Of a stretch of 64,000 nucleotides of DNA, positions 1 to 64,000 are shown one piece after another. A program made the position numbers and the translations under genes. The stretch is from an uncultured Roseicyclus sp. (GTDB lineage: Bacteria; Pseudomonadota; Alphaproteobacteria; Rhodobacterales; Rhodobacteraceae), in assembly GCA_947494975.1 (NCBI GenBank), contig CANLXA010000003.1, positions 372,001 to 436,000 of the forward strand. Direction: 5' to 3'. The notes under the pieces are model-generated. The model saw only the letters and a list, made by a program, of their open reading frames with translations, was not told where the DNA came from and searched no databases. How positions within the stretch are numbered: the stretch's first letter is position 1; each line of letters opens with the position of its first letter.

Positions 1-63
1 CGCGCCTCCGATGCCGGGGATCCCATCCGCACGGTACGCGGCGCAGGATATGCGTTAGGTTAA
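1..63 (+). CDS. Response regulator, OmpR/PhoB family, C-terminal end only
   Basis: The first 60 bases read in frame 1 as the end of a protein finishing IRTVRGAGYALG and a TAA stop. This is the characteristic end of the winged-helix DNA-binding domain of OmpR/PhoB response regulators, whose last strand usually reads R-T-V-R-G-x-G-Y. The receiver domain and the rest of the gene lie outside the window, so the signal sensed is unknown. The stop codon overlaps the end of the convergent amidohydrolase gene by nine bases. Confidence 0.8.
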   Translation, partial: RASDAGDPIRTVRGAGYALG

Positions 64-990
64 CGTCACCCCGTAAACTTCGGATGCAGAATGTAAAAAT
101 ATACTCTGGCTTGTGTCCTCCGGCAGCCATGCGGCGATGCTGGTCAGCGTATCGCCATAGGTCGTCGCCAGTTTTTCTACCGGATAATTGCTACCCCACA
201 TCACCCGATCCGGGCCGAACTGTTCCAGCAGAAACGCGACGCAGGATTTCGCCCAATCCGACCCGATCCATGCGGCGTCGTACATACCGAACCCGCTGAG
301 TTTGACGAAAGTCTCCGGGCGCCCGGCCATCCGCCGCACTGCATCGCGCCAGCGGATCACGCCGGGCGGCGATTGAATGTCATAGGGGCACAGGGCATGG
401 TCGATAATGACCTTGAGGGCAGGGGTCGCGGATAGCGCCTCAAGCGCTGTGTCGGCTTGCTCGGGATACATCTGCAAGTCAAACGTAAGCCCCTGATCCT
501 CCAAAACCTTAAGGCCGCCAACCCAAGCCGTGTCCGCAAGGTAATCTCTTGGCGCAAATGACAGATCCGGCCTGTTGTCCAGCCGCGCCACGATCTGGCG
601 GACACCGCAGAAATCTGGGCTCTCTGCGTGCCGTAGCAGGGTATCGCGCAGATCACCGGCGCTCAGGTCCGCGAGAGCAACGATTTTCACCGTGTGATCC
701 ATTCGGTCGGCCTCAGCCTGCACAAAGCGTGTTTCCGCCACCGGATCGCGCAAGGCACCGTCCGTCTGCACATGGACCGACGCAAGCGGCCGCAGCGGAG
801 CCTCGGCCAGAAACTCCTCCATCAGGTAATCGCGCTGGATCGGCGTCGGGTCTCCGAACGGTTTCGCCGCGCCAATGTCGCGCAGCCAGACATATCCGAT
901 CTCATCGCCTCGGCTCTCGGGCGCCCAAATGTGATGGTGCGCATCCAAATAACCAGAAGGGAGGAGGTCATTCAGGTCCATTTCCTTCAT
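55..990 (-). CDS. Amidohydrolase family 2 (metal-dependent TIM-barrel hydrolase)
   Basis: A 311-residue protein with the N-terminal metal-binding motif DAHHHIW near residue 18, typical of the amidohydrolase-2 family (TIM-barrel hydrolases or decarboxylases acting on lactones and dicarboxylic-type substrates). Further typical elements are a histidine in IIDHALCP near residue 200 and the late MWGSNYPVEKL segment, in the region where the family carries a metal- or substrate-binding residue before a proline. Its start lies 56 bases downstream of a ridA-like gene which overlaps prpE, so the three form one operon. The substrate cannot be read from the sequence; related enzymes include sugar lactonases and 2-pyrone-4,6-dicarboxylate lactonase-like proteins. 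An alternative ATG lies three codons downstream (981). Confidence 0.85.
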   Translation of the reverse strand: MKEMDLNDLLPSGYLDAHHHIWAPESRGDEIGYVWLRDIGAAKPFGDPTPIQRDYLMEEFLAEAPLRPLASVHVQTDGALRDPVAETRFVQAEADRMDHTVKIVALADLSAGDLRDTLLRHAESPDFCGVRQIVARLDNRPDLSFAPRDYLADTAWVGGLKVLEDQGLTFDLQMYPEQADTALEALSATPALKVIIDHALCPYDIQSPPGVIRWRDAVRRMAGRPETFVKLSGFGMYDAAWIGSDWAKSCVAFLLEQFGPDRVMWGSNYPVEKLATTYGDTLTSIAAWLPEDTSQSIFLHSASEVYGVTLT

Positions 991-1046
991 CCCATTTGGC
1001 CAGTAATCATGATTATGTTAAATATACAGATACCCAGACACGCCAA

Positions 1047-1388
1047 TCACTTAACGGCCGCTGTGACGATGATCTCGACCTTCAGCGCGTCTCGCGCGAG
1101 CTTGGCTTCGCCACAGGCGCGCGCCGGTGCGTGGCCCTCAGGTACCCAGGCATCCCAGACGGCATTCATCTCGGCGAAATCCGCCATATCGCTCAGCCAG
1201 ATGATCGCCTGCAACATATGCGCGCGATCCGATCCCGCCTCCTTGAGCAACGCATCGATACGAGACAGGCAATCGGCAGTCTGCTCGGCCACGTCCTCAC
1301 CGGACCCGACCTGCCCGTACAGATACGCCACACCATTGTGGATCACGATTTTTGACATCCGCGCAGATGGCTGATGCCGCTCGATCAT
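1047..1388 (-). CDS. RidA/YjgF family protein
   Basis: A 113-residue protein of the RidA (YjgF/YER057c/UK114) family. RidA enzymes hydrolyse reactive enamine/imine intermediates released by PLP enzymes; other members act in specific catabolic pathways. The start [15 protein letters not shown] and the segment [16 protein letters not shown] are typical, as is the end with [12 protein letters not shown]. It lacks the longer ending of archetypal RidA and resembles the short subgroup common in Rhodobacteraceae. Its ATG overlaps the prpE stop in an ATGA, so translation is probably coupled. Confidence 0.9.
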
Positions 1389-3289
1389 CCGATCAAACCC
1401 TTTGCGCCCAATGCCTCGGTGATCTCGTCAAGGATCGCCGGATCATCGATCGCCGCGGGCATCTTGTAGGCTTGGGCATCGGCGATCTTCTGCATCGTCC
1501 CACGCAGCACCTTGCCGGAGCGTGTCTTGGGCAGCCGTTTTACGGCCACGGCTGTCTTGAAGGCCGCCACGGCGCCGATGTCGTGGCGAACCAGCTTCAC
1601 CAACTCAGCCGCAATCGCATCCTCATCCTGCGTGACGCCGGATTTGAGCACAAAGAACCCCAGCGGCAGCTGGCCTTTGAGCTCATCGGCCTTGCCGATC
1701 ACGGCGCATTCGGCAACGGCAGCATGATGCGCCAGAACCTCTTCCATGGCGCCTGTGCTGAGCCGGTGGCCCGCCACGTTGATGATGTCATCGGTGCGCG
1801 CCATGATGTGGAGGTAGCCGTCATCATCCAGAATCCCGGCATCAGACGTCGCATAAAACCCGGGAAATTCATCGAGATACGAGGCGCGGAACCGATCTTC
1901 GGCATTCCAGAGCGTCGGCAGGCACGATGGCGGCAGCGGCAGCTTCACCACGATATTGCCGAGCGTTCCGTTCGGCACCGGATGGCCGCCATCGTCCAGC
2001 ACCTGCACGTCGTATCCCGGCATCGGCACGCCCGGGCTGCCGTGTTTCACCGGCAGTTTTTCGATCCCCATCGGGATCCCCGAAATCGCCCATCCGGTCT
2101 CGGTCTGCCACCAATGGTCGATGACCGGCACGCCCAGTTGCGCCTCGGCCCAGGCCAGCGTCGCCGGGTCCGAGCGTTCCCCCGCCAGGAAAAGCGTGCG
2201 CAGGCTCGAGAGGTTGTAATTCGCAAGCAAGGCGCCCTCCGGATCCTGCCCGCGGATGGCGCGGAAGGCCGTGGGTGCGGTGAAAAGGACACTGACATCA
2301 TGCTCGGAGATCACGCGCCAGAAGGCACCGGCATCGGGTGTGCCGATGGGCTTCCCTTCATAAACGACGGTCGTGCAGCCATGCAGAAGCGGCGCGTAGC
2401 AGATATAGGAATGCCCCACGACCCAACCGACATCGGACGCGGCCCAGAACACCTCGCCGGGCTTCACGCCATAGAGGTTTTCCATCGTCCAGGCCAACGC
2501 CACCATATGGCCGCCCGTATCCCGGACCACGCCCTTGGGCTGGCCGGTCGTACCAGAGGTATAAAGGATATAGGCCGGGTCCGTCGCCGCGACCTCCACA
2601 CAATCGGCGCGCCGCCCATTGGCCCGCGCATCGGCCATGGCATCGGCCCAGTTCACGTCTCGGCCATCGGTCAGGCTGCACGGCTGAACATCCCGTTGAA
2701 GAACGATACATGTGTCAGGTTTTACTGATGCAATATCAATGGCTTCCGACAACAAGCTCATGTAATCGATCACCCGCCCGGGCTCTATCCCGCACGATGC
2801 GGTGATCACGGCCTTCGCGCCGGCATCGTCGATCCGCGTGGCCAGTTCCGGCGCGGCGAACCCGCCGAACACCACGGAATGCACCGCGCCAATGCGCGCG
2901 CAGGCCAGCATGGCGATGACGGCCTCGGCCACCATCGGCATGTAGATGATAACGCGGTCCCCCTGCCCCACGCCGCGGTCCTGAAGCACCGCACCAAGCG
3001 TCGCGACCTCATCGAGCAATTCCGCATAGGTGATCGTGCGCTTGGTATCCGTCACCGGGCTGTCGTAGATGATCGCTGCCCTGTCGCCGTGTCCGGCCTC
3101 AACATGGCGATCCACCGCGTTCCAGCAGGTGTTGCAGGTGCCGCCTTCGAACCAGCGGCCATAGACCCCGGCCTCGGGGTTGAACGTGGTTGCGGGCGGT
3201 GTGATCCAATCCACCAGGCCCGTCGCATGCGCCTCCCAAAACCCGGTCGGATCCTCCGCCCAGGCGGCATAGGTGTCTCTGTAGCTCAT
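1385..3289 (-). CDS. prpE: Propionyl-CoA synthetase PrpE (acyl-CoA ligase)
   Basis: A 634-residue AMP-forming ligase that activates propionate (or acetate) to the CoA thioester. The order of domains is the acetyl-CoA-synthetase-like N-terminus ([12 protein letters not shown]), the P-loop [18 protein letters not shown] near residue 240, the adenylate-binding [10 protein letters not shown] near residue 395, and the C-terminal lysine motif [12 protein letters not shown], whose lysine is the usual adenylation and acylation-control residue. Length and the DTGGH segment after the P-loop favour PrpE over Acs. No prpBCD (methylcitrate cycle) genes are in view. A GGGA Shine-Dalgarno element precedes the ATG. 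Confidence 0.9.
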
Positions 3290-3423
3290 GTCTGTCCCAA
3301 ATCTTCTGGCCGGCAGTCGCGCCCCTGCCGGCTGTCTCCTCTTCCATCAGGTTGCGGCGCGCTCCGTGCGCGGTCAATGTGCGTTAACGCTATCTGCGAC
3401 GATTGGGATGGAGGAGCGCCACG

Positions 3424-3822
3424 ATGAATCTGACGACAAGTGCCGCGCAAATGGTGGCAGATGCCCGCGCGCGGATCGAGGAAGTCGAGACAGCCGACCT
3501 GATCGCGCAGCTCGATGATCCCGATCTGGTGGTCGTGGATATCCGCGACATCCGGGAACGGCAAAAAGGGTTTATTCCGGGCTCGGTCCATGCCCCACGC
3601 GGCATGATCGAATTCTGGGTCGACCCGCAGAGCCCCTATCACAAGGAGGTTTTCTCGCAGCCCGGCAAGCGCTACGTCTTCCACTGCGCGTCCGGCTGGC
3701 GCTCGGCGCTGACGGTGGCCACGCTGCAGGATATGGGCTTTCCCGCCGCCCATCTGCGCGAGGGGTTTTCGACATGGGCCGATCACGGTGGCGCGGTCGA
3801 AATGCCGAAGCCGAAAGACTAG
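3424..3822 (+). CDS. Rhodanese-like domain protein
   Basis: A 132-residue single-domain rhodanese. The catalytic loop HCASGWRSA carries the sulfur-accepting cysteine near residue 89, and the domain opens with DLVVVDIRDIRE. Such proteins transfer sulfane sulfur or detoxify sulfur species in the cytoplasm; no signal peptide is visible. The ATG at 3424 was chosen because GGAGG lies about 10 bases upstream; an in-frame ATG 21 bases earlier has no ribosome-binding site. The gene diverges from prpE across about 130 bases that contain a GCGTTAACGC palindrome at 3381-3390. Confidence 0.88.
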   Translation: MNLTTSAAQMVADARARIEEVETADLIAQLDDPDLVVVDIRDIRERQKGFIPGSVHAPRGMIEFWVDPQSPYHKEVFSQPGKRYVFHCASGWRSALTVATLQDMGFPAAHLREGFSTWADHGGAVEMPKPKD

Positions 3823-3890
3823 GCTTTTTCTACGACTCGACGCCGCTACACCCTTGAATATAAAGTGTCTCCAAAGGGATACCGACAACA

Positions 3891-4331
3891 ATGCAGCTTC
3901 TCGTGCTCAATGGCCCGAACCTCAATCTTCTGGGGGAGCGGGAACCGACCATTTATGGCTCTGCCTCGCTGGCGGATATCGAGGCCGCGTGCCGCGCGCT
4001 GGCCGATGAACTCGGGACGGATCTGCGCTTTGAGCAATCCAACCACGAAGGCGGCCTGGTCGATGCGCTTCACGCGGCGCGCTCGGACACCGACGGAGTG
4101 GTGCTGAATGCCGGCGCCTATACCCACACCTCCATCGCCCTGCGCGATGCGATCGCCGCCACCGCCCTGCCCACCGTCGAGCTGCACCTGTCCAACACCC
4201 ATGCCCGCGAGGCCTTTCGCCACGGATCGATGATCGCGGCGGTCTGCATCGGCGTCATTCAGGGCTTCGGCGCGGCCGGTTACCCATTGGCGCTCCGCGC
4301 GCTCCATACTCATTTGCAAAACAATCCATAA
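3891..4331 (+). CDS. aroQ: Type II 3-dehydroquinate dehydratase
   Basis: A 146-residue enzyme converting 3-dehydroquinate to 3-dehydroshikimate in the shikimate pathway. The start [21 protein letters not shown] contains the conserved N-terminal segment with the flexible-lid arginine and the catalytic tyrosine. The central [16 protein letters not shown] and VELHLSN segments provide the substrate-anchoring asparagine, the catalytic histidine region and the HLSN motif. The length is normal for the dodecameric type II enzyme. AAGGGA precedes the ATG. A luxR-type gene follows 20 bases downstream on the same strand, so the two may be co-transcribed. Confidence 0.96.
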
Positions 4332-4351
4332 AGATCGGCGAGGATCCCCTT

Positions 4352-5155
4352 ATGAAACGCCTGCGTCCCTATCTCCAATTAACCACGGTGGAGGAGCTTT
4401 GGGCCCACCACACCCAGGTTCTGGCAAGCTATGGCTTTGACCGCGTCTTCTACGGCTTCAACGCGTTCCGGGGTGCGGGCCTCTACGACAACCCCGAAGA
4501 TGCGCTGCTGCTCACCAACATGCCCACCGATTATATCGAGGCCTATGTCGATGGCGGGATGTTCCGCAACGGCGTCATGATGCGGTGGGCCATCTCCAAT
4601 ACCGGCGCGGCCTCGTGGCGGGATGTCTACATGGCCATGGCCAACGAAGATCCGTCGCAGGGTGAGCTGGCGATGCGCGCACTGAACGAAAAGCACGGCA
4701 TCACGGCGGGCTACACGATCAGCTTTCCCATGGCGATCAAGAACGCCAATGCCGGCATCGGCATGGCCGTCAAGAAAGGCATGGGCCAGGATGAGGCCGA
4801 CGCGATCTGGGCCGAACATGGGCAGGATATCGAAACCATCTGCCATGTGGCGCATCTGTGCATTCTTCAGTTGCCCGCCACCGGTCAGCGCAAGCTGCTG
4901 ACGCCGCGCCAATCGGAGGTGCTGGAGCTTGTGGCCGATGGAAAGACCATGGCCGATATCGCGCTCCTGCTGGAACGCAACGTGGCCACGGTCGAGAAAC
5001 ACCTGCGCGGCGCGCGTGATGCGCTGGGGGTGGAAACTACGGCCCAGGCGGTGCGCAAGGCCTCGATCCTCAACCAGATCTTCCGCCTTGATGAACGGGA
5101 AGACCGCACCGAACGCCTGCCGCAGATGGCCGGATCGGTCGCCGACCGCCGCTGA
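4352..5155 (+). CDS. LuxR-family regulator with altered autoinducer-binding domain
   Basis: A 267-residue protein with an N-terminal autoinducer-binding-type domain (about 15-165) and a C-terminal LuxR helix-turn-helix (LTPRQSEVLELVADGKTMAD, then VATVEKHLRGARDALGV). In acyl-homoserine-lactone receptors the ligand pocket has invariant Trp, Tyr and Asp-Pro positions. Here the Trp position is Tyr61, Tyr65 is kept, and the Asp-Pro position reads Gly74-Val75 after Asn73; a Trp in AASWRD matches another pocket tryptophan. No luxI-type synthase is in the window, so this is a solo regulator that probably binds another ligand or none. AGGA precedes the ATG by seven bases. A candidate structured RNA follows immediately downstream. 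Confidence 0.87.
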   Translation: MKRLRPYLQLTTVEELWAHHTQVLASYGFDRVFYGFNAFRGAGLYDNPEDALLLTNMPTDYIEAYVDGGMFRNGVMMRWAISNTGAASWRDVYMAMANEDPSQGELAMRALNEKHGITAGYTISFPMAIKNANAGIGMAVKKGMGQDEADAIWAEHGQDIETICHVAHLCILQLPATGQRKLLTPRQSEVLELVADGKTMADIALLLERNVATVEKHLRGARDALGVETTAQAVRKASILNQIFRLDEREDRTERLPQMAGSVADRR

Positions 5156-5222
5156 ACCGGCTGCCCGGACGTTAAGCGAATCGAAACCTTGGGGTAAGGA
5201 TTCCCGCAGCTATCCCAAACAC

Positions 5223-5538
5223 TCCGAATGCCGCATATTGGCCATGTTCCGTGAGTGATGGCAATTACAGCCAGGAACGCCGGGTTCCGGAGCGGTATAG
5301 TCCCGCCTCCGGGCCCACCTTGAAGGCAGCAATGCCGGAAAGGGCCTGAAGCGGGCAGTTCGCATTTTCAGAACTGCATCATACGCTTCGGGGAAACGGT
5401 GGGGGCGCGATCTTGTCCATCTGCTCCTCCTTGTGCGGCGCGCGTCCCTCGCGCCATACGGCCGGTGCGTCTTGTCCCTTGTCCCTGCACCGGACCTAGT
5501 AAATGCGGCGCTGCCTTGTCCCTGGCAGCGCCGTTTTT
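5223..5538 (+). ncRNA. Candidate structured small RNA with seven or more hairpins
   Basis: This stretch between luxR and the VPLPA-CTERM gene has no credible ORF but contains a series of perfect inverted repeats: 5246-5250/5274-5278 enclosing 5259-5262/5270-5273; 5287-5292/5307-5312; 5325-5328/5333-5336 closed by a GCAA tetraloop; 5348-5353/5384-5389 enclosing 5355-5361/5371-5377; 5437-5442/5450-5455; 5462-5468/5487-5493; and the terminator 5507-5515/5524-5532. TTGTCC occurs four times (5413, 5472, 5479, 5516), mostly in loops or linkers, and an anti-Shine-Dalgarno-like CTCCTCCTT sits at 5424-5432. A possible promoter is TTGGGG (5189) with TATCCC (5211), spacer 16. The 5' end is a guess. It may be one RNA or two; it does not match 6S, tmRNA, SRP or RNase P RNA as I know them. 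Confidence 0.55.
5507..5538 (+). terminator. Rho-independent terminator of the candidate RNA
   Basis: A perfect nine-base stem GGCGCTGCC/GGCAGCGCC (5507-5515 and 5524-5532) with an eight-base loop is followed by five T residues after one G. It lies more than 350 bases beyond the luxR stop and 265 bases before the next gene, so it most likely ends the intergenic transcript. Confidence 0.85.
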
Positions 5539-5802
5539 CGTTTGAGCGCAACCAAGTCTGAGAAGCTTTCGTTCAGTTTGCCCAAATTTTCAGCAGCGAC
5601 AGGGACGCGCAGAAACAAAAGCCCTTGGGGCGCAGTTTTGTATTTCTATTGCAAACAACACGCGTCCGGCGCGCGCCCTCTTTGATATTAGTTGAGGTGA
5701 AAGCTCCCGTTTATGTTACCGTTTGGTGTGATTTGCGGCGACGACGGTTTTCGGTAGGTGCCCGAGCACGCGAACATTGGACTATTTCAGGGATGAGTAA
5801 TC
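5539..5802. other. Intergenic leader region of lower G+C
   Basis: Between the terminator and the VPLPA-CTERM gene there is about 260 bases with no credible gene. It is visibly richer in A+T than its surroundings and probably holds the promoter of the downstream gene. No convincing operator or promoter pair could be fixed by eye. Confidence 0.4.
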
Positions 5803-6333
5803 ATGAGACTTTCTTATATTCTGCTTGCCGCAGCGCTCAGCGTTTTGCCTGTGGTGGCCAACGCGTCGCTTGTCGTCACGATCGAACGTATTTCAGATAC
5901 GGTCGGAGTGTTCCGCGGCACTGGTACGATCGACGGTCCATACAGCGACGGTTGGCAAGGCTTCACGCACCTGTACTTCAGCGGCGCTGACGTCACCACG
6001 ATAGGCGGCGACGGCAATGACCCGTTCACAGGCGATTGGACGCTTGATGGCGGGACGATGTCCCGGTTCGTGAACACCCCAATTGGGACCAATGCGTTTC
6101 AGATGTTCTTTAATGGCGACGCAGCGGTCGGCTCCGGTTTCACCGGATCGCTTGCAGTGACGCTGGATGCTGAAACATGGTCGTCGGTCGGGACCAGCGG
6201 GACACTGGATTATGGTCTGGGTTCGTGGTCAATCATCGCTCCGGTCCCGTTGCCGGCGAGTTTCCCGCTGCTGGCCGTCGCCCTCGGTGGTCTTTACGGT
6301 TTGCATCGTCGCCGGAACCGCGCGGGCGCCTGA
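5803..6333 (+). CDS. VPLPA-CTERM sorting domain protein (secreted, unknown function)
   Basis: A 176-residue exported protein: signal peptide of about 21 residues (LLAAALSVLPVVANA), a Gly/Thr/Asp-rich body without a recognisable enzyme domain, and a C-terminal tripartite tail with APVPLPASFPLLAVALGG, a hydrophobic helix and then RRRNR. That tail is the VPLPA-CTERM signal, a PEP-CTERM-like tag of Rhodobacterales proteins thought to be processed by a dedicated exosortase and linked to surface or exopolysaccharide material. No exosortase is in the window. AGGGATGAG precedes the ATG. Codon use is less G+C-biased than in the flanking housekeeping genes. Confidence 0.85.
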   Translation: MRLSYILLAAALSVLPVVANASLVVTIERISDTVGVFRGTGTIDGPYSDGWQGFTHLYFSGADVTTIGGDGNDPFTGDWTLDGGTMSRFVNTPIGTNAFQMFFNGDAAVGSGFTGSLAVTLDAETWSSVGTSGTLDYGLGSWSIIAPVPLPASFPLLAVALGGLYGLHRRRNRAGA

Positions 6334-6361
6334 CACAAGCAAACATCACACCGCCAGTAAA

Positions 6362-6398
6362 AAGGGCAGAGGATCGTTCCTCTGCCCTTCTATTTTTT
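6362..6398. terminator. Bidirectional terminator between VPLPA-CTERM gene and tsf
   Basis: A perfect 12-base stem (6362-6373 with 6378-6389) closes a four-base loop TCGT. On the plus strand it is followed by CTATTTTTT, and on the minus strand by TTTTT, so it can end both convergent transcripts. Confidence 0.92.
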
Positions 6399-6412
6399 GT
6401 GATGTCCGGGGC

Positions 6413-7288
6413 TTAGCCCTGCGCGGCCTTTGCGACCTCGGCGGCGAAGTCTTCCTTCACCACTTCGATGCCTTCGCCCACTTCCAGCCGGACAAACCCG
6501 GTGATCGTGGCACCGACTTCCTTGGCGGCGGCGGCCACCGTCAGGTCGGGGTTCACGACAAACGCCTGATTGACCAGCGTGATCTCGGCCAGATACTTCT
6601 TCATCCGCCCCACGATCATCTTTTCGATGACCTGCTCTGGCTTGCCGGATTCGCGGGCAATATCGATCTGAACCTGGCGCTCTTTTTCGACCATGTCCTG
6701 ATCCACGGCGGCCTCGTCCAGCGCGGCGGGGTTGGCGGCGGCCACATGCATGGCGACCTGCTTGGCAAACGCCTCGTCGCCACCATTCATGGCAACCAGA
6801 ACACCAATCTTGCCCATGCCCTCGGCGGCGGCGTTGTGTACGTAAGACACAACCGTTTCACCCGAGAGCTTGGCCATCCGGCGCACGCCCATATTCTCCC
6901 CGATCGTGGCGATCTTGGCGGTCACGGTCTCGGCGACACTCTTGCCCCCCATATCCGCGGCCAGCAAAGCATCGAGGTCGTCCACGCCGACGGCGGCATT
7001 GGCGATGCCCGCCACCATCTCCTGGAACTCGGCGTTCTTGCCAACGAAGTCGGTCTCGGAATTCACCTCGACGGCCACGCCCGTGCCGCCGGATACGGCC
7101 ACAGCCACAAGGCCCTCAGCCGCCGTGCGGCCGGATTTCTTGGCGGCCTTGGCCAGGCCCTTGGTGCGCAGCCAGTCAACGGCGGCTTCCATGTCGCCAT
7201 CGGTTTCGGTCAGCGCCTTCTTGGCGTCCATCATGCCTGCGCCGGTCGAATCGCGCAGCTCTTTCACCATGCTTGCGGTGATTGCCAT
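6413..7288 (-). CDS. tsf: Translation elongation factor Ts
   Basis: A 291-residue EF-Ts, the nucleotide exchange factor of EF-Tu. The N-terminal UBA-like module reads [20 protein letters not shown], followed by the hallmark [12 protein letters not shown] near residue 77 and the core with coiled-coil. The start at 7288 is fixed by AGGAGAAGAGAC just upstream; the open frame continues into the end of rpsB but that extension has no family similarity. It lies 76 bases downstream of rpsB, the usual rpsB-tsf order, and ends at a strong terminator. Confidence 0.97.
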
Positions 7289-7364
7289 GTCTCTTCTCCT
7301 GAACTGGGAAAGGTCGGGCCGGGTGCATCCCCCGGCCCGCATGTCAGTGGGTCGGCAAAGGCGA

Positions 7365-8219
7365 TCAGGCCTCGGCCGGCTTCTCTTCTGCTGCGGCCTC
7401 TTCGGCGGCGGGGGCCTCAGCGGCAGGCGCCTCGGCTGCGGCATCTGCGGCGGGCGCGGCCTCTTCAGCGATGGCTTCCTCCACGGTGCCTTCCTCGAGG
7501 GAGCCCAGATCCACACCGGCGGTCTCCAGCTGGGTGGACATGCCGTCAAGCGCCGCGCGGCTCACCAGGTCGCAGTAGAGCGCAATCGCACGCGCCGCGT
7601 CGTCGTTGCCGGGGATGATGTAATCCACACCATCGGGCGAGCAGTTGGTGTCGACCACGGCCACAACCGGGATCCCCAGCTTCTTGGCTTCGGCAATCGC
7701 CAGGTCTTCCTTGTTGACGTCGATCACGAAGATCAGGTCCGGAAGGCCGCCCATATCGCGGATGCCGCCAAGCGACGCCTGCAATTTGGTCTGGTCGCGC
7801 TCCATGCCGAGGCGCTCTTTCTTGGTGAGGCCTTCAAGCGACCCATCCGCCGTCTTCTCGTCAATCTCTTTCAGCCGGGAGATGGAGTTGGACACGGTTT
7901 TCCAGTTGGTGAGCGTGCCGCCCAACCAACGGTGGTTCATGTAATATTGCGCGCAGCGCTCGGCGGCGTCTGCAATCGGCTTTTGCGCCTGACGCTTGGT
8001 GCCCACGAACAGGATCCGGCCGCCTTTGGCGACGGTTTCGCGCACAACCTGGAGCGCCTGTTCCAGCATCGGGTGCGTCTGCGTCAGATCGAGGATGTGA
8101 ATGCCATTGCGGTCGCCGTAGATGAACTCGCCCATGCGGGGGTTCCAGCGTTGCGTCTGGTGGCCAAAGTGAACGCCAGCTTCAAGAAGCTGACGCATGG
8201 AGAATTCGGGAAGCGCCAT
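7365..8219 (-). CDS. rpsB: 30S ribosomal protein S2
   Basis: A 284-residue S2 protein with the typical start [20 protein letters not shown] and the conserved segments [17 protein letters not shown] and [19 protein letters not shown]. Its C-terminus is extended by an Ala/Glu/Pro-rich tail of about 40 residues, usual in alphaproteobacterial S2. AAGGAATATGGC precedes the ATG at 8219. First gene of the rpsB-tsf pair; a hairpin in its leader is listed separately. Confidence 0.97.
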
Positions 8220-8288
8220 GCCATATTCCTTTCCGGTTTGCGCGTAGGGCGAAGGATCAGAAGCGGATGCTTCAACCGGTGGACCGAC

Positions 8289-8306
8289 CCGGGGAATTTG
8301 CCCCGG
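8289..8306 (-). promoter_or_regulatory. Stem-loop in the rpsB leader
   Basis: A perfect six-base inverted repeat CCGGGG/CCCCGG with a six-base loop lies about 70 bases upstream of the rpsB start. S2 often represses its own operon by binding its leader mRNA, so this hairpin is a candidate for part of such a site; that role is inferred. Confidence 0.35.
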
Positions 8307-8438
8307 AAGCCCGCCTTCGCCTGAGAAGTGAGCGCCGGATAGGGGAAGTCCGTCCGCGATGCAACCCCCGATCCACGCGATCCCATCGGCGTTGCGGTCG
8401 ATATGGACGCCCCCGCCCCGGCCCGCTACACCGCGCCC

Positions 8439-9329
8439 ATGAGCAGCCAACCCAACATCCTGTGTATCGGCGCCGTCTTGTGGGACATCATCGGGCGTTG
8501 TGACGATCCGATGGTTCTGGGCAATGACAAGCCCGGCCAGATCACACGCATCCCCGGCGGGGTGGCACTGAACATCGCCATGACGCTGCGCCGCTTCGGT
8601 TTGGCCCCTGCCCTGCTATCTGTGGTGGGCGACGATGGCGACGGGGTGGAACTGAAGGCCGCCTGCACGGATATGGGGCTCGATGTCTCATCCATGCTGG
8701 TGGATCCCAGCCTGCCGACGGATCGCTACATGGCCATCGAGGCTCAGGGCGCGCTGATCGCTGCCATCGCCCATGCCCATTCACTGGAAAAGACCGGATC
8801 GCGCATCCTGGCCCCCCTCGCCGATGGTACGCTGGGGTCCATCGCCGCACCTTGGGCCGGCCCGGTCGCGGTGGACGGCAACCTCACCGAAGCGTTGCTC
8901 TCCGAAATCGCCGAAAGCCCGCTGTTTTCCGCGGCGGATCTCCGCATCGCCCCCGCCTCGCCGGGCAAGGCCAGGCGACTGCGCCCGCTTCTGGCCCATC
9001 CCAACGCCACGCTCTACGTCAACCGCGAAGAGGCGGGGCTTTTGACCGATACCCATCCTGCCAACGCCGCCGCCGCGGCCCGGGCCCTGCTCAACGCGGG
9101 GGCACACCGCGTGCTGGTGACCGAAGGCGCGCAGATGGCCGTCGATGCCAGCCCCGAGCGCACGATCAGCGCCACGCCCCCTCCGGTCGAGGCCCGCCGC
9201 ATCACCGGCGCGGGCGATACTTTCATGGCGGCCCATATCGCGGCCGAGGTCTCGGGCGACGACGCCGAAACCGCCCTGGCCCGCGCCGTCAACGCCGCCG
9301 CCGATTACGTGTCTGGAGATAATGGATGA
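8439..9329 (+). CDS. psuK: PfkB-family kinase, probable pseudouridine kinase
   Basis: A 296-residue ribokinase/PfkB-type sugar kinase. It opens with [14 protein letters not shown], has the PfkB glycine motif [16 protein letters not shown], and ends with the anion-hole and catalytic-base motif [12 protein letters not shown]. Adjacent psuG, with a 4-base ATGA overlap, points to phosphorylation of pseudouridine to pseudouridine 5'-phosphate, which PsuG then cleaves. The ATG at 8439 was chosen over one 36 bases upstream because the family begins here. The specificity call rests on the neighbour. Confidence 0.85.
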
Positions 9330-10237
9330 GCACTTTGCCCCTCGTCTTTTCGCCCGAAGTGGCGGAGGCCCGCGCCAATGCTGCGCCCATCGTGGCCCTG
9401 GAATCGACAATCATCACCCACGGCATGCCCTATCCCCAGAACCTCGAAACCGCCCGGCTCGTCGAGGCGGATGTGCGCGCCAACGGCGCCATTCCCGCCA
9501 CGATCGCCATCCGGGATCACAGCATTCACATCGGTCTCGATGAAGCGGGCCTCGATGATCTCGCACAGGCGCAAGACGTCGCCAAGCTGAGCCGCGCCGA
9601 TCTGGCCGTGTGCCTCGCAACCGGCGGGGTCGGGGCCACCACCGTGGCCGCCACGATGATCTGCGCCGCGCGGGCGGGTATCTCCGTCTTCGCCACCGGC
9701 GGAATTGGCGGGGTTCACAAGGGTGCCGAAGACAGCTTCGATATCTCCGCCGATCTGCGCGAGCTGGCCCACACGCCCGTTACCGTCGTGGCCGCCGGCG
9801 CCAAGGCGATTCTCGATCTGCCCAAGACGCTCGAAGTGCTCGAAACCCTCGGCGTCCCGGTGATCGCCTTCGGGCAAGACGCCTTCCCCGCCTTCTGGAG
9901 CCGCAACAGCGGCCTTCCCGCGCCCCTCCGGCTCGACACCACCCGTGACATCGCCCAGTCGCACCTGATGCGTGCCACGCTTGGCCTGCCCGGCGGCCAA
10001 TTGGTCGCCAACCCGATCCCGGACGGGGCCGAGATCCCCGCCGACATCCTCAAACCCCTCATCGACCGGGCTCAATCGGAGGCCGGCGCGCAGGGCATTT
10101 CCGGCAAATCCGTCACCCCCTTTCTGCTCCGGCGCCTGTTTGAGCTGACCGATGGCGCCACGCTCACCGCCAATATCGCCCTTGTGCGCAACAATGCGGC
10201 TCTCGCGGCCGGAATTGCCCGCGATCTGGCCTCCTAG
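9326..10237 (+). CDS. psuG: Pseudouridine-5'-phosphate glycosidase
   Basis: A 303-residue PsuG (YeiN/indigoidine-synthase A family), which reversibly splits pseudouridine 5'-phosphate into uracil and ribose 5-phosphate. The conserved blocks ALESTIITHGMPYPQN, CLATGGVGATTVAATM, FATGGIGGVHKGAE (substrate-binding) and the KAILDLPKTLEVLETLGVPV segment with the catalytic-type lysine are all present. Length is normal. It overlaps psuK by four bases, so the kinase and lyase are translated together to salvage carbon from RNA breakdown. Confidence 0.94.
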   Translation: MSTLPLVFSPEVAEARANAAPIVALESTIITHGMPYPQNLETARLVEADVRANGAIPATIAIRDHSIHIGLDEAGLDDLAQAQDVAKLSRADLAVCLATGGVGATTVAATMICAARAGISVFATGGIGGVHKGAEDSFDISADLRELAHTPVTVVAAGAKAILDLPKTLEVLETLGVPVIAFGQDAFPAFWSRNSGLPAPLRLDTTRDIAQSHLMRATLGLPGGQLVANPIPDGAEIPADILKPLIDRAQSEAGAQGISGKSVTPFLLRRLFELTDGATLTANIALVRNNAALAAGIARDLAS

Positions 10238-10319
10238 GGCCCGCCTACGCCAAGGATGCTTGTGCCGCCCCTCACCCGCGCTTAGATAGCTTTCATATTC
10301 TCTCGAATTAGCGCTCCAG

Positions 10320-11027
10320 ATGAAACTGCCCGACCCACAGACTCCCCCCAAACGCGGGCTCTTCGCGTCGATCCGGTCGAATTTCCTGACCGGGCTGATC
10401 GTGATTGCGCCGATCGGCATCACGATCTGGCTGATCTGGTCGCTGACGGGCTGGATCGACAGCTGGGTGCTGCCCTTCATCCCCGATGCCTATAATCCCT
10501 CGATGCTGATCAACCGCTGGACCGGGGTGGAGATCAACATCCGCGGCATCGGCGTGGTGACGTTCCTGATCTTCACCTTCCTCGTGGGGTGGCTGGCCAA
10601 GGGCCTGATCGGGCGCTCGATGATCCGGTGGGCGGAATCGCTGGTCCTCTCGATCCCGCTGATCCGCTCGCTCTATTCCGGGCTGAAACAGATCGCCGAG
10701 ACGATCCTGCAGCAGGGCCAGCAGAATTTCGACAAGGCCTGCCTCGTGGAATATCCCCGCAAGGGGATCTGGGCGATTGCCTTCATCTCAACCTCCGCCA
10801 AGGGGGAGATCGCCGCCCGCGCGCCCGAGGATATGGTGTCGGTCTTCTTGCCGACCACGCCGAACCCCACCTCGGGCTTCCTGCTCTTCGTGCCCCGCAA
10901 GGACGTGATCATCCTGGATATGAGCGTCGAGGATTCCGCCAAGCTGATCATCTCCGCCGGCCTCGTCTATCCCAACGGGCAGGAGTCCAGCCAACCGCCG
11001 GACCAAGTCCAGGACGCCGCCGAGTAA
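10320..11027 (+). CDS. DUF502 family inner-membrane protein
   Basis: A 235-residue DUF502 protein. Two membrane helices are visible (about 20-45, LTGLIVIAPIGITIWLIWSL, and about 75-95, GVVTFLIFTFLVGWLAKGL). The conserved VEYPRKGIWAIAFIS and FLPTTPNPTSGFLLFVP motifs follow in a soluble C-terminal part. The function of the family is unknown. No Shine-Dalgarno sequence is evident before the ATG, so translation may start on a very short leader. It stands alone between psuG and a repeat-bearing spacer. Confidence 0.9.
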   Translation: MKLPDPQTPPKRGLFASIRSNFLTGLIVIAPIGITIWLIWSLTGWIDSWVLPFIPDAYNPSMLINRWTGVEINIRGIGVVTFLIFTFLVGWLAKGLIGRSMIRWAESLVLSIPLIRSLYSGLKQIAETILQQGQQNFDKACLVEYPRKGIWAIAFISTSAKGEIAARAPEDMVSVFLPTTPNPTSGFLLFVPRKDVIILDMSVEDSAKLIISAGLVYPNGQESSQPPDQVQDAAE

Positions 11028-11067
11028 CCCTCCATTAAGGTTAACGCGCCCGCGCCGCACGAAAGGA

Positions 11068-11142
11068 CGCCCGATATCCGGGCGCCCTCCCATCCACTGG
11101 GGTCAAATACCCCGGGGAGTCCGAAGGACGGGGCGGAGCCCC
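11068..11142. repeat. Dispersed palindromic intergenic element, copy A
   Basis: The spacer after the DUF502 gene holds CGCCCG/CGGGCG (11068-11084), AAATACCCCGGGG (11105-11117) and the palindrome GGGGCGGAGCCCC (11130-11142). The last two recur, in opposite orientation, at 36919-36953, suggesting a dispersed intergenic element. The hairpins may also help end the DUF502 transcript. Confidence 0.5.
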
Positions 11143-11197
11143 AAAACGGGGCCGCCCGCCAAAACAACGCACGTTTCGGGGGAGATCCTGCCCTTGG

Positions 11198-13006
11198 TCA
11201 CTCCGCCTCAACCCACCAGACATCGGGCTGCCAGCCGATCCAATCCCCGTATAGCGGGATGTAATCGGGGTAGGTCAACTCGGCATCATAGGCGATCCGG
11301 CTGATCGGGTTGTGGTGGAACGGCACCGTGTAGCGCTCCGAGATCAGGATCCGGTCGAGCGCCCGGACGGCGGCCAGGTAATCGTCCTGATCCGCGGCAT
11401 TCAGCATCTCGTCGATCATCGCCTCGATGGCCGGGTTGCAGCCCCCATGCAGGTTGCGGCCGCCCTCCTGATCCGCCACCTCGCAGCCCCAGTAATTGCG
11501 CTGCTCGTTGCCGGGCGACATCGACAGGCCCCAGCGGTAGTAGATCATGTCGAAATCATAGACATCGCGGCGCTCGCGGAACTGGGCGCTGTCCACACGG
11601 GTCACCTCCACGTCGATGCCGACGCGTTCCAGCGCTTCCACATAGATGTTGGTGATGGCGTCGTTCTCGGAACTGCCCGATTGCAGCAGGATCTCGAACG
11701 CCACGGGGCCATCGGGCCCGGTCATCACGCCCTCTTCCACGCTGTAGCCTGCCTCCTCCATCAATTCGATGGCGCGCCGGATGCCCGAGCGGTTGCGCTC
11801 CGAGCCGTCGGACACCGGCAGATCATAGCCCTCGATCGCGCCGGGCAGCAGGTCACTTTCAAAGGGCGTCAGCAGTTCGGCCACCCGGCCCCCGGCCGCG
11901 CCCGGCTCCATCCCCAGCGGCGAGTTGGAGAAGGGCGACGTGATACGCGGATCCACCCCGCCATTCACCGTCTGATTGATGAACTCGAAGTTGAACGCCT
12001 GGATCATCGCCTCGCGCACGCGCCAATCGGCGAATAGCGGGTTGCGCGTGTTCATCACGTAGCCGGTCATGCCCGAAGGGCGGCGATGGGGGATCTCGGC
12101 CAGTTCCACCTCTCCGGCCTGCACCCGCGGGAAATCGTAATTGTTCGCCCAGGCCTGGGCCGAGGTCTCGCGCTGGGTCGTGACCAGCCCGCTGGTGAAC
12201 GCCTCGGTCATGGCGGTGCCATCGGCGAAAAACTCCATGCGGATCTCGTCGACCACGTTGGTGCCGCGCCGGAACGGGATATCCGCGCCCCAATAATCGG
12301 GGTTGCGGCGCAGGGACACGAACCGCCCGGCCTCGAAATCATCGATCACGTAGGGCGCGCTGGAAATCGGGATCACGTCGAGCCCGCTTTCGAAGAAATC
12401 CTGATCTTCCCACTGGGCCGCCTGCAGGATCGGGCGATAGCCCATGATCATCGCCAGCTCGCGATCCGGCTCGCTCAGCGTGAAGCGCACGGTGCGCTCG
12501 CCGACGGCCTCAAGGCTCTCCACGCGGCCCCAGGCCCCGAGATAGCGCGGATGCCCCTCGGTCCCCAATGTCTCGTAGGACCAGATCACATCCTCGACCG
12601 TCACCGGGCTGCCATCGGAAAACCGGGCCTCGTCGCGCAAGGTGAATTCCACCCAGGTATTGTCCTCACCGATCTCCACCGATTCCGCCAACAGGCCGTA
12701 AAGCGTGAACGGTTCATCCCAGGACCGGCCCAGGAGCGATTCGTAGGCCAGGAATCGGAGCTGCCACGGCACCGATCCCTGCCGGATATGGGGGTTCAGC
12801 GAATCGAAGGATCCCACCTCCCCGGTCACGATTCGCCCGCCCGTGGGCGCGTCGGGATTGGCGTAGGGAAGATGCGTGAAGTCCGCAGGCAAGGCCGGCT
12901 CGCCATACATCGCGACGCCGTGGCTGGGCTCGGCGATGGCAGGGCTGGCGATTGCCAGACACAGGGCCACAACACCTACCCTTTTTGAGAAACAATGCAT
13001 CAGCAT
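11198..13006 (-). CDS. Family 5 extracellular solute-binding protein (YejA-like)
   Basis: A 602-residue periplasmic binding protein for peptide-type ABC transporters. A signal peptide of about 24 residues ends ASPAIA, followed by the SBP_bac_5 body (LPYANPDAPTGGRIVTGEVG, FTLRDEARFSDGSPVTVEDV) and an ending, IPLYGDWIGWQPDVWW, seen in the YejA subgroup that handles oligopeptides and microcin-C-like molecules. The ATG at 13006 follows AGGAGG by 11 bases; the frame extends further upstream without a ribosome-binding site. No permease or ATPase genes are adjacent, so it is an orphan here or works with a distant transporter. Confidence 0.9.
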   Translation of the reverse strand: MLMHCFSKRVGVVALCLAIASPAIAEPSHGVAMYGEPALPADFTHLPYANPDAPTGGRIVTGEVGSFDSLNPHIRQGSVPWQLRFLAYESLLGRSWDEPFTLYGLLAESVEIGEDNTWVEFTLRDEARFSDGSPVTVEDVIWSYETLGTEGHPRYLGAWGRVESLEAVGERTVRFTLSEPDRELAMIMGYRPILQAAQWEDQDFFESGLDVIPISSAPYVIDDFEAGRFVSLRRNPDYWGADIPFRRGTNVVDEIRMEFFADGTAMTEAFTSGLVTTQRETSAQAWANNYDFPRVQAGEVELAEIPHRRPSGMTGYVMNTRNPLFADWRVREAMIQAFNFEFINQTVNGGVDPRITSPFSNSPLGMEPGAAGGRVAELLTPFESDLLPGAIEGYDLPVSDGSERNRSGIRRAIELMEEAGYSVEEGVMTGPDGPVAFEILLQSGSSENDAITNIYVEALERVGIDVEVTRVDSAQFRERRDVYDFDMIYYRWGLSMSPGNEQRNYWGCEVADQEGGRNLHGGCNPAIEAMIDEMLNAADQDDYLAAVRALDRILISERYTVPFHHNPISRIAYDAELTYPDYIPLYGDWIGWQPDVWWVEAE

Positions 13007-13085
13007 TTGCGAACAATCCTCCTGCGGCTCGATTTTGTTATGCCCGAAGGCTATCCGCGCCCCGGAGCGAGAGCAAACTTTTCGG

Positions 13086-13114
13086 TTGGACATGCGGCAA
13101 GTCATTGCTTATAA
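13086..13114 (+). promoter_or_regulatory. Sigma-70-type promoter of the candidate sRNA
   Basis: TTGGAC at 13086-13091 and TTATAA at 13109-13114 are separated by 17 bases, close to the housekeeping consensus. Initiation would fall near 13121-13123, just before a hairpin and terminator with no intervening start codon and ribosome-binding site. Confidence 0.65.
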
Positions 13115-13121
13115 AGAACTC

Positions 13122-13197
13122 ACTGCTCGATAGGTTTCTTGCCTGTATGAAACCTGCCTCAATGACTTAACCCCGGCTTCGTGCCGGGGTTTTTTTT
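13122..13197 (+). ncRNA. Candidate trans-acting small RNA, about 76 nt
   Basis: A compact unit with its own promoter and terminator in the spacer between the divergent binding-protein and bdhA genes. A first hairpin, AGGTTTC/GAAACCT (13132-13138 and 13149-13155, ten-base loop TTGCCTGTAT), is followed by a single-stranded TGCCTCAATGACTTA linker and a strong terminator hairpin with eight T residues. This layout (5' hairpin, seed-like linker, terminator with U-tail) is that of an Hfq-dependent sRNA, and hfq is in this window. It is not a tRNA, and no ORF fits. The 5' end is inferred from the promoter. Confidence 0.6.
13169..13197 (+). terminator. Rho-independent terminator of the sRNA
   Basis: A perfect nine-base stem AACCCCGGC/GCCGGGGTT (13169-13177 and 13183-13191), loop TTCGT, followed by an uninterrupted T-tract to 13197. 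No gene on the plus strand lies upstream within 2 kb, so it must end a short intergenic transcript. Confidence 0.93.
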
Positions 13198-13303
13198 GGT
13201 CTGACGGCCGGTTTGCCCGGCGGATCAACGCCAACCCGCCCTGTTCATTTCGCACGTGCAGCATTACCGTGCCGCACGACGCAGATTTTACGGGAGCGAG
13301 CAC

Positions 13304-14089
13304 ATGGCCCTGACAACGGACCTCAGCGGAAAGACCGCGATCATCACGGGATCAAATTCGGGCATCGGACTGGGCGTGGCCCGCGAGCTGGCCCGCGCCG
13401 GGGCCGATGTGATTCTGAACTCCTATACCGACCGCGACGAGGATCACGCTCTGGCCGAGGAGATTGCCGCCGAACACGGCGTGACCGCCCGCTACATCCA
13501 GGCCGACCTGTCCAAGGGTGATCAGGCCCGCGCCCTGGTGGAGCAGGCCGGGATCTGCGACATCCTCATCAACAATGCCGGGATCCAGCACGTGGCCCCG
13601 ATCGAGGAGTTTCCCGTCGAAAAATGGGATGCGATCATCGCCATCATGCTCAGCTCGGCCTTTCACACCACCGCAATGGCCCTGCCGATGATGCGCAAGG
13701 CGGGTTGGGGCCGCGTGATCAATATCGCGTCGGCCCACGGGCTGACGGCGTCCCCCTACAAGTCGGCCTATGTGTCGGCCAAACACGGCGTTGTGGGGAT
13801 GACCAAGGTGGTCGCCCTGGAAACGGCGAAAGAGCCGATCACCGCCAATGCCATCTGCCCCGGCTATGTCCTGACGCCGCTGGTGGAGTCCCAGATCCCC
13901 GATACCGCCAAGAAATACGGCATGACCGAGGAGGAGGCGAAGCAAAAGGTCATCCTCGAACGCCAGCCCTCCAAGGAATTCGCCACGACCGAGCAGTTGG
14001 GCGGCACCGTCGCGTTCCTGTGCACCGACGCGGCGGCGCAGATCACCGGCACCACGATCAGCGTGGATGGCGGCTGGACGGCCCTGTGA
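13304..14089 (+). CDS. bdhA: 3-hydroxybutyrate dehydrogenase (SDR family)
   Basis: A 261-residue short-chain dehydrogenase interconverting (R)-3-hydroxybutyrate and acetoacetate with NAD, a step of polyhydroxybutyrate use. It has the Rossmann motif TGSNSGIGLGVA, NNAGIQHVAPIEEFP, the catalytic Ser in IASAHG and Tyr-Lys in SAYVSAKHG. The ANAICPGYVLTPLVESQI segment and the insertion with KYGMTEEEAKQKVIL match the BdhA subfamily. The ATG at 13304 is preceded by GGGAG. Downstream genes encode a pentapeptide protein and a patatin, a partner often found near bdhA. Confidence 0.93.
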   Translation: MALTTDLSGKTAIITGSNSGIGLGVARELARAGADVILNSYTDRDEDHALAEEIAAEHGVTARYIQADLSKGDQARALVEQAGICDILINNAGIQHVAPIEEFPVEKWDAIIAIMLSSAFHTTAMALPMMRKAGWGRVINIASAHGLTASPYKSAYVSAKHGVVGMTKVVALETAKEPITANAICPGYVLTPLVESQIPDTAKKYGMTEEEAKQKVILERQPSKEFATTEQLGGTVAFLCTDAAAQITGTTISVDGGWTAL

Positions 14090-14179
14090 TCCGCGCAAAG
14101 GATCACGTTTCGTAATCATGCGGGGCACAGAGGATAGGCACGGTCTATCTTCGGCGCACCGACCAGACAGGGAGCAGGG

Positions 14180-14626
14180 ATGATGCCAGCAGACCAACCG
14201 GAGGCCCGGCGCGACAAGCTTGAGATCGAAAACATGTTCCTCTGCGGCTCCACCTTCACACAGGTCAGCCTCAAGGACAGCGTGTTTCGCGACAGCCACC
14301 TGATCGGCGCCCGGTTCGAAGATGTCGACGCCACCGGCCTGAGCTTCGAGAACGTGAACCTGACCGAGACGAAAATCCACGATGTGAACCTGTCCCAGGC
14401 CCATATCGAATACGCCAATCTGACGGGCCTTGAGATCACCGATGCCAACATGACCGGCGCCAGGATCACCAATGTGAACCTGACCGGCTTTCACCTGTCG
14501 AACGTGAACCTCACCGGGGCGGAGATCAGCAACGCCAATATTGCGGGCATGACCATCGATGGCATCTTGCTCAGCGACCTTCTGGCCCTTTGGAAAGACA
14601 CACATGGCGCGCAAGACGACACCTAG
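14180..14626 (+). CDS. Pentapeptide-repeat protein
   Basis: A 148-residue protein whose residues 25-135 form successive pentapeptide repeats of the A(N/D)LxG type (for example DVNLSQAHIEYANLTGLEI and NVNLTGAEISNANIAG). These fold into a right-handed quadrilateral beta-helix. There is no signal peptide. Function is unknown; some family members mimic DNA or act as scaffolds. Its last 23 bases overlap the start of the patatin gene, so the two are likely co-expressed. Confidence 0.9.
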   Translation: MMPADQPEARRDKLEIENMFLCGSTFTQVSLKDSVFRDSHLIGARFEDVDATGLSFENVNLTETKIHDVNLSQAHIEYANLTGLEITDANMTGARITNVNLTGFHLSNVNLTGAEISNANIAGMTIDGILLSDLLALWKDTHGAQDDT

Positions 14627-15653
14627 GACCAAGGCGATCAACCTCGCCCTGCAGGGCGGCGGGGCCCATGGGGCGTTCACCTGGGGCGTGCTGGATGTGC
14701 TGCTGGCCTGCCCGGAGCTTGAGATTGCGGGCATGTCGGGCACGTCGGCCGGTGCCCTGAACGGGGCGGCGGTCAAGGCGGGCCTGTCGCAGGGCTCGCG
14801 GGATCTCGCGCTCGAAAACCTCGAATGGGTCTGGGAACAGGTCGGCGCGATCACCGATGAGGCGGCGGCACCCTGGCTCAACATGTTCTCCCCGCAATCC
14901 GTGAGCCTGGCGCTGGAAACCTCCCTGCCCTTCGCGGTCGGCGACAGCCTGAGCCGCATGGTCAGCCCCTACGCCTCCGGTCCGTTCTACCAGAACCCGC
15001 TGGAGCCGATTGTGGAGCGGTTGAAATACGACAATATCTGCTGTGACGACGGCCCGGCGCTCTACATCTGTGCCACGAACGTGCGCTCCGGCAAGATCCG
15101 CATCTTCACCGGCACCGATATCGGGCCCGGCGCGATCATGGCGTCCGCCTGCCTGCCCACGCTGTTCCGCGCCGTGGAGATCGAGGACCCCGCGACCGGC
15201 ACGCTGGAGGCCTATTGGGACGGTGGCTATACCGGGAACCCGGCGCTGTTTCCGCTGTTCGCGCCCGAGCTTCCGCGCGACATCCTTGTGGTGAACATCA
15301 ACCCGCTGGTGCGCGACGAGGTCCCCACCTCGGCCCGCGCGATCCAGAACCGGATCAACGAGATCAGCTTCAACACCTCGCTCCTGCGCGAATTGCGGGC
15401 CATCGAATTCGTGCAAAGGCTGCTCTTCAAAGGCCATCTGAGCAACGATGCGATGAAAGACGTGCTGATCCACATGATCGCCGATGATGATTTGATGCGG
15501 CAATTGTCCGTCGCCACCAAGATGATCGCCACACCGCAGGTGCTGCATCAGCTCCGCAAGGCAGGCGCGGCGGCGGCGGAGGCGTTCCTTAGCGATCATT
15601 TCGACAAGATCGGCGAAGACAGCACGATCGATCTGCGCGCCATGTTCGGCTGA
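14604..15653 (+). CDS. Patatin-like phospholipase
   Basis: A 349-residue patatin-domain hydrolase. It has the oxyanion-hole motif LALQGGGAHGAFTWGV near residue 13, the nucleophile elbow GMSGTSAGALNG with the catalytic serine near residue 46, and the dyad aspartate in WDGGYTGNPALFPL. Such enzymes cleave lipid acyl esters. The position downstream of bdhA suggests a role in PHB or lipid storage turnover, which is inference. The start at 14604 lies within the end of the pentapeptide gene and follows GGAAAG. Confidence 0.9.
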   Translation: MARKTTPRTKAINLALQGGGAHGAFTWGVLDVLLACPELEIAGMSGTSAGALNGAAVKAGLSQGSRDLALENLEWVWEQVGAITDEAAAPWLNMFSPQSVSLALETSLPFAVGDSLSRMVSPYASGPFYQNPLEPIVERLKYDNICCDDGPALYICATNVRSGKIRIFTGTDIGPGAIMASACLPTLFRAVEIEDPATGTLEAYWDGGYTGNPALFPLFAPELPRDILVVNINPLVRDEVPTSARAIQNRINEISFNTSLLRELRAIEFVQRLLFKGHLSNDAMKDVLIHMIADDDLMRQLSVATKMIATPQVLHQLRKAGAAAAEAFLSDHFDKIGEDSTIDLRAMFG

Positions 15654-15674
15654 TCTGCCGCGCCCGCCCGCTGG

Positions 15675-16301
15675 TCAGCGGATCGACGTCACCCACAGGA
15701 TCGTCGCGTCATCGTCGGAGATCGAGATCACGTTGTGGCCCATCCCCGCATCGTAATAGGCGCTGTCGCCACGGCCCATCTCGACAGGTTGGTAGAACTC
15801 GGTGAACAGGCACACGCGTCCCGTCAGGACATAGAGGAATTCCTCGCCTTCATGCCGGATCCAGCCGTCGAATTCCTCGAACCGGCGCGCGCGGATCCGG
15901 GCCCGGTAGGGCAGCATGGATTTCTGCACCAGCTGATCGGCCAGCAATTCGTGCTCGTATGTGGTGGTCGGGTGGCCCGCTCCTTCGCCGCGCTTGGTCA
16001 CGGCCATGCGGCCCCCGGCCTGCGGCGTGGCCGCCGGCGTGAACAGCTGCGGCACCGAGATGCCTAGCCCCAGCGCCAGCTTCTTCAGCGCTTCGTAGGT
16101 GGGCGACATCTGGCCGTTTTCGATCTTCGACAGGGTCGAGCGCGCCAGCCCCACCTCCTGCGCCGCCTGTTCCAGCGTCCAGGCGCGGGCCTTGCGCAGC
16201 TCGCGGACACGGGCGGGCAGATCGACGGGCGCGGCGCGCGTCTCCTCGCCCGAGGCACGGGCCAAGCGGATCAGGCTGGGTTCTTGGAACATATCGGTCA
16301 T
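15675..16301 (-). CDS. XRE-family regulator with C-terminal cupin domain
   Basis: A 208-residue regulator: an N-terminal HTH_3 domain (about 30-85, TLEQAAQEVGLARSTLSKIENGQMSPTYEALKKL) and a C-terminal cupin_2 sensor (about 135-205, HEGEEFLYVLTGRVCL, MGRGDSAYYDAGMGHNV). Proteins of this design usually sense a small metabolite and control amino-acid, amine or aldehyde catabolism. It diverges from the acyl-CoA ligase operon across 68 bases, making that operon its most likely target. It converges on the patatin gene with only 21 bases between the stops. Confidence 0.9.
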   Translation of the reverse strand: MTDMFQEPSLIRLARASGEETRAAPVDLPARVRELRKARAWTLEQAAQEVGLARSTLSKIENGQMSPTYEALKKLALGLGISVPQLFTPAATPQAGGRMAVTKRGEGAGHPTTTYEHELLADQLVQKSMLPYRARIRARRFEEFDGWIRHEGEEFLYVLTGRVCLFTEFYQPVEMGRGDSAYYDAGMGHNVISISDDDATILWVTSIR

Positions 16302-16369
16302 AGCCCCTCGCGCTTAGCGCGGGCGCGCCCTGTCTTGCAACCACCCAGCCACGGGATTACGCCACCGGC

Positions 16370-17836
16370 ATGGGACCTCCCGACGCCTTCAACCTTGCCG
16401 ACTACGTCCTCGCGCCCGCGCGCGCGACGCCGGACAAGATCGCACTGGCGATCCTGGGCCCCACCCGGGCCGAGCGGTGGTCCTTCGCGCGGCTGGCCGC
16501 GGCGGTTGAGGCGGCCTCGGGCGGGCTGCTGGCCGCCGGTCTGCGCCCCGGCCAGCGCCTGTTGCTGCGCATGGGCAATTCGGCCGACTTCCCGATCGCG
16601 TTTCTGGGGGCAATCCGGGCGGGGATCATCCCAGTGCCCACCTCCGCCGCGCTCACCGCGCCGGAAGTCACCGCGCTTCTTACCGCGCTGCCGCCCGATG
16701 CCATCCTGGCGGAGCCGGGCATCGCCGTGCCCGACATCACCTTACCGATCCTCGACCGCGCCGCGCTCCATGGGCCGCCCGCGCCCGCGGCCCCGACCCA
16801 TCGCGATGATCTGGCCTATATCGTCTTCACCTCCGGCTCCTCCGGGCGGCCCAAGGCGGTGGCCCATGCCCATCGTGCGATCTGGGCGCGGCGCATGATG
16901 TGGGATGGCTGGTATGGCCTGCGCCCCGACGATCGCCTGATGCATACGGGCGCCTTCAACTGGACCTATACGCTGGGCACCGGTCTGCTCGACCCCTGGG
17001 CCATCGGTGCCACCGCCCTTGTGCCCGCCCCGGGGACCGATCCCAGCGCCCTGCCGCTTCTGGCCAAACGCCATGACGCAACGATCCTTGCCGGTAGCCC
17101 GGGCATCTTCCGCAAACTGCTCCACGGCCCGATGCCGCCCCTGCCCAAGCTCCGCCACGCCCTGTCGGCGGGCGAAGCGCTGGCCCCCAGCCTGCGCAAT
17201 CGTTGGCGGGAGAAGACGGGCACCGATATCCACGAGGCGCTTGGCATGTCGGAATGCTCCACTTTCCTGTCCGGCGCACCCGGCCGCCCCGCGCCCGATG
17301 GCAGCATCGGCTTCGCCCAGGCGGGCCGCCGCCTTGCGGTGCTGTCGCAGGAGGGCACCGAGCGGCCCGATGGTGAACCCGGCATTCTCGCCGTGCACAG
17401 GTCCGATCCCGGGCTGATGCTGGGCTATCTGGACGGGGCCGCGCCCGACCTGCCGCTGACGGGGGAGTGGTTCCTGACCGGCGATATGGTCGCCCGCCAA
17501 CCGGACGGCGCCTTTGCCTATCATGGCCGCCGCGACGATATCCTGACGGCGGGCGGGTTTCGCATCGCCCCCGCCGAGATCGAGGCCGCGTTCGATGGCG
17601 CGCCGGGCCTGACGGAATGTGCCGCCCTCACCCTTCATCCGACGCCGGAAACCGCCATTCTCGCCCTTGCCTATTCCGGCCCGGCAGGCGAAGTTGCACT
17701 CCAACAGCACGCCACTTCCCGCCTTGCCCGCCACAAACAGCCCCGCGCCTTTTTGCGCCTCGGTGCCTTGCCGCGCGGGGCCAATGGAAAACTCGACCGC
17801 CGCGCGCTGGCCGATGCCGTAAAGGACCTGACATGA
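16370..17836 (+). CDS. AMP-dependent acyl-CoA synthetase/ligase
   Basis: A 488-residue ANL-superfamily ligase. It has the P-loop YIVFTSGSSGRPKAVAHAH near residue 150, the adenylate-binding EALGMSECSTFLSG, the hinge YHGRRDDILTAGGFRI, and the lysine motif ANGKLDRRAL close to the C-terminus. The family activates a carboxylate as acyl-AMP and then forms the CoA ester; the acid cannot be predicted. It is compact relative to many ligases but complete. First of four tightly coupled genes, with an ATGA overlap to the DsbA-like gene. Confidence 0.9.
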   Translation: MGPPDAFNLADYVLAPARATPDKIALAILGPTRAERWSFARLAAAVEAASGGLLAAGLRPGQRLLLRMGNSADFPIAFLGAIRAGIIPVPTSAALTAPEVTALLTALPPDAILAEPGIAVPDITLPILDRAALHGPPAPAAPTHRDDLAYIVFTSGSSGRPKAVAHAHRAIWARRMMWDGWYGLRPDDRLMHTGAFNWTYTLGTGLLDPWAIGATALVPAPGTDPSALPLLAKRHDATILAGSPGIFRKLLHGPMPPLPKLRHALSAGEALAPSLRNRWREKTGTDIHEALGMSECSTFLSGAPGRPAPDGSIGFAQAGRRLAVLSQEGTERPDGEPGILAVHRSDPGLMLGYLDGAAPDLPLTGEWFLTGDMVARQPDGAFAYHGRRDDILTAGGFRIAPAEIEAAFDGAPGLTECAALTLHPTPETAILALAYSGPAGEVALQQHATSRLARHKQPRAFLRLGALPRGANGKLDRRALADAVKDLT

Positions 17837-18489
17837 TCAAGCTCGATATCCTCTCCGATCCGATCTGCCCGTGGTGCTATATCGGCTGGTCCAACCTTGC
17901 GCGCGCCATGGAAACCCGGCCCGATCACCCCTTCACCGTCGAATGGCACCCGTTTCAGCTCAATCCCGACATGCCGCCCGAAGGGATGGACCGCCGCGCC
18001 TATCTGGAGGGCAAGTTCGGCGGCAAGGAAAACGCCGTGCGGGCCTATGCGCCGGTGGTCGAAAAGGGCGAGGAGGCGGGGCTGACCCTGAACCTCGAAA
18101 GCATCACGCGCACGCCCAACACGCTGAACGCCCACCGCCTGATCCACTGGGCGGGGATCGAGGGGCGGCAAACGCCCACGGTTCTGGCGCTGTTCCGGGC
18201 CTATTTCGTGGACGGACGCGATATCGGCGATATCCCCACCCTTCTCGACATCGCCGAGGGCGTCGGGCTCGACCGCGCCATGATCGAGACGCTCTATGAC
18301 AGCGGCGCCGATGCCGATGACATTCAGGCCCGCGATGCCCATGCCCGCCAGCGCGGCGTGCAGGCCGTGCCCACCTTCATCGTCGCCAACCAGCACGCCG
18401 TGCCCGGCGCGCAGCCGCCCGGGCAATGGGTTGCCATCATCGATGATCTGAACCAGCAATTGGCCAAGGCCGACGCGGCGGAGGCATGA
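17833..18489 (+). CDS. DsbA-family oxidoreductase (FrnE-like)
   Basis: A 218-residue cytoplasmic thioredoxin-fold protein of the DsbA/FrnE group. The active site is SDPICPWCYIGW, with the CPWC pair at residues 12-15, and the cis-proline region is VQAVPTFIVANQHAVPGAQP. It lacks a signal peptide, unlike periplasmic DsbA. Relatives act as disulfide isomerases in polyketide and stress pathways, or as 2-hydroxychromene-2-carboxylate isomerase-like enzymes. It overlaps both neighbours by four bases. Confidence 0.9.
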   Translation: MIKLDILSDPICPWCYIGWSNLARAMETRPDHPFTVEWHPFQLNPDMPPEGMDRRAYLEGKFGGKENAVRAYAPVVEKGEEAGLTLNLESITRTPNTLNAHRLIHWAGIEGRQTPTVLALFRAYFVDGRDIGDIPTLLDIAEGVGLDRAMIETLYDSGADADDIQARDAHARQRGVQAVPTFIVANQHAVPGAQPPGQWVAIIDDLNQQLAKADAAEA

Positions 18490-18962
18490 TCACCGCCCAT
18501 CTGCCGTCGGGATATGTGCTGGCCAGATCGCGGGAATGGTCCGGCGCCGTGCTTGTGGCGGCCGTGATCGGCGCGGTCTTTCCCGATGTCGACCTGATCG
18601 CCTTCTACCTGATCGATGACCGCGCGGTGCATCACCATCGCTACTGGGTGCATGCGCCGGCCTTTGCGTTTCTTGTCAGTGCGGCGCTCTACGCCGTCGC
18701 CGCCCTTGCCGCCCCGAAATGGACGGCGCCCGTTTTCGCCTTCGGAGCCGCGTGGACCGTGCACATTCTGCTCGACAGTGTTGCCGGCGGCATCATGTGG
18801 CTCTGGCCGGTTTCAACGGAGCTGTTCATGCTGTTCCCTGTCGCGTCGCGCGAGGGGGTTCATTTTCTGGTCGCCTTCCTGACCCATTGGACGATGGCCT
18901 TCGAGGCCCTTATCTGGCTGGCGGCGATTTGGTTCTGGCGGAAAGCGCGGTCGGATGTCTGA
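18486..18962 (+). CDS. YdjM-type membrane-bound metal-dependent hydrolase family protein
   Basis: A 158-residue membrane protein with about four hydrophobic helices and the conserved FPDVDLIAFYL and HHHRYWVHAP motifs, rich in Asp and His, that define the YdjM/DUF457-like family of predicted metal-dependent membrane hydrolases. The start includes TAHLPSGYVLA, typical of the family. The biochemical role is not known. It overlaps the DsbA-like gene by four bases and the MFS gene by eight. Confidence 0.82.
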   Translation: MITAHLPSGYVLARSREWSGAVLVAAVIGAVFPDVDLIAFYLIDDRAVHHHRYWVHAPAFAFLVSAALYAVAALAAPKWTAPVFAFGAAWTVHILLDSVAGGIMWLWPVSTELFMLFPVASREGVHFLVAFLTHWTMAFEALIWLAAIWFWRKARSDV

Positions 18963-20175
18963 CGCGCGCACGCCCCCGACTGTCGCCCGCCTCTCGACGC
19001 CCGAATTCATCGCGCTTATGGGCATGGTTTTTGCCACCGTCGCGTTTTCCATCGATGCGATGCTGCCCGCCCTGCCCGAGATCGCCGCGGAACTGACGCC
19101 CGATGCCATCACGCTGGCGCAGCTTGTCCTGACCAGCTTCGTGCTCGGCATGGGGGTCGGAACGCTGGTGACCGGGCCGCTCTCGGATGCGTTCGGGCGC
19201 AAGCAGGTGATCATGGCGGGGGCGCTGCTCTATGTCACCGGCGCGGCGCTGGCCTGGGCCGCGCCAACGCTGGAACTGATGATCGCGGCGCGGATCCTGC
19301 AGGGCCTGGGTGCCGCGGGGCCACGGGTTGTGGCACTGGCGATGATCCGGGATCTCTATTCGGGCCGCGAAATGGCGCGCATCGTGTCGTTTGCGATGCT
19401 GGTCTTCACGCTCTTCCCCGCCGTGGCACCGCTCATGGGCGCGGGCATCATCGCCGTCTTCGGGTGGCGGGCGATCTTCGTCAGCTTCCTGATCTTCTCG
19501 GTCGTCTCCGTGGGGTGGCTGATGCTGCGTCAGCCCGAGACCTTGCCGCGTCCCAAACGCAAACCGCTCAATGCCGCCCGGCTCTGGGCGGCCACGAAGG
19601 AGACGCTCGCCTTGCGGCAGATGCAATTGTCGATCCTGGTGCAGACGCTGATCTTCGGCGTGCTGTTCGGCATGATTTCCTCGATCCAGCAGCTCTTCGA
19701 TCTCACTTATGGGGCCGGGGCGCAGTTCCATTGGTATTTTGCCGGGATCGCGCTTCTGGCGGCGCCCGCCTCCCCGCTGAACGGGCGGCTGGTGATCCGG
19801 CTGGGGATGCGCCCGCTGGTGCGCCGGGCGCTTATGGCCCAGATCGCCTGTGCCGGGGCCATGATCGCGGTGTTTTCCGTCGGCTATTCGATGGATGTCG
19901 AGTTCTGGGTCTTCTTCGCGTGGTGTGTGACGGTGTTTTCGACGCTCGGCTTCACCATCGGCAATCTCAACGCGCTGGCGCTTGAGCCCTTGGGGCATAT
20001 CGCCGGTCTGGCCGCCTCCCTCATGGGGGCGCTGTCGACGGTGGGCGGCGCCATTCTGGGCGGCATCATCGGGCAGCTCTACGACGGAACGGTGCTGCCA
20101 ATCGCATTGGCCACCATCATCGGATGCGCCGCGGGCGCTGCGATCATGGTGTATATGCCGCGCGAGGGGCGCTAG
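18955..20175 (+). CDS. MFS transporter, Bcr/CflA drug-resistance family
   Basis: A 406-residue 12-helix transporter. The loop 2-3 motif GPLSDAFGRKQVIMAG and the helix-5 segment GAAGPRVVALAMIRDLYSGR are characteristic of Bcr/CflA proton-drug antiporters, and PALPEIAAEL near residue 40 is also typical. It is the last of the coupled four-gene operon. Together with an acyl-CoA ligase and a FrnE-like protein it could export the operon's substrate or product; this is inference. It ends three bases before the convergent DUF2306 gene. Confidence 0.9.
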   Translation: MSDARTPPTVARLSTPEFIALMGMVFATVAFSIDAMLPALPEIAAELTPDAITLAQLVLTSFVLGMGVGTLVTGPLSDAFGRKQVIMAGALLYVTGAALAWAAPTLELMIAARILQGLGAAGPRVVALAMIRDLYSGREMARIVSFAMLVFTLFPAVAPLMGAGIIAVFGWRAIFVSFLIFSVVSVGWLMLRQPETLPRPKRKPLNAARLWAATKETLALRQMQLSILVQTLIFGVLFGMISSIQQLFDLTYGAGAQFHWYFAGIALLAAPASPLNGRLVIRLGMRPLVRRALMAQIACAGAMIAVFSVGYSMDVEFWVFFAWCVTVFSTLGFTIGNLNALALEPLGHIAGLAASLMGALSTVGGAILGGIIGQLYDGTVLPIALATIIGCAAGAAIMVYMPREGR

Positions 20176-20178
20176 CGC

Positions 20179-20910
20179 CTATTCGGCGGGTTGCGGCACC
20201 GGCGTGGCGCGGCGCAGGTCGCGGTTCCACCACCAGGCCACGACCAGAACGTTGGGTACCCAGCAGGTCCAGCCGAGATAGGGAAAGACCACGTCCATAT
20301 CCCAGAACAGCCGCAGGATCGGGAGTTGCAGGCGGAACGACACCGCCCCGAAGCTGAGTGCTGCCATCATCACCATCCACCGGCGGTGCCGATCATATTG
20401 CCTCGTGCGGATCGCCCAGATCCCGAATACAAGCGCTGTGAACCACGCGATCGAACCCATGGCAAAGCCAAGCTCGGACCAGAACGGCAGCGTCATGTTG
20501 AAGGAAATCGGCGGGGTGGTCAGCGCCGCGATCGTCACAATCGGCACCAGCGCCCATCCCAGATAGACATGCTTGCGCCGGTCGCCCCGCCGCCACATCC
20601 GGCTGACCTGCACCGGCACCAGAATGACGGCCAGCCCGCCAAAGATCATGTGCACCGCCAGGATCGAGCCGACATTCTCGATGTGATGGGCGACGTGATC
20701 GGCGCCGCGCTGAATGCCTTCCACCACGAATGACCACCAGGTGACGGCAAAGCCCTCGCCCCAATGGGGGAAGACGCCGTGGATCATGCCAGGCGGCACG
20801 AATTTGAAGGCGGACAGCGCCGACAGGAAGGAAAAGAAAAGAAACGCATACCAGCCCCAGCGGGGCATCTGGCGCGGGCCGCGCGCGGAGTTCGGAGTGT
20901 CTGACATCAT
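20179..20910 (-). CDS. DUF2306 membrane protein
   Basis: A 243-residue membrane protein with about six or seven hydrophobic segments and several conserved histidines (VAHHIENVGSILAVHMIFGG, RRKHVYLGWAL, RQYDRHRRWM), matching the DUF2306 pattern, which resembles a heme-b-like membrane bundle. Function is unknown. The ATG at 20910 has AAGG seven bases upstream; a second ATG follows directly. It converges on the MFS operon. Confidence 0.82.
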   Translation of the reverse strand: MMSDTPNSARGPRQMPRWGWYAFLFFSFLSALSAFKFVPPGMIHGVFPHWGEGFAVTWWSFVVEGIQRGADHVAHHIENVGSILAVHMIFGGLAVILVPVQVSRMWRRGDRRKHVYLGWALVPIVTIAALTTPPISFNMTLPFWSELGFAMGSIAWFTALVFGIWAIRTRQYDRHRRWMVMMAALSFGAVSFRLQLPILRLFWDMDVVFPYLGWTCWVPNVLVVAWWWNRDLRRATPVPQPAE

Positions 20911-21017
20911 GCTCGTGCCTTCGAATGCCTGTGACGTCGCGCTTTTGCGGCCTTCTACCGCAAAGGGTATCCAAACCTCAATGCGGCGTTTCCACGGGCC
21001 GCCCGGCGCGCATCGCC

Positions 21018-21500
21018 CTAGTCGAGGGGCAGGTCGACGCGGCCGGTCAACGTATAGGGCAGGCCCTCCACCTCGATCGCATTGGCCATCTCGCTCTCGA
21101 TGCAATGGCTCAATTGCACCTCGAATTCACCGGCAACTCGGCTGTCATCCAGCGCCGTGCGGGTCAGAACCGCGATCTGATCCCGCTCGGGCACCGTGCA
21201 GCGCACGCGGATCTCGTGGCCCGAGGCCGGGTTGAGGAAGCGGACGCTGGTATTGTTGCGGTTGAGTTCATCGACCTCGCCTGTCGGCTCTTCCAGGCGA
21301 AACGCGATGGACAGCCGGTCATGCCCGGCGGTCATCGCCCAGGCATGGGGTTCGGCCCAATCGACCCGCGCGCGCGGCGCGGCCTCCGTCACATTGGCCA
21401 ATTCGACGCCGTCGGCATTGGTCAGACTCCACGAAAACTGCGCGTCCTGTGCAAGGGCGGGCGCCGGGATCAACAGGCAAAGAAGGGCAATAGTGCGCAT
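21018..21500 (-). CDS. Secreted protein of unknown function
   Basis: A 160-residue exported protein with a clear signal peptide (MRTIALLCLLIPAPALAQ, cleavage after ALA) and a beta-rich body with two cysteines that could pair. I do not recognise a family. The start at 21500 is preferred because GGAG sits about seven bases upstream; an in-frame ATG four codons earlier (21512) would give 164 residues. It lies between DUF2306 and mfd, all on the minus strand. Confidence 0.75.
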   Translation of the reverse strand: MRTIALLCLLIPAPALAQDAQFSWSLTNADGVELANVTEAAPRARVDWAEPHAWAMTAGHDRLSIAFRLEEPTGEVDELNRNNTSVRFLNPASGHEIRVRCTVPERDQIAVLTRTALDDSRVAGEFEVQLSHCIESEMANAIEVEGLPYTLTGRVDLPLD

Positions 21501-21609
21501 GAAATGCTCCATCGTGAAATAATGTAGATGGGGCAGACTACCATGCCCGCGCGCCGATGTCGGCCCCGAAGCCGGCGCGGCTCAACAAGGCGCATTTGAT
21601 GACACTCGA

Positions 21610-24600
21610 TCAGGCCTTCTCCGTCGTCACCTTCGCCTCCATCGCCAGATCACGCGCAATGGCGAAGGCGCCCTTGATCTTGTCGGCATCCTTGGTCCAG
21701 TCGCGGCGCACGACGATCTTGTTGTCGCGGATCTTGGCCAGCCCATTCTGGTCCTGCACGAATTTCACGAGGCCTGCGGGGTTGGGGAACTTGTCGTTGT
21801 GGAACTGGATCGTGGCCCCCTTTGGCCCGGCATCGAGCTTGGCGATATGGGCGCGTTTGCACATCGCCTTGATGCGCACCACCAGCAGCAGCGTGTTGAC
21901 CTCCTTGGGCAGCGTGCCGAAGCGGTCGATCAGCTCCGCCGCAAACCCTTCGAGATCCACCTTGGTCTCCAGCTGGCTGAGGCGGCGGTAGAGGCCCAGG
22001 CGGACATCCAGATCAGGCACGTATTTTTCGGGGATCAGGACCGGCACGCCAAGGTTGATCGTAGGCGACCATTGGCCATCGTCGCCCCGAAGGCCCTCGG
22101 CCTCACCCGAGCGGATCTTGGCAATCGCCTCCTCCAGCATGCTTTGGTACAGCTCAAAGCCCACTTCCTTGACATGGCCCGATTGCTCTTCGCCCACGAT
22201 ATTGCCCGCGCCTCGGATATCCAGGTCCTGGCTGGCGATGGTGAAGCCCGCGCCAAGGCTGTCGAGGCTCCCCAGAACACGCAGGCGCTTTTCGGCGGTG
22301 GGCGTCAGTTTCCCGCGCGGCTTGGTTGTCAGATAGGCATAGGCCCGCGTCTTGGCGCGGCCCACGCGGCCCCGGATCTGGTAGAGTTGCGCCAGGCCGA
22401 ACCTGTCGGCGCGGTGGATGACCATGGTGTTGGCGGTGGGAATATCGATGCCGCTCTCCACGATGGTCGTCGCCAGCAGCACGTCATATTTGCCGTCGTA
22501 GAAGGCCACCATCCGGTCATCGAGCTCGCCCGCCGCCATTTGCCCATGGGCCACCACATAGCTGACCTCGGGCACATGATCGCGCAGGAATTCCTCGATC
22601 TCCGGCAGGTCCTGAATGCGCGGCACTACGTAGAATGTCTGCCCGCCGCGATAATGCTCCCGCAAAAGCGCCTCGCGGATCGTGACCGTGTCGAATTCGC
22701 TCACATAGGTGCGGATCGCCAGCCGGTCGACCGGCGGCGTGCCGATCAGGCTGAGATCCCGCACGCCCGACAGCGACATCTGCAACGTGCGCGGGATCGG
22801 CGTGGCCGTCAGCGTCAGGACATGCACGTCCGAGCGCATCTCCTTCAGGCGCTCCTTATGGGTCACGCCAAAGCGCTGTTCCTCGTCGATGATCAACAGG
22901 CCGAGATTCTTGATCCGCACCTGCCTGGCCAGCACCGCATGGGTGCCGATCACGATATCGATGGAGCCATCGGCCAGGCCCTTGCGCGTATCCGCCGCCT
23001 GTTTCGCGCCCACGAACCGGCTGAGTTGCCGGACATTGACCGGGAAGCCCCGGAAGCGGTCCTGAAACGTCTTGGCGTGCTGGCGCGCCAACAGCGTGGT
23101 GGGCGCAATGATCGCCACCTGCATGCCTGAGGCCGCCGCAACAAACGCCGCGCGCATCGCCACTTCGGTCTTGCCGAAGCCCACATCACCCACGATCAGG
23201 CGGTCCATCGGGCGGCCGAGCGTCAGATCCTCCAGCACATCGGCAATGGCGCTGAGCTGGTCATCGGTTTCCTCATACGGAAACCGCGCGCAGAACGCCT
23301 CCCACATGTCGCCCGGCGGCTCGAAGATCGGGGCGGAGCGCAATTCGCGTTCGGCGGCGATACGGATCAGCTTGTCGGCGATCTGCCGGATGCGTTCCTT
23401 GAGGCGCGCCTTCTTGGCCTGCCACGCGCCGCCGCCAAGCTTGTCGAGCAGCCCCTCGTCATGGCCATAGCGGCTCAGCAGTTCGATGTTTTCAACCGGC
23501 AGGAACAGCCGGTCACCGCCCGCATATTCCAGCGCGATGCATTCGTGCGGCGCGCCCATGGCGGTGACGGTCTCAAGCCCGTTGTAGCGCCCCACCCCAT
23601 GATCGACATGAACAACCAGATCACCGGGGCTCAGGCTCTGCGCCTCGGTCAGGTAATTCTCGGCGCGTCTGGTCTTGCGTTTGGGCCGGATCAGGCGGTC
23701 GCCCAACACGTCCTGCTCCGAGATCACCGTCAGATCACCGCCGGTAAATCCCTCCTCCAGCGGCCAAACCGTCAGGCCGACGGACCCCGGCCCGCCGATA
23801 TCCCGCGCATCGGTGATCCGTTTGACGTCCGACACGCCCTCATCTTCCAACAGGCCTTCCAACCGCTCCCGCGCGCCTTCGGACCAGGACGCGATGACCA
23901 CGGCACTGCCCTTGCGCGTCGCATGAACATGCTCGGCCAAGGCCCCGAAAAGGCTCAGGTTTTCCTGCTGTCGCTCCGGCGCGAAGTTACGCCCGATCCG
24001 CCCGCCCGCATCGATGACACCGGGGCCGCTGGCGGCGGAATGCACCGAAAACTGGACCAGGCGATGGCCAGCAACCGCCTTTTCCCACGCCGCGTCATCG
24101 AGGTAGAGAAGCTCTGGCGGGGCCGGTTTGTAGACCGTATCCAGCCGCCCCTTCTGGGTCAGTGCGGTCTTGCGGGTGTCGTATTGATCGGTGATCGACT
24201 CCCACCGCGCGATGCGTTGCGGCGTGGCCTGATCGTCCAGCGTCACGGTCGCCCCGGGCAGGTAGTCGAACAGAGTTTCCAGCCGCTCATGGAAGAACGG
24301 CAGCCAATGCTCCATGCCCTGCGCCTTGCGGCCCGCCGTCACGGCCTCGTAAAGCGGATCGTCCGAGCCGCCTGCCCCAAACTCCACCCGGTAATTCTGC
24401 CGGAACCGGGCGACGGCCTGATCGTCCAGGATGATCTCGGAGACCGGGGCCAGTTCCACCCGCTCCAGCTTCTCCGTGGTGCGCTGGGTCGCGGCATCGA
24501 ACCGGCGCGCGCCGTCGAGCACGTCGCCGAACAGATCAAGGCGCACCGGCATCTCTTCCCCGGGCGGCCAGACATCGATGATACCGCCGCGCACGGCATA

Positions 24601-25059
24601 ATCGCCGGGCTCTGTCACCGTTGGGGCCTGCACATAGCCCATACGAACCAGAAATCTGCGCAAAGCAGTTTCATCCAGCCGCCCACCCACGGTCGCGACA
24701 AAGGCCGACGAGGCCAGCAGATCGCGCGGCGGCACATATTGCGTGGCCGCATTCAACGTCGTCAGCAAGATGAACGGCCCGCTCAGGCCCGCGGCGAGGC
24801 CCGCCAGCGTGGCCATCCGCGCCGCGGAAATCTCCGCCTGGGGCGACACCCGGTCATAGGGCAGGCAATCCCAGCCGGGGAATTCCAGCACCGGCACGCC
24901 TGGATCAAAGAACGCCAAAGCCGTTGCCATGGCCCGCAGGCGTTTGTCATCGCGCGCCACATGCACAACCGGCGCACCCTTTGCGGCCTCGGCCAGCACA
25001 AGGGTGGCGTCAAAGCCCTCGGGTGCGCCACCGCACAGGATGTGATCGGGATCAGCCAT
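21610..25059 (-). CDS. mfd: Transcription-repair coupling factor
   Basis: A 1149-residue Mfd, which removes RNA polymerase stalled at lesions and recruits UvrA. The order is a UvrB-like N-terminal module, the RNA-polymerase interaction domain (LSPGDLVVHVDHGVGRYNGL), and the RecG-like translocase with Walker A VGDVGFGKTEVAMRA, Walker B/DEEQ motif LLIIDEEQRFGVTHK, TATPIPRTLQMSLSG and the motif VI region RADRFGLAQLYQIRGRVGR. The TRCF C-terminal domain ends the protein. Length is normal. It starts with MADPDHILCGGAPEGF, common in this family. Confidence 0.97.
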   Translation of the reverse strand: MADPDHILCGGAPEGFDATLVLAEAAKGAPVVHVARDDKRLRAMATALAFFDPGVPVLEFPGWDCLPYDRVSPQAEISAARMATLAGLAAGLSGPFILLTTLNAATQYVPPRDLLASSAFVATVGGRLDETALRRFLVRMGYVQAPTVTEPGDYAVRGGIIDVWPPGEEMPVRLDLFGDVLDGARRFDAATQRTTEKLERVELAPVSEIILDDQAVARFRQNYRVEFGAGGSDDPLYEAVTAGRKAQGMEHWLPFFHERLETLFDYLPGATVTLDDQATPQRIARWESITDQYDTRKTALTQKGRLDTVYKPAPPELLYLDDAAWEKAVAGHRLVQFSVHSAASGPGVIDAGGRIGRNFAPERQQENLSLFGALAEHVHATRKGSAVVIASWSEGARERLEGLLEDEGVSDVKRITDARDIGGPGSVGLTVWPLEEGFTGGDLTVISEQDVLGDRLIRPKRKTRRAENYLTEAQSLSPGDLVVHVDHGVGRYNGLETVTAMGAPHECIALEYAGGDRLFLPVENIELLSRYGHDEGLLDKLGGGAWQAKKARLKERIRQIADKLIRIAAERELRSAPIFEPPGDMWEAFCARFPYEETDDQLSAIADVLEDLTLGRPMDRLIVGDVGFGKTEVAMRAAFVAAASGMQVAIIAPTTLLARQHAKTFQDRFRGFPVNVRQLSRFVGAKQAADTRKGLADGSIDIVIGTHAVLARQVRIKNLGLLIIDEEQRFGVTHKERLKEMRSDVHVLTLTATPIPRTLQMSLSGVRDLSLIGTPPVDRLAIRTYVSEFDTVTIREALLREHYRGGQTFYVVPRIQDLPEIEEFLRDHVPEVSYVVAHGQMAAGELDDRMVAFYDGKYDVLLATTIVESGIDIPTANTMVIHRADRFGLAQLYQIRGRVGRAKTRAYAYLTTKPRGKLTPTAEKRLRVLGSLDSLGAGFTIASQDLDIRGAGNIVGEEQSGHVKEVGFELYQSMLEEAIAKIRSGEAEGLRGDDGQWSPTINLGVPVLIPEKYVPDLDVRLGLYRRLSQLETKVDLEGFAAELIDRFGTLPKEVNTLLLVVRIKAMCKRAHIAKLDAGPKGATIQFHNDKFPNPAGLVKFVQDQNGLAKIRDNKIVVRRDWTKDADKIKGAFAIARDLAMEAKVTTEKA

Positions 25060-25102
25060 GGAGCGCCTGACCTACGCCGCCCGGCCCGGGTGTCAAGCCG
25101 CC

Positions 25103-25621
25103 TTACCCAAGCGGGCCCACATTCACGTTTTGATACATGCCCCAGAAGGCGGTGATGAAGATGAACACCACCCCCAACATCTGCACGATGATGCGATGCT
25201 GGCGCAGGATCTGCGGCACATGGGCGTAGTCATCCGCCTTCAGGCGCCGCGACGTCCAGACCCCCAGAACCAGTACCAGGATCGACGGGCACAGGAGCAG
25301 GAAGATCGCCTGACAGAACTCAACATCGTAGACCCAGCCGACAATCGCGAGGCCGGTCAGAAGGAAGGTGGAAAATGCCGTCGCCGGAACGCCGGACGTA
25401 TCGGCCTGGGCAACCATGCGCTCGGCATTCATGCGGGTCAAAACCATCATATCGGCCTCGGCCTGCGCATCCCCGCGATTGGCGCGCGTGACCAGATGAT
25501 AGGGCACACCGATGGTCCAATGGGACATCGACGACCACAAAATCGCCAGGACGATCCAATACCAAAGATTGGAAAATGACCTTAGGTCAATCACTTCGGT
25601 GACGAGATCGAGGAAGTCCAA
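25103..25621 (-). CDS. Membrane protein of a Rhodobacterales family, probable TTG start
   Basis: A 172-residue protein with about three membrane helices (WYWIVLAILWSS, TFLLTGLAIVGWV, LLLCPSILVLVLG). I recall homologues in Rhodobacteraceae that begin M-D, then a stretch ending VIDMRSFSNLWYW, and that are sometimes labelled 'component of SufBCD complex', a label nothing here supports. No ATG fits; TTG at 25621 gives the matching start MDFLDLVTEVIDLRSF, and GTG at 25594 is the alternative. It is divergent from hemB by 159 bases. Confidence 0.72.
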   Translation of the reverse strand: MDFLDLVTEVIDLRSFSNLWYWIVLAILWSSMSHWTIGVPYHLVTRANRGDAQAEADMMVLTRMNAERMVAQADTSGVPATAFSTFLLTGLAIVGWVYDVEFCQAIFLLLCPSILVLVLGVWTSRRLKADDYAHVPQILRQHRIIVQMLGVVFIFITAFWGMYQNVNVGPLG

Positions 25622-25780
25622 CGGGTGTCCCAACCGGCTGAAGGGTCTGATTTGGCGGCACCATATGCGGGCGATTCCCGGGATGCCAGCCCCCCCGCGC
25701 GTCTGGGGCAAAGCTTGCGTGGCGGGCGTTGCCGTGGCACCTCTGTCCGCAACCTGAAGATGAGCGAAAGAGCGCAAGCC

Positions 25781-26779
25781 ATGAGCGTCACCCAAGCCCC
25801 CTACCCGCTGACCCGCTTCCGCCGCACGCGCTCGGCCGCGCCGCTCCGCAATCTGGTCCGCGAAAGCGCGCTCTCGGTCCATGACCTGATCTGGCCGGTC
25901 TTCGTGTGTGACGGGCAGAATGAGCGGCAGGCCGTGGCCTCCATGCCCGGCGTCGAGCGCCTGTCGGTGGATCTGCTGGTGGGCGCCGCGCGCCAGGCCG
26001 CGTCGCTTGGCATCCCGGCCATCTGCATCTTCCCCTACACCGACGCCGCCCTGAAAACCGAACTCTGCGAAGAGGCCTGGAACCCCGATAACCTGTCGAA
26101 CCGCGCCATCCGTGCCATCCGCGAGGCGGGCATCGAGATCGCCATCATGACCGACATCGCGCTCGACCCTTACAACATCAACGGCCATGACGGCATCGTG
26201 CGGGACGACGTCATCGTGAACGACGAGACCGTCGAGGCGCTTGTCAAGATGGGCCTGGCCCAGGCCGAGGCCGGGGCCGATATCCTCGGGCCCTCCGACA
26301 TGATGGATGGCCGCATCGGCGCGATCCGGGCGGCGTTGGAGGCAAACGGGCATACCAACGTGACGATCATGTCCTATGCCGCGAAATTCGCCAGCGCCTT
26401 CTACGGCCCGTTCCGCGATGCGGTGGGCGCGTCGGGCGCGCTGAAGGGTGACAAGAAGACCTACCAGATCGACCCGCTCAACGGCCGCGAGGCGCTCCGC
26501 TGTGTCGAACGGGACCTGCGCGAAGGTGCCGATATGGTGATGGTCAAGCCCGGCCTGCCCTATCTCGACATGTGCCGCCAGGTGAAGGACCGCTTTGGCG
26601 CGCCGACCTATGCCTACCAGGTCTCCGGCGAATACGCGATGATCGAGGCGGCGGCGGCCAATGGCTGGATCGATGGCGACAAGGTCATGCTCGAAAGCCT
26701 GATGGCGTTCCGGCGGGCGGGCTGCGACGGCGTGCTGACGTATTTTGCGCCCCGTGTGGCGGAGTATCTGAACGGATAG
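25781..26779 (+). CDS. hemB: Delta-aminolevulinic acid dehydratase (porphobilinogen synthase)
   Basis: A 332-residue HemB that joins two 5-aminolevulinate molecules into porphobilinogen for heme and corrin synthesis. Both Schiff-base lysines are present, in SYAAKFASAFYGPFRD and MVMVKPGLPYLDM. The loop that holds the catalytic zinc cysteines in many HemB proteins here reads DPYNINGHDG (26165-26194), with no cysteine, as in the zinc-independent enzymes of Rhodobacter. The start at 25781 (MSVTQAPYPLTRFRR) matches the family; an ATG 21 bases earlier is possible. Confidence 0.96.
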   Translation: MSVTQAPYPLTRFRRTRSAAPLRNLVRESALSVHDLIWPVFVCDGQNERQAVASMPGVERLSVDLLVGAARQAASLGIPAICIFPYTDAALKTELCEEAWNPDNLSNRAIRAIREAGIEIAIMTDIALDPYNINGHDGIVRDDVIVNDETVEALVKMGLAQAEAGADILGPSDMMDGRIGAIRAALEANGHTNVTIMSYAAKFASAFYGPFRDAVGASGALKGDKKTYQIDPLNGREALRCVERDLREGADMVMVKPGLPYLDMCRQVKDRFGAPTYAYQVSGEYAMIEAAAANGWIDGDKVMLESLMAFRRAGCDGVLTYFAPRVAEYLNG

Positions 26780-26823
26780 ATATGGGCCCGGGCGCTATCC
26801 CTAGCGGCCAAATCGGCGAAAAC

Positions 26824-26846
26824 CCGCAAACCTTGTGGTTTCGCGG
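26824..26846 (+). other. Hairpin downstream of hemB
   Basis: CCGCAAACC (26824-26832) pairs with GGTTTCGCGG (26837-26846) with one bulged C and a four-base loop TTGT. There is no T-tract, so it may be a processing or stabilising hairpin rather than a terminator. Confidence 0.4.
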
Positions 26847-26937
26847 ATGACATGGCCTGCCTTTCGGCGTAGTCTTGCCGATGAGAACCGGGGGACAAAC
26901 CTCCGGCCACGGTAACAAACAGGCAAGGCATACCCAC

Positions 26938-27531
26938 ATGGCAGATGGTATTTCCCGTCCCGCACGTTCTTCCGGTCCCGCACTTTCACGGCGGTCGCTT
27001 CTTCTGGGGGCGGGCGCAGCACCACTTCTGGCGGCCTGCGGCAATCCGCTGGGCAACAATAACGGGCCCCGCATCGATGCCCGCGCGGATGCGGCACTCG
27101 ATTTCATGCAGCAAGAGGTGCCGGGCACGACCGACCTCGTGAACAACGCCGCCGGTATGCTGGTGATGCCGCTGATCACCGAGGCGGGCTTTGGCTTTGG
27201 CGGCGCCTATGGGCGCGGCGCGCTGCGGATCAACGGCGCGACTGTGGATTACTACTCCGCTGTCTCCGGCTCCTTCGGGTTGCAGATCGGCGCGCAGCAA
27301 TATGCCCATACGCTGTTCTTCATGACCGAGCAGGCGCTGAGCGAATTCCGCAACTCGGTCGGCTGGTCGGTGGGTGCCGATGTGCGCTACGCGGTCAACA
27401 CCCAGGCCGGTGCGCTCGGGTTCGACACCGCGACAATCTCCGAACCGGTGATTGCCGTGATCTACGGTCAGGCAGGCCTGATCATCGGCGCCACGCTCGA
27501 CGGAACGCGCTACACCCGCATTATCCCCTGA
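26938..27531 (+). CDS. SYLF-domain (Ysc84-like) lipoprotein
   Basis: A 197-residue SYLF/DUF500 lipid-binding protein. The N-terminus combines twin arginines and a lipobox, SRRSLLLGAGAAPLLAAC, suggesting Tat export and lipid anchoring at the cysteine. The body has the family pattern AAGMLVMPLITEAGFGFGG, GALRINGATVDYYSAVSGSF and the Gly-rich GQAGLIIGATLDGTRYTRI. Bacterial members are implicated in membrane association; their role is unclear. AAGG precedes the ATG by nine bases. Confidence 0.88.
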   Translation: MADGISRPARSSGPALSRRSLLLGAGAAPLLAACGNPLGNNNGPRIDARADAALDFMQQEVPGTTDLVNNAAGMLVMPLITEAGFGFGGAYGRGALRINGATVDYYSAVSGSFGLQIGAQQYAHTLFFMTEQALSEFRNSVGWSVGADVRYAVNTQAGALGFDTATISEPVIAVIYGQAGLIIGATLDGTRYTRIIP

Positions 27532-27603
27532 TCGCGCGGCCCTGATCCGCCGAGCCGGCGCCTCGCGCAAGCGTGACTGGCGCGGGCCCGTCAAAGATGT
27601 CAT

Positions 27604-27630
27604 CCCGAAGCGGTATCAGCTTCGGGAGAG
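27604..27630 (+). promoter_or_regulatory. Hairpin overlapping the ribosome-binding site of the DUF302 gene
   Basis: A perfect eight-base stem CCCGAAGC/GCTTCGGG (27604-27611, 27619-27626, seven-base loop) ends in the GGG of the Shine-Dalgarno GGGAGAG that serves the ATG at 27635. When folded, it would hide part of the ribosome-binding site. It could instead be the end of the SYLF transcript, but there is no T-tract. Confidence 0.45.
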
Positions 27631-27634
27631 ATCC

Positions 27635-28111
27635 ATGTTTCGCGCCGTCATCGCCCTTGTTTTCCTCAGCCTTCCGCTGGCCGCGCAGGACGTCGCCGAC
27701 CTTGCGCCGCGCGAGGGCTGGGAGGTCCACGTCACCGCCCATGATTTTGCGACACTTGTGGATCGGACCAACGCGGCCGTCTCGGAGAACGGGATGGCGG
27801 TTGTCACCCGCGCCGGGCCAACCGGTGCGGCGGCCAACCGGGGCATCGAGATTCCGGGCAACATGGTCATCGGCGTGTTCAACAATGTCTACGCCGTGCG
27901 GATCCTTGAATTGTCCACCGCGGCGATGATCCACGCACCCATTCGCCTCTACCTCACCGAGAATGCGGATGGCACCGCGACGCTCAGCTATATCCGCCCC
28001 TCCGCGCTCTATGCCCCCTACTTTGACGAGGCCGACGCCGATCTGGCCGACGCCGCGTCAGAGCTCGATGCCGTGTTCGCAACCATTGCCCAGGCCGCCG
28101 CTGCGCGCTAG
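27635..28111 (+). CDS. Secreted DUF302 protein
   Basis: A 158-residue exported protein with a signal peptide (VIALVFLSLPLAAQ) and a DUF302 domain across about residues 30-135 (DFATLVDRTNAAVSENGM, VIGVFNNVYAVRIL, APIRLYLTENADGTATLSY). DUF302 proteins are small alpha/beta proteins of unknown function, often periplasmic. Translation is preceded by the hairpin noted separately. It lies between the SYLF lipoprotein and the penicillin acylase on the same strand. Confidence 0.85.
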   Translation: MFRAVIALVFLSLPLAAQDVADLAPREGWEVHVTAHDFATLVDRTNAAVSENGMAVVTRAGPTGAAANRGIEIPGNMVIGVFNNVYAVRILELSTAAMIHAPIRLYLTENADGTATLSYIRPSALYAPYFDEADADLADAASELDAVFATIAQAAAAR

Positions 28112-28153
28112 ACGCGTGCGATACGAGTCTACTGGCCAGGGAACACCATCACG

Positions 28154-30634
28154 ATGCGACTGATCTTGCGATGGCTGACGCGGCTTGTGGCCGCCGGTGT
28201 TGTCGTGAGCGTCCTTGTGGCCACGCTTGGCTGGTGGATCGCGAGCCGCTCGATCCCCGATTACGACGCCGATTGGCAGGTGGATGGCATCGACGGGCAG
28301 ATCGAGATTGTCCGCAACACCGCCGCCGTCCCGCATATCTTCGCGCTGACGGACCATGACGTCTACTACGGGCTCGGCTTTGTCCATGCCCAGGACCGGC
28401 TGTGGCAGATGCTGATGCTGCGCCGAACGGCGCAGGGGCGGTTGTCGGAGGTGTTCGGGCGGCGGACGCTTGAGATCGACGATTTGATGCGGCGGCTCGA
28501 TCTGGACGGATATGCGCGCCAGTCGCTCGACGCCTATTCCGAAGACAGCCTTGGCATCCTGGAGGCCTATGCGGACGGCGTGAATGCGTGGCTGCGGCTG
28601 GTCAGGGACGAGGCCTTGGGGCGCGGCGCGCCGGAATTGTTCCTGTTCGAGCCCGAGATCGCGCCTTGGCGGCCCAATGATTCCATCATGTTATCGCTGC
28701 TCATGGCGCTTGAGCTGGCCACCCACCACGAAAACGAGATCCTGCGCGCCCGCGCCTCTCTGGCCCTGCCGGAACCGGGCCGGATCAGTGATCTGATGCC
28801 CGACGCGCCGGGCACCGGTGCCGCGGAGCTGGGCGACTACGCCAGCGTGCTGGAGATCCCGGAGACGATGTTTGCGGATGCCAGCGGCGCGACCGGCCCG
28901 CGCGACGCGCTGCACCCGAACTGGCAGGGCGTGAACCGCGGCGGCGCTTCCAATATCTGGGCCGCCACCCCCACCCGCTCGGCGGCCGGCGGGGCGCTGA
29001 TGGCGTCCGACCCGCATCTGAGCCTCACCGCGCCCTCGCTGTGGTATCTGGCCCGGCTGGAGCTTGCCACGGGCGGCGTGATCGGGGCGAGCATTCCCGG
29101 CACGCCCGGTATCCTCAACGGCCGGTCCGAGCGGCTCAGCTGGGGCATCACGGCGGCCTATCTCGACGATATCGACCTCTATATCGAGGAACTCAACCCC
29201 GACGACCCCACCCAATACCGCACCATCGACGGATGGGCGGAGTTCGAGACCCGGCGCGAGATCATTGAGATCGCCGATGAAGCGCCCGTCACCATCACCC
29301 TGCGCAACACCGAAAACGGGCCGGTCATCCCCGGCGGCCACTGGAACCTGGGCTCCGTCACCCCGGCGGGACACGTGGTGTCGATGCGCTGGACCGCGCT
29401 CAGCACCGAGAACACCTCGATGCAGACCGGCCTGCGCCTGATGCGGGCGCGCAATATCGAAGAGGCGCTGGCCGCCGGGGAGGATTACGTGGCCCCCTCC
29501 GCCAACCTGATGCTGGCCGCCGAGGATGGCCGCATCGCGATGCAGGTGATCGGCCACATGCCCTGGCGCCGCAACGAGCACGAGACCCAGGCACGCATGC
29601 CCTCGCGCGGCTGGATCGAGGGCAACCGCTGGCAGGGGATCACACAGTATTTCGCCAACCCCACCTTCCTCGATCCCGAAAGCGGGGTGCTTGGCAACAC
29701 CAACAACAAGATGGTGGATCGCGAATTCCCGCTCCACATCTCGTATCTCTGGGGCGACACGCAGCGGATCACCCGCCTCAGCCGCCTGATGGAGGCGCGC
29801 GAGGTTCATACCCGCGACAGCTTCATCGAGGCGCAGCTTGATACGGTGTCCGCCGCCGCGCGAAACCTCCTGCCGCTGATCGCGCGAGATCTGTGGTTTA
29901 CCGGCGAGCCCGCCGCCCCCGGCACAACCGAGCGCCGCCGCCAGCGCGCGCTGGAGCTTCTGGCCGATTGGAACGGGGAGATGAACGAACACCTCCCCGA
30001 GCCGCTGATCTTCGCCGCCTGGATGCGGCACCTGCAACAGCGCCTGATCCGCGACGATATCGGCCAGCTCGCCGAGGAATTCTATCAGGTCGAACCGATC
30101 TTCATCGAACGCGTGTTCCGCGACGTCGATGGCGCGTCGATCTGGTGCGATGTGCGGCCCTCGACCGCCACCGAGAATTGCACCGACACCGCCCGGATGG
30201 CACTCGACGAGGCGCTTCAGGACCTGAGCGAGCGCTACGGCAACGATATCGAAAGCTGGCGCTGGGGCGCGGCCCACGAGGCCGTGCACGAACATCAGGT
30301 GCTGGGCGATACCCGCCTGTTTTCATGGATCGTGAACATCCGGCAGGCCACGTCAGGCGGGGATTTCACCCTGAACCGGGCCGCCACGCCGGGCAACGGG
30401 CCGGAGCCCTACCTCAACACCCACGGCGCCGGGTATCGCGGCGTGTACGATTTCGCCGACCCCGACAGTTCCGTGTTCATCATTTCCACCGGGCAATCGG
30501 GCCACCCGCTGTCGCCCCATTACGATGATCTGGGCGAACTGTGGCGCCGCGGCGAATACGTCCCGATGACGCTCGATCCCGACCTCGCGCGCGCCGGAAA
30601 TCTCGGAGTGATGGTGCTCAGCCCGCGGGACTAG
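28154..30634 (+). CDS. Penicillin acylase family N-terminal-nucleophile hydrolase
   Basis: An 826-residue Ntn hydrolase precursor. A membrane-spanning signal region (about 8-30) precedes the alpha chain. The self-processing site is NRGGASNIW, where Ser266 would become the N-terminal nucleophile of the beta chain. Family members deacylate beta-lactams, acyl-homoserine lactones or other N-acyl amides in the periplasm. The start of the mature region, EIVRNTAAVPHIFALTDHDVYYGLGFVHAQDR, is typical. Quorum-quenching activity is a possibility given the solo LuxR regulator, but nothing links them here. Confidence 0.92.
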   Translation: MRLILRWLTRLVAAGVVVSVLVATLGWWIASRSIPDYDADWQVDGIDGQIEIVRNTAAVPHIFALTDHDVYYGLGFVHAQDRLWQMLMLRRTAQGRLSEVFGRRTLEIDDLMRRLDLDGYARQSLDAYSEDSLGILEAYADGVNAWLRLVRDEALGRGAPELFLFEPEIAPWRPNDSIMLSLLMALELATHHENEILRARASLALPEPGRISDLMPDAPGTGAAELGDYASVLEIPETMFADASGATGPRDALHPNWQGVNRGGASNIWAATPTRSAAGGALMASDPHLSLTAPSLWYLARLELATGGVIGASIPGTPGILNGRSERLSWGITAAYLDDIDLYIEELNPDDPTQYRTIDGWAEFETRREIIEIADEAPVTITLRNTENGPVIPGGHWNLGSVTPAGHVVSMRWTALSTENTSMQTGLRLMRARNIEEALAAGEDYVAPSANLMLAAEDGRIAMQVIGHMPWRRNEHETQARMPSRGWIEGNRWQGITQYFANPTFLDPESGVLGNTNNKMVDREFPLHISYLWGDTQRITRLSRLMEAREVHTRDSFIEAQLDTVSAAARNLLPLIARDLWFTGEPAAPGTTERRRQRALELLADWNGEMNEHLPEPLIFAAWMRHLQQRLIRDDIGQLAEEFYQVEPIFIERVFRDVDGASIWCDVRPSTATENCTDTARMALDEALQDLSERYGNDIESWRWGAAHEAVHEHQVLGDTRLFSWIVNIRQATSGGDFTLNRAATPGNGPEPYLNTHGAGYRGVYDFADPDSSVFIISTGQSGHPLSPHYDDLGELWRRGEYVPMTLDPDLARAGNLGVMVLSPRD

Positions 30635-30665
30635 GCCGGGTCCTCCCGAAGGCCGCCCGCCGCGA

Positions 30666-31988
30666 TCACAACTGGCGAAACGCCCTTTCCTGCCGGGCCG
30701 TCCAGTTGACCTGCAGGATGGTGCTGTCTTTCCCCGGCTCCTCGTCTTCCACCACACCCTGTTCGAACAGCCAGGCCCGTTTGCGGCCCTCAGAATGGGC
30801 CAGATCCACGCGGGCCGTATGCCGGGGCGCGGAGACACGGTCGGCGACGGCGGCCAGAAGCGGCTCCAGCCCGTCACCCGTCAGGGCCGAGACGGCGAAC
30901 ACATCCGGCTGTCGCTCTGCTTCGGTCCGGCGCGCCTCCGCGCCCGCCGCATCCAACCGGTCCAGCTTGTTCCAGACGTCGATCTGAGGCGCGGTTTCGC
31001 TGACGCCGAGTTCCGACAGGATCGCCTCCACATCGCCCGCCTGTTCGGTGGTCTCGGGGTGGCTGATATCGCGGACATGCAAGATCAGATCGGCGTCCAG
31101 CACCTCCTCCAGCGTGGCGCGAAAGGCGGCGACAAGCTGGGTCGGCAGATCGCTGATGAACCCCACCGTGTCCGACAGGATCACATCGGTGCCATCGGGC
31201 AGCGTCACCGCCCGCATGGTGGGATCCAGCGTGGCAAACAGCATATCCTTGGCCATCACGTCGGCACCGGTCAACCGGTTGAACAACGTGGATTTTCCCG
31301 CATTGGTGTAGCCAACAAGCGCAACGATGGGATACGGCACCTTCTTGCGCGCTGAGCGGTGCAGGGCGCGGGTTTTCACAACCTTCTGCAATTGCCGTTT
31401 GATCCGGGTGACGGCCTCGTCGATAGCGCGCCTGTCGGCCTCGATCTGCGTCTCGCCGGGGCCGCCCACAAAGCCAAGGCCGCCGCGCTGGCGCTCCAGG
31501 TGGGTCCAGGCCCGCACAAGGCGCGTGCGCTGGTAGCTGAGCGCCGCAAGCTCCACCTGCAACACACCCTCCCGCGTGGCCGCGCGGTCGGCGAAAATCT
31601 CCAGGATCAGGCCCGTCCGGTCGAGCAATTTGCAGCCCCAGCGCTTTTCCAGATTGCGCTGCTGCACCGGGGTGACGGGGCCGTCGATCAGGACGAGGCC
31701 GATCTCCTCCGCCTCGATTCGCTGTGCCAGTTCCTCGATCTTGCCCTTGCCGAACAACAGGCCCGGCTGCGCCCGCGGCAATCGAACCACATCGGCCCCC
31801 ACAACCTCCAGATCCGGCAGGGCGGCGGCAAGTGCCACGGCCTCGTCCAGCGCGAATTCGGGGCCGCGTCGGTTGCGATCTGATTGGATGTCGGGGTGCA
31901 GCACCAAAGACCGCATCGGGGCCTTGCCGTGGTCGGGGCCCGATCCGGTGCTGTCGTCGTCAGGGGAAAGGCGGCTTTTGGCGCTCAC
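30666..31988 (-). CDS. hflX: GTPase HflX
   Basis: A 440-residue HflX, a ribosome-associated GTPase that rescues or splits stalled ribosomes under stress. The N-terminal HflX domain includes the [15 protein letters not shown] segment. The G domain has G1 [18 protein letters not shown]3 [12 protein letters not shown] (DTVG in place of DxxG) and G4 WNKLD. It starts four bases inside hfq (ATGA overlap), the conserved hfq-hflX pair. It converges on the acylase gene. Confidence 0.96.
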
Positions 31989-32218
31989 TCTTCCCCGTCA
32001 TAGAGATTGATCGGCTGCGCGGGCATCACCGTCGAGATGGCATGCTTGTAGACAAGCTGCGACTGTCCGTCGCGGCGCAACAGGACACAGAAATTGTCGA
32101 ACCAGGTAATCACACCCTGCAACTTCACACCGTTGATCAAGAAGATCGTCACTGGAACCTTTGTCTTGCGGACGTGGTTGAGAAACGCGTCCTGCAAGTT
32201 CTGTCTGTTTTCGGCCAT
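31985..32218 (-). CDS. hfq: RNA chaperone Hfq
   Basis: A 77-residue Hfq with the Sm1 segment ([20 protein letters not shown]), [18 protein letters not shown], and the Sm2 motif [15 protein letters not shown]. It forms a hexameric ring that binds sRNA U-tails and A-rich mRNA. The C-terminal tail is very short, as usual in alphaproteobacteria. It is translationally coupled to hflX. The candidate sRNAs at 5.2 and 13.1 kb would be natural clients. Confidence 0.98.
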
Positions 32219-32341
32219 TTGGTATCACGCCCCATTGGTTCTTGATCCGGGTTGGACCCCGGATACGTCGTGCCAAGCCACTATGGAGTCAGTTCGCGGG
32301 GATTTCCAGCCCCGATCAAGACCTTGGCCCGGAACCGCCGA

Positions 32342-33859
32342 TCAGTCGCGCCAGAACGCCGGATTGATCAGCGCGATCAGGACCAGGGTCTCGACACGGC
32401 CCACGATCATCGCCGCCGCGCAGATCAGTTTTGCGGGGTCCGACAAAGTGAAATAATCAATCGGCATCTCGCCCGCGACGCTGGCCAGCGGGCCTGTTGT
32501 GGTCAGGGTCGCGATGGCCAGGATCATCGACGCCTCGAAATCGAGGCCCGTGGCCGCCAGGGCCACCATCACCGCGCAGATGCTGATCACCAGAAGCATG
32601 AAGACAACCCAGGCGATATAGGCGCCTTCGCGCCGGATGCGCCGCCCCAACCGCCCTGCCCCGGCGACGGAGTTGGGATAGATCAGCTTGCCCATCTCGC
32701 GCACGCCGTGTTTGTAGAGCGCATAGACCCGCAGCAGCTTCAGGCCGCCCGCCGTCGTCGCCACCCCGCCCCCCATCAGGACAAGGCCCACCAGCAACAG
32801 GCCCGGCGTCGGCAGGCCCGACCACGCCCGCGCATCGCCCCAGGCATCCGACACGAAGCCGGTGGTCGTCAGGAACGACGACACGGTGAAGACCGACCCC
32901 CACAGCGCGACGATAGCGGCGCGCGCATTGGCCAGTTCCTCCACTTCCAGCGCTCCGACCCAGTGGCGCGTGAACAACAGCGTCGACAGAACGATCACCG
33001 CGAACAGGGCAAGGCGGATTTCGCGGTCCTTGGTCAGGCGCTCCCGCAAGTCGCGGCCGATGCCGCTGGAATAGGTGCGCCGCGACAGGGCGAAGAGGAA
33101 GAAAAGCAGGATCAGGAATTCCCCGCCGATGCCCGCGGGCCGCCCCTCAAGCCCGCCCACCGGGCTGATCCCGGAGGTCGCCATCGTCGACATGGCGTGG
33201 ATCGCCGCCACCAGGGGTTCTTCCCCCGCCACGATCAGGGCCAGCACCAGAGCCAGCGTCAGCGCGCCGTAGATCGGCGTCAGCCGCAGCGCGTGGTTGC
33301 GCAGCCGCTCCGAGGCATTGGCCGCCGTCATCTGCCCGCCCGTGGCCTGCGTCGCCCCCTGGATATTGGCCTCCGACGTCACCTCGTAGCCCCCCAGCGT
33401 CAGCGGGGCCAGAACCGCGAAGGCGGTGATCCAGATCAGCAGCCCGCCGAACCAGCCCACAAGGCCCCGCCAAAGATGCACGGCCGGGCTCAGGCGGGCG
33501 GGATCGAACACCTCCGCGCCCGTGGTCGTCAGCGCCGACACCATATCGAGATAGACGTTGATGAACCGCGTATTGCCCACCGCCTGATCCATCGGCAGCG
33601 ACAGGACCAGCGGCAACCACAGATAGGCGAGCACCAGCGAGGCCAGATGGCTCCGCTCGGACGGGCGGCGGCGCGGCGTCTGGCTGGCAAAGCCAAGCAG
33701 AACGGCGGCCATCACCACCATCAGGCCGGAATAGAGGAACACCCGCGCGGTGGCGAAATCCTCCAGCGCCGTGGCAATCGCCGCGGGCACGAACATCGCG
33801 CCACCGCTGACGAAGATCAGGACGGTAAAGAACGGCAGATTGCGGAAATAGGCAGCCAT
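32342..33859 (-). CDS. trkH: Trk-type potassium channel subunit TrkH
   Basis: A 505-residue polytopic membrane protein. Four pore loops with the selectivity-filter glycine can be seen in order: TTTGAEVFD, MATSGISPVGG, LTTTGFVSD and LTTTGPLAS. This arrangement defines TrkH/KtrB-type potassium uptake proteins gated by TrkA. The upstream gene is trkA, 18 bases away, so the pair forms one uptake system within the ntr-trk-hfq block. Confidence 0.95.
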   Translation of the reverse strand: MAAYFRNLPFFTVLIFVSGGAMFVPAAIATALEDFATARVFLYSGLMVVMAAVLLGFASQTPRRRPSERSHLASLVLAYLWLPLVLSLPMDQAVGNTRFINVYLDMVSALTTTGAEVFDPARLSPAVHLWRGLVGWFGGLLIWITAFAVLAPLTLGGYEVTSEANIQGATQATGGQMTAANASERLRNHALRLTPIYGALTLALVLALIVAGEEPLVAAIHAMSTMATSGISPVGGLEGRPAGIGGEFLILLFFLFALSRRTYSSGIGRDLRERLTKDREIRLALFAVIVLSTLLFTRHWVGALEVEELANARAAIVALWGSVFTVSSFLTTTGFVSDAWGDARAWSGLPTPGLLLVGLVLMGGGVATTAGGLKLLRVYALYKHGVREMGKLIYPNSVAGAGRLGRRIRREGAYIAWVVFMLLVISICAVMVALAATGLDFEASMILAIATLTTTGPLASVAGEMPIDYFTLSDPAKLICAAAMIVGRVETLVLIALINPAFWRD

Positions 33860-33877
33860 GGGCAGCGCGATCCCCGA

Positions 33878-35254
33878 TCAGAAAAAGTCGATGGAGACTT
33901 GAAGCAGCGCCTCAACCGCGGGCACATCGGCCCGCAGCGCAAAGATGACAACCGCGTCCCCCTCCTCGATGCGCGTGGAGCCGGTGGGCCGGAACACCTT
34001 GCCGCCGCGCTGCACCGCGCCCACCAGCGCGCCTTCGGGGAAATCGATATCCCGCACAGCCTTGCCGGAAATCGGCGAGGTCGAGAGCACCTGCGCCTCG
34101 ATCACCTCGGCCTCTGCATCGCCGATGGAGTAAACGCCCCGCACCCGACCGTGCCGGATATGGCGCAGGATCGAACTGACTGTTGTCGCGCGCGGGTTCA
34201 CATAGGCGTCGATGCCCAACGGGTCCATCAGCGGCACCAGCGTCGGGTCATTCACCAGGCTGATCGCCATGCCCGCCCCCGCCGATTTCGCGCGGACCGA
34301 GGCCAGCATGTTGGTCTTGTCATCATCGGTCAGGCTCAGCACCACATCGGCGCGCTCCACCCCCGCCTCGCGCAGCAGGTCCATGTCGAGCCCGTCGCCA
34401 TGGAGCACGATCGTGCGCTCCAACGCATCGGCGGCCACCTCCGCGCGGCCCCTGTTCGCCTCGATCACCCGCGTGCGCATCCGTGTGGCGGACTTCTCCA
34501 GCTTGCGCGCAACGGTCAGGCCCACATTGCCCCCCCCGATGATCAGGATCCGCTCCAGCGCGGTGCGGGTCTTGCCGAAGATCTCCAGCGTGCGGGTCAC
34601 ATCCTCGGCATGGGTGAACACATAGACCTGATCGCCCGCAAACAGCTGATCGCCCGGTTCCGGCGCAAACAGCGTGCCGTCGCGCCGCACGCCGGTGACA
34701 ATCGCGCGCAGGGTCGAGAACAACTCCGAGAGTTGCCGCAACGGCGTGTCGAGCACCGGGCAATCGTCATCCAGCGTGATCCCCAGAAGCTGCGCATCCC
34801 CGCCCAAGAAGCTTTCGGTGTCGAAGGTGGAGGGTGATTTGATCCGGTTCAGCACCGCCTCCGCCACCTCCATTTCCGGGCTGATCACCACGTCGATGGG
34901 CAGATGATCCCGGCGATAGAGGTCGGAATAGATCGCGCGCAAATAGGATTGGGCCCGCAGCCGCGCGATCTTGCGCGGCACTGCAAAGACCGAATGGGCC
35001 ACTTGGCAGGTGACCATGTTGACCTCATCGGAATGGGTGGCGGCGATCACCATATCGGCGTCTCGCGCACCCGCGCGGTCCAGCACGTCCGGGTAGGAGG
35101 CGAACCCGGTCAGGCCCTGCACGTCCAACGTATCAGTGGCGCGGCGCACCAGGTCGGAATTGTTGTCGACCACCGTGACGTCGTTGTTTTCCGAGGACAG
35201 ATGGCGCGCGATCTGCCAGCCAACCTGGCCCGCGCCGCAAATGATGACCTTCAT
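33878..35254 (-). CDS. trkA: Trk system potassium uptake protein TrkA
   Basis: A 458-residue cytoplasmic regulator with two tandem RCK modules. The first Rossmann motif is VIICGAGQVGWQIARHL at the N-terminus and the second ILIIGGGNVGLTVARKL near residue 234; each is followed by a TrkA_C domain. NAD(H) or ATP binding here gates TrkH. The ATG at 35254 was chosen because it starts exactly at the Rossmann strand; upstream in-frame sequence is not family-like. A 7-3-7 palindrome lies about 30 bases upstream. Confidence 0.96.
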   Translation of the reverse strand: MKVIICGAGQVGWQIARHLSSENNDVTVVDNNSDLVRRATDTLDVQGLTGFASYPDVLDRAGARDADMVIAATHSDEVNMVTCQVAHSVFAVPRKIARLRAQSYLRAIYSDLYRRDHLPIDVVISPEMEVAEAVLNRIKSPSTFDTESFLGGDAQLLGITLDDDCPVLDTPLRQLSELFSTLRAIVTGVRRDGTLFAPEPGDQLFAGDQVYVFTHAEDVTRTLEIFGKTRTALERILIIGGGNVGLTVARKLEKSATRMRTRVIEANRGRAEVAADALERTIVLHGDGLDMDLLREAGVERADVVLSLTDDDKTNMLASVRAKSAGAGMAISLVNDPTLVPLMDPLGIDAYVNPRATTVSSILRHIRHGRVRGVYSIGDAEAEVIEAQVLSTSPISGKAVRDIDFPEGALVGAVQRGGKVFRPTGSTRIEEGDAVVIFALRADVPAVEALLQVSIDFF

Positions 35255-35565
35255 TCGGGTTCCGTTTCTGAGGGTCCGTGAGTGCCAACCTTGTTGGCAG
35301 AGTGCCGGGGGGGCGTCAACGGGGCTGACCTTGGCGTGCGGCAAGGCGAACCCACAAGCGGCCGCCCAGGGTCTGCGGCCCGGCAAGTGAATGCGGCGGG
35401 TGTAGAGAAAGGCTGCTGGACAGCGGTCTATGGCGCAACGTCAGCTCTTCGGTACATGATGCGCTTTCGCCGTGGCTGCGCCAGCGCCCGCTTTGAAAAG
35501 CTGCCAATTCGCTTCTGTTTGGCTAAGCCATTGTAACTAAGGTTCACAATGCCGATGCTGACGCC
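35255..35565. other. Spacer between trkA and the MFS gene
   Basis: About 310 bases separate two divergent genes. It holds the TGCCAAC palindrome near trkA and a lower-G+C stretch towards the MFS gene. I see no RNA gene or credible small ORF. Confidence 0.5.
35283..35299. promoter_or_regulatory. Palindrome TGCCAAC-CTT-GTTGGCA upstream of trkA
   Basis: A perfect seven-base inverted repeat with a three-base centre lies 29 to 45 bases upstream of the trkA start. It may be an operator or a short 5'-UTR hairpin. Its core CAACCTTG fits the loose CAA-N(2-5)-TTG pattern reported for NtrX sites, but that motif is common by chance. Confidence 0.4.
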
Positions 35566-36864
35566 ATGGCGACTGAAAATGAATTCTCCTTGCATACCCT
35601 GGCTGCACCAGCACGCAGGCACATTCGTGTGTTTCAGCTGCATCAGTTTCTTGACCGGTTCGCCATGGGCCTTACGGTTGCTGTGGTTGCGCTCGCACTC
35701 ACAGATCGCGGCATGGACCTGCTTCAGATTTCGCTTCTCTTCGGGGTCTATTCACTCACGACGATGGCGATGGAACTGCCGTTTGGCGGTCTAGCTGACA
35801 GTATCGGACGAAAGCCGGTTTTTCTGGCGGCCATCGTCGCCAGTCTGATGTCGCTGGCCTTGTTCCTGTCTTCAAGCGATTTCTATGTTCTGGCATTGTC
35901 CTTTGCCTTCATCGGATTTGGGCGCGCCCTGCGGTCGGGCACGCTCGATGCATGGTTCGTGGAAACATTCAAAACCACTGCACCGGGCGTGGATGTCCAG
36001 CCTGCGCTCGCCAAGGCGCAGTGGGCCAATGCGATGGGCCTCGCCCTTGGCGCTGTCCTCGGCGGTCTGCTGCCCGATGCTTTCGGTTCGATCGCACAGA
36101 GGCATGGATTCAGCATCTATGATGTGTCTTACGCGGTGAGTTTTGGTGTGATGTTATGCGTGTTCTTATTTACGCTTTTGGCCATTGTGGAAAAACCGCA
36201 CCCGCTGAACTCCGGTGCCCTCAAACAAGGGTTCGCCAGCGTGCCTGGGGTCGTCAAAGAGGCTGGTCTTCTTGCGCTGAGACACCCAATGCTTTCGGTA
36301 CTGCTGGCCGCATTGGCCTTGTTCCTGATGGCGACCAATCCAGTCGAGGTGATTTGGCCCACATATGCCAAGCCCATGCTGGAAGACGGCTTCGCGACCA
36401 CGGCGATCGGTGCGCTGACCGCGACCTACTTTTTCTCAATCGCTTTTGGTGCGTCACTGTCTCCGCGCATAAGCCGCATCTTCAAGCGCCGCCACGCCGT
36501 GACCCTTTCCGTGATCTTTGCCTGCCTCGCGGTGTTTCAAATCGCATTGGCGATACAGGACGAAATCGTCGGATTTGTGGTTGCGTTTATTCTCTTCTCA
36601 ATCACCCTCGGCGCGAGTGAGACACCTGCCAGCAGTATTCTTCACACCTTCGTGGAAGACCGCCAGAGGTCAACCATGCTATCCTTAAGGTCGCTCATTC
36701 AACAGCTTGGGGGCGCGTTGGGACTTATCGTGACAGGAGCCGTCGCCGAAGTTTACTCCACCCCTGTGGCGTGGAGTCTTGGTGCAGCATTTCTTCTCAT
36801 CGCAGTGATGCTGACCGGAGTGTTGGCTCTCCGTATGAGAGCAACACTCCGGTCAGATAGCTGA
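35566..36864 (+). CDS. MFS transporter of lower G+C, inserted between trkA and ntrX
   Basis: A 432-residue major-facilitator protein. About 12 hydrophobic helices are visible, and the loop 2-3 motif FGGLADSIGRKPVFLAAI is intact. The substrate is unknown; the overall pattern resembles drug or small-metabolite exporters. Base composition is markedly lower than in the neighbours (one 60-base stretch at 36121-36180 is 42% G+C by my count), and the gene runs against the surrounding minus-strand block. It separates ntrX from trkA, which are adjacent in many relatives. No transposase or terminal repeats are seen. Confidence 0.87.
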   Translation: MATENEFSLHTLAAPARRHIRVFQLHQFLDRFAMGLTVAVVALALTDRGMDLLQISLLFGVYSLTTMAMELPFGGLADSIGRKPVFLAAIVASLMSLALFLSSSDFYVLALSFAFIGFGRALRSGTLDAWFVETFKTTAPGVDVQPALAKAQWANAMGLALGAVLGGLLPDAFGSIAQRHGFSIYDVSYAVSFGVMLCVFLFTLLAIVEKPHPLNSGALKQGFASVPGVVKEAGLLALRHPMLSVLLAALALFLMATNPVEVIWPTYAKPMLEDGFATTAIGALTATYFFSIAFGASLSPRISRIFKRRHAVTLSVIFACLAVFQIALAIQDEIVGFVVAFILFSITLGASETPASSILHTFVEDRQRSTMLSLRSLIQQLGGALGLIVTGAVAEVYSTPVAWSLGAAFLLIAVMLTGVLALRMRATLRSDS

Positions 36865-36918
36865 CGGCGGGCCGCCCTAAACCGAACCGCACCCCGATTT
36901 GGCAAACCAATCGCATTC

Positions 36919-36953
36919 GGGGGGCCAGCCCCCCAATCCCCCCGGGATATTTT
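36919..36953. repeat. Dispersed palindromic intergenic element, copy B
   Basis: GGGGGGC-CA-GCCCCCC (36919-36934) is followed by CCCCCCGGGATATTTT (36938-36953). The same two-part design, a G-run/C-run palindrome next to CCCCGGGGTATTT, occurs in reverse orientation at 11105-11142. Confidence 0.5.
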
Positions 36954-37068
36954 CAAAACAAGGAACGGGCCCGTAACCGGTTGTTAACCATAAGGAGAGA
37001 GAGACTGGGCATGCGGTACAGGCTGGGAAGCCGATGACCGCAAACGAGGAAGGCCCCCGGCTCTGTCT

Positions 37069-37097
37069 GGGGGCTGACCCTCAGGTCCCCCGGTTTT
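37069..37097 (+). terminator. Terminator-like hairpin with a competing upstream pairing
   Basis: GGGGG (37069-37073) and CTGA pair with TCAG and CCCCC (to 37091), with loop CCC, followed by GG and TTTT. The same G-run can pair instead with GCCCCC at 37053-37058, so two exclusive folds exist, as in attenuators. What transcript it would end is unknown. Confidence 0.4.
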
Positions 37098-37258
37098 GCG
37101 CAGGCGTCTTCCAGACCGGTCGCAAATTTCTCCCGAACGCACGTCGCCGTTTTCCCCGGTCCGAACCGCGCGGGACGACGCTCCTCAAGGGCGGGAAAAG
37201 GTGAAAACAGGGTTAACAAGAAATCGTTTGTTGTTTTATAACAATAATTTAACTGTAC

Positions 37259-37274
37259 TTATCAACCTTGATAA
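37259..37274. promoter_or_regulatory. Palindrome TTATCAACCTTGATAA next to the ntrX stop
   Basis: A perfect 7-2-7 inverted repeat lies 12 bases beyond the ntrX stop codon in A+T-rich DNA. It shares the core CAACCTTG with the palindrome upstream of trkA. It could be a protein-binding site or a weak 3' hairpin; no T-tract follows. Confidence 0.35.
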
Positions 37275-37285
37275 CCCCGGCCCGC

Positions 37286-38686
37286 CTAGTCCTCGCTCAC
37301 CTGCGCCACCCGTGTGCCCGCCTTCGAGGTCGTCACCACACCCAGCGACTTCAGCTTCCGGTGCAGCGCCGAGCGTTCCATGCCCACGAAGCTCGCCGTG
37401 CGGCTGATATTGCCCCCGAACCGGTTGATCTGTGCCATCAGATATTGCCGCTCGAACAGCTCCCGCGCCTCGCGCAGCGGCAGGGTGGTGAGCGAGGCCG
37501 ACAGGGTCATCTCGTCATCCGTCGTGGGCGCCTCGGTCTGCCCCGGCAGGTCACGCGCCTCGATCGGGCCATCGCCTTCGCCCAAGATCAGCACCCGCTC
37601 CACCACGTTCTTGAGCTGCCGCACATTGCCCGGCCACGACATCGTCTGCAGCATCGCCGCCGCGTCGTCCCCCAGCTTGCGGGCCGCCATGCCCTGTTCG
37701 CGGTTCAGCAGGTCGATGAAATAGCGTGTCAGTTCGGGGATATCCTCGCGCCGATCCTCCAGCGCGGGCACGTCGATCGGCACCACGTTCAGGCGGTGAT
37801 ACAGCTCCTCGCGGAACCGTCCGGCGGCGATTTCGTCCTGCAGGTTCCGCGTGGTCGAGGAGATCACCCGCAGATCCACCCGCACCTTGGCCGTGCCGCC
37901 GACGCGGGTGAAGGACTGATCCACCAGCACCCGCAGGATCTTGGACTGCGTGCCGAGGGGCATATCGGCCACCTCATCGAAATAGATCACGCCGCCATGG
38001 GCCTGCTCCAACAGGCCCTGCTCTACCCCGCGCTGCTGGCTTTCGCGGCCAAACAGCACCTCCTCCATATGGTCGGGCTGGATCGACGCCGAGGACACCG
38101 TCACAAACGGCGCATCCGCCCGGTTCGAATTGGCATGCACGTAGCGCGCCGCCACCTCCTTGCCGGATCCCGGCCCGCCCGTCAGCATCACGCGGCCGTT
38201 CGATTTCGTCACCTTGTCGAGCTGTCCCTTGAGGGTCCGGAAGGCCGAGGACGAGCCGATCATGTCGGTCGAGCGCGTGTCCTGCCGCCGCAACGCCGTG
38301 TTCTCCCGCCGCAGCCGCGAGGTTTCCATCGCCCGCTTGATCACCACCATCAGCTGGTCGATATTGAACGGCTTCTCGATGAAGTCATAGGCGCCCTGTT
38401 TGATCGCCGCGACCGCGATCTCGACATTGCCATGGCCCGAGATGATCACCACCGGCACGTCGGGATTGTCGCGCTTCACATGGCCCAGGATATCGATCCC
38501 GTCCATGTTGCTGTCCTTGAGCCAGATATCGAGGATCATCAGCCCCGGCGCGCTCTTGTTCAGCTCTGCCATGGCCTCATCGGAATTGCCCGCCATCCGG
38601 GTCGAAAACCCCTCGTCTTGCAGGATATCCGAAATCAGTTCACGAATGTCGCGTTCATCGTCGACGACCAGAATATCGCTCATCAC
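37286..38686 (-). CDS. ntrX: Nitrogen assimilation response regulator NtrX, GAFTGA-less
   Basis: A 466-residue regulator: receiver domain with phospho-acceptor Asp53 and Lys105, AAA+ domain with Walker A GGPGSGKE (170-177) and Walker B YFDE (235-238), and a Fis-type helix-turn-helix at the end (NRFGGNISRTASFVGMERSA). In sigma-54 activators the L1 loop carries GAFTGA; here the matching segment reads LFGRESQQRGVEQ (from residue 211), so it should not remodel sigma-54 RNA polymerase. It overlaps ntrY by four bases and is the partner of that kinase. Confidence 0.95.
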   Translation of the reverse strand: MMSDILVVDDERDIRELISDILQDEGFSTRMAGNSDEAMAELNKSAPGLMILDIWLKDSNMDGIDILGHVKRDNPDVPVVIISGHGNVEIAVAAIKQGAYDFIEKPFNIDQLMVVIKRAMETSRLRRENTALRRQDTRSTDMIGSSSAFRTLKGQLDKVTKSNGRVMLTGGPGSGKEVAARYVHANSNRADAPFVTVSSASIQPDHMEEVLFGRESQQRGVEQGLLEQAHGGVIYFDEVADMPLGTQSKILRVLVDQSFTRVGGTAKVRVDLRVISSTTRNLQDEIAAGRFREELYHRLNVVPIDVPALEDRREDIPELTRYFIDLLNREQGMAARKLGDDAAAMLQTMSWPGNVRQLKNVVERVLILGEGDGPIEARDLPGQTEAPTTDDEMTLSASLTTLPLREARELFERQYLMAQINRFGGNISRTASFVGMERSALHRKLKSLGVVTTSKAGTRVAQVSED

Positions 38687-40962
38687 ATCTCTCCTTGCGC
38701 GGCCGGGGGCCTGTCGGGCAATCGGGGTAAGGTAATGCGGGCCATCGCACCGCGATGGGCACCGTCGCTGAACGGCTCCGCATCCAGAAGCTCCAGCGTT
38801 CCGCCATGCTCTTCAATGATCTTCTTGACGATGGGCAGGCCAAGGCCGGTGCCCTTGTCGCGGGTGGTGACGTAGGGTTCGAACAGTTTCGCGCGGTCCG
38901 GCGGCAGACCGATCCCGTTATCGGAGATATCGATCTGTACCAGGTCATCGAAGGTCCGGAGATCCACGTGAAGCGCGCCGACGTGATCATCAGGCGCGCC
39001 TTTTTCTATCAGGGTTTCAATGGCTTCGCCGCCATTCTTCAACAAGTTCGTCAGGGCCTGGCCGATCATGGTTGCGTCGACCTCCGCCATGACTGCGCGG
39101 TCCGGAATATCGGTCTTGAACCGGATGTTCGGTTGGCCCGCGCGCTGTAACATCACAGCATTGTTCAACAGTTGAACTATATCCTCCGAGCGCGTTTCGG
39201 GCTCCGGCATCCGGGCGAATTTCGAGAACTCGTCCACGATGCGGCGCAGGTCGTTGGTCTGCCGCACGATCACTTCGGTCATCTGTGCAAGCGACGCCTG
39301 ATCGTCGGCCTCCAACTTCTTGGAAAACTTGCGATTCACCCGTTCGGCCGACAGCTGGATCGGTGTCAGGGGGTTCTTGATTTCGTGGGCGATGCGGCGG
39401 GCGACGTCGCCCCAGGCGGCCATGCGCTGCGCGCTGACAAGCTGCGTGACGTCGTCGAAGGCCACAACGTAGCCTTCCAGCTCGTCATTCAGGTTGCGGC
39501 GGGTCGCCATGCGGACCAGAAGGCTCTCCTGCTTGCTGCCACGGGTCAGCTTGATCTCTTCTTGCACCGCTTCGCCCGAGGAGGCGGTCAAGCGTTCGAA
39601 CAGGGGCGCGAATTCGGGAACCGCGGCCTCGAGGGTCAATCCGCTATCGCGTTGTTCCACCATCGACAGCAGGCGGATGGCCGAGCGGTTCATGAAATCG
39701 ACGCGGCCCGATTGGTCCAGCCCGATCACCCCAGCGGTCACCGAAGACAACACCGAATCGAACAAACGGCGGCGCTCTTCCGTCGCCGCGTTTTGCTCCA
39801 CCAGCGTATCGCGCTGGCCCTTCAACTGCCGGGTCATCTGGTTGAACAGCCGCCCCAGCATGGCGATTTCATCATCAGAGGTTGTTTCGGGCACCCGCAC
39901 ATCGAGGTCGCCTTGCCCGACCCGCTGTGCCGCCCCGGCCAGCCGCCCCACGGGCCGGGACAGACGCTCGCCGAAGCTGAGACCGGCCCAGATTGCCGCG
40001 AGAATCATCAGGGTGGCGAAGCCGAGATACAGAAGGGCAAAATCGAACAACAGCCGACCGCGATCGGCCTCCACCTGCCGGTAGAGGAGCACGGTCTGCT
40101 CCGTTTCATCGAGAAGCGCGATGATCTGGCCGTCGACCTCCCGGCTGATATAGAGATACCGATCCGGGAACGCCGCGAGGCGGAACAGAGCGCGGAATTC
40201 GTTCTGCGCCCGGTCCTCACTCAGGACAACCTCACCCTCGGCAGCCAGCGCCAGATCGGCGTCGCTTGGACGGTCATAATCGAACAGGTAGGACCGCTCA
40301 CCCCGCGCGCGGATCTCTCCGCCGCCATCGATCACGAAGGCCTCCCGCAGCCCCCGCTGGATCTGCCCCTGACCCTGGCTGAGGACCTGACGCAAATCGC
40401 CGTCAGACAGGAACGGGGCGGCGCGGCGGTTTAGGTTCAGAAACGCCGCCAAGGCGCGAACATCTTGCTCCAGATCGTCCCGATGCTCCTGCTGGTAGGC
40501 CACCGCGGCATCCACGGAATTGCCAAGCGCGGTGGAGACCCGGTCCGAAAACCACCCCTCAAGGCCCATATTCACCGAAAGCGTTGCCAGAACCGCGACA
40601 ACGACCGTCGGCACCAGCGCCACGACCCCGAAAATCGCGGTCAGACGCAGGTGCAGGCGGGAGCCCGCGGATTGCGCCCGGCGCGATGCAACGATGCGCG
40701 CCACCTCCCGCAGGACAAGGGTGGCAACGACGAGGATATAGACGAGATCGGCCAGCACGATGAGGCGCAGGCCGGGGCTATCGGCGACCTCGGCCAAGGG
40801 CCCGAGCGCCAGGAAGGTGGCGAGCGCCAGAACCGGCGCCAACACCACGAGACCCACGGTGCCGATACTGCGCAACCGCTTGTTGCGGCGCAGCTGGCCC
40901 AAACGGTCCAGAAATGGCTGCTTATCGCCCATTCCGCGGGCGGGCTCGTCCACCACTCGCAT
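38683..40962 (-). CDS. ntrY: Nitrogen regulation sensor histidine kinase NtrY
   Basis: A 759-residue membrane sensor kinase. Two N-terminal helices (about 30-80) and a third around 95-120 precede an extracytoplasmic part, then a helix near 300, HAMP (LSRPVGRLAGAAQRVGQGDLDVR), PAS, HisKA with the phospho-accepting histidine in RRIAHEIKNPLTP, and HATPase_c (DNGIGLPPD, GTGLGLPIVKKI). The start is uncertain: ATG 40962 is listed, GTG 40974 and ATG further in are possible. It works with NtrX, whose gene it overlaps. Confidence 0.94.
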   Translation of the reverse strand: MRVVDEPARGMGDKQPFLDRLGQLRRNKRLRSIGTVGLVVLAPVLALATFLALGPLAEVADSPGLRLIVLADLVYILVVATLVLREVARIVASRRAQSAGSRLHLRLTAIFGVVALVPTVVVAVLATLSVNMGLEGWFSDRVSTALGNSVDAAVAYQQEHRDDLEQDVRALAAFLNLNRRAAPFLSDGDLRQVLSQGQGQIQRGLREAFVIDGGGEIRARGERSYLFDYDRPSDADLALAAEGEVVLSEDRAQNEFRALFRLAAFPDRYLYISREVDGQIIALLDETEQTVLLYRQVEADRGRLLFDFALLYLGFATLMILAAIWAGLSFGERLSRPVGRLAGAAQRVGQGDLDVRVPETTSDDEIAMLGRLFNQMTRQLKGQRDTLVEQNAATEERRRLFDSVLSSVTAGVIGLDQSGRVDFMNRSAIRLLSMVEQRDSGLTLEAAVPEFAPLFERLTASSGEAVQEEIKLTRGSKQESLLVRMATRRNLNDELEGYVVAFDDVTQLVSAQRMAAWGDVARRIAHEIKNPLTPIQLSAERVNRKFSKKLEADDQASLAQMTEVIVRQTNDLRRIVDEFSKFARMPEPETRSEDIVQLLNNAVMLQRAGQPNIRFKTDIPDRAVMAEVDATMIGQALTNLLKNGGEAIETLIEKGAPDDHVGALHVDLRTFDDLVQIDISDNGIGLPPDRAKLFEPYVTTRDKGTGLGLPIVKKIIEEHGGTLELLDAEPFSDGAHRGAMARITLPRLPDRPPAAQGEM

Positions 40963-41046
40963 CCCCCAAATCACTCGCTAGATCGGCCTGACAGAACCGA
41001 CGCGCCCGGGAGCCTGTTCCCGAAACGCCACGCGACTGTTGCGAGT

Positions 41047-42429
41047 TTACATCAACTTGCGGCGCCGTGTCACGCGGATATCCAGATCCGTGATCTTTTT
41101 GCGCAAGGTATTGCGGTTGATCCCAAGAAGGTCCGCACATTTAGCCTGATTGCCGCCGGTGGCGTCCAATGCGATCTCGATCAGCGGCATCTCAACTTCC
41201 CGCAGGATCCGTGTGTAGAGACCGGGGGCAGGAAGCACGCCGCCATGAAGATCAAAGTAGCGCCGTAAGTGCTTGGCAACGCTACCGGAAAGCTTTTCGC
41301 CCTCCCCGCCGCCGCCGATCAGCGGCTCAATGGCGGGCTGGCTGCCGAGGACGGATTCAACCTCGGCCCGCGAGATCTCTTCGACCTGGGCCGTGACGGT
41401 CAAGCGGCGAATGGTGTTCTCCAATTGCCGCACATTCCCGGGCCACGAATAGGCGCGGATCAGGTCCATCGCATCGTCGGAAAACCGCCGAATGGCAGCC
41501 CCGTCCCGCTCGGCCCGAGCCAGAAAATGCGTGGCGAGAAGGGGGATGTCGTCCACCCGCTCGCGCAAGGACGGCACGGCGATGCCGACGCCGCCGAGGC
41601 GATAGAACAGGTCCTGCCGGAACCGGCCCTCCTCCATCTTCTCCATCAGATCCTTCTGGGAGCTTGCCATGATGCGCGGGCTGGTGCCGGGCATCGCATC
41701 GAGCATCCGTACGATCTTGGCCTGGGCATCTTCGGAGAGGTCGCCGACCTCGTCAAAGAGGATCGAGCCGCCCTTGGCCCGGCTCAGGATCATCGACGGC
41801 CCGTCAGCCCCTTCCAGATCGGGCGCGGAGGCGACCACGAACGGTAGCGTGCGGCGGTCGGAGAAATCGTGGATGGCGCGCGCGATCAGGCTTTTGCCGG
41901 TGCCGCTTTCGCCGGTGATCAGAACCGTCAGATCGGTGTTCATCACCCGCGCCACCAACCGGTAGAGGGCCTGCATCACCGGCGTGCGCCCCACCAGCGG
42001 CAGATCCTCGCCCTCGCCCGCGCGCGCCATGTCATCGGTTGGTCTGGGCGTCGCCTGTACGCGCCGCTTCTGGTCCAGCGCCCGGGCTGCCCGCTTCATC
42101 AGATCGGGTAGGTCGAAGGGTTTCGGCAGGTAATCGTAGGCGTCCTTTTCGGTGGCCTGGATCGCCGTCATAATGGTGTTCTGTGCCGAAATGATGATCA
42201 CCGGAAGGCCCGGGCGACGCTCGGTGATCTGCGGCAGCATATCGAGGCCGTTGCCGTCGGGCATGACGACGTCGGAGATCACCAGATCGCCTTTCCCCTC
42301 CTCGACCCAGCGCATCAGCGTCATCAGCGACGAGGTGGCATGGACCTTGCACCCCGCGCGGGTCAGCGCCTGGGTCAGAACGGTGCGGATGGTGCGGTCG
42401 TCATCAGCGACAAGAACGGTGCCGTCCAT
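41047..42429 (-). CDS. ntrC: Nitrogen regulator NtrC with deleted GAFTGA loop
   Basis: A 460-residue response regulator: receiver with Asp53 and Lys103, AAA+ domain with Walker A GESGTGKS (173-180) and Walker B ILFDE (223-227), sensor-type RQLENTIRR region and a Fis-type helix-turn-helix ending ([20 protein letters not shown]). Between helix after Walker A and Walker B there are about 35 residues instead of about 52 in E. coli NtrC, and GAFTGA is absent. Rhodobacter capsulatus NtrC likewise lacks it and acts with sigma-70. It is downstream of ntrB. Confidence 0.95.
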
Positions 42430-42500
42430 GGGTCAGATGCCTTTCCAGAGAGTGTCTTGTGGCGCCCGGTTGGGCGGGCCCCCGTGTCGTGTCGACCACG

Positions 42501-43571
42501 TCATTGCAGCGGTTCCTTCGGTGCAATCGGCAGGGAAATCCGGAACGCCGTCCGGCCCGGCACGCTGTCGACCGAGATCCAGCCGTCATGATCCGCAACG
42601 ATTTTGGAGATCAGCGCGAGGCCCAGTCCCGTTCCGTTTTCGCGGCCGGAGATGAATGGTTCGAACACATCGGGCGCGATATCCGGTGGGATGCCGGGAC
42701 CATCGTCGATCACCTCGATCTGTAACGGGACAGCCCCGCCCGACCCGTCGCGGCGCCGAACCTTGAGGGACAATTCGTAAAACGTGCGCAGGCGGATCGT
42801 GCCGCCCTCCGACCCGGCCTCGGCAGCGTTCTTCAGGAGGTTCAGGATCACCTGAAGCAATTGGTCGGAATCCGCCCATGCGGATGGCAGGGACGGATCG
42901 TATTCATCCTCGATCTGCATGTGCGCGGCAAAGCCGAGCGCGGCGGATTTGCGGGCGCGGTCAAGGACATCGTGGATGTTGACCGCACGGCGATCCGGCG
43001 GGCGGACATTGCCGAAATCCTCGACCTGTTCCAGCAATTTCAGAACCCGGCGCGTCTCGCCCACAATCAGATCGGTCAATTCCCGATCCTCGGGCCCCGC
43101 ATTCATCGAAATCAGCTGCGCGGCACCGGTAATGCCGGCCAATGGGTTCTTGATCTCGTGAGCCAGCATCTCGGCCATGCCGATGGCCGATTTCGCGGCG
43201 GATTTGGAGGACAATGCACGGTCAAGCTTGCCCTGAAGCTCCCGGTTCTCAAGCAGCACCAGCACATGATCGGGTTTGTCGGCCAGCCCGGCAATCTGGA
43301 CATCGCAGGTGACGGGCTTGCGGCTTCCGGTGCCGACATCGACCGCATTCACGAAAAGCGGGGCGCGGGCGGAGCGGACGCGGGCAAAGCTGTCTTCCAA
43401 GGGCGCATCGACAAAGATCTTGTCCCAGACCGGGTGGCCCTCCAGCGATTTGGCCGACGCGTTCAGGAACGTCTCACCGGCCGGGTTCACGTCGCGGATC
43501 CGGTCTCGATCATCGAGGATCAGCGCCGGGATCGGCAAGGACGCCCAGAGTGCATCGGTCCACTTCGTCAT
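42501..43571 (-). CDS. ntrB: Nitrogen regulation sensor kinase NtrB
   Basis: A 356-residue cytoplasmic histidine kinase/phosphatase that controls NtrC in response to PII. It has an N-terminal PAS domain (ASLPIPALILDDRDRIRDVN), the HisKA box MLAHEIKNPLAGITGAAQL, N box NLLKNAAEAG and the G boxes DDGPGIPPD and NGTGLGLALISKI. There are no membrane helices. Its ATG overlaps the dusB stop in an ATGA, the nifR3-ntrB-ntrC arrangement known from Rhodobacter. ntrC follows after 71 bases. Confidence 0.96.
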   Translation of the reverse strand: MTKWTDALWASLPIPALILDDRDRIRDVNPAGETFLNASAKSLEGHPVWDKIFVDAPLEDSFARVRSARAPLFVNAVDVGTGSRKPVTCDVQIAGLADKPDHVLVLLENRELQGKLDRALSSKSAAKSAIGMAEMLAHEIKNPLAGITGAAQLISMNAGPEDRELTDLIVGETRRVLKLLEQVEDFGNVRPPDRRAVNIHDVLDRARKSAALGFAAHMQIEDEYDPSLPSAWADSDQLLQVILNLLKNAAEAGSEGGTIRLRTFYELSLKVRRRDGSGGAVPLQIEVIDDGPGIPPDIAPDVFEPFISGRENGTGLGLALISKIVADHDGWISVDSVPGRTAFRISLPIAPKEPLQ

Positions 43572-44554
43572 GCCGCCGACATCTCCGGCATGCGAGCCAG
43601 CGCCTCGGGCAGCAGGGCCAGAACGGTACACGGATTCTGCTCGGTCAGGACGCGTTTGCGCAGGACGGCGGGCGTGCGGGCGGTGTCCATGTACCAGCCC
43701 AGATGTTTGCGCGCGACGCGGCCGCCAAGCTCCGCGCCGTAGAAGGCCAGCATGTCTTCGTAATGGCGCGCGACCATCTCGACGAAGGCGCCGCCGGTTG
43801 GGATCGGCGGGTCTGGCGCGCCAAAGAGCGTCGCACCGATTTCCGCAAGCAACCACGGCTGGCCCTGGATGCCGCGCCCGACCATCACGCCATCGGCCCC
43901 GGAACACCGGAGCGCCTGGGCCGCGGCGGGCGCATCGGTGATATCGCCATTGGCGATGACGGGGATCGAAACCGCCGCCTTGACCGGCCGGATGCCGGGC
44001 CAATTCGCGGTGCCCTTGTAGAATTGGCACCGGGTCCGGCCATGGATCGTGATCATCCGGATGCCCGCCGCCTCCGCGCGTCGGGCCAGGGTGGCGGCGT
44101 TCAGGCTATCGTCATCCCATCCCAGCCGCGTCTTGAGGGTGACGGGCACGTCCACCGCGCCCACAACCGCCTCGATCAGGTGCAGCGCGTGGTCGAGATC
44201 GCGCATGAGCGCGGACCCGGACAGGCCGCCCACGACCTTCTTGGCGGGGCACCCCATGTTGATGTCGATGATCCGCGCGCCCTGCCCTTCGGCGATCCGC
44301 GCGGCCTCGGCCATCCAATGGGCCTCGCGCCCGGCAAGCTGCACGGCAGTGGCCTGCTCGCCAAACCCAAGCTCGGCCCTTGCGCGGACGGAGGCCTTCG
44401 CCTCCACCATCTCCTGGCTCGCCACCATTTCGCTCACCACCAGCCCGGCGCCGAAGCTGGAGACCAGCCTGCGAAACGGCAGGTCCGTGATCCCCGCCAT
44501 CGGCGCAAGCAAGACCGGCGGGTCCAGCGGGATATCGGCGAGGGTGAGGGCCAA
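43568..44554 (-). CDS. dusB: tRNA-dihydrouridine synthase (DusB/NifR3), probable TTG start
   Basis: A 328-residue FMN-dependent enzyme reducing uridines in tRNA D-loops. It has [19 protein letters not shown] at the N-terminus, the catalytic cysteine in [15 protein letters not shown], and the FMN-phosphate loop [17 protein letters not shown]. The first family-like residues come right after a TTG at 44554 that is preceded by AAGGA nine bases upstream; the frame stays open upstream but is not family-like there. It is the first gene of the ntrBC operon and diverges from ispDF. Confidence 0.93.
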
Positions 44555-44735
44555 CGTGCTTAATCCTTGTGCAGTCCCGTTGGAGATACGTCGCAAGCCC
44601 GGGGATGACAAAGGCAAGCCCCCGGCATTCTGCGCAATTCCCGGCGATTGCACAATAATGAGGCAGGGCGCCCAGAAAAGCATCGCACCCCATACGCGAT
44701 TGTGCGCCCGGGTCCGGTCGCCTATCACCGGACCC

Positions 44736-45899
44736 ATGGTTGATGCGATCCCAAAAGCTCCGAAAACCTCCGCCCTGATCGTGGCCGCTGGCCAAGGCGT
44801 GCGCGCGGGCGGCGAGCGGCCCAAGCAATGGCAGGAGATTGCGGGTAAAACCGTTGTGGATTGGTGTGTTGCAGCGTTCGATGCGCATCCCGGGATCGAT
44901 ATGATCGCGCTGATGGTGCGACCCGATGTGGACCCCGTCTATTGGCCTGAGGAGGGGCAGACACCGCTTGTGATCGCCCATGGCGGCGAGACGCGCGCCG
45001 CCACGGTGCGAGAGGGGCTGCAATTGTTGCGAGACGCGCAGGTAGAACGGGTGCTGATCCACGATGTGGCACGCCCCGGTGTGCCCGTTGCGGTGATCGA
45101 TGCGGTTCTGGAGGCGCTGGAGGCGCATCCCGGCGCGGCCCCTGCTCTTGCCGTCACAGACGCACTCTGGCGTGGCGAGGCGCTTGTGAGCGGCACGCAG
45201 GATCGCAGCGGCCTCTGGCGCGCGCAGACACCGCAGGGCTTCGATCTGGCCGCGATCGTGGCGGCCCACGCCGCGTTCGAAGGCGACCCCGCCGATGACG
45301 TGGAAGTGGCCCGCGCCGCCGGCCTCGACGTCGCGATTGTGCCCGGCGACGAGGCCAACCTGAAGATCACCGGCCCGGCGGATTTCGCGCGGGCCGAAGC
45401 GGTGCTGAAAGGAAACACGATGGATATTCGCGTCGGCAACGGGTTTGACGTGCACCGGTTCGGGCCCGGCGACCATGTGATGCTTTGTGGTGTGTCCGTG
45501 CCTCATCCCCGGGGCCTGCAGGGCCATTCGGATGCCGATGTGGGCCTGCACACAGTGACCGATGCGATCTATGGTGCACTGGCCGAGGGCGATATCGGCA
45601 CCCATTTCCCGCCCTCCGACCTGCAATGGAAAGGCGCGGAGAGCCATATCTTCCTGAGCCACGCGGTTGACCTTGCGGCCTCCAAAGGGTTTGCGATCTC
45701 GAATGCCGATCTGACGCTGATTTGCGAGCAGCCCAAGATCGGACCAGTGGCCGATGTCATGCGCGCCCGTTTGGCGGAGCTATTGCGGATCGACATGGAC
45801 CGCGTATCGGTCAAGGCCACCACGTCCGAACGTCTGGGCTTCACGGGCCGGGAAGAAGGCATCGCCGCCCTGGCCAATGTCACGCTGGTGAAGCCATGA
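44736..45899 (+). CDS. ispDF: Bifunctional IspD-IspF of the MEP isoprenoid pathway
   Basis: A 387-residue fusion. The N-terminal IspD half (4-diphosphocytidyl-2-C-methyl-D-erythritol synthase) has the CTP loop [18 protein letters not shown] and HDVARPGVP. The C-terminal IspF half (2,4-cyclodiphosphate synthase, from about residue 230) has the metal ligands in GNGFDVHRF and [11 protein letters not shown] and ends with [16 protein letters not shown]. The fusion is typical of alphaproteobacteria. ATG 44736 lies just upstream of the IspD strand. It overlaps pgpA by four bases. Confidence 0.96.
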
Positions 45900-46381
45900 C
45901 GCGGCTGATCGCGACTTTCGGCGGCGTTGGTCTCCTGCATCCGGCACCGGGGACATGGGGCAGCCTCGTGGGCCTGGGCCTGGGCATTCTTGTCCATGTG
46001 GCAGGTGGGTTTGTCGCCCTGTTTCTTGCGACGCTGCTGGTCACGGGGGTCGGCTGGTGGGCGGTAAACGCGGAAGTGGGCCAGAGCGAGGAGGACCCTT
46101 CGGAATTCGTCATCGACGAGGTGGCTGGGCAATGGGTGGCCCTCTGGCCGGTCTCGCTTGGAGCGGCACTGGCGGGTTCGGACATCCTGGCGCTTTATCC
46201 CGGCCTGATCACCGCGTTCCTCGCCTTTCGCGTCTTCGACATCCTGAAGCCCGGCCCCGTCGGGTGGGCCGACCGCCAACACGGCGCGTTCGGCATCATG
46301 GCCGATGACATCATCGCGGGATGGCTGGCGGCGATGATCGTGGCGCTGTTTGCCGTTCTCGTCCATCTGGTGGTCCTGTGA
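45896..46381 (+). CDS. pgpA: Phosphatidylglycerophosphatase A
   Basis: A 161-residue membrane phosphatase completing phosphatidylglycerol synthesis. It has the N-terminal [18 protein letters not shown], the conserved acidic motif [12 protein letters not shown] and a late [15 protein letters not shown] segment, with about three membrane helices. It is wedged between ispDF and cinA with 4-base overlaps at both ends, so the three genes are translated as one unit. Confidence 0.95.
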
Positions 46382-46857
46382 GTGCGGCCGCCGTCATCGA
46401 TGCGCTGCGCGCGCGGGGCTGGATGCTGGCCACGGCGGAAAGCTGCACCGGTGGGATGGTCGGCGCCGCGATCACCGATGTGGCGGGGTCGTCGGATGTG
46501 TTCGACCGCGGCTTCATCACCTATTCGAACGCCGCCAAGGTCGAGATGTTGGGTGTGCCGCCCGAACTGATCGACGCGCACGGCGCCGTATCGGAGGAGG
46601 TGGCGGCCTCCATGGCCGTGGGCGCGGCCGCGATGGGACACGCGAATGTCGCCGTCTCCGTCACCGGCATTGCAGGGCCAGGCGGGTCCGAACACAAACC
46701 CGAGGGCCGCGTGTGCTTCGGGCTGAGCGTGGCGGGCAACACGATGACGGAGACGGTCGAATTTGGCGCAATCGGCCGAGCCGAGGTGCGACGGGCCACC
46801 GTGGCCCATGCGCTGGCGCTGGTGCTTCAGGCTGCCAACCCAAACGCGCCCGTATGA
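46378..46857 (+). CDS. CinA-family protein (NMN amidohydrolase-type C-terminal domain)
   Basis: A 159-residue stand-alone CinA C-terminal domain, related to PncC, which deamidates nicotinamide mononucleotide to recycle NAD. The signature TAESCTGGMVGAAITDVAGSS and the later VTGIAGPGGSEHKPEG are intact. The start is GTG at 46378, overlapping the pgpA stop; no ATG fits. Whether this single-domain form has PncC activity cannot be decided from sequence. Confidence 0.93.
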   Translation: MSAAAVIDALRARGWMLATAESCTGGMVGAAITDVAGSSDVFDRGFITYSNAAKVEMLGVPPELIDAHGAVSEEVAASMAVGAAAMGHANVAVSVTGIAGPGGSEHKPEGRVCFGLSVAGNTMTETVEFGAIGRAEVRRATVAHALALVLQAANPNAPV

Positions 46858-46998
46858 AAAGCAAAGCACCGCAAAACCGCCCAATAAACGGGCACTCGAT
46901 AAATCGCCTGCATTTTCAGCATACCTTCGCCCGATCGCCTCTTTTTCCCGCGCCGTGATCCCGCTTTGACGCGGAAAAACCGGGAGAGGGACAGAGAT

Positions 46999-48183
46999 AT
47001 GAATGGAGCGGATACGGCATGGATCATCGTCGCGACGGCGCTGGTTCTGTTCATGACATTGCCGGGCCTCGCGCTGTTTTACGGCGGGCTGGTGCGGGCA
47101 CGAAACGTGTTGAGCGTGTTCATGCACGTCTATGCGATTGCCTGTTTGATGAGCATCCTGTGGCTGGCCTTGGGCTATTCCATCGCCTTCGGACCTGGCG
47201 AAAGCGGGTATTTCGGCGGCTTTGAGCGGGCCTTTCTGACCGGTGTGACGGCAGACAACCTGAGCGGCACCCTGCCCGAAATCCTGTTCTTCGCCTTCCA
47301 GATGACCTTTGCCATCATCACGCCCGCCCTGATCGCGGGGGCTTATGTGGAACGCATCGGGTTCGGCTTCGTGTTGTTGTTCTCGGCCATCTGGATGCTC
47401 GTGGTCTACGCGCCGGTCGTGCACTGGATCTGGGGCGGTGGGTTTCTGGCCGATGGCGGCATATTCGGCGAAATCGGTGTGCGCGACTTTGCCGGTGGCA
47501 TCGTCGTCCATGAAACGGCGGGCCTTGCAGCGCTGGTTCTGGCCGTCCTGTTGGGTGCGCGAACGAATTCGACCACGCCGCCGCACAATCCGGGCATGGT
47601 GATGATCGGAGCGGCGATGCTGTGGGTCGGCTGGTTCGGCTTCAATGGCGGATCGCAACTGGCCGCCGATGGTGGCGCGGCCATGGCGCTGACCGTCACC
47701 CATATCTCGGCCGCCGCGGCCTCGCTCAGCTGGGGGCTGTGGGAGAAGATCAAATACGGGAAGGTGTCCCTCGTGGGGGTGGTCACGGGCACGATTGCGG
47801 GCCTTGCCTCCATCACCCCGGCCAGCGGCTTTGTCGGCCCGGTCGCCGCGCTTATCATCGGATCCGTTGCCGGTATCCTGTGCCAGGAGGCAGTGAACCT
47901 GATCCGCAACAAGGCCAGGATCGACGATACGCTGGACGTGTTTGCCGTTCACGGCGTGGGCGGGATTTTTGGTACCCTGATGATCATCGTGTTTGGCAGT
48001 GACGTGAGTGCCGCGGCGCAACTGAGCGGGCTGGCGATTGTCGGCGTCTGGACGATCGTGATGACCTACCTGATCGCCAAGGCGGTCATGCAGATCACCC
48101 CGCTGCGGGTGGATGAAGAGACAGAAGAACAGGGCCTCGACATCAACGTGCATGGGGAACGGGCTTATGACATGAGCTCTTGA
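46999..48183 (+). CDS. amt: Ammonium transporter
   Basis: A 394-residue Amt/MEP/Rh channel with about 11 helices. The typical LPGLALFYGGLVRARNVLS, the first pore histidine in HETAGLAALVL and the second in FAVHGVGGIFGT are present. The start at 46999 follows GGGAGAGGG. Most amt genes sit next to glnK; here none is adjacent. No -24/-12 promoter was seen upstream, in keeping with a GAFTGA-less NtrC. A strong terminator follows. Confidence 0.95.
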   Translation: MNGADTAWIIVATALVLFMTLPGLALFYGGLVRARNVLSVFMHVYAIACLMSILWLALGYSIAFGPGESGYFGGFERAFLTGVTADNLSGTLPEILFFAFQMTFAIITPALIAGAYVERIGFGFVLLFSAIWMLVVYAPVVHWIWGGGFLADGGIFGEIGVRDFAGGIVVHETAGLAALVLAVLLGARTNSTTPPHNPGMVMIGAAMLWVGWFGFNGGSQLAADGGAAMALTVTHISAAAASLSWGLWEKIKYGKVSLVGVVTGTIAGLASITPASGFVGPVAALIIGSVAGILCQEAVNLIRNKARIDDTLDVFAVHGVGGIFGTLMIIVFGSDVSAAAQLSGLAIVGVWTIVMTYLIAKAVMQITPLRVDEETEEQGLDINVHGERAYDMSS

Positions 48184-48206
48184 GGCGCCAAGACGACATT
48201 AAGAAG

Positions 48207-48236
48207 CGCCCGTAATCATCTGATTTCGGGCGTTTT
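48207..48236 (+). terminator. Rho-independent terminator after amt
   Basis: CGCCCG (48207-48212) pairs with CGGGCG (48227-48232), extended inside by AATCA/TGATT, and is followed by TTTT. It lies 24 bases after the amt stop. Confidence 0.9.
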
Positions 48237-48259
48237 CATAGCGACTACAAGGTGTGCAA

Positions 48260-48721
48260 TTACGCGCTGGCGGCGGAGGGTCCGTACAGGTCGGCGGCGC
48301 GCGCCTCGTAGGCCCGCACGATGCGTTGCATGGCATCCATGAAGAACAGCCCCGCCGCCCCGCGCAAAAGCCGATTCTTGAACTCGAAATCCACGTGGAA
48401 ATGCACGTTGCAGCCGGTCTCCGTCTCCTCGAACCGCCAGTTGGAGATCAGGTGCTTGAAAGGCCCGTCGACATATTCGGTGTCGATCCTCAACGCCTCT
48501 TCCCACAACATCACCCGGCTGAGGAACTTTTCGCGGAACATCTTGAAGCCCACCACCATGTCGGCATGCATCACGGCGTGATCGTCCACCGGCTCGACCG
48601 ACCGAACGCGGGTGGCGATGGTCCAGGGAATGAACTCGGGGTAGCGCTCGACGTCGGCCACCAGATCATACATCTGGCGCGCCGAATACGGCAGCGCGCG
48701 GGTTTCGGAATGGCTTGGCAT
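48260..48721 (-). CDS. Coq10/RatA-like SRPBCC-domain protein
   Basis: A 153-residue START/SRPBCC-fold protein similar to COQ10 and RatA. The N-terminal [19 protein letters not shown] and [12 protein letters not shown] segments and the end [17 protein letters not shown] are typical. COQ10-like proteins bind ubiquinone and support respiration; RatA has been described as a ribosome-association inhibitor. In an alphaproteobacterium the ubiquinone role is more likely. It converges on amt and diverges from hpt. Confidence 0.9.
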
Positions 48722-48805
48722 CGGCCCCTTTCACCTTTTCCCTTTGGCGTCCATGTCATAAACCCGACGGGGGAAATCAAGGGATCACCGCAAGGTGAGG
48801 GCGAA

Positions 48806-49345
48806 ATGGCGCAACCGGGTTACACTGTGGAACAAATGATCTCGGCCAAGTCGATTGCCGCCCGGATCGAGGATCTCGCCCGCGAGATCGAGGCCGAGTT
48901 CGCCGATACCGACAAGCTGGTGGTGGTGGGGCTGCTGCGCGGATCCTTCGTTTTCATCGCCGATCTGGTGCGCGAGATCGACCTGCCGGTGGAGGTGGAT
49001 TTCCTTGAGGCGTCAAGCTACGGCAATTCGATGGAAAGCAGCCGCGAGGTGCGCATCCTGAAGGATCTGCGCGGCAAGATCGGTGGGCGCGACGTTCTGG
49101 TCGTCGAAGATATCGTCGATACCGGCCACACGCTGCACCATGTGGTGGGCCTCCTGAAACAACGCGATCCGGCCCGGTTAAAGACGATTGCCCTGCTGGA
49201 CAAGCCCACACGGCGCGAGGTGGACATGCGCGCCGATTGGATCGGCTTCGAAATCCCCGATGAGTTCGTTGTGGGCTACGGCATTGATTACGCGCAACGA
49301 AACCGCAACCTGCCCTATATCGGCAAGGTCACCCCTACGGAGTGA
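48806..49345 (+). CDS. hpt: Hypoxanthine phosphoribosyltransferase
   Basis: A 179-residue type I phosphoribosyltransferase for purine salvage. The PRPP-binding motif [18 protein letters not shown] is complete, with [19 protein letters not shown] upstream and the base-recognition end [20 protein letters not shown]. The ATG at 48806 has AAGGTGAGGG upstream; the long upstream open frame is antisense to the Coq10-like gene and was rejected. Confidence 0.94.
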
Positions 49346-49477
49346 CGCGCGTTGCCCGCCGCGCGCTGCCAGACATTATTTTAGCTTATGGCTAGCCGTG
49401 ATCTTTGAGGGCTCGATGGCTGGTTTTGAACGCAACCTCTCCTGTAGCGTCTCCGCAAAACAATATGGGGCCGCTTC

Positions 49478-50446
49478 ATGTACAGGACAGCCGTTTCGGC
49501 AGTAGCATTGCTTTCTCTCTCGGCGGTCCCGGTCTTGGCCGGGCCGTTCGATGCCGTCACATTAGAATATTCCGGGCAGGCCACGCTTGGACAATTCGAA
49601 GCATCACTCACGGACGATAACGATTATTTTGACGTTGAGATCGACGGTCGGCTGACATTCGACGGCGGTTTCGGTGTCGCGTTTGGTGCGGACATAACGC
49701 ATGATTTCATCGGCAATTATCGCGACGCCTTTATATATTACGGGTTCTACGAGTTCTTGCCGGGCCACGAGATTCGGGTTGGTGTATTGCCGCCGTCAAC
49801 GGACAGTATCGGCCCGCAGGACCGCATCGGACACTCAGAATTCATAGAGGAAAGGCTGGCATTCTTGATCCTAGAATCTGCGATCAGCAGGATTCTACAT
49901 GAAAATGAAGAGCCGATGATCGGTATCGGTTATCGGGGCCAGGTAGGCGCATTCAATCTCGAGGCGGCCGCGCAGTTTATCGATGACCCGTTCACCGATT
50001 ATGAGATCTATTCCGTCGCCGCGTGGTATGATGGCATGACGGCGGCTGGCCTGAGCTACCGGCTTGGCGTGGGAACCGAAAACGTGAACATAGCCTCTGT
50101 CGTCAGCCTGCAGCGGTATTATGCGGGGATGAATTTGAGCTACCGCGCCTTCGATTTTGCGTTAAAGGCATCGGTAGGCGATTCAACGTTTGGGCCGGGC
50201 GATGCGAACGCGGTTGATCTGAGCCTGCGCTACACGCCGGACATCCTTGGACTCGACGGACTCGCCATAGGGGCAGATTACACCAGATATCAGGCGACCG
50301 ATGGGACACTCGGACAGGAAGTCCTCAGTATCGGTTTGGAATATACCCACGCGTCCGGACTGGGGGTGGGCGTCCATGCGGGCCGCAACAGGCAGAATGC
50401 TATCACCGAAGAAACGATGAGCGTGGAGGCGTTTTTCCGCTTCTGA
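49478..50446 (+). CDS. Porin-like outer-membrane beta-barrel protein
   Basis: A 322-residue exported protein with a signal peptide (SAVALLSLSAVPVLA) and alternating aromatic/polar strands, ending in EAFFRF, the C-terminal phenylalanine signal for outer-membrane barrel assembly. It resembles short Rhodobacterales porins in layout but I cannot assign a family. Composition is lower in G+C than its surroundings (49681-49740 is 42% by my count), so horizontal origin or relaxed codon use is possible. Confidence 0.75.
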   Translation: MYRTAVSAVALLSLSAVPVLAGPFDAVTLEYSGQATLGQFEASLTDDNDYFDVEIDGRLTFDGGFGVAFGADITHDFIGNYRDAFIYYGFYEFLPGHEIRVGVLPPSTDSIGPQDRIGHSEFIEERLAFLILESAISRILHENEEPMIGIGYRGQVGAFNLEAAAQFIDDPFTDYEIYSVAAWYDGMTAAGLSYRLGVGTENVNIASVVSLQRYYAGMNLSYRAFDFALKASVGDSTFGPGDANAVDLSLRYTPDILGLDGLAIGADYTRYQATDGTLGQEVLSIGLEYTHASGLGVGVHAGRNRQNAITEETMSVEAFFRF

Positions 50447-50533
50447 GCGACGCATGTGCAATGGGCAAAGGCCGGGCACCGCGCCGAACCGCACTTGTTT
50501 GCGGACATATGCAGGCCATCCGTGCGCCAGCGC

Positions 50534-50553
50534 ACGTCAACTTGAGTTGACGT
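50534..50553. promoter_or_regulatory. Perfect 20-bp palindromic operator upstream of cytochrome genes
   Basis: ACGTCAACT-TG-AGTTGACGT is a 9-2-9 perfect inverted repeat 67 bases before the cytochrome start. The right half supplies TTGACG (50547-50552), which with TACGCT 16 bases later could be a -35/-10 pair, so a bound protein would cover the promoter. The regulator is not known. Confidence 0.6.
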
Positions 50554-50619
50554 AAGGTTCCATCCGTCTACGCTTGGCGCTGAACGTCCAGCCGCCCCAA
50601 ACCCTTGGAGAAATCGCCG

Positions 50620-51099
50620 ATGTCCCTTCCCAAATCCCTGATCGCCGCCACCTTGATGGGAGGCCTCGCCCTGTCGTCCCTTGCGCTGACCGCCCACGCG
50701 GAAAGCCATGGCCAGAACCCCGCCGTGACCGCCCGCCAGGGGCAATTCCAGATCATGGCGCTGAACATTGGTGTGTTGGGCCAGATGGCGCGCGGCAATA
50801 CGGACTACGACGCCGAAACCGCGCAGGCAGCGGCCAACAACCTGCTGACAATGTCGCAGATTGACCAGCGGTTCCACTGGGTGCCCGGCACCGACAATGA
50901 AAGCATCGAAGGCACCCGCGCCCTGCCCGCGATCTGGGAAGAGGGCAGCCAGGTGATCGCGATCTGGGGTCGGTTCGGGGAAGGCGCCGCGGCGCTTGCC
51001 GAAGTGGCGGGGGACGGGCTTGACCCGATGCGCACGGCGCTCGGCCCGGTCGGTGCGGCCTGTGGCGATTGCCACGACGATTACCGCGCCGAAGAGTAA
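50620..51099 (+). CDS. Cytochrome c'/c556-type monoheme cytochrome
   Basis: A 159-residue periplasmic cytochrome of the c'/c556 class: signal peptide ending ALTAHA, four-helix-bundle body and a C-terminal heme motif CGDCH. Members bind NO or serve as electron carriers. The start at 50620 was chosen because GGAG lies about eight bases upstream; TTG at 50605 is unlikely. It is followed by a diheme cytochrome 73 bases downstream, probably in the same operon under the palindromic operator. Confidence 0.92.
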   Translation: MSLPKSLIAATLMGGLALSSLALTAHAESHGQNPAVTARQGQFQIMALNIGVLGQMARGNTDYDAETAQAAANNLLTMSQIDQRFHWVPGTDNESIEGTRALPAIWEEGSQVIAIWGRFGEGAAALAEVAGDGLDPMRTALGPVGAACGDCHDDYRAEE

Positions 51100-51172
51100 C
51101 GGCGTCTTCGCGTCCTGAGAGCGGGCGACGCCGGATCTGCGCCGCCCGCCCATCCTCAGCGAAGGATATGTT

Positions 51173-52072
51173 ATGCGCCGATTGGTTCGCGCGATCATCC
51201 TGTTGGCCGCGATTGGGGCATCCGCCGGCTGGGTGCTGACCCGACCCGTTCATATCACCGACGATGAGGTGGCGGCGCTGATCGGTGATGCGGCCGCCGG
51301 GGAAGCGGTCTTCTGGGCGGGTGGCTGCGCGTCTTGCCATGCGGCGGAAGATGCCAGCGGCGAGGCGCGATTGGTTCTTGGCGGCGGGCAGGCCTTTCCC
51401 AGTGATTTCGGGACGTTCCGCGCACCCAACATTTCGCCGGATCCAAGACACGGGATCGGCGACTGGTCCCTCGCGCAATTCCTGACCGCGATGCAGAACG
51501 GGATCAGCCCCCAAGGTCAGCACTATTACCCCGCCTTCCCTTACACGGCTTATCGGCTGGCGGATCGCCAGGATCTGGCCGATCTGTTCGCCTTCCTGCA
51601 AACGCTTCCGGCCTCCGATCAGGCCTCCCTGCCCCATGATGTCGGATTTCCGTTTTCGATCCGCCGGGCCGTGGGGCTTTGGAACGTGCTTTATCTGCGC
51701 GACGAGTATGTCGTGACCGGCGATCTGACCGAAGAAGAGGCGCGCGGGCGCTACCTATCCGAGGCGCTGGCCCATTGCGGCGAATGCCATACCCCGCGCG
51801 GGGTGCTGGGGGCCGTGGATCGCAACCGGTGGTTACACGGCGCGCCCGCACTCACCGGGCGGGGGACGATCCCGGCGCTGACCCCGGATGAACTGGATTG
51901 GTCCGCCGATGAGATCGCGGCCTACCTCAATGACGGTTTTACCCCGACATTCGACGCGGCGGGGGGGCATATGCGGTCGGTCATTGCGAACCTGGCCAAT
52001 CTCGACGCGGCCGACCGTGCCGCCATCGCGGCCTATCTGGGCCGCCTGCCCCCGGCAGATACCGCACCTTAA
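51173..52072 (+). CDS. Membrane-anchored diheme cytochrome c
   Basis: A 299-residue protein with an N-terminal membrane anchor (IILLAAIGASAGWVL) and two heme-attachment motifs, CASCH near residue 53 and CGECH near residue 203. Methionine ligands are not clear by eye. The segments FRAPNISPDPRHGIGDW and YYPAFPYTAYRLADRQDL match the cytochrome subunits of membrane-bound alcohol and aldehyde dehydrogenases, but no dehydrogenase is adjacent. It likely passes electrons to or from the preceding cytochrome c'. Confidence 0.9.
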   Translation: MRRLVRAIILLAAIGASAGWVLTRPVHITDDEVAALIGDAAAGEAVFWAGGCASCHAAEDASGEARLVLGGGQAFPSDFGTFRAPNISPDPRHGIGDWSLAQFLTAMQNGISPQGQHYYPAFPYTAYRLADRQDLADLFAFLQTLPASDQASLPHDVGFPFSIRRAVGLWNVLYLRDEYVVTGDLTEEEARGRYLSEALAHCGECHTPRGVLGAVDRNRWLHGAPALTGRGTIPALTPDELDWSADEIAAYLNDGFTPTFDAAGGHMRSVIANLANLDAADRAAIAAYLGRLPPADTAP

Positions 52073-52130
52073 CGGGCCGGTAACGCAGCGCTGCTAGGTC
52101 AAGGCGATCAATGACGGATTGAGTGTCGCC

Positions 52131-53579
52131 ATGACTGCCTTGCCTTGCCGTGGCCGCAACCCGGCCCCGGCGCATGTACCCCCCCGCGGTGCCGCGCCGC
52201 ACGACACCGACACGATGACCCGGATCGGCGCGCTGGCCGATGAAACGGGGCGCAGCATCGTCGATCTGGCGGGGGCGCTGCATCAGATCGATATCGATGC
52301 GGCGGGCCAGTTGATCGTGGTGGAAGAGGTCGCGGATCAGGCTCGCGATCTGACCCGGATCAGCCACGACATGACCGATGGACTGAAAGCGGTGGCCACC
52401 ACAAATGCCCGGGCGCTTGAAACCGTGAGGGGCTCGGTCGAAGGCCTCCGCAACTCGGCACGCAACAGCCGCGATGTGGCGAGCTGGGTCGGTGGTCTCG
52501 ACCAGACGCTTGCATCGGTTGAAGAGACACTGAACCAGGTCCGCCGCGCCAACCAGCGCATTGCCGAGATTGCGAAGCAAGTGAATATTCTGGCCATCAA
52601 TGCGCGGATCGAGGCGGCGCGCGCGGGTGACATGGGCCGGGGATTTGCGGTGGTGGCCGAAGCGATCAACGCGCTGTCGCGGGAAACATCCTCGGCGGCA
52701 GGCGATGTCACCGGGTCGACCGGAACACTGGCGGACCTCATCAAGGACCTGCGCCACGACGCCCTGGATATGAGCGGCGCGGCCAATGAGGTGATCGCGG
52801 GCGCCACGCAGGCCGATGAAGCGCTGAGCGGCATCAGCAAGGACGTTCATGACGCGTCCACCGAAACCGACCGCCTGTCGGCATCGGCCGGGGCGGTCTC
52901 GGATGCGGTCGAGCGCTTTGCCCCGGCATTCGAGCAATTGAACGCCTCCCTGCACACCACCGCGGATGCCGTGCAAAAGGCCACGCGGAGCGCCGATGAG
53001 ATCGTCGACAAGAGTGAAACGGCGGTGCAATTGACGGTGCAGATGGGCGCCGTGAACCGCGACGGCCATATGATCGAGGTGGTTCAGGATCTGGCGGGCC
53101 GGGTCGGGGCCCTGTTCGAGCGGGCGATTGCCGAGGGCCGGATCAGCGAACGTGACCTATTTGATGCAACCTATCGGCCCATCGAGGGCACGTCTCCGCA
53201 ACAGGTGGTGGCGCCCTATACCGCCTTTACCGACCAAATGCTGCCTGCCCTTCAAGAGCCGGTGCTGGACGTCGACCCGCGTATCGTCTTTTGCGCTGCC
53301 GTGGATCGCAACGGATACCTGCCGACCCACAACAAGAAGTTCTCGCATCCCCAGGGGGACGATCCGGTCTGGAACGCATCGCACAGCCGGAACAGACGCA
53401 TCTTCGATGACCGCGTCGGACTGAAAGCCGGGTGCAATACCGAGCCGTTCCTGATGCAATCCTACCGCCGTGACATGGGCGGCGGCGAATTTGCCCTGAT
53501 GAAAGACGTCTCGGCCCCTATCACGGTGCGCGGTCGGCACTGGGGCGGGTTCCGGATGGGATTCACGCCTGCAAATTGA
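52131..53579 (+). CDS. Soluble methyl-accepting chemotaxis protein with C-terminal sensor
   Basis: A 482-residue chemoreceptor without membrane helices. The coiled-coil signalling domain occupies the N-terminal half, with the hairpin tip [17 protein letters not shown] and [15 protein letters not shown]. The C-terminal region (about 330-482; [37 protein letters not shown]) looks like a Cache/PAS-type sensor. This reverses the usual sensor-first order. Rhodobacter has comparable cytoplasmic Tlp receptors. ATG 52131 is preferred over TTG 52119. No che genes are adjacent. Confidence 0.85.
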
Positions 53580-53589
53580 AGCGGCGGCC

Positions 53590-54960
53590 CTAGAACTGCG
53601 CCAGCAACTCGATGCTGCGGGCAATCGCCGCCCGTCGGTCGGCCTCGGGCAGGTCCTGGGCGATGTCCGAGCAATTCTGACGGTACTCTAGCTGCGTCTC
53701 GCGGCTTTCCTCGCGCTCCGAGCTGAAATGGCACCAGGCAAGCCCTTCCACCGGGTCGGCGGGCGCCTTGGTCGTGTCGATCAGGATATAGGCGAGGTTC
53801 TGGGCACCGAGTGTATGCCCACGCTCCGCCGCGCGTTGATAAAGATGAGCCGCCCCAAAGATATCGACCGGGCCGCCCAGGCCCTGCTGCAACATCACGC
53901 CCAGATCGTTCATCGCGCCGATGTCACCCTCTTCGGAGGCATAGGTCAGCAGGCTGCGCGCCGTGTCGTAATCGACCGGGCCGCCGACGCCGTCCCAATG
54001 CAGATAAGACAGTTGCACCGACGCGTCGAGATTGCCAGCCTCGTGAGCAAACCCGAACAGAGCACGCGCCCGGACCCCGTTATCGGGCACGTCCGGCTCT
54101 CCATCGACCAACAGATCGGCCATGTTCACGTGGGACCATGTATCCTGCAGCGCGATGCCACGCTCGAACCAGGTCGCCGCCGTGACCCGGTTCGCGGGCA
54201 CACCGGTCGCCCCGTAAGCATAGAGCAGACCCAGATCGTTGGCCGCCGCACCATCGCCGAGATCGAAGGAGCGTTGGTACATCGCGATGGCGCGTGGCAC
54301 ATCCTCGGGCCCGCCTAGGCCGAATTCCAGCATGTAGCCAAGGAGCCGCATCCCGCGGGCATTGTCCAACTGCACGGCGCGTTCGGCCCATTGACGGGCC
54401 CGCATGTCATCCACCGGAAGGCCCTCGCGGCCATTGAGGTAGAGATTGGCAAGGTTGGCCGCCGCGTTCGGCTCATCCCGAGCCGCCGCAGATTCGTAGA
54501 GCTGCACGATGCGCCCCCAATCGGGTGGCCCCAGAAGACCACTTTCCAGAAGCAGGGCGTAATTGTTCTCACCAAACTGACTGCCGCCCTCGATGGCCTG
54601 CAAGTAGAGTTGTTCGGCACGCGACGCATCGACCGCCTGCCCCAGCGAGCCGTGATGATAAATCCGGCCAAGGTTGTTCAGCCCGGCGGCGGAGCCAAGC
54701 CCGGCCGCCTGGGTGTAGAGCGCGAGCGCCTGTGCCTCGTCCCGCGGTAGGCCGCCCACCCCGTCTTCGAACATGGTCGCCATCAGGTTGATCGCATCGG
54801 GGTTCCCGGCATCGGCCAATGGCCGGGCGATCTCAACGGCGCGGGCGAAGTCATCGGCCCTGTAGGCCGCACGTGCATCGTCCACGGTCTGGGCCGCCAG
54901 CGGCAGGGCGAGACAAAGGGCAAGGCCAGCGGCCAGGATACAATTCTGGGGGCGGATCAT
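53590..54960 (-). CDS. Sel1-repeat (TPR-like) secreted protein
   Basis: A 456-residue exported protein: signal peptide (AAGLALCLALPLAAQ) then about ten Sel1-like repeats of 36 residues (for example AQALALYTQAAGLGSAAGLNNLGRIY trimmed to its A-x(6)-Y pattern, and AIAMYQRSFDLGDGAAANDL). Sel1 arrays form alpha-solenoids that scaffold protein complexes, often in the periplasm. No catalytic domain is seen. It converges on the chemoreceptor gene with 10 bases between stops. ATG 54960 begins exactly at the signal peptide. Confidence 0.88.
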   Translation of the reverse strand: MIRPQNCILAAGLALCLALPLAAQTVDDARAAYRADDFARAVEIARPLADAGNPDAINLMATMFEDGVGGLPRDEAQALALYTQAAGLGSAAGLNNLGRIYHHGSLGQAVDASRAEQLYLQAIEGGSQFGENNYALLLESGLLGPPDWGRIVQLYESAAARDEPNAAANLANLYLNGREGLPVDDMRARQWAERAVQLDNARGMRLLGYMLEFGLGGPEDVPRAIAMYQRSFDLGDGAAANDLGLLYAYGATGVPANRVTAATWFERGIALQDTWSHVNMADLLVDGEPDVPDNGVRARALFGFAHEAGNLDASVQLSYLHWDGVGGPVDYDTARSLLTYASEEGDIGAMNDLGVMLQQGLGGPVDIFGAAHLYQRAAERGHTLGAQNLAYILIDTTKAPADPVEGLAWCHFSSEREESRETQLEYRQNCSDIAQDLPEADRRAAIARSIELLAQF

Positions 54961-55045
54961 TGACGGACACCTATCGGCAAGGGGGGACGAATGGGTTCCC
55001 GTCGAGCCTAGCGCAGCATCGCCGCGGGGCGAAGTCCGGTTTTCC

Positions 55046-55999
55046 TTAGGCGTGGCCGAGCTTTGCAAGCCTGTTGTCCCGCAACCGCGCGAAATCATCG
55101 CCCGCATGGTAGGACGAGCGGGTGAGCGGCGTCGCCGACACCATCAGGAAGCCCTTGCCCCAGGCGGCTTTCTCATATCCCGCGAATTCGTCAGGCGTCA
55201 CGAACCGATCCACCGCGTGGTGTTTCGGCGTCGGTTGCAGGTACTGGCCGATGGTCAGGAAATCGATATCCGCCGCGCGCATGTCATCCATCACTTGCAG
55301 CACGGCCTGACGGTCTTCCCCCAGGCCCACCATGATGCCGGATTTGGTGAAAATGGTCGGATCCTGCTCCTTCACACGCTGGAGCAGGCGCAGCGAATGG
55401 AAATAGCGCGCGCCGGGGCGGACCTCGGGATAGAGGCCGGGGACCGTTTCGAGGTTGTGGTTGAAGACGTCGGGCTTGGCCTGCACCACGATATTCAGAA
55501 CCTCATCGGGCGCTTTGATGAAATCCGGTGTCAGGATCTCGATCGTCGTGCCGGGGGCGCGATGGCGAATGGCGCGAATGGTCTGGGCGAAATGCTCCGC
55601 CCCGCCATCGGAGACATCATCACGGTCCACCGATGTGACGACCACGTGCTTGAGGCCAAGTTTCTGGACGGCATCGGCCACGCGGCCCGGCTCAAACGCA
55701 TCAAGCGGCTCCGGCGGTTTGCCGGTGGCGATGTTGCAAAATGTGCAAGCCCGCGTACAGACCTCGCCCATAATCATCATGGTGGCGTGGCCTTGGCTCC
55801 AGCATTCGCCGACATTGGGGCAGCCGGCCTCTTCGCACACGGTGGTCAGCTTGTGATCGCGCATGATCTTGGCGGTGGATTTGTAGCCCTCCCCCACGGG
55901 CGCCTTCACACGGATCCAGGACGGCTTCTTGGGCTGAGGATTGTCCGGGCGCCGCGCCTTTTCAGGGTGGCGCTGTTCGGGGATCTTCAGATCGCGCAT
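55046..55999 (-). CDS. lipA: Lipoyl synthase
   Basis: A 317-residue radical-SAM enzyme inserting sulfur into octanoyl groups. Both iron-sulfur sites are visible: the auxiliary cluster [12 protein letters not shown] and the radical-SAM CTRACTFC. The C-terminal [10 protein letters not shown] supplies the serine ligand of the auxiliary cluster. ATG 55999 is about ten bases from GGAG; a TTG three codons earlier lies too close to it. No lipB is adjacent. Confidence 0.96.
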
Positions 56000-56134
56000 T
56001 TCGGTCAAGCTCCGGCCATGTCGTTACCGAGTATGTAGCGCTTAGAAGGCGTTACGTCACCCTTGCGAAACGACACAGCCGGGTTGCGTCCGGCGCAACC
56101 CGCGCCGATAGGCGGGAATAGTGGTTGGGCCGAG

Positions 56135-56164
56135 AAAAAGGGAGGCGCAATCATCGCGCCTCCC
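56135..56164 (-). terminator. Terminator of the acidic-protein gene
   Basis: GGGAGGCGC (56140-56148) pairs perfectly with GCGCCTCCC (56156-56164), loop seven bases. Read on the minus strand the stem is followed by TTTTT. It lies 28 bases past the stop of the acidic protein gene. Confidence 0.9.
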
Positions 56165-56191
56165 TTACCTGACTGACCAATCATTGCCGCC

Positions 56192-56821
56192 TTAGGGCGC
56201 TGAGACCGATACGCCATCCTCGCCGCCGACGCCGACATCCACGCCATCATCGTTGGCGGTTGCGTCGGCCACCGTTCCCTCGGCGTCGTCCTCACCCAGC
56301 AATTCGGCAGCAACCAAAGGGTTACCTTCGGCATCAACCGCGGTGCCATCATCGGCGACGCCTGCCGTCACGGCGTCCTGACCGGCAGCGTCGACATCTG
56401 CGGTCACACCATCAGATCCGACGTCGGCCTCAACGTCCGCGACGCCTCCATCGGCGACATCGGCATCGACATCCAGAAGCTCGCCATCATCGCCGATGGC
56501 GCCGGCTTCGGCATCCACGATGCTGCCATCGCCAGCGGGATTTTCCACCTCCGCATCGACAACGGCGGTGCCGTCACCCGCAGTGTCACCGGGAACAAGA
56601 TCCTGCATCGCTGCCATTTCAGCCGACATTCCGGCGTCGGAAAAAATGGCGATACAGGCGGCCTGCACCTCAGGTCTCAGTAGCGTCTGGTCGATGGTCA
56701 GAAGCTCCTGACATTGCTCAAGGTCCACAATGGGCTGAGCCTGAACGGTCGTCCCGGTCAAGGCCGCGCAGGTTGCCAGACTTGTCGCAGTAATTCGAAG
56801 CGTGCGTGCGGTGATATGCAT
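56192..56821 (-). CDS. Secreted, extremely acidic low-complexity protein
   Basis: A 209-residue protein with a signal peptide (cleavage near VQA), a short folded-looking part with two cysteines (DLEQCQELLTIDQ, QAACIAIF), and from about residue 75 a tail made almost only of Asp, Ala, Val, Gly and Glu with recurring VDAE/VDADVADGG-like units and no aromatic or basic residues. Such tails are disordered and can bind calcium or keep a protein soluble. I do not recognise a family. It has its own terminator. Confidence 0.78.
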   Translation of the reverse strand: MHITARTLRITATSLATCAALTGTTVQAQPIVDLEQCQELLTIDQTLLRPEVQAACIAIFSDAGMSAEMAAMQDLVPGDTAGDGTAVVDAEVENPAGDGSIVDAEAGAIGDDGELLDVDADVADGGVADVEADVGSDGVTADVDAAGQDAVTAGVADDGTAVDAEGNPLVAAELLGEDDAEGTVADATANDDGVDVGVGGEDGVSVSAP

Positions 56822-56954
56822 CGTGTCATTCCTTATGGGATGAAGATGAAGCGGCCCCGGCGTGCCCCGGGACCTAACAAATCAACGCCTCAACAAACTG
56901 TTTCGTTCCCCGTCGTTTCGACCCCACGCATCTCGCCAAGCGCTCTTGAGCGAC

Positions 56955-56984
56955 AAAAAAGCCGGGGCATCGCGCCACCCCGGC
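56955..56984 (-). terminator. Terminator of the DUF6456 gene
   Basis: GCCGGGG (56961-56967) pairs with CCCCGGC (56978-56984). On the minus strand the stem is followed by six T residues. It lies about 85 bases past the stop of the DUF6456 gene. Confidence 0.88.
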
Positions 56985-57067
56985 CATTCAGTTTTGCCTG
57001 CAATTTTCGCGGAACGCCGATCAGCAGCCTGTCACGGCGGCTGCCGTCATTGTCCCGAAACGACGGA

Positions 57068-58210
57068 TCAGTCCTTGAGGGCCGGTACGAAGCCGTAGCG
57101 ATCTTCGTAGTGCTGCAACAGGCGCTGCAATCCGATCTTGAGGACAACCTTGCCCGACCGCGCCGACCATCCAAGGCGCTTTTCGGCGCATTCGAGCCCT
57201 TCGAGGAAACAGCAGACCCGCATCACCACATCCCCCAGGCCTGGCCCCAAGGCGTCCAGCGCCTCCGACACCCGCTTGCGCGCATCAAGCGGGCCTTCGC
57301 CAATGCCCCCATCGGCCAGGAAACCGCCGCGGTCGCCGCCGGTCAGGAACCTGTCCCAGTTCTGGCCCACGCGCGGGCCCATCTGAGCGCGTTCGAAATC
57401 TTCGCGCAGGCGTTCGCCAGCCTGCACAAGCTCCATATTTAGGAACGGTTTACCGTCAGGCCCCTTACGGCGGGCAAGGCCCGCCAGCGGGCATTCCGCC
57501 AGATTGACCCGCAAAGTCGTCTTGGCCCCGTTTTCGCCAGACACATTCCGCTTGCCCCAGGTCGCGTGCTGGCCCTGAAAAGGGCTGTGCGCCTCGGCAA
57601 AGCCCGCATTGCCAAGACGGCGCTTGCGATCTTCCTCCAGAAGCCGCTTCAGCGCCGATTTGCCGGCGCTTGTGATCCCGTAACGCGCGATGCGGCCCTG
57701 TTTGAGGCAGGAGATCCAGTCCTTCACCGCGAAGGCCTGGGCGATGCGGCGATCCAGCACCGCAGTGCGCGTTTGGTCGCCGTCGGGGCCTTCCCGCAGG
57801 ACAACCGCCTTGTCCATGTCCTGGGCCACTGCCAGAACCGCCCCGGTTTCGCACAGACGGCGCAAGATGCGGCGCGCCTCGCGGGTGATGAGTGATTCGT
57901 CGTCCAGTGGCGTCCGTATTGGGGCCGTCATGCGCCAGGTCTCCTTGCAAATGGCTATGGTGTGGTCGCGAGGTGCGCTGGCTGTCTCGGCCAGTGTGCT
58001 GAGAGCCTCGTCCACCAGCGGGTCGTCGCGCCGCGCTTCGATCTGACGGACCCGCCGACAGATGGTGGAGGGGGCCTGCCCCGCCGTTTTTGCAATGTCT
58101 CTGAGCGAGCGGCCGGCGGCCACATGAGCAAGGTACTGCTGCGTGGCCTCGGGCACCCAGCGCGGAAGAGGGTTGGGATAGGCGGAAGCGGCAGAAGCAG
58201 TGTCAGTCAT
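57068..58210 (-). CDS. DUF6456 helix-turn-helix protein
   Basis: A 380-residue protein: an N-terminal helix-turn-helix (about 30-60, RSLRDIAKTAGQAPSTICRR), a middle winged-helix-like part (GRIARYGITSAGKSALKRLL), and a C-terminal DUF6456 domain (GDVVMRVCCFLEGLECAEKRL, VVLKIGLQRLLQHY). The family seems restricted to alphaproteobacteria and its function is unknown; DNA binding is likely. GAGG precedes ATG 58210. It diverges from a DUF6477 gene across a spacer with a perfect DnaA box. Confidence 0.85.
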   Translation of the reverse strand: MTDTASAASAYPNPLPRWVPEATQQYLAHVAAGRSLRDIAKTAGQAPSTICRRVRQIEARRDDPLVDEALSTLAETASAPRDHTIAICKETWRMTAPIRTPLDDESLITREARRILRRLCETGAVLAVAQDMDKAVVLREGPDGDQTRTAVLDRRIAQAFAVKDWISCLKQGRIARYGITSAGKSALKRLLEEDRKRRLGNAGFAEAHSPFQGQHATWGKRNVSGENGAKTTLRVNLAECPLAGLARRKGPDGKPFLNMELVQAGERLREDFERAQMGPRVGQNWDRFLTGGDRGGFLADGGIGEGPLDARKRVSEALDALGPGLGDVVMRVCCFLEGLECAEKRLGWSARSGKVVLKIGLQRLLQHYEDRYGFVPALKD

Positions 58211-58285
58211 GGCCGGAGGCCTCGCGGTTTTTGCAAATGAACGCCTGCGAAATTCCGCCGTATTGATTACTGAATGGTTAAAATC

Positions 58286-58294
58286 TGTGGATAA
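58286..58294 (-). promoter_or_regulatory. Perfect DnaA box (TTATCCACA)
   Basis: The plus strand reads TGTGGATAA, the exact complement of the consensus DnaA 9-mer. It lies in A+T-rich DNA 76 bases upstream of the DUF6456 start. One box alone suggests transcriptional control by DnaA rather than an origin. Confidence 0.6.
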
Positions 58295-58296
58295 GT

Positions 58297-58324
58297 CGAA
58301 AATTGTTTCGTTTTCGTAAACAAT
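58297..58324. promoter_or_regulatory. Nested palindromes next to the DnaA box
   Basis: CGAAAA/TTTTCG (58297-58302, 58311-58316) interlocks with ATTGTTT/AAACAAT (58302-58308, 58318-58324). Both are perfect and sit within 30 bases of the DnaA box in the shared promoter region. They look like binding sites for a dimeric regulator, perhaps the DUF6456 protein itself. Confidence 0.45.
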
Positions 58325-58418
58325 CTCCGGGGGTGCGGACGGGCGGCGGGATGTGGCGCAACGCCCGACGCGTCGGGGGCAAGGTGAACGCCTTACGGAC
58401 ACAAATCGGGGCAAGACA

Positions 58419-58661
58419 ATGACGGATCTCACAACTCACCTTTCGCATATGCGCCGCCCGGGCCTTCTGGTGCGCGCGGCAACGATGGCGTGCGAAACGG
58501 GTGATGCGCATCGCCGCGCCAAGCGACGGCCGATGACGAAACTTCTCGCCGAGGAGGAGATGCTGAACGCGGCCCGTCTGGGCGGCGGCATGGGCTACTC
58601 GCCCACACGCCACGTTCAGGTCATGAGTGCGATTCTCGCCGCCGCGCGGGCGGTGAATTAA
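58419..58661 (+). CDS. Small DUF6477 family protein
   Basis: An 80-residue basic protein starting MTDLTTHLSHMRRPGLLVRAA, a pattern I associate with the DUF6477 family of Rhodobacterales. It ends with SPTRHVQVMSAILAAARAV. There are no membrane segments or catalytic motifs. The ATG at 58419 fits the family; the frame extends upstream without similarity. It is divergent from the DUF6456 gene, with which it shares the DnaA-box spacer. Confidence 0.8.
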   Translation: MTDLTTHLSHMRRPGLLVRAATMACETGDAHRRAKRRPMTKLLAEEEMLNAARLGGGMGYSPTRHVQVMSAILAAARAVN

Positions 58662-58701
58662 CTCCTGGCGCGATGCCGGGCGCGGCGTGCCGTATCAGGC
58701 G

Positions 58702-58746
58702 GACCTGCCGAAGACGGCCTGAATCCCTCAAACGTCGCGGCAGGTC
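58702..58746. other. Inverted repeat between convergent DUF6477 and mttB genes
   Basis: GACCTGCCG (58702-58710) and CGGCAGGTC (58738-58746) form a perfect nine-base inverted repeat with a 27-base loop between the two convergent stops. It may limit read-through; no T-tract follows. Confidence 0.35.
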
Positions 58747-58780
58747 TACTGCGCATCATCGGCGCGGCGAGGCACTGATG

Positions 58781-60340
58781 TCAGATGAACGCGTCGGGCG
58801 TTTCGGCCTTCTTCCGGGCGACATAGGCGCGCAATTCTTCGTCGACGGCCGGGTCGAGATGGGGCTGCTGGTAATCGCTCAACATGCGCTGCACCTTGAC
58901 CGCGGCCAACTCGTAAGTTGATCGGCTGCCTTCTTCGGACCAGGTCTCGTAAGGCTTGTAATCCAGCAGGCCCGAGCGCCAGAAGGCCGATTGGTAATTC
59001 GCCTGCGTATGCGCGCATCCAAGGAAATGGCCGCCTGGTCCGACCTCGCGCAGCGCATCCATCGCTTGCGCGTTCTCATCGGTGGGAATCCCCTCGGCCA
59101 GCTTGTGCAGAATGCCAAGCTGATCGGCATCCATGACGAATTTCTCCGGGCTCGCCGCAAGGCCGCCCTCCAGCCAGCCGCAGGAATGCAGCATGAAGTT
59201 CACGCCCGCCAGAAGCGCCGCGTTGAGCGAATTGGCGGTCTCGTAGGCCGCCTGGGCATCGGGGATCTTGGAGCCGTTGAACGACCCGCCGGACCGGTAG
59301 GGCAACCCAAGACGCCGGGCGATCTGTCCCGCGCCATAGGTGATCTGAGAGGCCTCTGGCGTGCCGAAGGTGGGGGCGCCGGAATTCATGTCGATCGACG
59401 TCACGAAGGCGCCGAAAATCGCCGGGGCGCCTGCGCGGACCAGCTGCGAATAGGCCACACCGGCCAACCCCTCGGCCATCACTTGCGTCAATGTCCCCAT
59501 GATCGAGACCGGCGCCATGGCCCCGCCCACGATGAACGGCGAGATGATCGAGGCCTGGCCCGCGGCGGCATAATGTTCCAACGCGCCCATCATCACGCCA
59601 TCGAAGGTCAGCGGTGAGTTGATGTTGATGAGCGAGGTCATGACCGTGTTCTGATCCACCACATCCGCGCCGAAGAGGATCTTCGCCATCTCGATCGAAT
59701 CGAGCGCGCGGACGGGTTCGGTGACGGAGCCCATGAACGGCTTGTCGCTCAGCGACATGTGGGCGTAGAGCATATCAAGATGGCGCTTGTTCACGGCCAC
59801 GTCGGTGGGCTCGCACACGGTGCCGCCGGAATGGTGCAGCCAGGGCGACATGTAGCCGAGCTTCACGAAGGTCTCGAAATCCGCCATGGTCGCGTAGCGG
59901 CGACCGCCCGCCAGATCGTGCACGAAGGGTGGGCCGTAAACCGGCGCAAGCACGAGGCTGCGGCCACCGATTTCCACGTCACGGGCGCGGTTGCGGGCGA
60001 TCTGGGTAAAGGAGGACGGGGCCGTCTTGATCAATTCGCGGGCCAGACCGCGCGGGATATGGACACGCTCCCCTTTCACGTCGGCCCCGGCCTCGCGCCA
60101 GCGCTCGAGCGCGGCGGGGTTTTCGACGAACATGACGCCGATCTCTTCCAACACCGTTTCGGCATTGGTCTCGATGATGTCCAACGCCTCATCATGGAGG
60201 ATATCGAGATTGGGGATGTTTCGGGTGATGTACCGCGCGGTTTCGAAGCTCACCGCCGACCGGCTGGCGCGCCGCGCTGCGCCGCCGCCGCCGCGTGCCC
60301 TGCGTTTTCCGCCTGTCTCCACCTGCTCCGCTTCGCCCAT
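58781..60340 (-). CDS. Trimethylamine methyltransferase (MttB) family protein, non-pyrrolysine
   Basis: A 519-residue member of the MttB superfamily. Segments such as GGTVCEPTDVAVNKRHLDM, PLTFDGVMMGALEHYAAAGQ and SGGSFNGSKIPDAQAAYE are typical. There is no in-frame amber codon, so it lacks the pyrrolysine of true TMA methyltransferase and belongs with the glycine-betaine-type (MtgB-like) enzymes that demethylate quaternary amines onto a corrinoid protein. No corrinoid protein or MtgA-like gene is adjacent. GGAGG sits five bases before ATG 60340. The Arg/Gly/Ala-rich N-terminal 20 residues are unusual. Confidence 0.9.
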   Translation of the reverse strand: MGEAEQVETGGKRRARGGGGAARRASRSAVSFETARYITRNIPNLDILHDEALDIIETNAETVLEEIGVMFVENPAALERWREAGADVKGERVHIPRGLARELIKTAPSSFTQIARNRARDVEIGGRSLVLAPVYGPPFVHDLAGGRRYATMADFETFVKLGYMSPWLHHSGGTVCEPTDVAVNKRHLDMLYAHMSLSDKPFMGSVTEPVRALDSIEMAKILFGADVVDQNTVMTSLININSPLTFDGVMMGALEHYAAAGQASIISPFIVGGAMAPVSIMGTLTQVMAEGLAGVAYSQLVRAGAPAIFGAFVTSIDMNSGAPTFGTPEASQITYGAGQIARRLGLPYRSGGSFNGSKIPDAQAAYETANSLNAALLAGVNFMLHSCGWLEGGLAASPEKFVMDADQLGILHKLAEGIPTDENAQAMDALREVGPGGHFLGCAHTQANYQSAFWRSGLLDYKPYETWSEEGSRSTYELAAVKVQRMLSDYQQPHLDPAVDEELRAYVARKKAETPDAFI

Positions 60341-60555
60341 GACACCCTCCAAAGGCTGAACCCGTTGACCCCGTGATTACCTTGCCGGTGGAGGCAACCA
60401 TCGGCGAATTGCGTCATGTGGGGCGCGGATGCGACATGCGGCGCCGACAACCGCATGAGAACCGGCACAAGGCCGAAATCGCACGCTCAACGCAGGAAAG
60501 GGCGCAGAACCCTTACCTGTGCGCAGCCCGAGCCATGGTTATGGTGGCCTTGCAC

Positions 60556-60585
60556 TTGAAACGACGATCCTGGCGCTTTGATTAT
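60556..60585 (+). promoter_or_regulatory. Probable promoter of the outer-membrane protein gene
   Basis: TTGAAA (60556-60561) and GATTAT (60580-60585) are separated by 18 bases, 45 bases before the ATG. The rest of the 290-base spacer shows nothing else I can name. Confidence 0.45.
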
Positions 60586-60630
60586 TTTCGCGCCGTCCAC
60601 CACTCTTTGAAAAACTGAAGGAACGACGAC

Positions 60631-61323
60631 ATGACGTTTCGCAAGACCCTGCTTCTGACGACAATGGTATCGACTGTCTTGAGCGCCCCGGCCTTTGCCA
60701 ACGGCTACAACCCCGCCCCCGCGCCGCAACATGTGGTCGTGGCGCCCGCCGCCTTCGACTGGAGCGGCTGGTATTTCGGGGGTCATTTGGGCGGCGCCGT
60801 TGGGCAATACACCAACAACGGCAACGTTGCGAACTTCCCCGGCGATCTGGATGGGGATCTGGACGGCTTCTTCCTGGGTATGCATGGCGGCTACGCCGTG
60901 CAGTCTGGCAACATGGTCTACGGGGCCGAGGCCCATCTGGCCTTCGCCGATATCTCCGGCGCCGAGGCCTGCACCAACCCCGCGGCGCAATGCGCGGTCG
61001 ATATCAACGCGCTGGCATCCTTACGGGGAAATGTAGGCTACCTGATCAATCCCGATACCTTGATCTCCGCGAATCTGGGCCTGGCCGCGGCCAATGCGAA
61101 TGTTTTCGTGGATGACGGGACGGGCCCGATCGGCTCAGAAGACATCATCACCGGCCTGACCTACGGCATCGGGATCGAACATGCACTGAACCCGAACCTG
61201 TCGCTGCGCGGGTCGATCCAATCCTACCAGTTCCAGCCGAACGATTTTCAGACCGATATCCTCTATACCGGTGTGGATATTGATTTCCACACGATCGAAA
61301 TCGGCCTGAACTACCGGTTCTGA
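60631..61323 (+). CDS. Small outer-membrane beta-barrel protein (Omp25/OmpW-like)
   Basis: A 230-residue protein with a signal peptide ending APAFA and a barrel beginning FDWSGWYFGGHLGGAVG, the common start of alphaproteobacterial Omp25/31-type eight-stranded barrels. It ends TIEIGLNYRF, with the terminal phenylalanine needed for outer-membrane insertion. GGNVGYL-like and GAEAHLAF strands fit. GAAGGAACG precedes the ATG, and a perfect terminator follows, so it is monocistronic. Confidence 0.9.
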   Translation: MTFRKTLLLTTMVSTVLSAPAFANGYNPAPAPQHVVVAPAAFDWSGWYFGGHLGGAVGQYTNNGNVANFPGDLDGDLDGFFLGMHGGYAVQSGNMVYGAEAHLAFADISGAEACTNPAAQCAVDINALASLRGNVGYLINPDTLISANLGLAAANANVFVDDGTGPIGSEDIITGLTYGIGIEHALNPNLSLRGSIQSYQFQPNDFQTDILYTGVDIDFHTIEIGLNYRF

Positions 61324-61347
61324 GCACAATCAGTCACGCGAACCCAG

Positions 61348-61379
61348 CGCGGATCGGCCATGGCCGATCCGCGTTTTTT
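61348..61379 (+). terminator. Rho-independent terminator of the outer-membrane protein gene
   Basis: A perfect 26-base palindrome (61348-61373) is followed by six T residues (61374-61379). It lies 25 bases past the stop codon. Confidence 0.95.
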
Positions 61380-61515
61380 CGTGCAGGCCGGAACGGTTCC
61401 GGCGCGCCGGTTACCAGTCCGGCGGCTCGTCACGGGGGCGGTTGCCCCCGCGCCGATGCGCTTTCGCCGCTGCCGCCCCTTGCACCGCCCTGCCCCGCGC
61501 CGTAATCGAAACGCC

Positions 61516-63120
61516 ATGAGCCATGCCGCCGTCCCCGACCCCGCCAATCACGAACGCCTGCTGATCATCGATTTCGGCAGCCAGGTTACTCAATTGATCG
61601 CCCGCCGCCTGCGCGAGCTGAACGTGTATTGCGAGATCCATCCCTATCAGAATGTCGATGACGCGTTTTTGGAGGCGTTTGCCCCCAAAGCGATCATCTT
61701 TTCCGGCGGCCCGGATTCGGTGGTACGCGAGGGCTCGCCCCGCCCGCCCAAGGCCGCCTATGGGGCCGGCGTGCCGATCCTTGGCATCTGCTATGGCCAG
61801 CAGGTCATGATGCAGGATCTGGGCGGTGAGGTGCATGGCGGCAAGATTTCCGGCGGGGGCGGCACGGCCGAATTCGGGCGCGCCTTCGTGGCGCCAAAGG
61901 GCCAGCTCGATCTGCTGACCGGCTGGTTCGGTGCGCCGGAGCAGGACGGCCGCGAGCAGGTCTGGATGAGCCACGGGGACCACGTGGCGAAACTCGCCCC
62001 GGGCTTCGAAGTCTTCGGCACCTCCCCCAACGCGCCATTCGCCATCACCGCCGATGTGGCGCGGCATTTCTATGCGGTGCAGTTCCACCCCGAAGTGCAC
62101 CACACGCCCAAAGGCGCGAAGCTCTACGAGAATTTCGTGCGGTTGGCCGGGTTCACCGGCGATTGGACCATGGACGCCTACCGCGAGCAGGCGGTCGAGG
62201 CGATCCGGGCGCAGGTGGGCGACAAGAAGGTTATCTGCGCGCTCTCGGGCGGTGTGGATTCCTCCGTGGCTGCCGCTTTGATCCATGAAGCGGTCGGCGA
62301 TCAACTGACCTGCGTGTTTGTCGATCACGGTCTGCTGCGGCTCGATGAGGGCGAGGAAGTTGTGGGCATGTTCCGCGATCACATGAACCTGCATGTCATC
62401 CATGCCGAGGAGCAGGATCTGTTTCTGGGCGAATTGGAGGGCGTTTCCGATCCGGAAACAAAGCGCAAGATCATCGGGCGGTTGTTCATCGACGTCTTCC
62501 AGAAATACGCCAATGAGATCGACGGCGCGGATTTCCTGGCGCAGGGCACGCTCTACCCCGATGTCATTGAAAGCGTGAGCTTTTCTGGTGGCCCGTCGGT
62601 GACGATCAAGTCCCATCACAATGTTGGCGGCCTGCCCGAGAAGATGGGGATGACGCTGGTGGAGCCCCTGCGCGAGCTCTTCAAGGATGAGGTGCGTGCG
62701 CTGGGGCGTGAGCTTGGCCTGCCAGATCATTTCATCGCGCGCCACCCGTTCCCCGGCCCCGGCCTCGCGATCCGCTGCCCCGGTGAGATCACGCGCGCCA
62801 AGCTCGATATTCTGCGGCAGGCCGATGCCGTTTATATCGACCAGATCCGCAAACATGGCCTGTACGACGAGATCTGGCAGGCTTTCGTGGCGATCCTGCC
62901 GGTGCGAACAGTGGGCGTGATGGGTGACGGGCGGACCTACGATTATGCCTGCGCGCTCCGCGCGGTGACTTCGGTGGATGGCATGACGGCTGATTACTAT
63001 CCGTTCAGCCACGATTTCCTGGGTGAAACCGCGACCCGGATCATCAACGAGGTGCCGGGTATCAATCGCGTGACCTACGACATCACCTCCAAACCGCCCG
63101 GCACCATCGAGTGGGAGTGA
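61516..63120 (+). CDS. guaA: GMP synthase (glutamine-hydrolysing)
   Basis: A 534-residue enzyme converting XMP to GMP. The class I glutamine amidotransferase domain has the nucleophile cysteine in GICYGQQVM and the catalytic His/Glu in QFHPEVHHT. The ATP-pyrophosphatase domain has the PP-loop [14 protein letters not shown] near residue 240. The C-terminal dimerisation domain ends with the typical [11 protein letters not shown] 61516 was chosen; the frame extends upstream but only with G+C-rich filler. A YdcF-like gene follows after seven bases. Confidence 0.96.
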
Positions 63121-63127
63121 CCCCGCG

Positions 63128-63853
63128 ATGACGATCCGCGGCGTTGGCCGCGCCATTGGATGGGGCGTGAAATCACTGGTTCTGATCTGGCTGCTGACCG
63201 TGGGTGCGGTGCTGGCGTTGTCATGGATGCTGTCCGACCGGGATGCCAGCGCCGTTCGGGCCGATGCGATCATCTGCTTGGGCGCTGGCCTGTCTCACAC
63301 GCATCCGTTGCGCCCCGGCCCGGCATCACTCAGACGTGCGCTTAACTGCACGACCCTCTATCATGCCGGGGTTGCCGATGTGGTTGTCTTCACCGGAGCG
63401 GGCAACAGCTATGTCTCGGCGGCGCGCTCAATGGCAACCGTGGCGATCCGCGAAGGCGTTCCGTCCGACGCCGTCATTGTGGACCGTTTTGCAGGCTCCA
63501 CGCTGCAAAACGCTGCGTTTGGGCTGGCCTTGCTGCCGGACGAGACAGACCACATCGTTGTCGTCTCGGACGCGTTTCACCTGCCGCGATCCTGGGTCAT
63601 TTTCCGCGCGTTCGGCGTGGACCGGGTCGATATCCACGCCGCGCGGCCCGACGTCGAACAGCGCTTCCCGCCCGATCCGGAGACGGGCCGGGTTCCCGTC
63701 CGGGACAACAGGGAGCCGAGTTATCCCAGCAACCTGGATTGGAAGCTTCGCGAGGCCTTTGCCATCTGGCTCAACGTGCTGCGCGGCGCGGCCTATCTGG
63801 GCGGCGGTCTGATCGGGATCGATCATGATACCCGCATTGGATGGTTCAACTAG
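63128..63853 (+). CDS. YdcF/SanA-like DUF218 membrane protein
   Basis: A 241-residue protein with one N-terminal membrane helix (LVLIWLLTVGAVLALSW) and a DUF218 domain: ADAIICLGAG, VVVFTGAGNS, STLQNAAFGLALL and VVVSDAFHLPRS. SanA/YdcF-type proteins influence envelope integrity; their chemistry is unknown. The start lies seven bases after guaA, so the two are probably co-transcribed. Confidence 0.88.
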   Translation: MTIRGVGRAIGWGVKSLVLIWLLTVGAVLALSWMLSDRDASAVRADAIICLGAGLSHTHPLRPGPASLRRALNCTTLYHAGVADVVVFTGAGNSYVSAARSMATVAIREGVPSDAVIVDRFAGSTLQNAAFGLALLPDETDHIVVVSDAFHLPRSWVIFRAFGVDRVDIHAARPDVEQRFPPDPETGRVPVRDNREPSYPSNLDWKLREAFAIWLNVLRGAAYLGGGLIGIDHDTRIGWFN

Positions 63854-63865
63854 GCCAAGGCCGCT

Positions 63866-64000
63866 TCAGCGGAACGCCTGCAAGCGGCCATCTTCATCCA
63901 CAACCAGAAGCGTGTCATTCACCACGATCGGGTGGGCGGCTGCACCGCTGCGCATCTCGACCGTTCCCACAAGTGCGCCGGATTCGGGGCTGAACATGCG
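63866..64000 (-). CDS. bamB: BamB-like outer-membrane assembly lipoprotein, C-terminal 44 residues
   Basis: The minus strand from the window edge reads 44 residues and a TGA stop, including MFSPESGALVGTVEM and LLVVDEDGRLQAFR. This is the last blade of a PQQ-type beta-propeller, and the ending L-x-A-F-R is typical of alphaproteobacterial BamB. The rest is outside the window. It converges on the YdcF-like gene with 12 bases between the stops. Confidence 0.65.
   Translation of the reverse strand, partial: RMFSPESGALVGTVEMRSGAAAHPIVVNDTLLVVDEDGRLQAFR

Follow-up and report, generated by a model that had tools for sequence, protein, structure and literature searches.

RNAIII is the RNA output of the signal-responsive regulator of the staphylococcal agr system, and CsrB-type RNAs titrate CsrA. 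The Qrr sRNAs of Vibrio are driven by LuxO and sigma-54, and the LuxR on which they act belongs to a different protein family from the one considered here. Canonical AHL-binding LuxR proteins carry Trp57, Tyr61 and Asp70 (TraR numbering), and classical LuxR-activated promoters contain an inverted repeat that overlaps the -35 region and is centred near -42.5. For many LuxR solos, to our knowledge, the signal sensed and the genes controlled are unknown. The Rhodobacteraceae have many marine members that are important in carbon and sulfur cycling.

According to one report, LhrC uses three redundant UCCC sites to pair with G-rich ribosome-binding regions, and the use of UCCC by RNAIII is also mentioned there (PMC4132741). 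An RpoHI/RpoHII promoter is reported to drive a transcript that contains both the DUF1127 gene ccaF1 and the CcsR RNAs (PMC10253847).

Here we describe an RNA gene that follows a luxR-type gene in the window, by which we mean the whole 64-kb stretch of DNA that was analysed. Comparison among genomes, which considers sequence alone, establishes that this RNA is conserved, structured and terminator-ended, that its operator and -10 hexamer keep nearly fixed spacing, and that it is tied to a LuxR-type regulator. We filed the luxR-linked RNA as a new family of a known kind (regulator-driven sRNAs with repeated C-rich loops), in which the tie to a LuxR solo is what is new.

Limits, fold and operator of the luxR-linked RNA

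A preliminary description of this DNA had placed a chain of hairpins and an intrinsic terminator at 5223-5538. Both are present, and the predicted fold of the + strand of this interval (-148.1 kcal/mol) beats 100 dinucleotide shuffles (-125.9 +/- 5.3 kcal/mol; z -4.2; 0/100 as good), the fold of the - strand being weaker (z -2.0; 4/100 shuffles as good). The proposed end was kept, but positions 5223-5245 probably belong to the promoter, and we infer an RNA start near 5246, 90 nt after the end of the luxR-type gene. No peptide is predicted in the luxR-linked RNA of the window. The features are as follows:

4352 to 5155, + strand: luxR-type gene, 267 aa; Autoind_bind (PF03472) 105.6 bits, GerE (PF00196) 30.6 bits
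5194 to 5209, no strand: 16-bp operator GTAAGGATTCCCGCAG, an inverted repeat whose right arm is degenerate in the window's genome
5234 to 5239, + strand: -10-like hexamer CATATT (family form CAnnnT), which spans -12 to -7 when GTTCC is taken as +1
5246 to 5538, + strand: RNA gene of about 293 nt, its start inferred from the -10 hexamer and the 5' helix and its end from the terminator
5246 to 5278, + strand: hairpin 1, with GUUCC/GGAAC and GGC/GCC helices and the bulge GUGAGUGAU; nearly invariant across the family
5282 to 5316, + strand: hairpin 2, five pairs with compensating changes
5318 to 5344, + strand: small hairpin with a variable loop; compensating change at one pair
5345 to 5392, + strand: hairpin 3, with AUU in the loop invariant in 13 genus RNAs; seven pairs with compensating changes
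5403 to 5457, + strand: hairpins with approximate limits, UUGUCC and GUCCC unpaired; species differ in their number and length
5462 to 5493, + strand: hairpin with the tandem UUGUCCCUUGUCCC loop; C-G to U-A at one pair in two rows
5505 to 5538, + strand: intrinsic terminator with a UUGUCCC loop; two pairs with compensating changes, one of them in four rows

An alignment of relatives in which the stems were not preserved had been named as a result that would refute the RNA; this test was run, and compensating changes keep the stems. In the first two hairpins across 99 sequences, 84.7% of cells are paired (78.0% when shuffled) and 151 cells are altered on both sides, a number that 0/500 shuffles reached (58.2 +/- 10.5); the covariation score is 0.258, and slid partners give no more than 0.131. 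The second hairpin supplies all but two of these 151 cells. Since pairing in its helices reaches only 78.6% and 72.8% of cells, its shape is not universal. The helices of hairpin 1 are paired in 99.2% and 99.3% of cells, and this hairpin is too invariant to covary, except that two rows have GAC/GUC in place of GGC/GCC. Its inner part pairs differently in single-sequence folds of Roseicyclus-genus RNAs, and its GGC/GCC helix therefore rests on the wider family; RNAalifold also folds part of hairpin 1 differently, a difference that cannot decide the matter because the columns concerned do not vary. The genus alignment has compensating changes at 16/65 consensus pairs; one of these pairs belongs to the tandem-loop hairpin and two belong to the terminator.

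The proposal that this is an unnamed structured RNA is supported by these changes, by conservation across the family and by the lack of an Rfam family: searches of Rfam 15 gave no match at gathering score in the window, and 16 relatives had none with an E-value limit of 0.1. A tRNA/tmRNA scan found neither. We rejected a protein-coding reading because coding frames 1 and 2 stop within four codons in all seven of the genus members printed (of 13), indels change the length, and the loops of the 5' hairpin differ in length; the third frame is open throughout in three of the seven and broken in four, and formally a short frame late in the RNA could still exist. No description of this luxR-linked RNA was found in the literature searched, subscription journals being outside the reach of that search. 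PMC8632094 and PMC2864571 mention motifs of Rhodobacterales close to cco, cysS and metK, with no 'luxR' in the main text available, and 'LuxR' is likewise absent from the available main text of PMC5107571. PMC4809877 catalogues sRNAs of R. pomeroyi, and since its accessible parts give no positions, an unnamed R. pomeroyi sRNA may be the luxR-linked RNA.

The operator consensus of the family is approximately GTAAGGNWWNCCNKAC (given also as about GTAAGGnnnnCCTTAC), an inverted repeat. Across 113 loci, in which boxes were picked by a pattern that tolerates three mismatches, the 16-bp repeat begins 50-52 nt ahead of GTTCC; it is visible also without this choice by pattern, in a search of 29 loci of other genera. 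The CAnnnT hexamer of the same 113 loci has its A in 107 and its last T in 99. Among the matches listed, 110/119 stretches with the 5' hairpin have an operator starting at -48 to -54 (87 of them at -51), with no mismatch in 69, one in 38 and three in 3; it is missing from the other nine, two of which (L096 and L132) have a LuxR. The operator thus lies mostly at -51 to -36 from GTTCC with its centre at about -43 to -44, which fits the geometry of a LuxR-activated promoter if the predicted +1 is right. There are five copies of GTAAGGAATCCNTTACT in 295 genomes (reversed control 0), all of them 51 nt ahead of an RNA match, so that this strict form of the operator marks the luxR-linked RNA; looser operator sites elsewhere are not excluded. 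A sigma-70 scan of 4500-6500 called no promoter.

Further along the window, 5803-6333 encodes a secreted-looking protein without a Pfam match, whose C-terminal VPLPASFPLL...GLYGLHRRRNRA tail resembles a sorting signal. A separate terminator-like hairpin lies at 6362-6389.

Distribution and linkage to the LuxR-type gene

A DNA search located the RNA element in 13/13 genus genomes, and all 13 loci also have an orthologue of the LuxR-type gene 4352-5155. Wider draws used R1, a covariance model of the first 77 RNA positions. In the family draw, R1 matched 177/295 genomes, each from a different genus (E up to 1e-4); in the order draw it matched 139/195 genomes, all 139 in the same family (E up to 0.001); and in the class draw it matched 4/385, all four again from this family. 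Because the filters of these draws were strict, weak members were missed. Only one genome listed in the family draw, G252, has two RNA matches (C14:101027-101104 and C31:38159-38237).

When LuxR relatives were instead fetched by protein (212/295 genomes at E up to 1e-20) and the best 30 of these were read as loci, without an operator filter, 26/29 loci of other genera (L022-L050) shared the RNA beginning GTTCCGTGAGTGRTGGC...GCC..GGAAC. This beginning carries more changes in L031 and is absent from L040 and L046. A reverse scan of named genomes that did not depend on LuxR and used only the 17-mer of the hairpin returned at least 119 stretches, and the 80 titles seen are mostly of Rhodobacteraceae or roseobacters. 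Two 17-mer matches, in a Streptomyces (L091) and in a Bacteroidetes bin (L106), come without an operator and without LuxR, and are presumably due to chance. The hairpin, an exact operator and LuxR are all present in L083 (JACXUS010000038.1), from a bin labelled Sphingomonadales; either this bin is mislabelled or the module has been transferred to another order.

LuxR lies upstream on the same strand in 102/110 operator-bearing stretches among the matches listed; five of the remainder have too short a flank and three (L123, L154 and L168) have no LuxR. A slightly different rule, applied to the first 80 hairpin stretches listed, gave 67/73. At the thresholds used, 173 of the 295 family genomes have both the RNA and LuxR, 4 the RNA only, 39 LuxR only and 79 neither (Fisher p 1e-36, uncorrected for descent). 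The predicted RNA start is mostly 27-242 nt past the luxR stop in 109 loci, and in three of them it falls inside the luxR frame, which had been extended computationally. On this linkage and co-occurrence only, we predict that the LuxR-type protein is an activator of the RNA.

The 109 LuxR relatives depart from the canonical set of AHL-binding residues, as judged from an alignment based only on the spacing W-x3-Y-x8-D-P. At the position of the AHL-contacting Asp there is Ala in 76, Gly in 28 and another residue in the rest, and never Asp, although an Asp occurs one position earlier in 20/109. The Trp position holds Tyr in 103/109, and the Tyr position Phe or Tyr in 105/109. Autoind_synth matches above the cut-off were found in 13/13 genus genomes, the best at 31-41 bits and further ones weak; an AHL signal may therefore exist in the genus, and its perception by this LuxR has not been shown. 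The gene was also considered as VarR of Nautella, which the accessible parts of PMC4602140 call unique to disease-causing Roseobacter strains; this identity was rejected, without comparing the sequences, since the luxR-type gene is widespread.

C-rich loops and a second transcript

The preliminary description had counted four copies of TTGTCC, mainly in loops or linkers. They stand at 5413, 5472, 5479 and 5516 (+ strand), and all four are predicted to be unpaired: mean unpaired probabilities of TGTCC at these sites are 0.96, 0.93, 0.91 and 1.0, against 0.37 for the RNA overall. The TTGTCC count across the window is ordinary (32 vs 25 expected), and it is the clustering in the RNA that is unusual. 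The 13 genus RNAs contain 44 TGTCC where 4.7 are expected (maximum 11 in 200 shuffle sets), with two to five in each, at mean unpaired probabilities of 0.72 to 1.0 vs 0.32-0.40 over whole RNAs. In the window's genus the loop motif is UGUCCC in several copies; in other genera it is mostly AUCCCC. Within nt 81-230 of 100 RNAs of other genera, the commonest 6-mers are ATCCCC and CATCCC (68 each), whereas in 20 shuffled sets the best 6-mer reached 25 and ATCCCC averaged 10.3. The 115 C-rich motifs of these genera have a mean predicted unpaired probability of 0.69 vs 0.36 overall, and 63% lie above 0.7. [AG]TCCC occurs in the same stretch of 84/100 of these RNAs, a count without a control and over a stretch that can overrun the RNA end. 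The loops stay C-rich although the stems drift.

This comparison favours the earlier suggestion that the repeated loop motif provides equivalent sites, the binding of a target or a protein remaining inference. The LuxR-type operator and -10 hexamer, the near-invariance of the 5' hairpin, the tie to luxR and the second transcript had not been part of that description. The suggestion that the loops do not carry the CCUCCUCCC motif was also correct, since they carry UUGUCCC instead. CTCCTCCTT (5424-5432), likened to the anti-Shine-Dalgarno sequence, fared differently: only 2/13 genus RNAs have it, those of G000 (the window's genome) and its near twin G011, and it is thus not a conserved element.

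We searched the 13 genus genomes for AGGGACAAGGGAC, the complement of the tandem loop, allowing one mismatch, and found 38 places vs 36 for the reversed control. Thirty complement places were read as loci: seven are the RNA itself, four are the other strand of a second transcript and 19 are others, judged by eye; no shared mRNA site or gene recurs among the 30. Eight genomes have CGGGACAAGGGAC: four were read together, G008 fits by position, G001 and G005 represent the second transcript, and in G007 it is an unrelated site.

The search for tandem-loop complements led to this second genus locus, with GTCCCTTGTCCCG; where loci were read upstream, it comes after ppx/gppA. Sites of GGTARGGATTCCC number 18 across the 13 genus genomes (reversed control 0), seven at the luxR-linked RNA and 11 at the second locus, where G001 and G005, which lack the exact site, have GGTAGGGATTTCC and GGTAGGGAATCCC. 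In 13/13 genus genomes the second locus contains an operator, one or more UGUCCC and a 32-aa ORF of the MTALN.IACSA type, and a terminator-like hairpin comes next in the sequences read by eye. Its hexamer, TAnnnN, has the A in 11/11 and the last T in only 2/11, and lies one nucleotide nearer the operator than at the luxR-linked RNA, which at that offset has A in 1/13 and T in 3/13. A third operator-like site precedes small ORFs, with a (T/C)AnnnT hexamer in 10/10 sites found (11 loci); beyond these ORFs, in two genomes read on, is an apparent proS, recognised by eye. In the window's genome the operator of the second transcript is at G000:C1:804895-804907, and the surrounding L240 (G000:C1:801500-806500, minus strand) contains the 32-aa ORF, UGUCCC hairpins, a terminator, an operator-like site and small ORFs. 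Two small ORFs of L240 share GGWGIDRPAP, and none of its four small proteins has a Pfam match. That two unlinked transcripts share operator and loop motif is the best hint of one circuit of loop and regulator.

Outside the genus, no site of the expected form was seen by eye within 700 nt after ppx at 29 loci; two boxes with one mismatch follow ppx in other genera (L255 at 606, L272 at 348). The 32-aa ORF, searched against 248 family genomes, matched only its own genome, the other genus members not being in that listing.

Elsewhere in the genus, L223 (G003) has tandem GGTAGGGCCAAA-type half-operators immediately upstream of the third promoter, at approximately 310-360 nt from the operator, and L234 (G006) has a related GGTAAGGGCGGGCGCG-type repeat. 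L206 (G002) and L214 (G012), each seen once, show near their centres a (U)UGUCCCU that lies within or next to a terminator-like hairpin, and are possibly further transcripts with a UGUCCC-type loop. One-strand TTTTGTC(C/T)CTCGCC repeats occur in L197 (G006:C83 near 1425), on a contig that also has the RNA gene.

Proposed mode of action and related systems

The reading we lean towards, with rather more confidence than doubt and without expression, binding or target data, is a stand-alone small RNA that has its own promoter past luxR, is activated by LuxR and acts through its C-rich loops. LuxR with some ligand would bind the operator, centred at about -43 to -44, and recruit RNA polymerase. The C-rich loops that the RNA exposes, with UGUCCC in the window's genus and AUCCCC in many others, would serve as equivalent seeds that pair with G-rich stretches of mRNAs, probably ribosome-binding sites, and this pairing would lower the translation or stability of the targets. 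The nearly invariant 5' hairpin may protect the RNA or bind a protein. Within the genus, LuxR would also drive the second transcript, which combines the same loops with a 32-aa membrane-like peptide.

The main rival to this reading, which we think unlikely without dismissing it, is that the RNA works by binding protein: the C-rich loops or the 5' hairpin would titrate or carry an RNA-binding protein, and mRNA pairing would be secondary. The near-invariance of hairpin 1, bulge included, exceeds what a pairing seed appears to need, the number of loops varies from one genus RNA to another, the second transcript has the same loops, and no recurrent mRNA complement was found among the 30 places read in the 13 genus genomes. 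However, the motif differs by genus, which fits changing pairing partners equally well, and we know of no protein for such loops here. It is also conceivable that we are looking chiefly at the 3' part of the luxR mRNA, or at another cis element whose role is to protect or terminate the luxR message, with no action in trans. The shared strand, the distances from the luxR stop and the three starts inside the extended frame agree with such an element; it appears improbable given the nearly fixed spacing of operator and -10 hexamer, a size far beyond that of a terminator, the RNA without a LuxR match in 4/177 genomes, and the 3/110 operator-bearing listed stretches that lack an adjoining LuxR despite enough flank.

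A divergent CcsR (cuckoo) RNA is suggested by the hairpin chain with C-rich loops and by a match of the CcsR1 model (RF02791) to 5474-5539 (26.7 bits, E 0.00027). The features compared nevertheless speak against CcsR1: the score is below the gathering score of 65.3, CCUCCUCCC is absent from the loops, the upstream gene is of LuxR type, not DUF1127, and the promoter region shows an operator with a CAnnnT hexamer. With the 16 relatives also free of Rfam matches, we disfavour this identity and give it hardly any credence.

Beyond the stand-alone small RNA, we propose tentatively, and expecting that it could well prove wrong, a signalling module across the family. Its LuxR solo would have lost the AHL aspartate, its most conserved output would be an RNA and not a protein gene, and repeated C-rich loops would spread the signal; in the genus, the regulon would have been extended to the second transcript with its loops and peptide, and then to an operator-driven operon of small proteins. 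If true, alphaproteobacteria would have arrived on their own at a signalling output resembling RNAIII. The question of what a LuxR solo controls becomes testable here, since one operator and one RNA can be read from the sequence, and the promoter of the RNA lends itself directly to use as a reporter when screening for the ligand. The luxR-linked RNA also adds a family missing from the Rfam copy searched.

Like the Qrr sRNAs, which differ in their drive by LuxO and sigma-54 and in the family of their LuxR, the luxR-linked RNA would be a small RNA within a quorum-sensing circuit. CcsR1-4 of Rhodobacter sphaeroides come from the same bacterial family and share the hairpin chain with C-rich loops and the sub-threshold model match, which covers the terminator part of the RNA; they carry CCUCCUCCC, whereas the luxR-linked RNA has a LuxR operator and UGUCCC/AUCCCC. 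RNAIII resembles it in having C-rich loops and in being the RNA through which a signal-responsive regulator acts, and in the second transcript of the genus a short peptide is combined with loops of this kind. RNAIII differs in regulator, signal, sequence and phylum, and the window RNA has no predicted peptide. The LhrC sRNAs of Listeria belong to another phylum, with another sequence and regulator (LisRK) and five gene copies, yet with redundant UCCC in loop, linker and terminator loop (PMC4132741) they are the closest analogue in the way they work.
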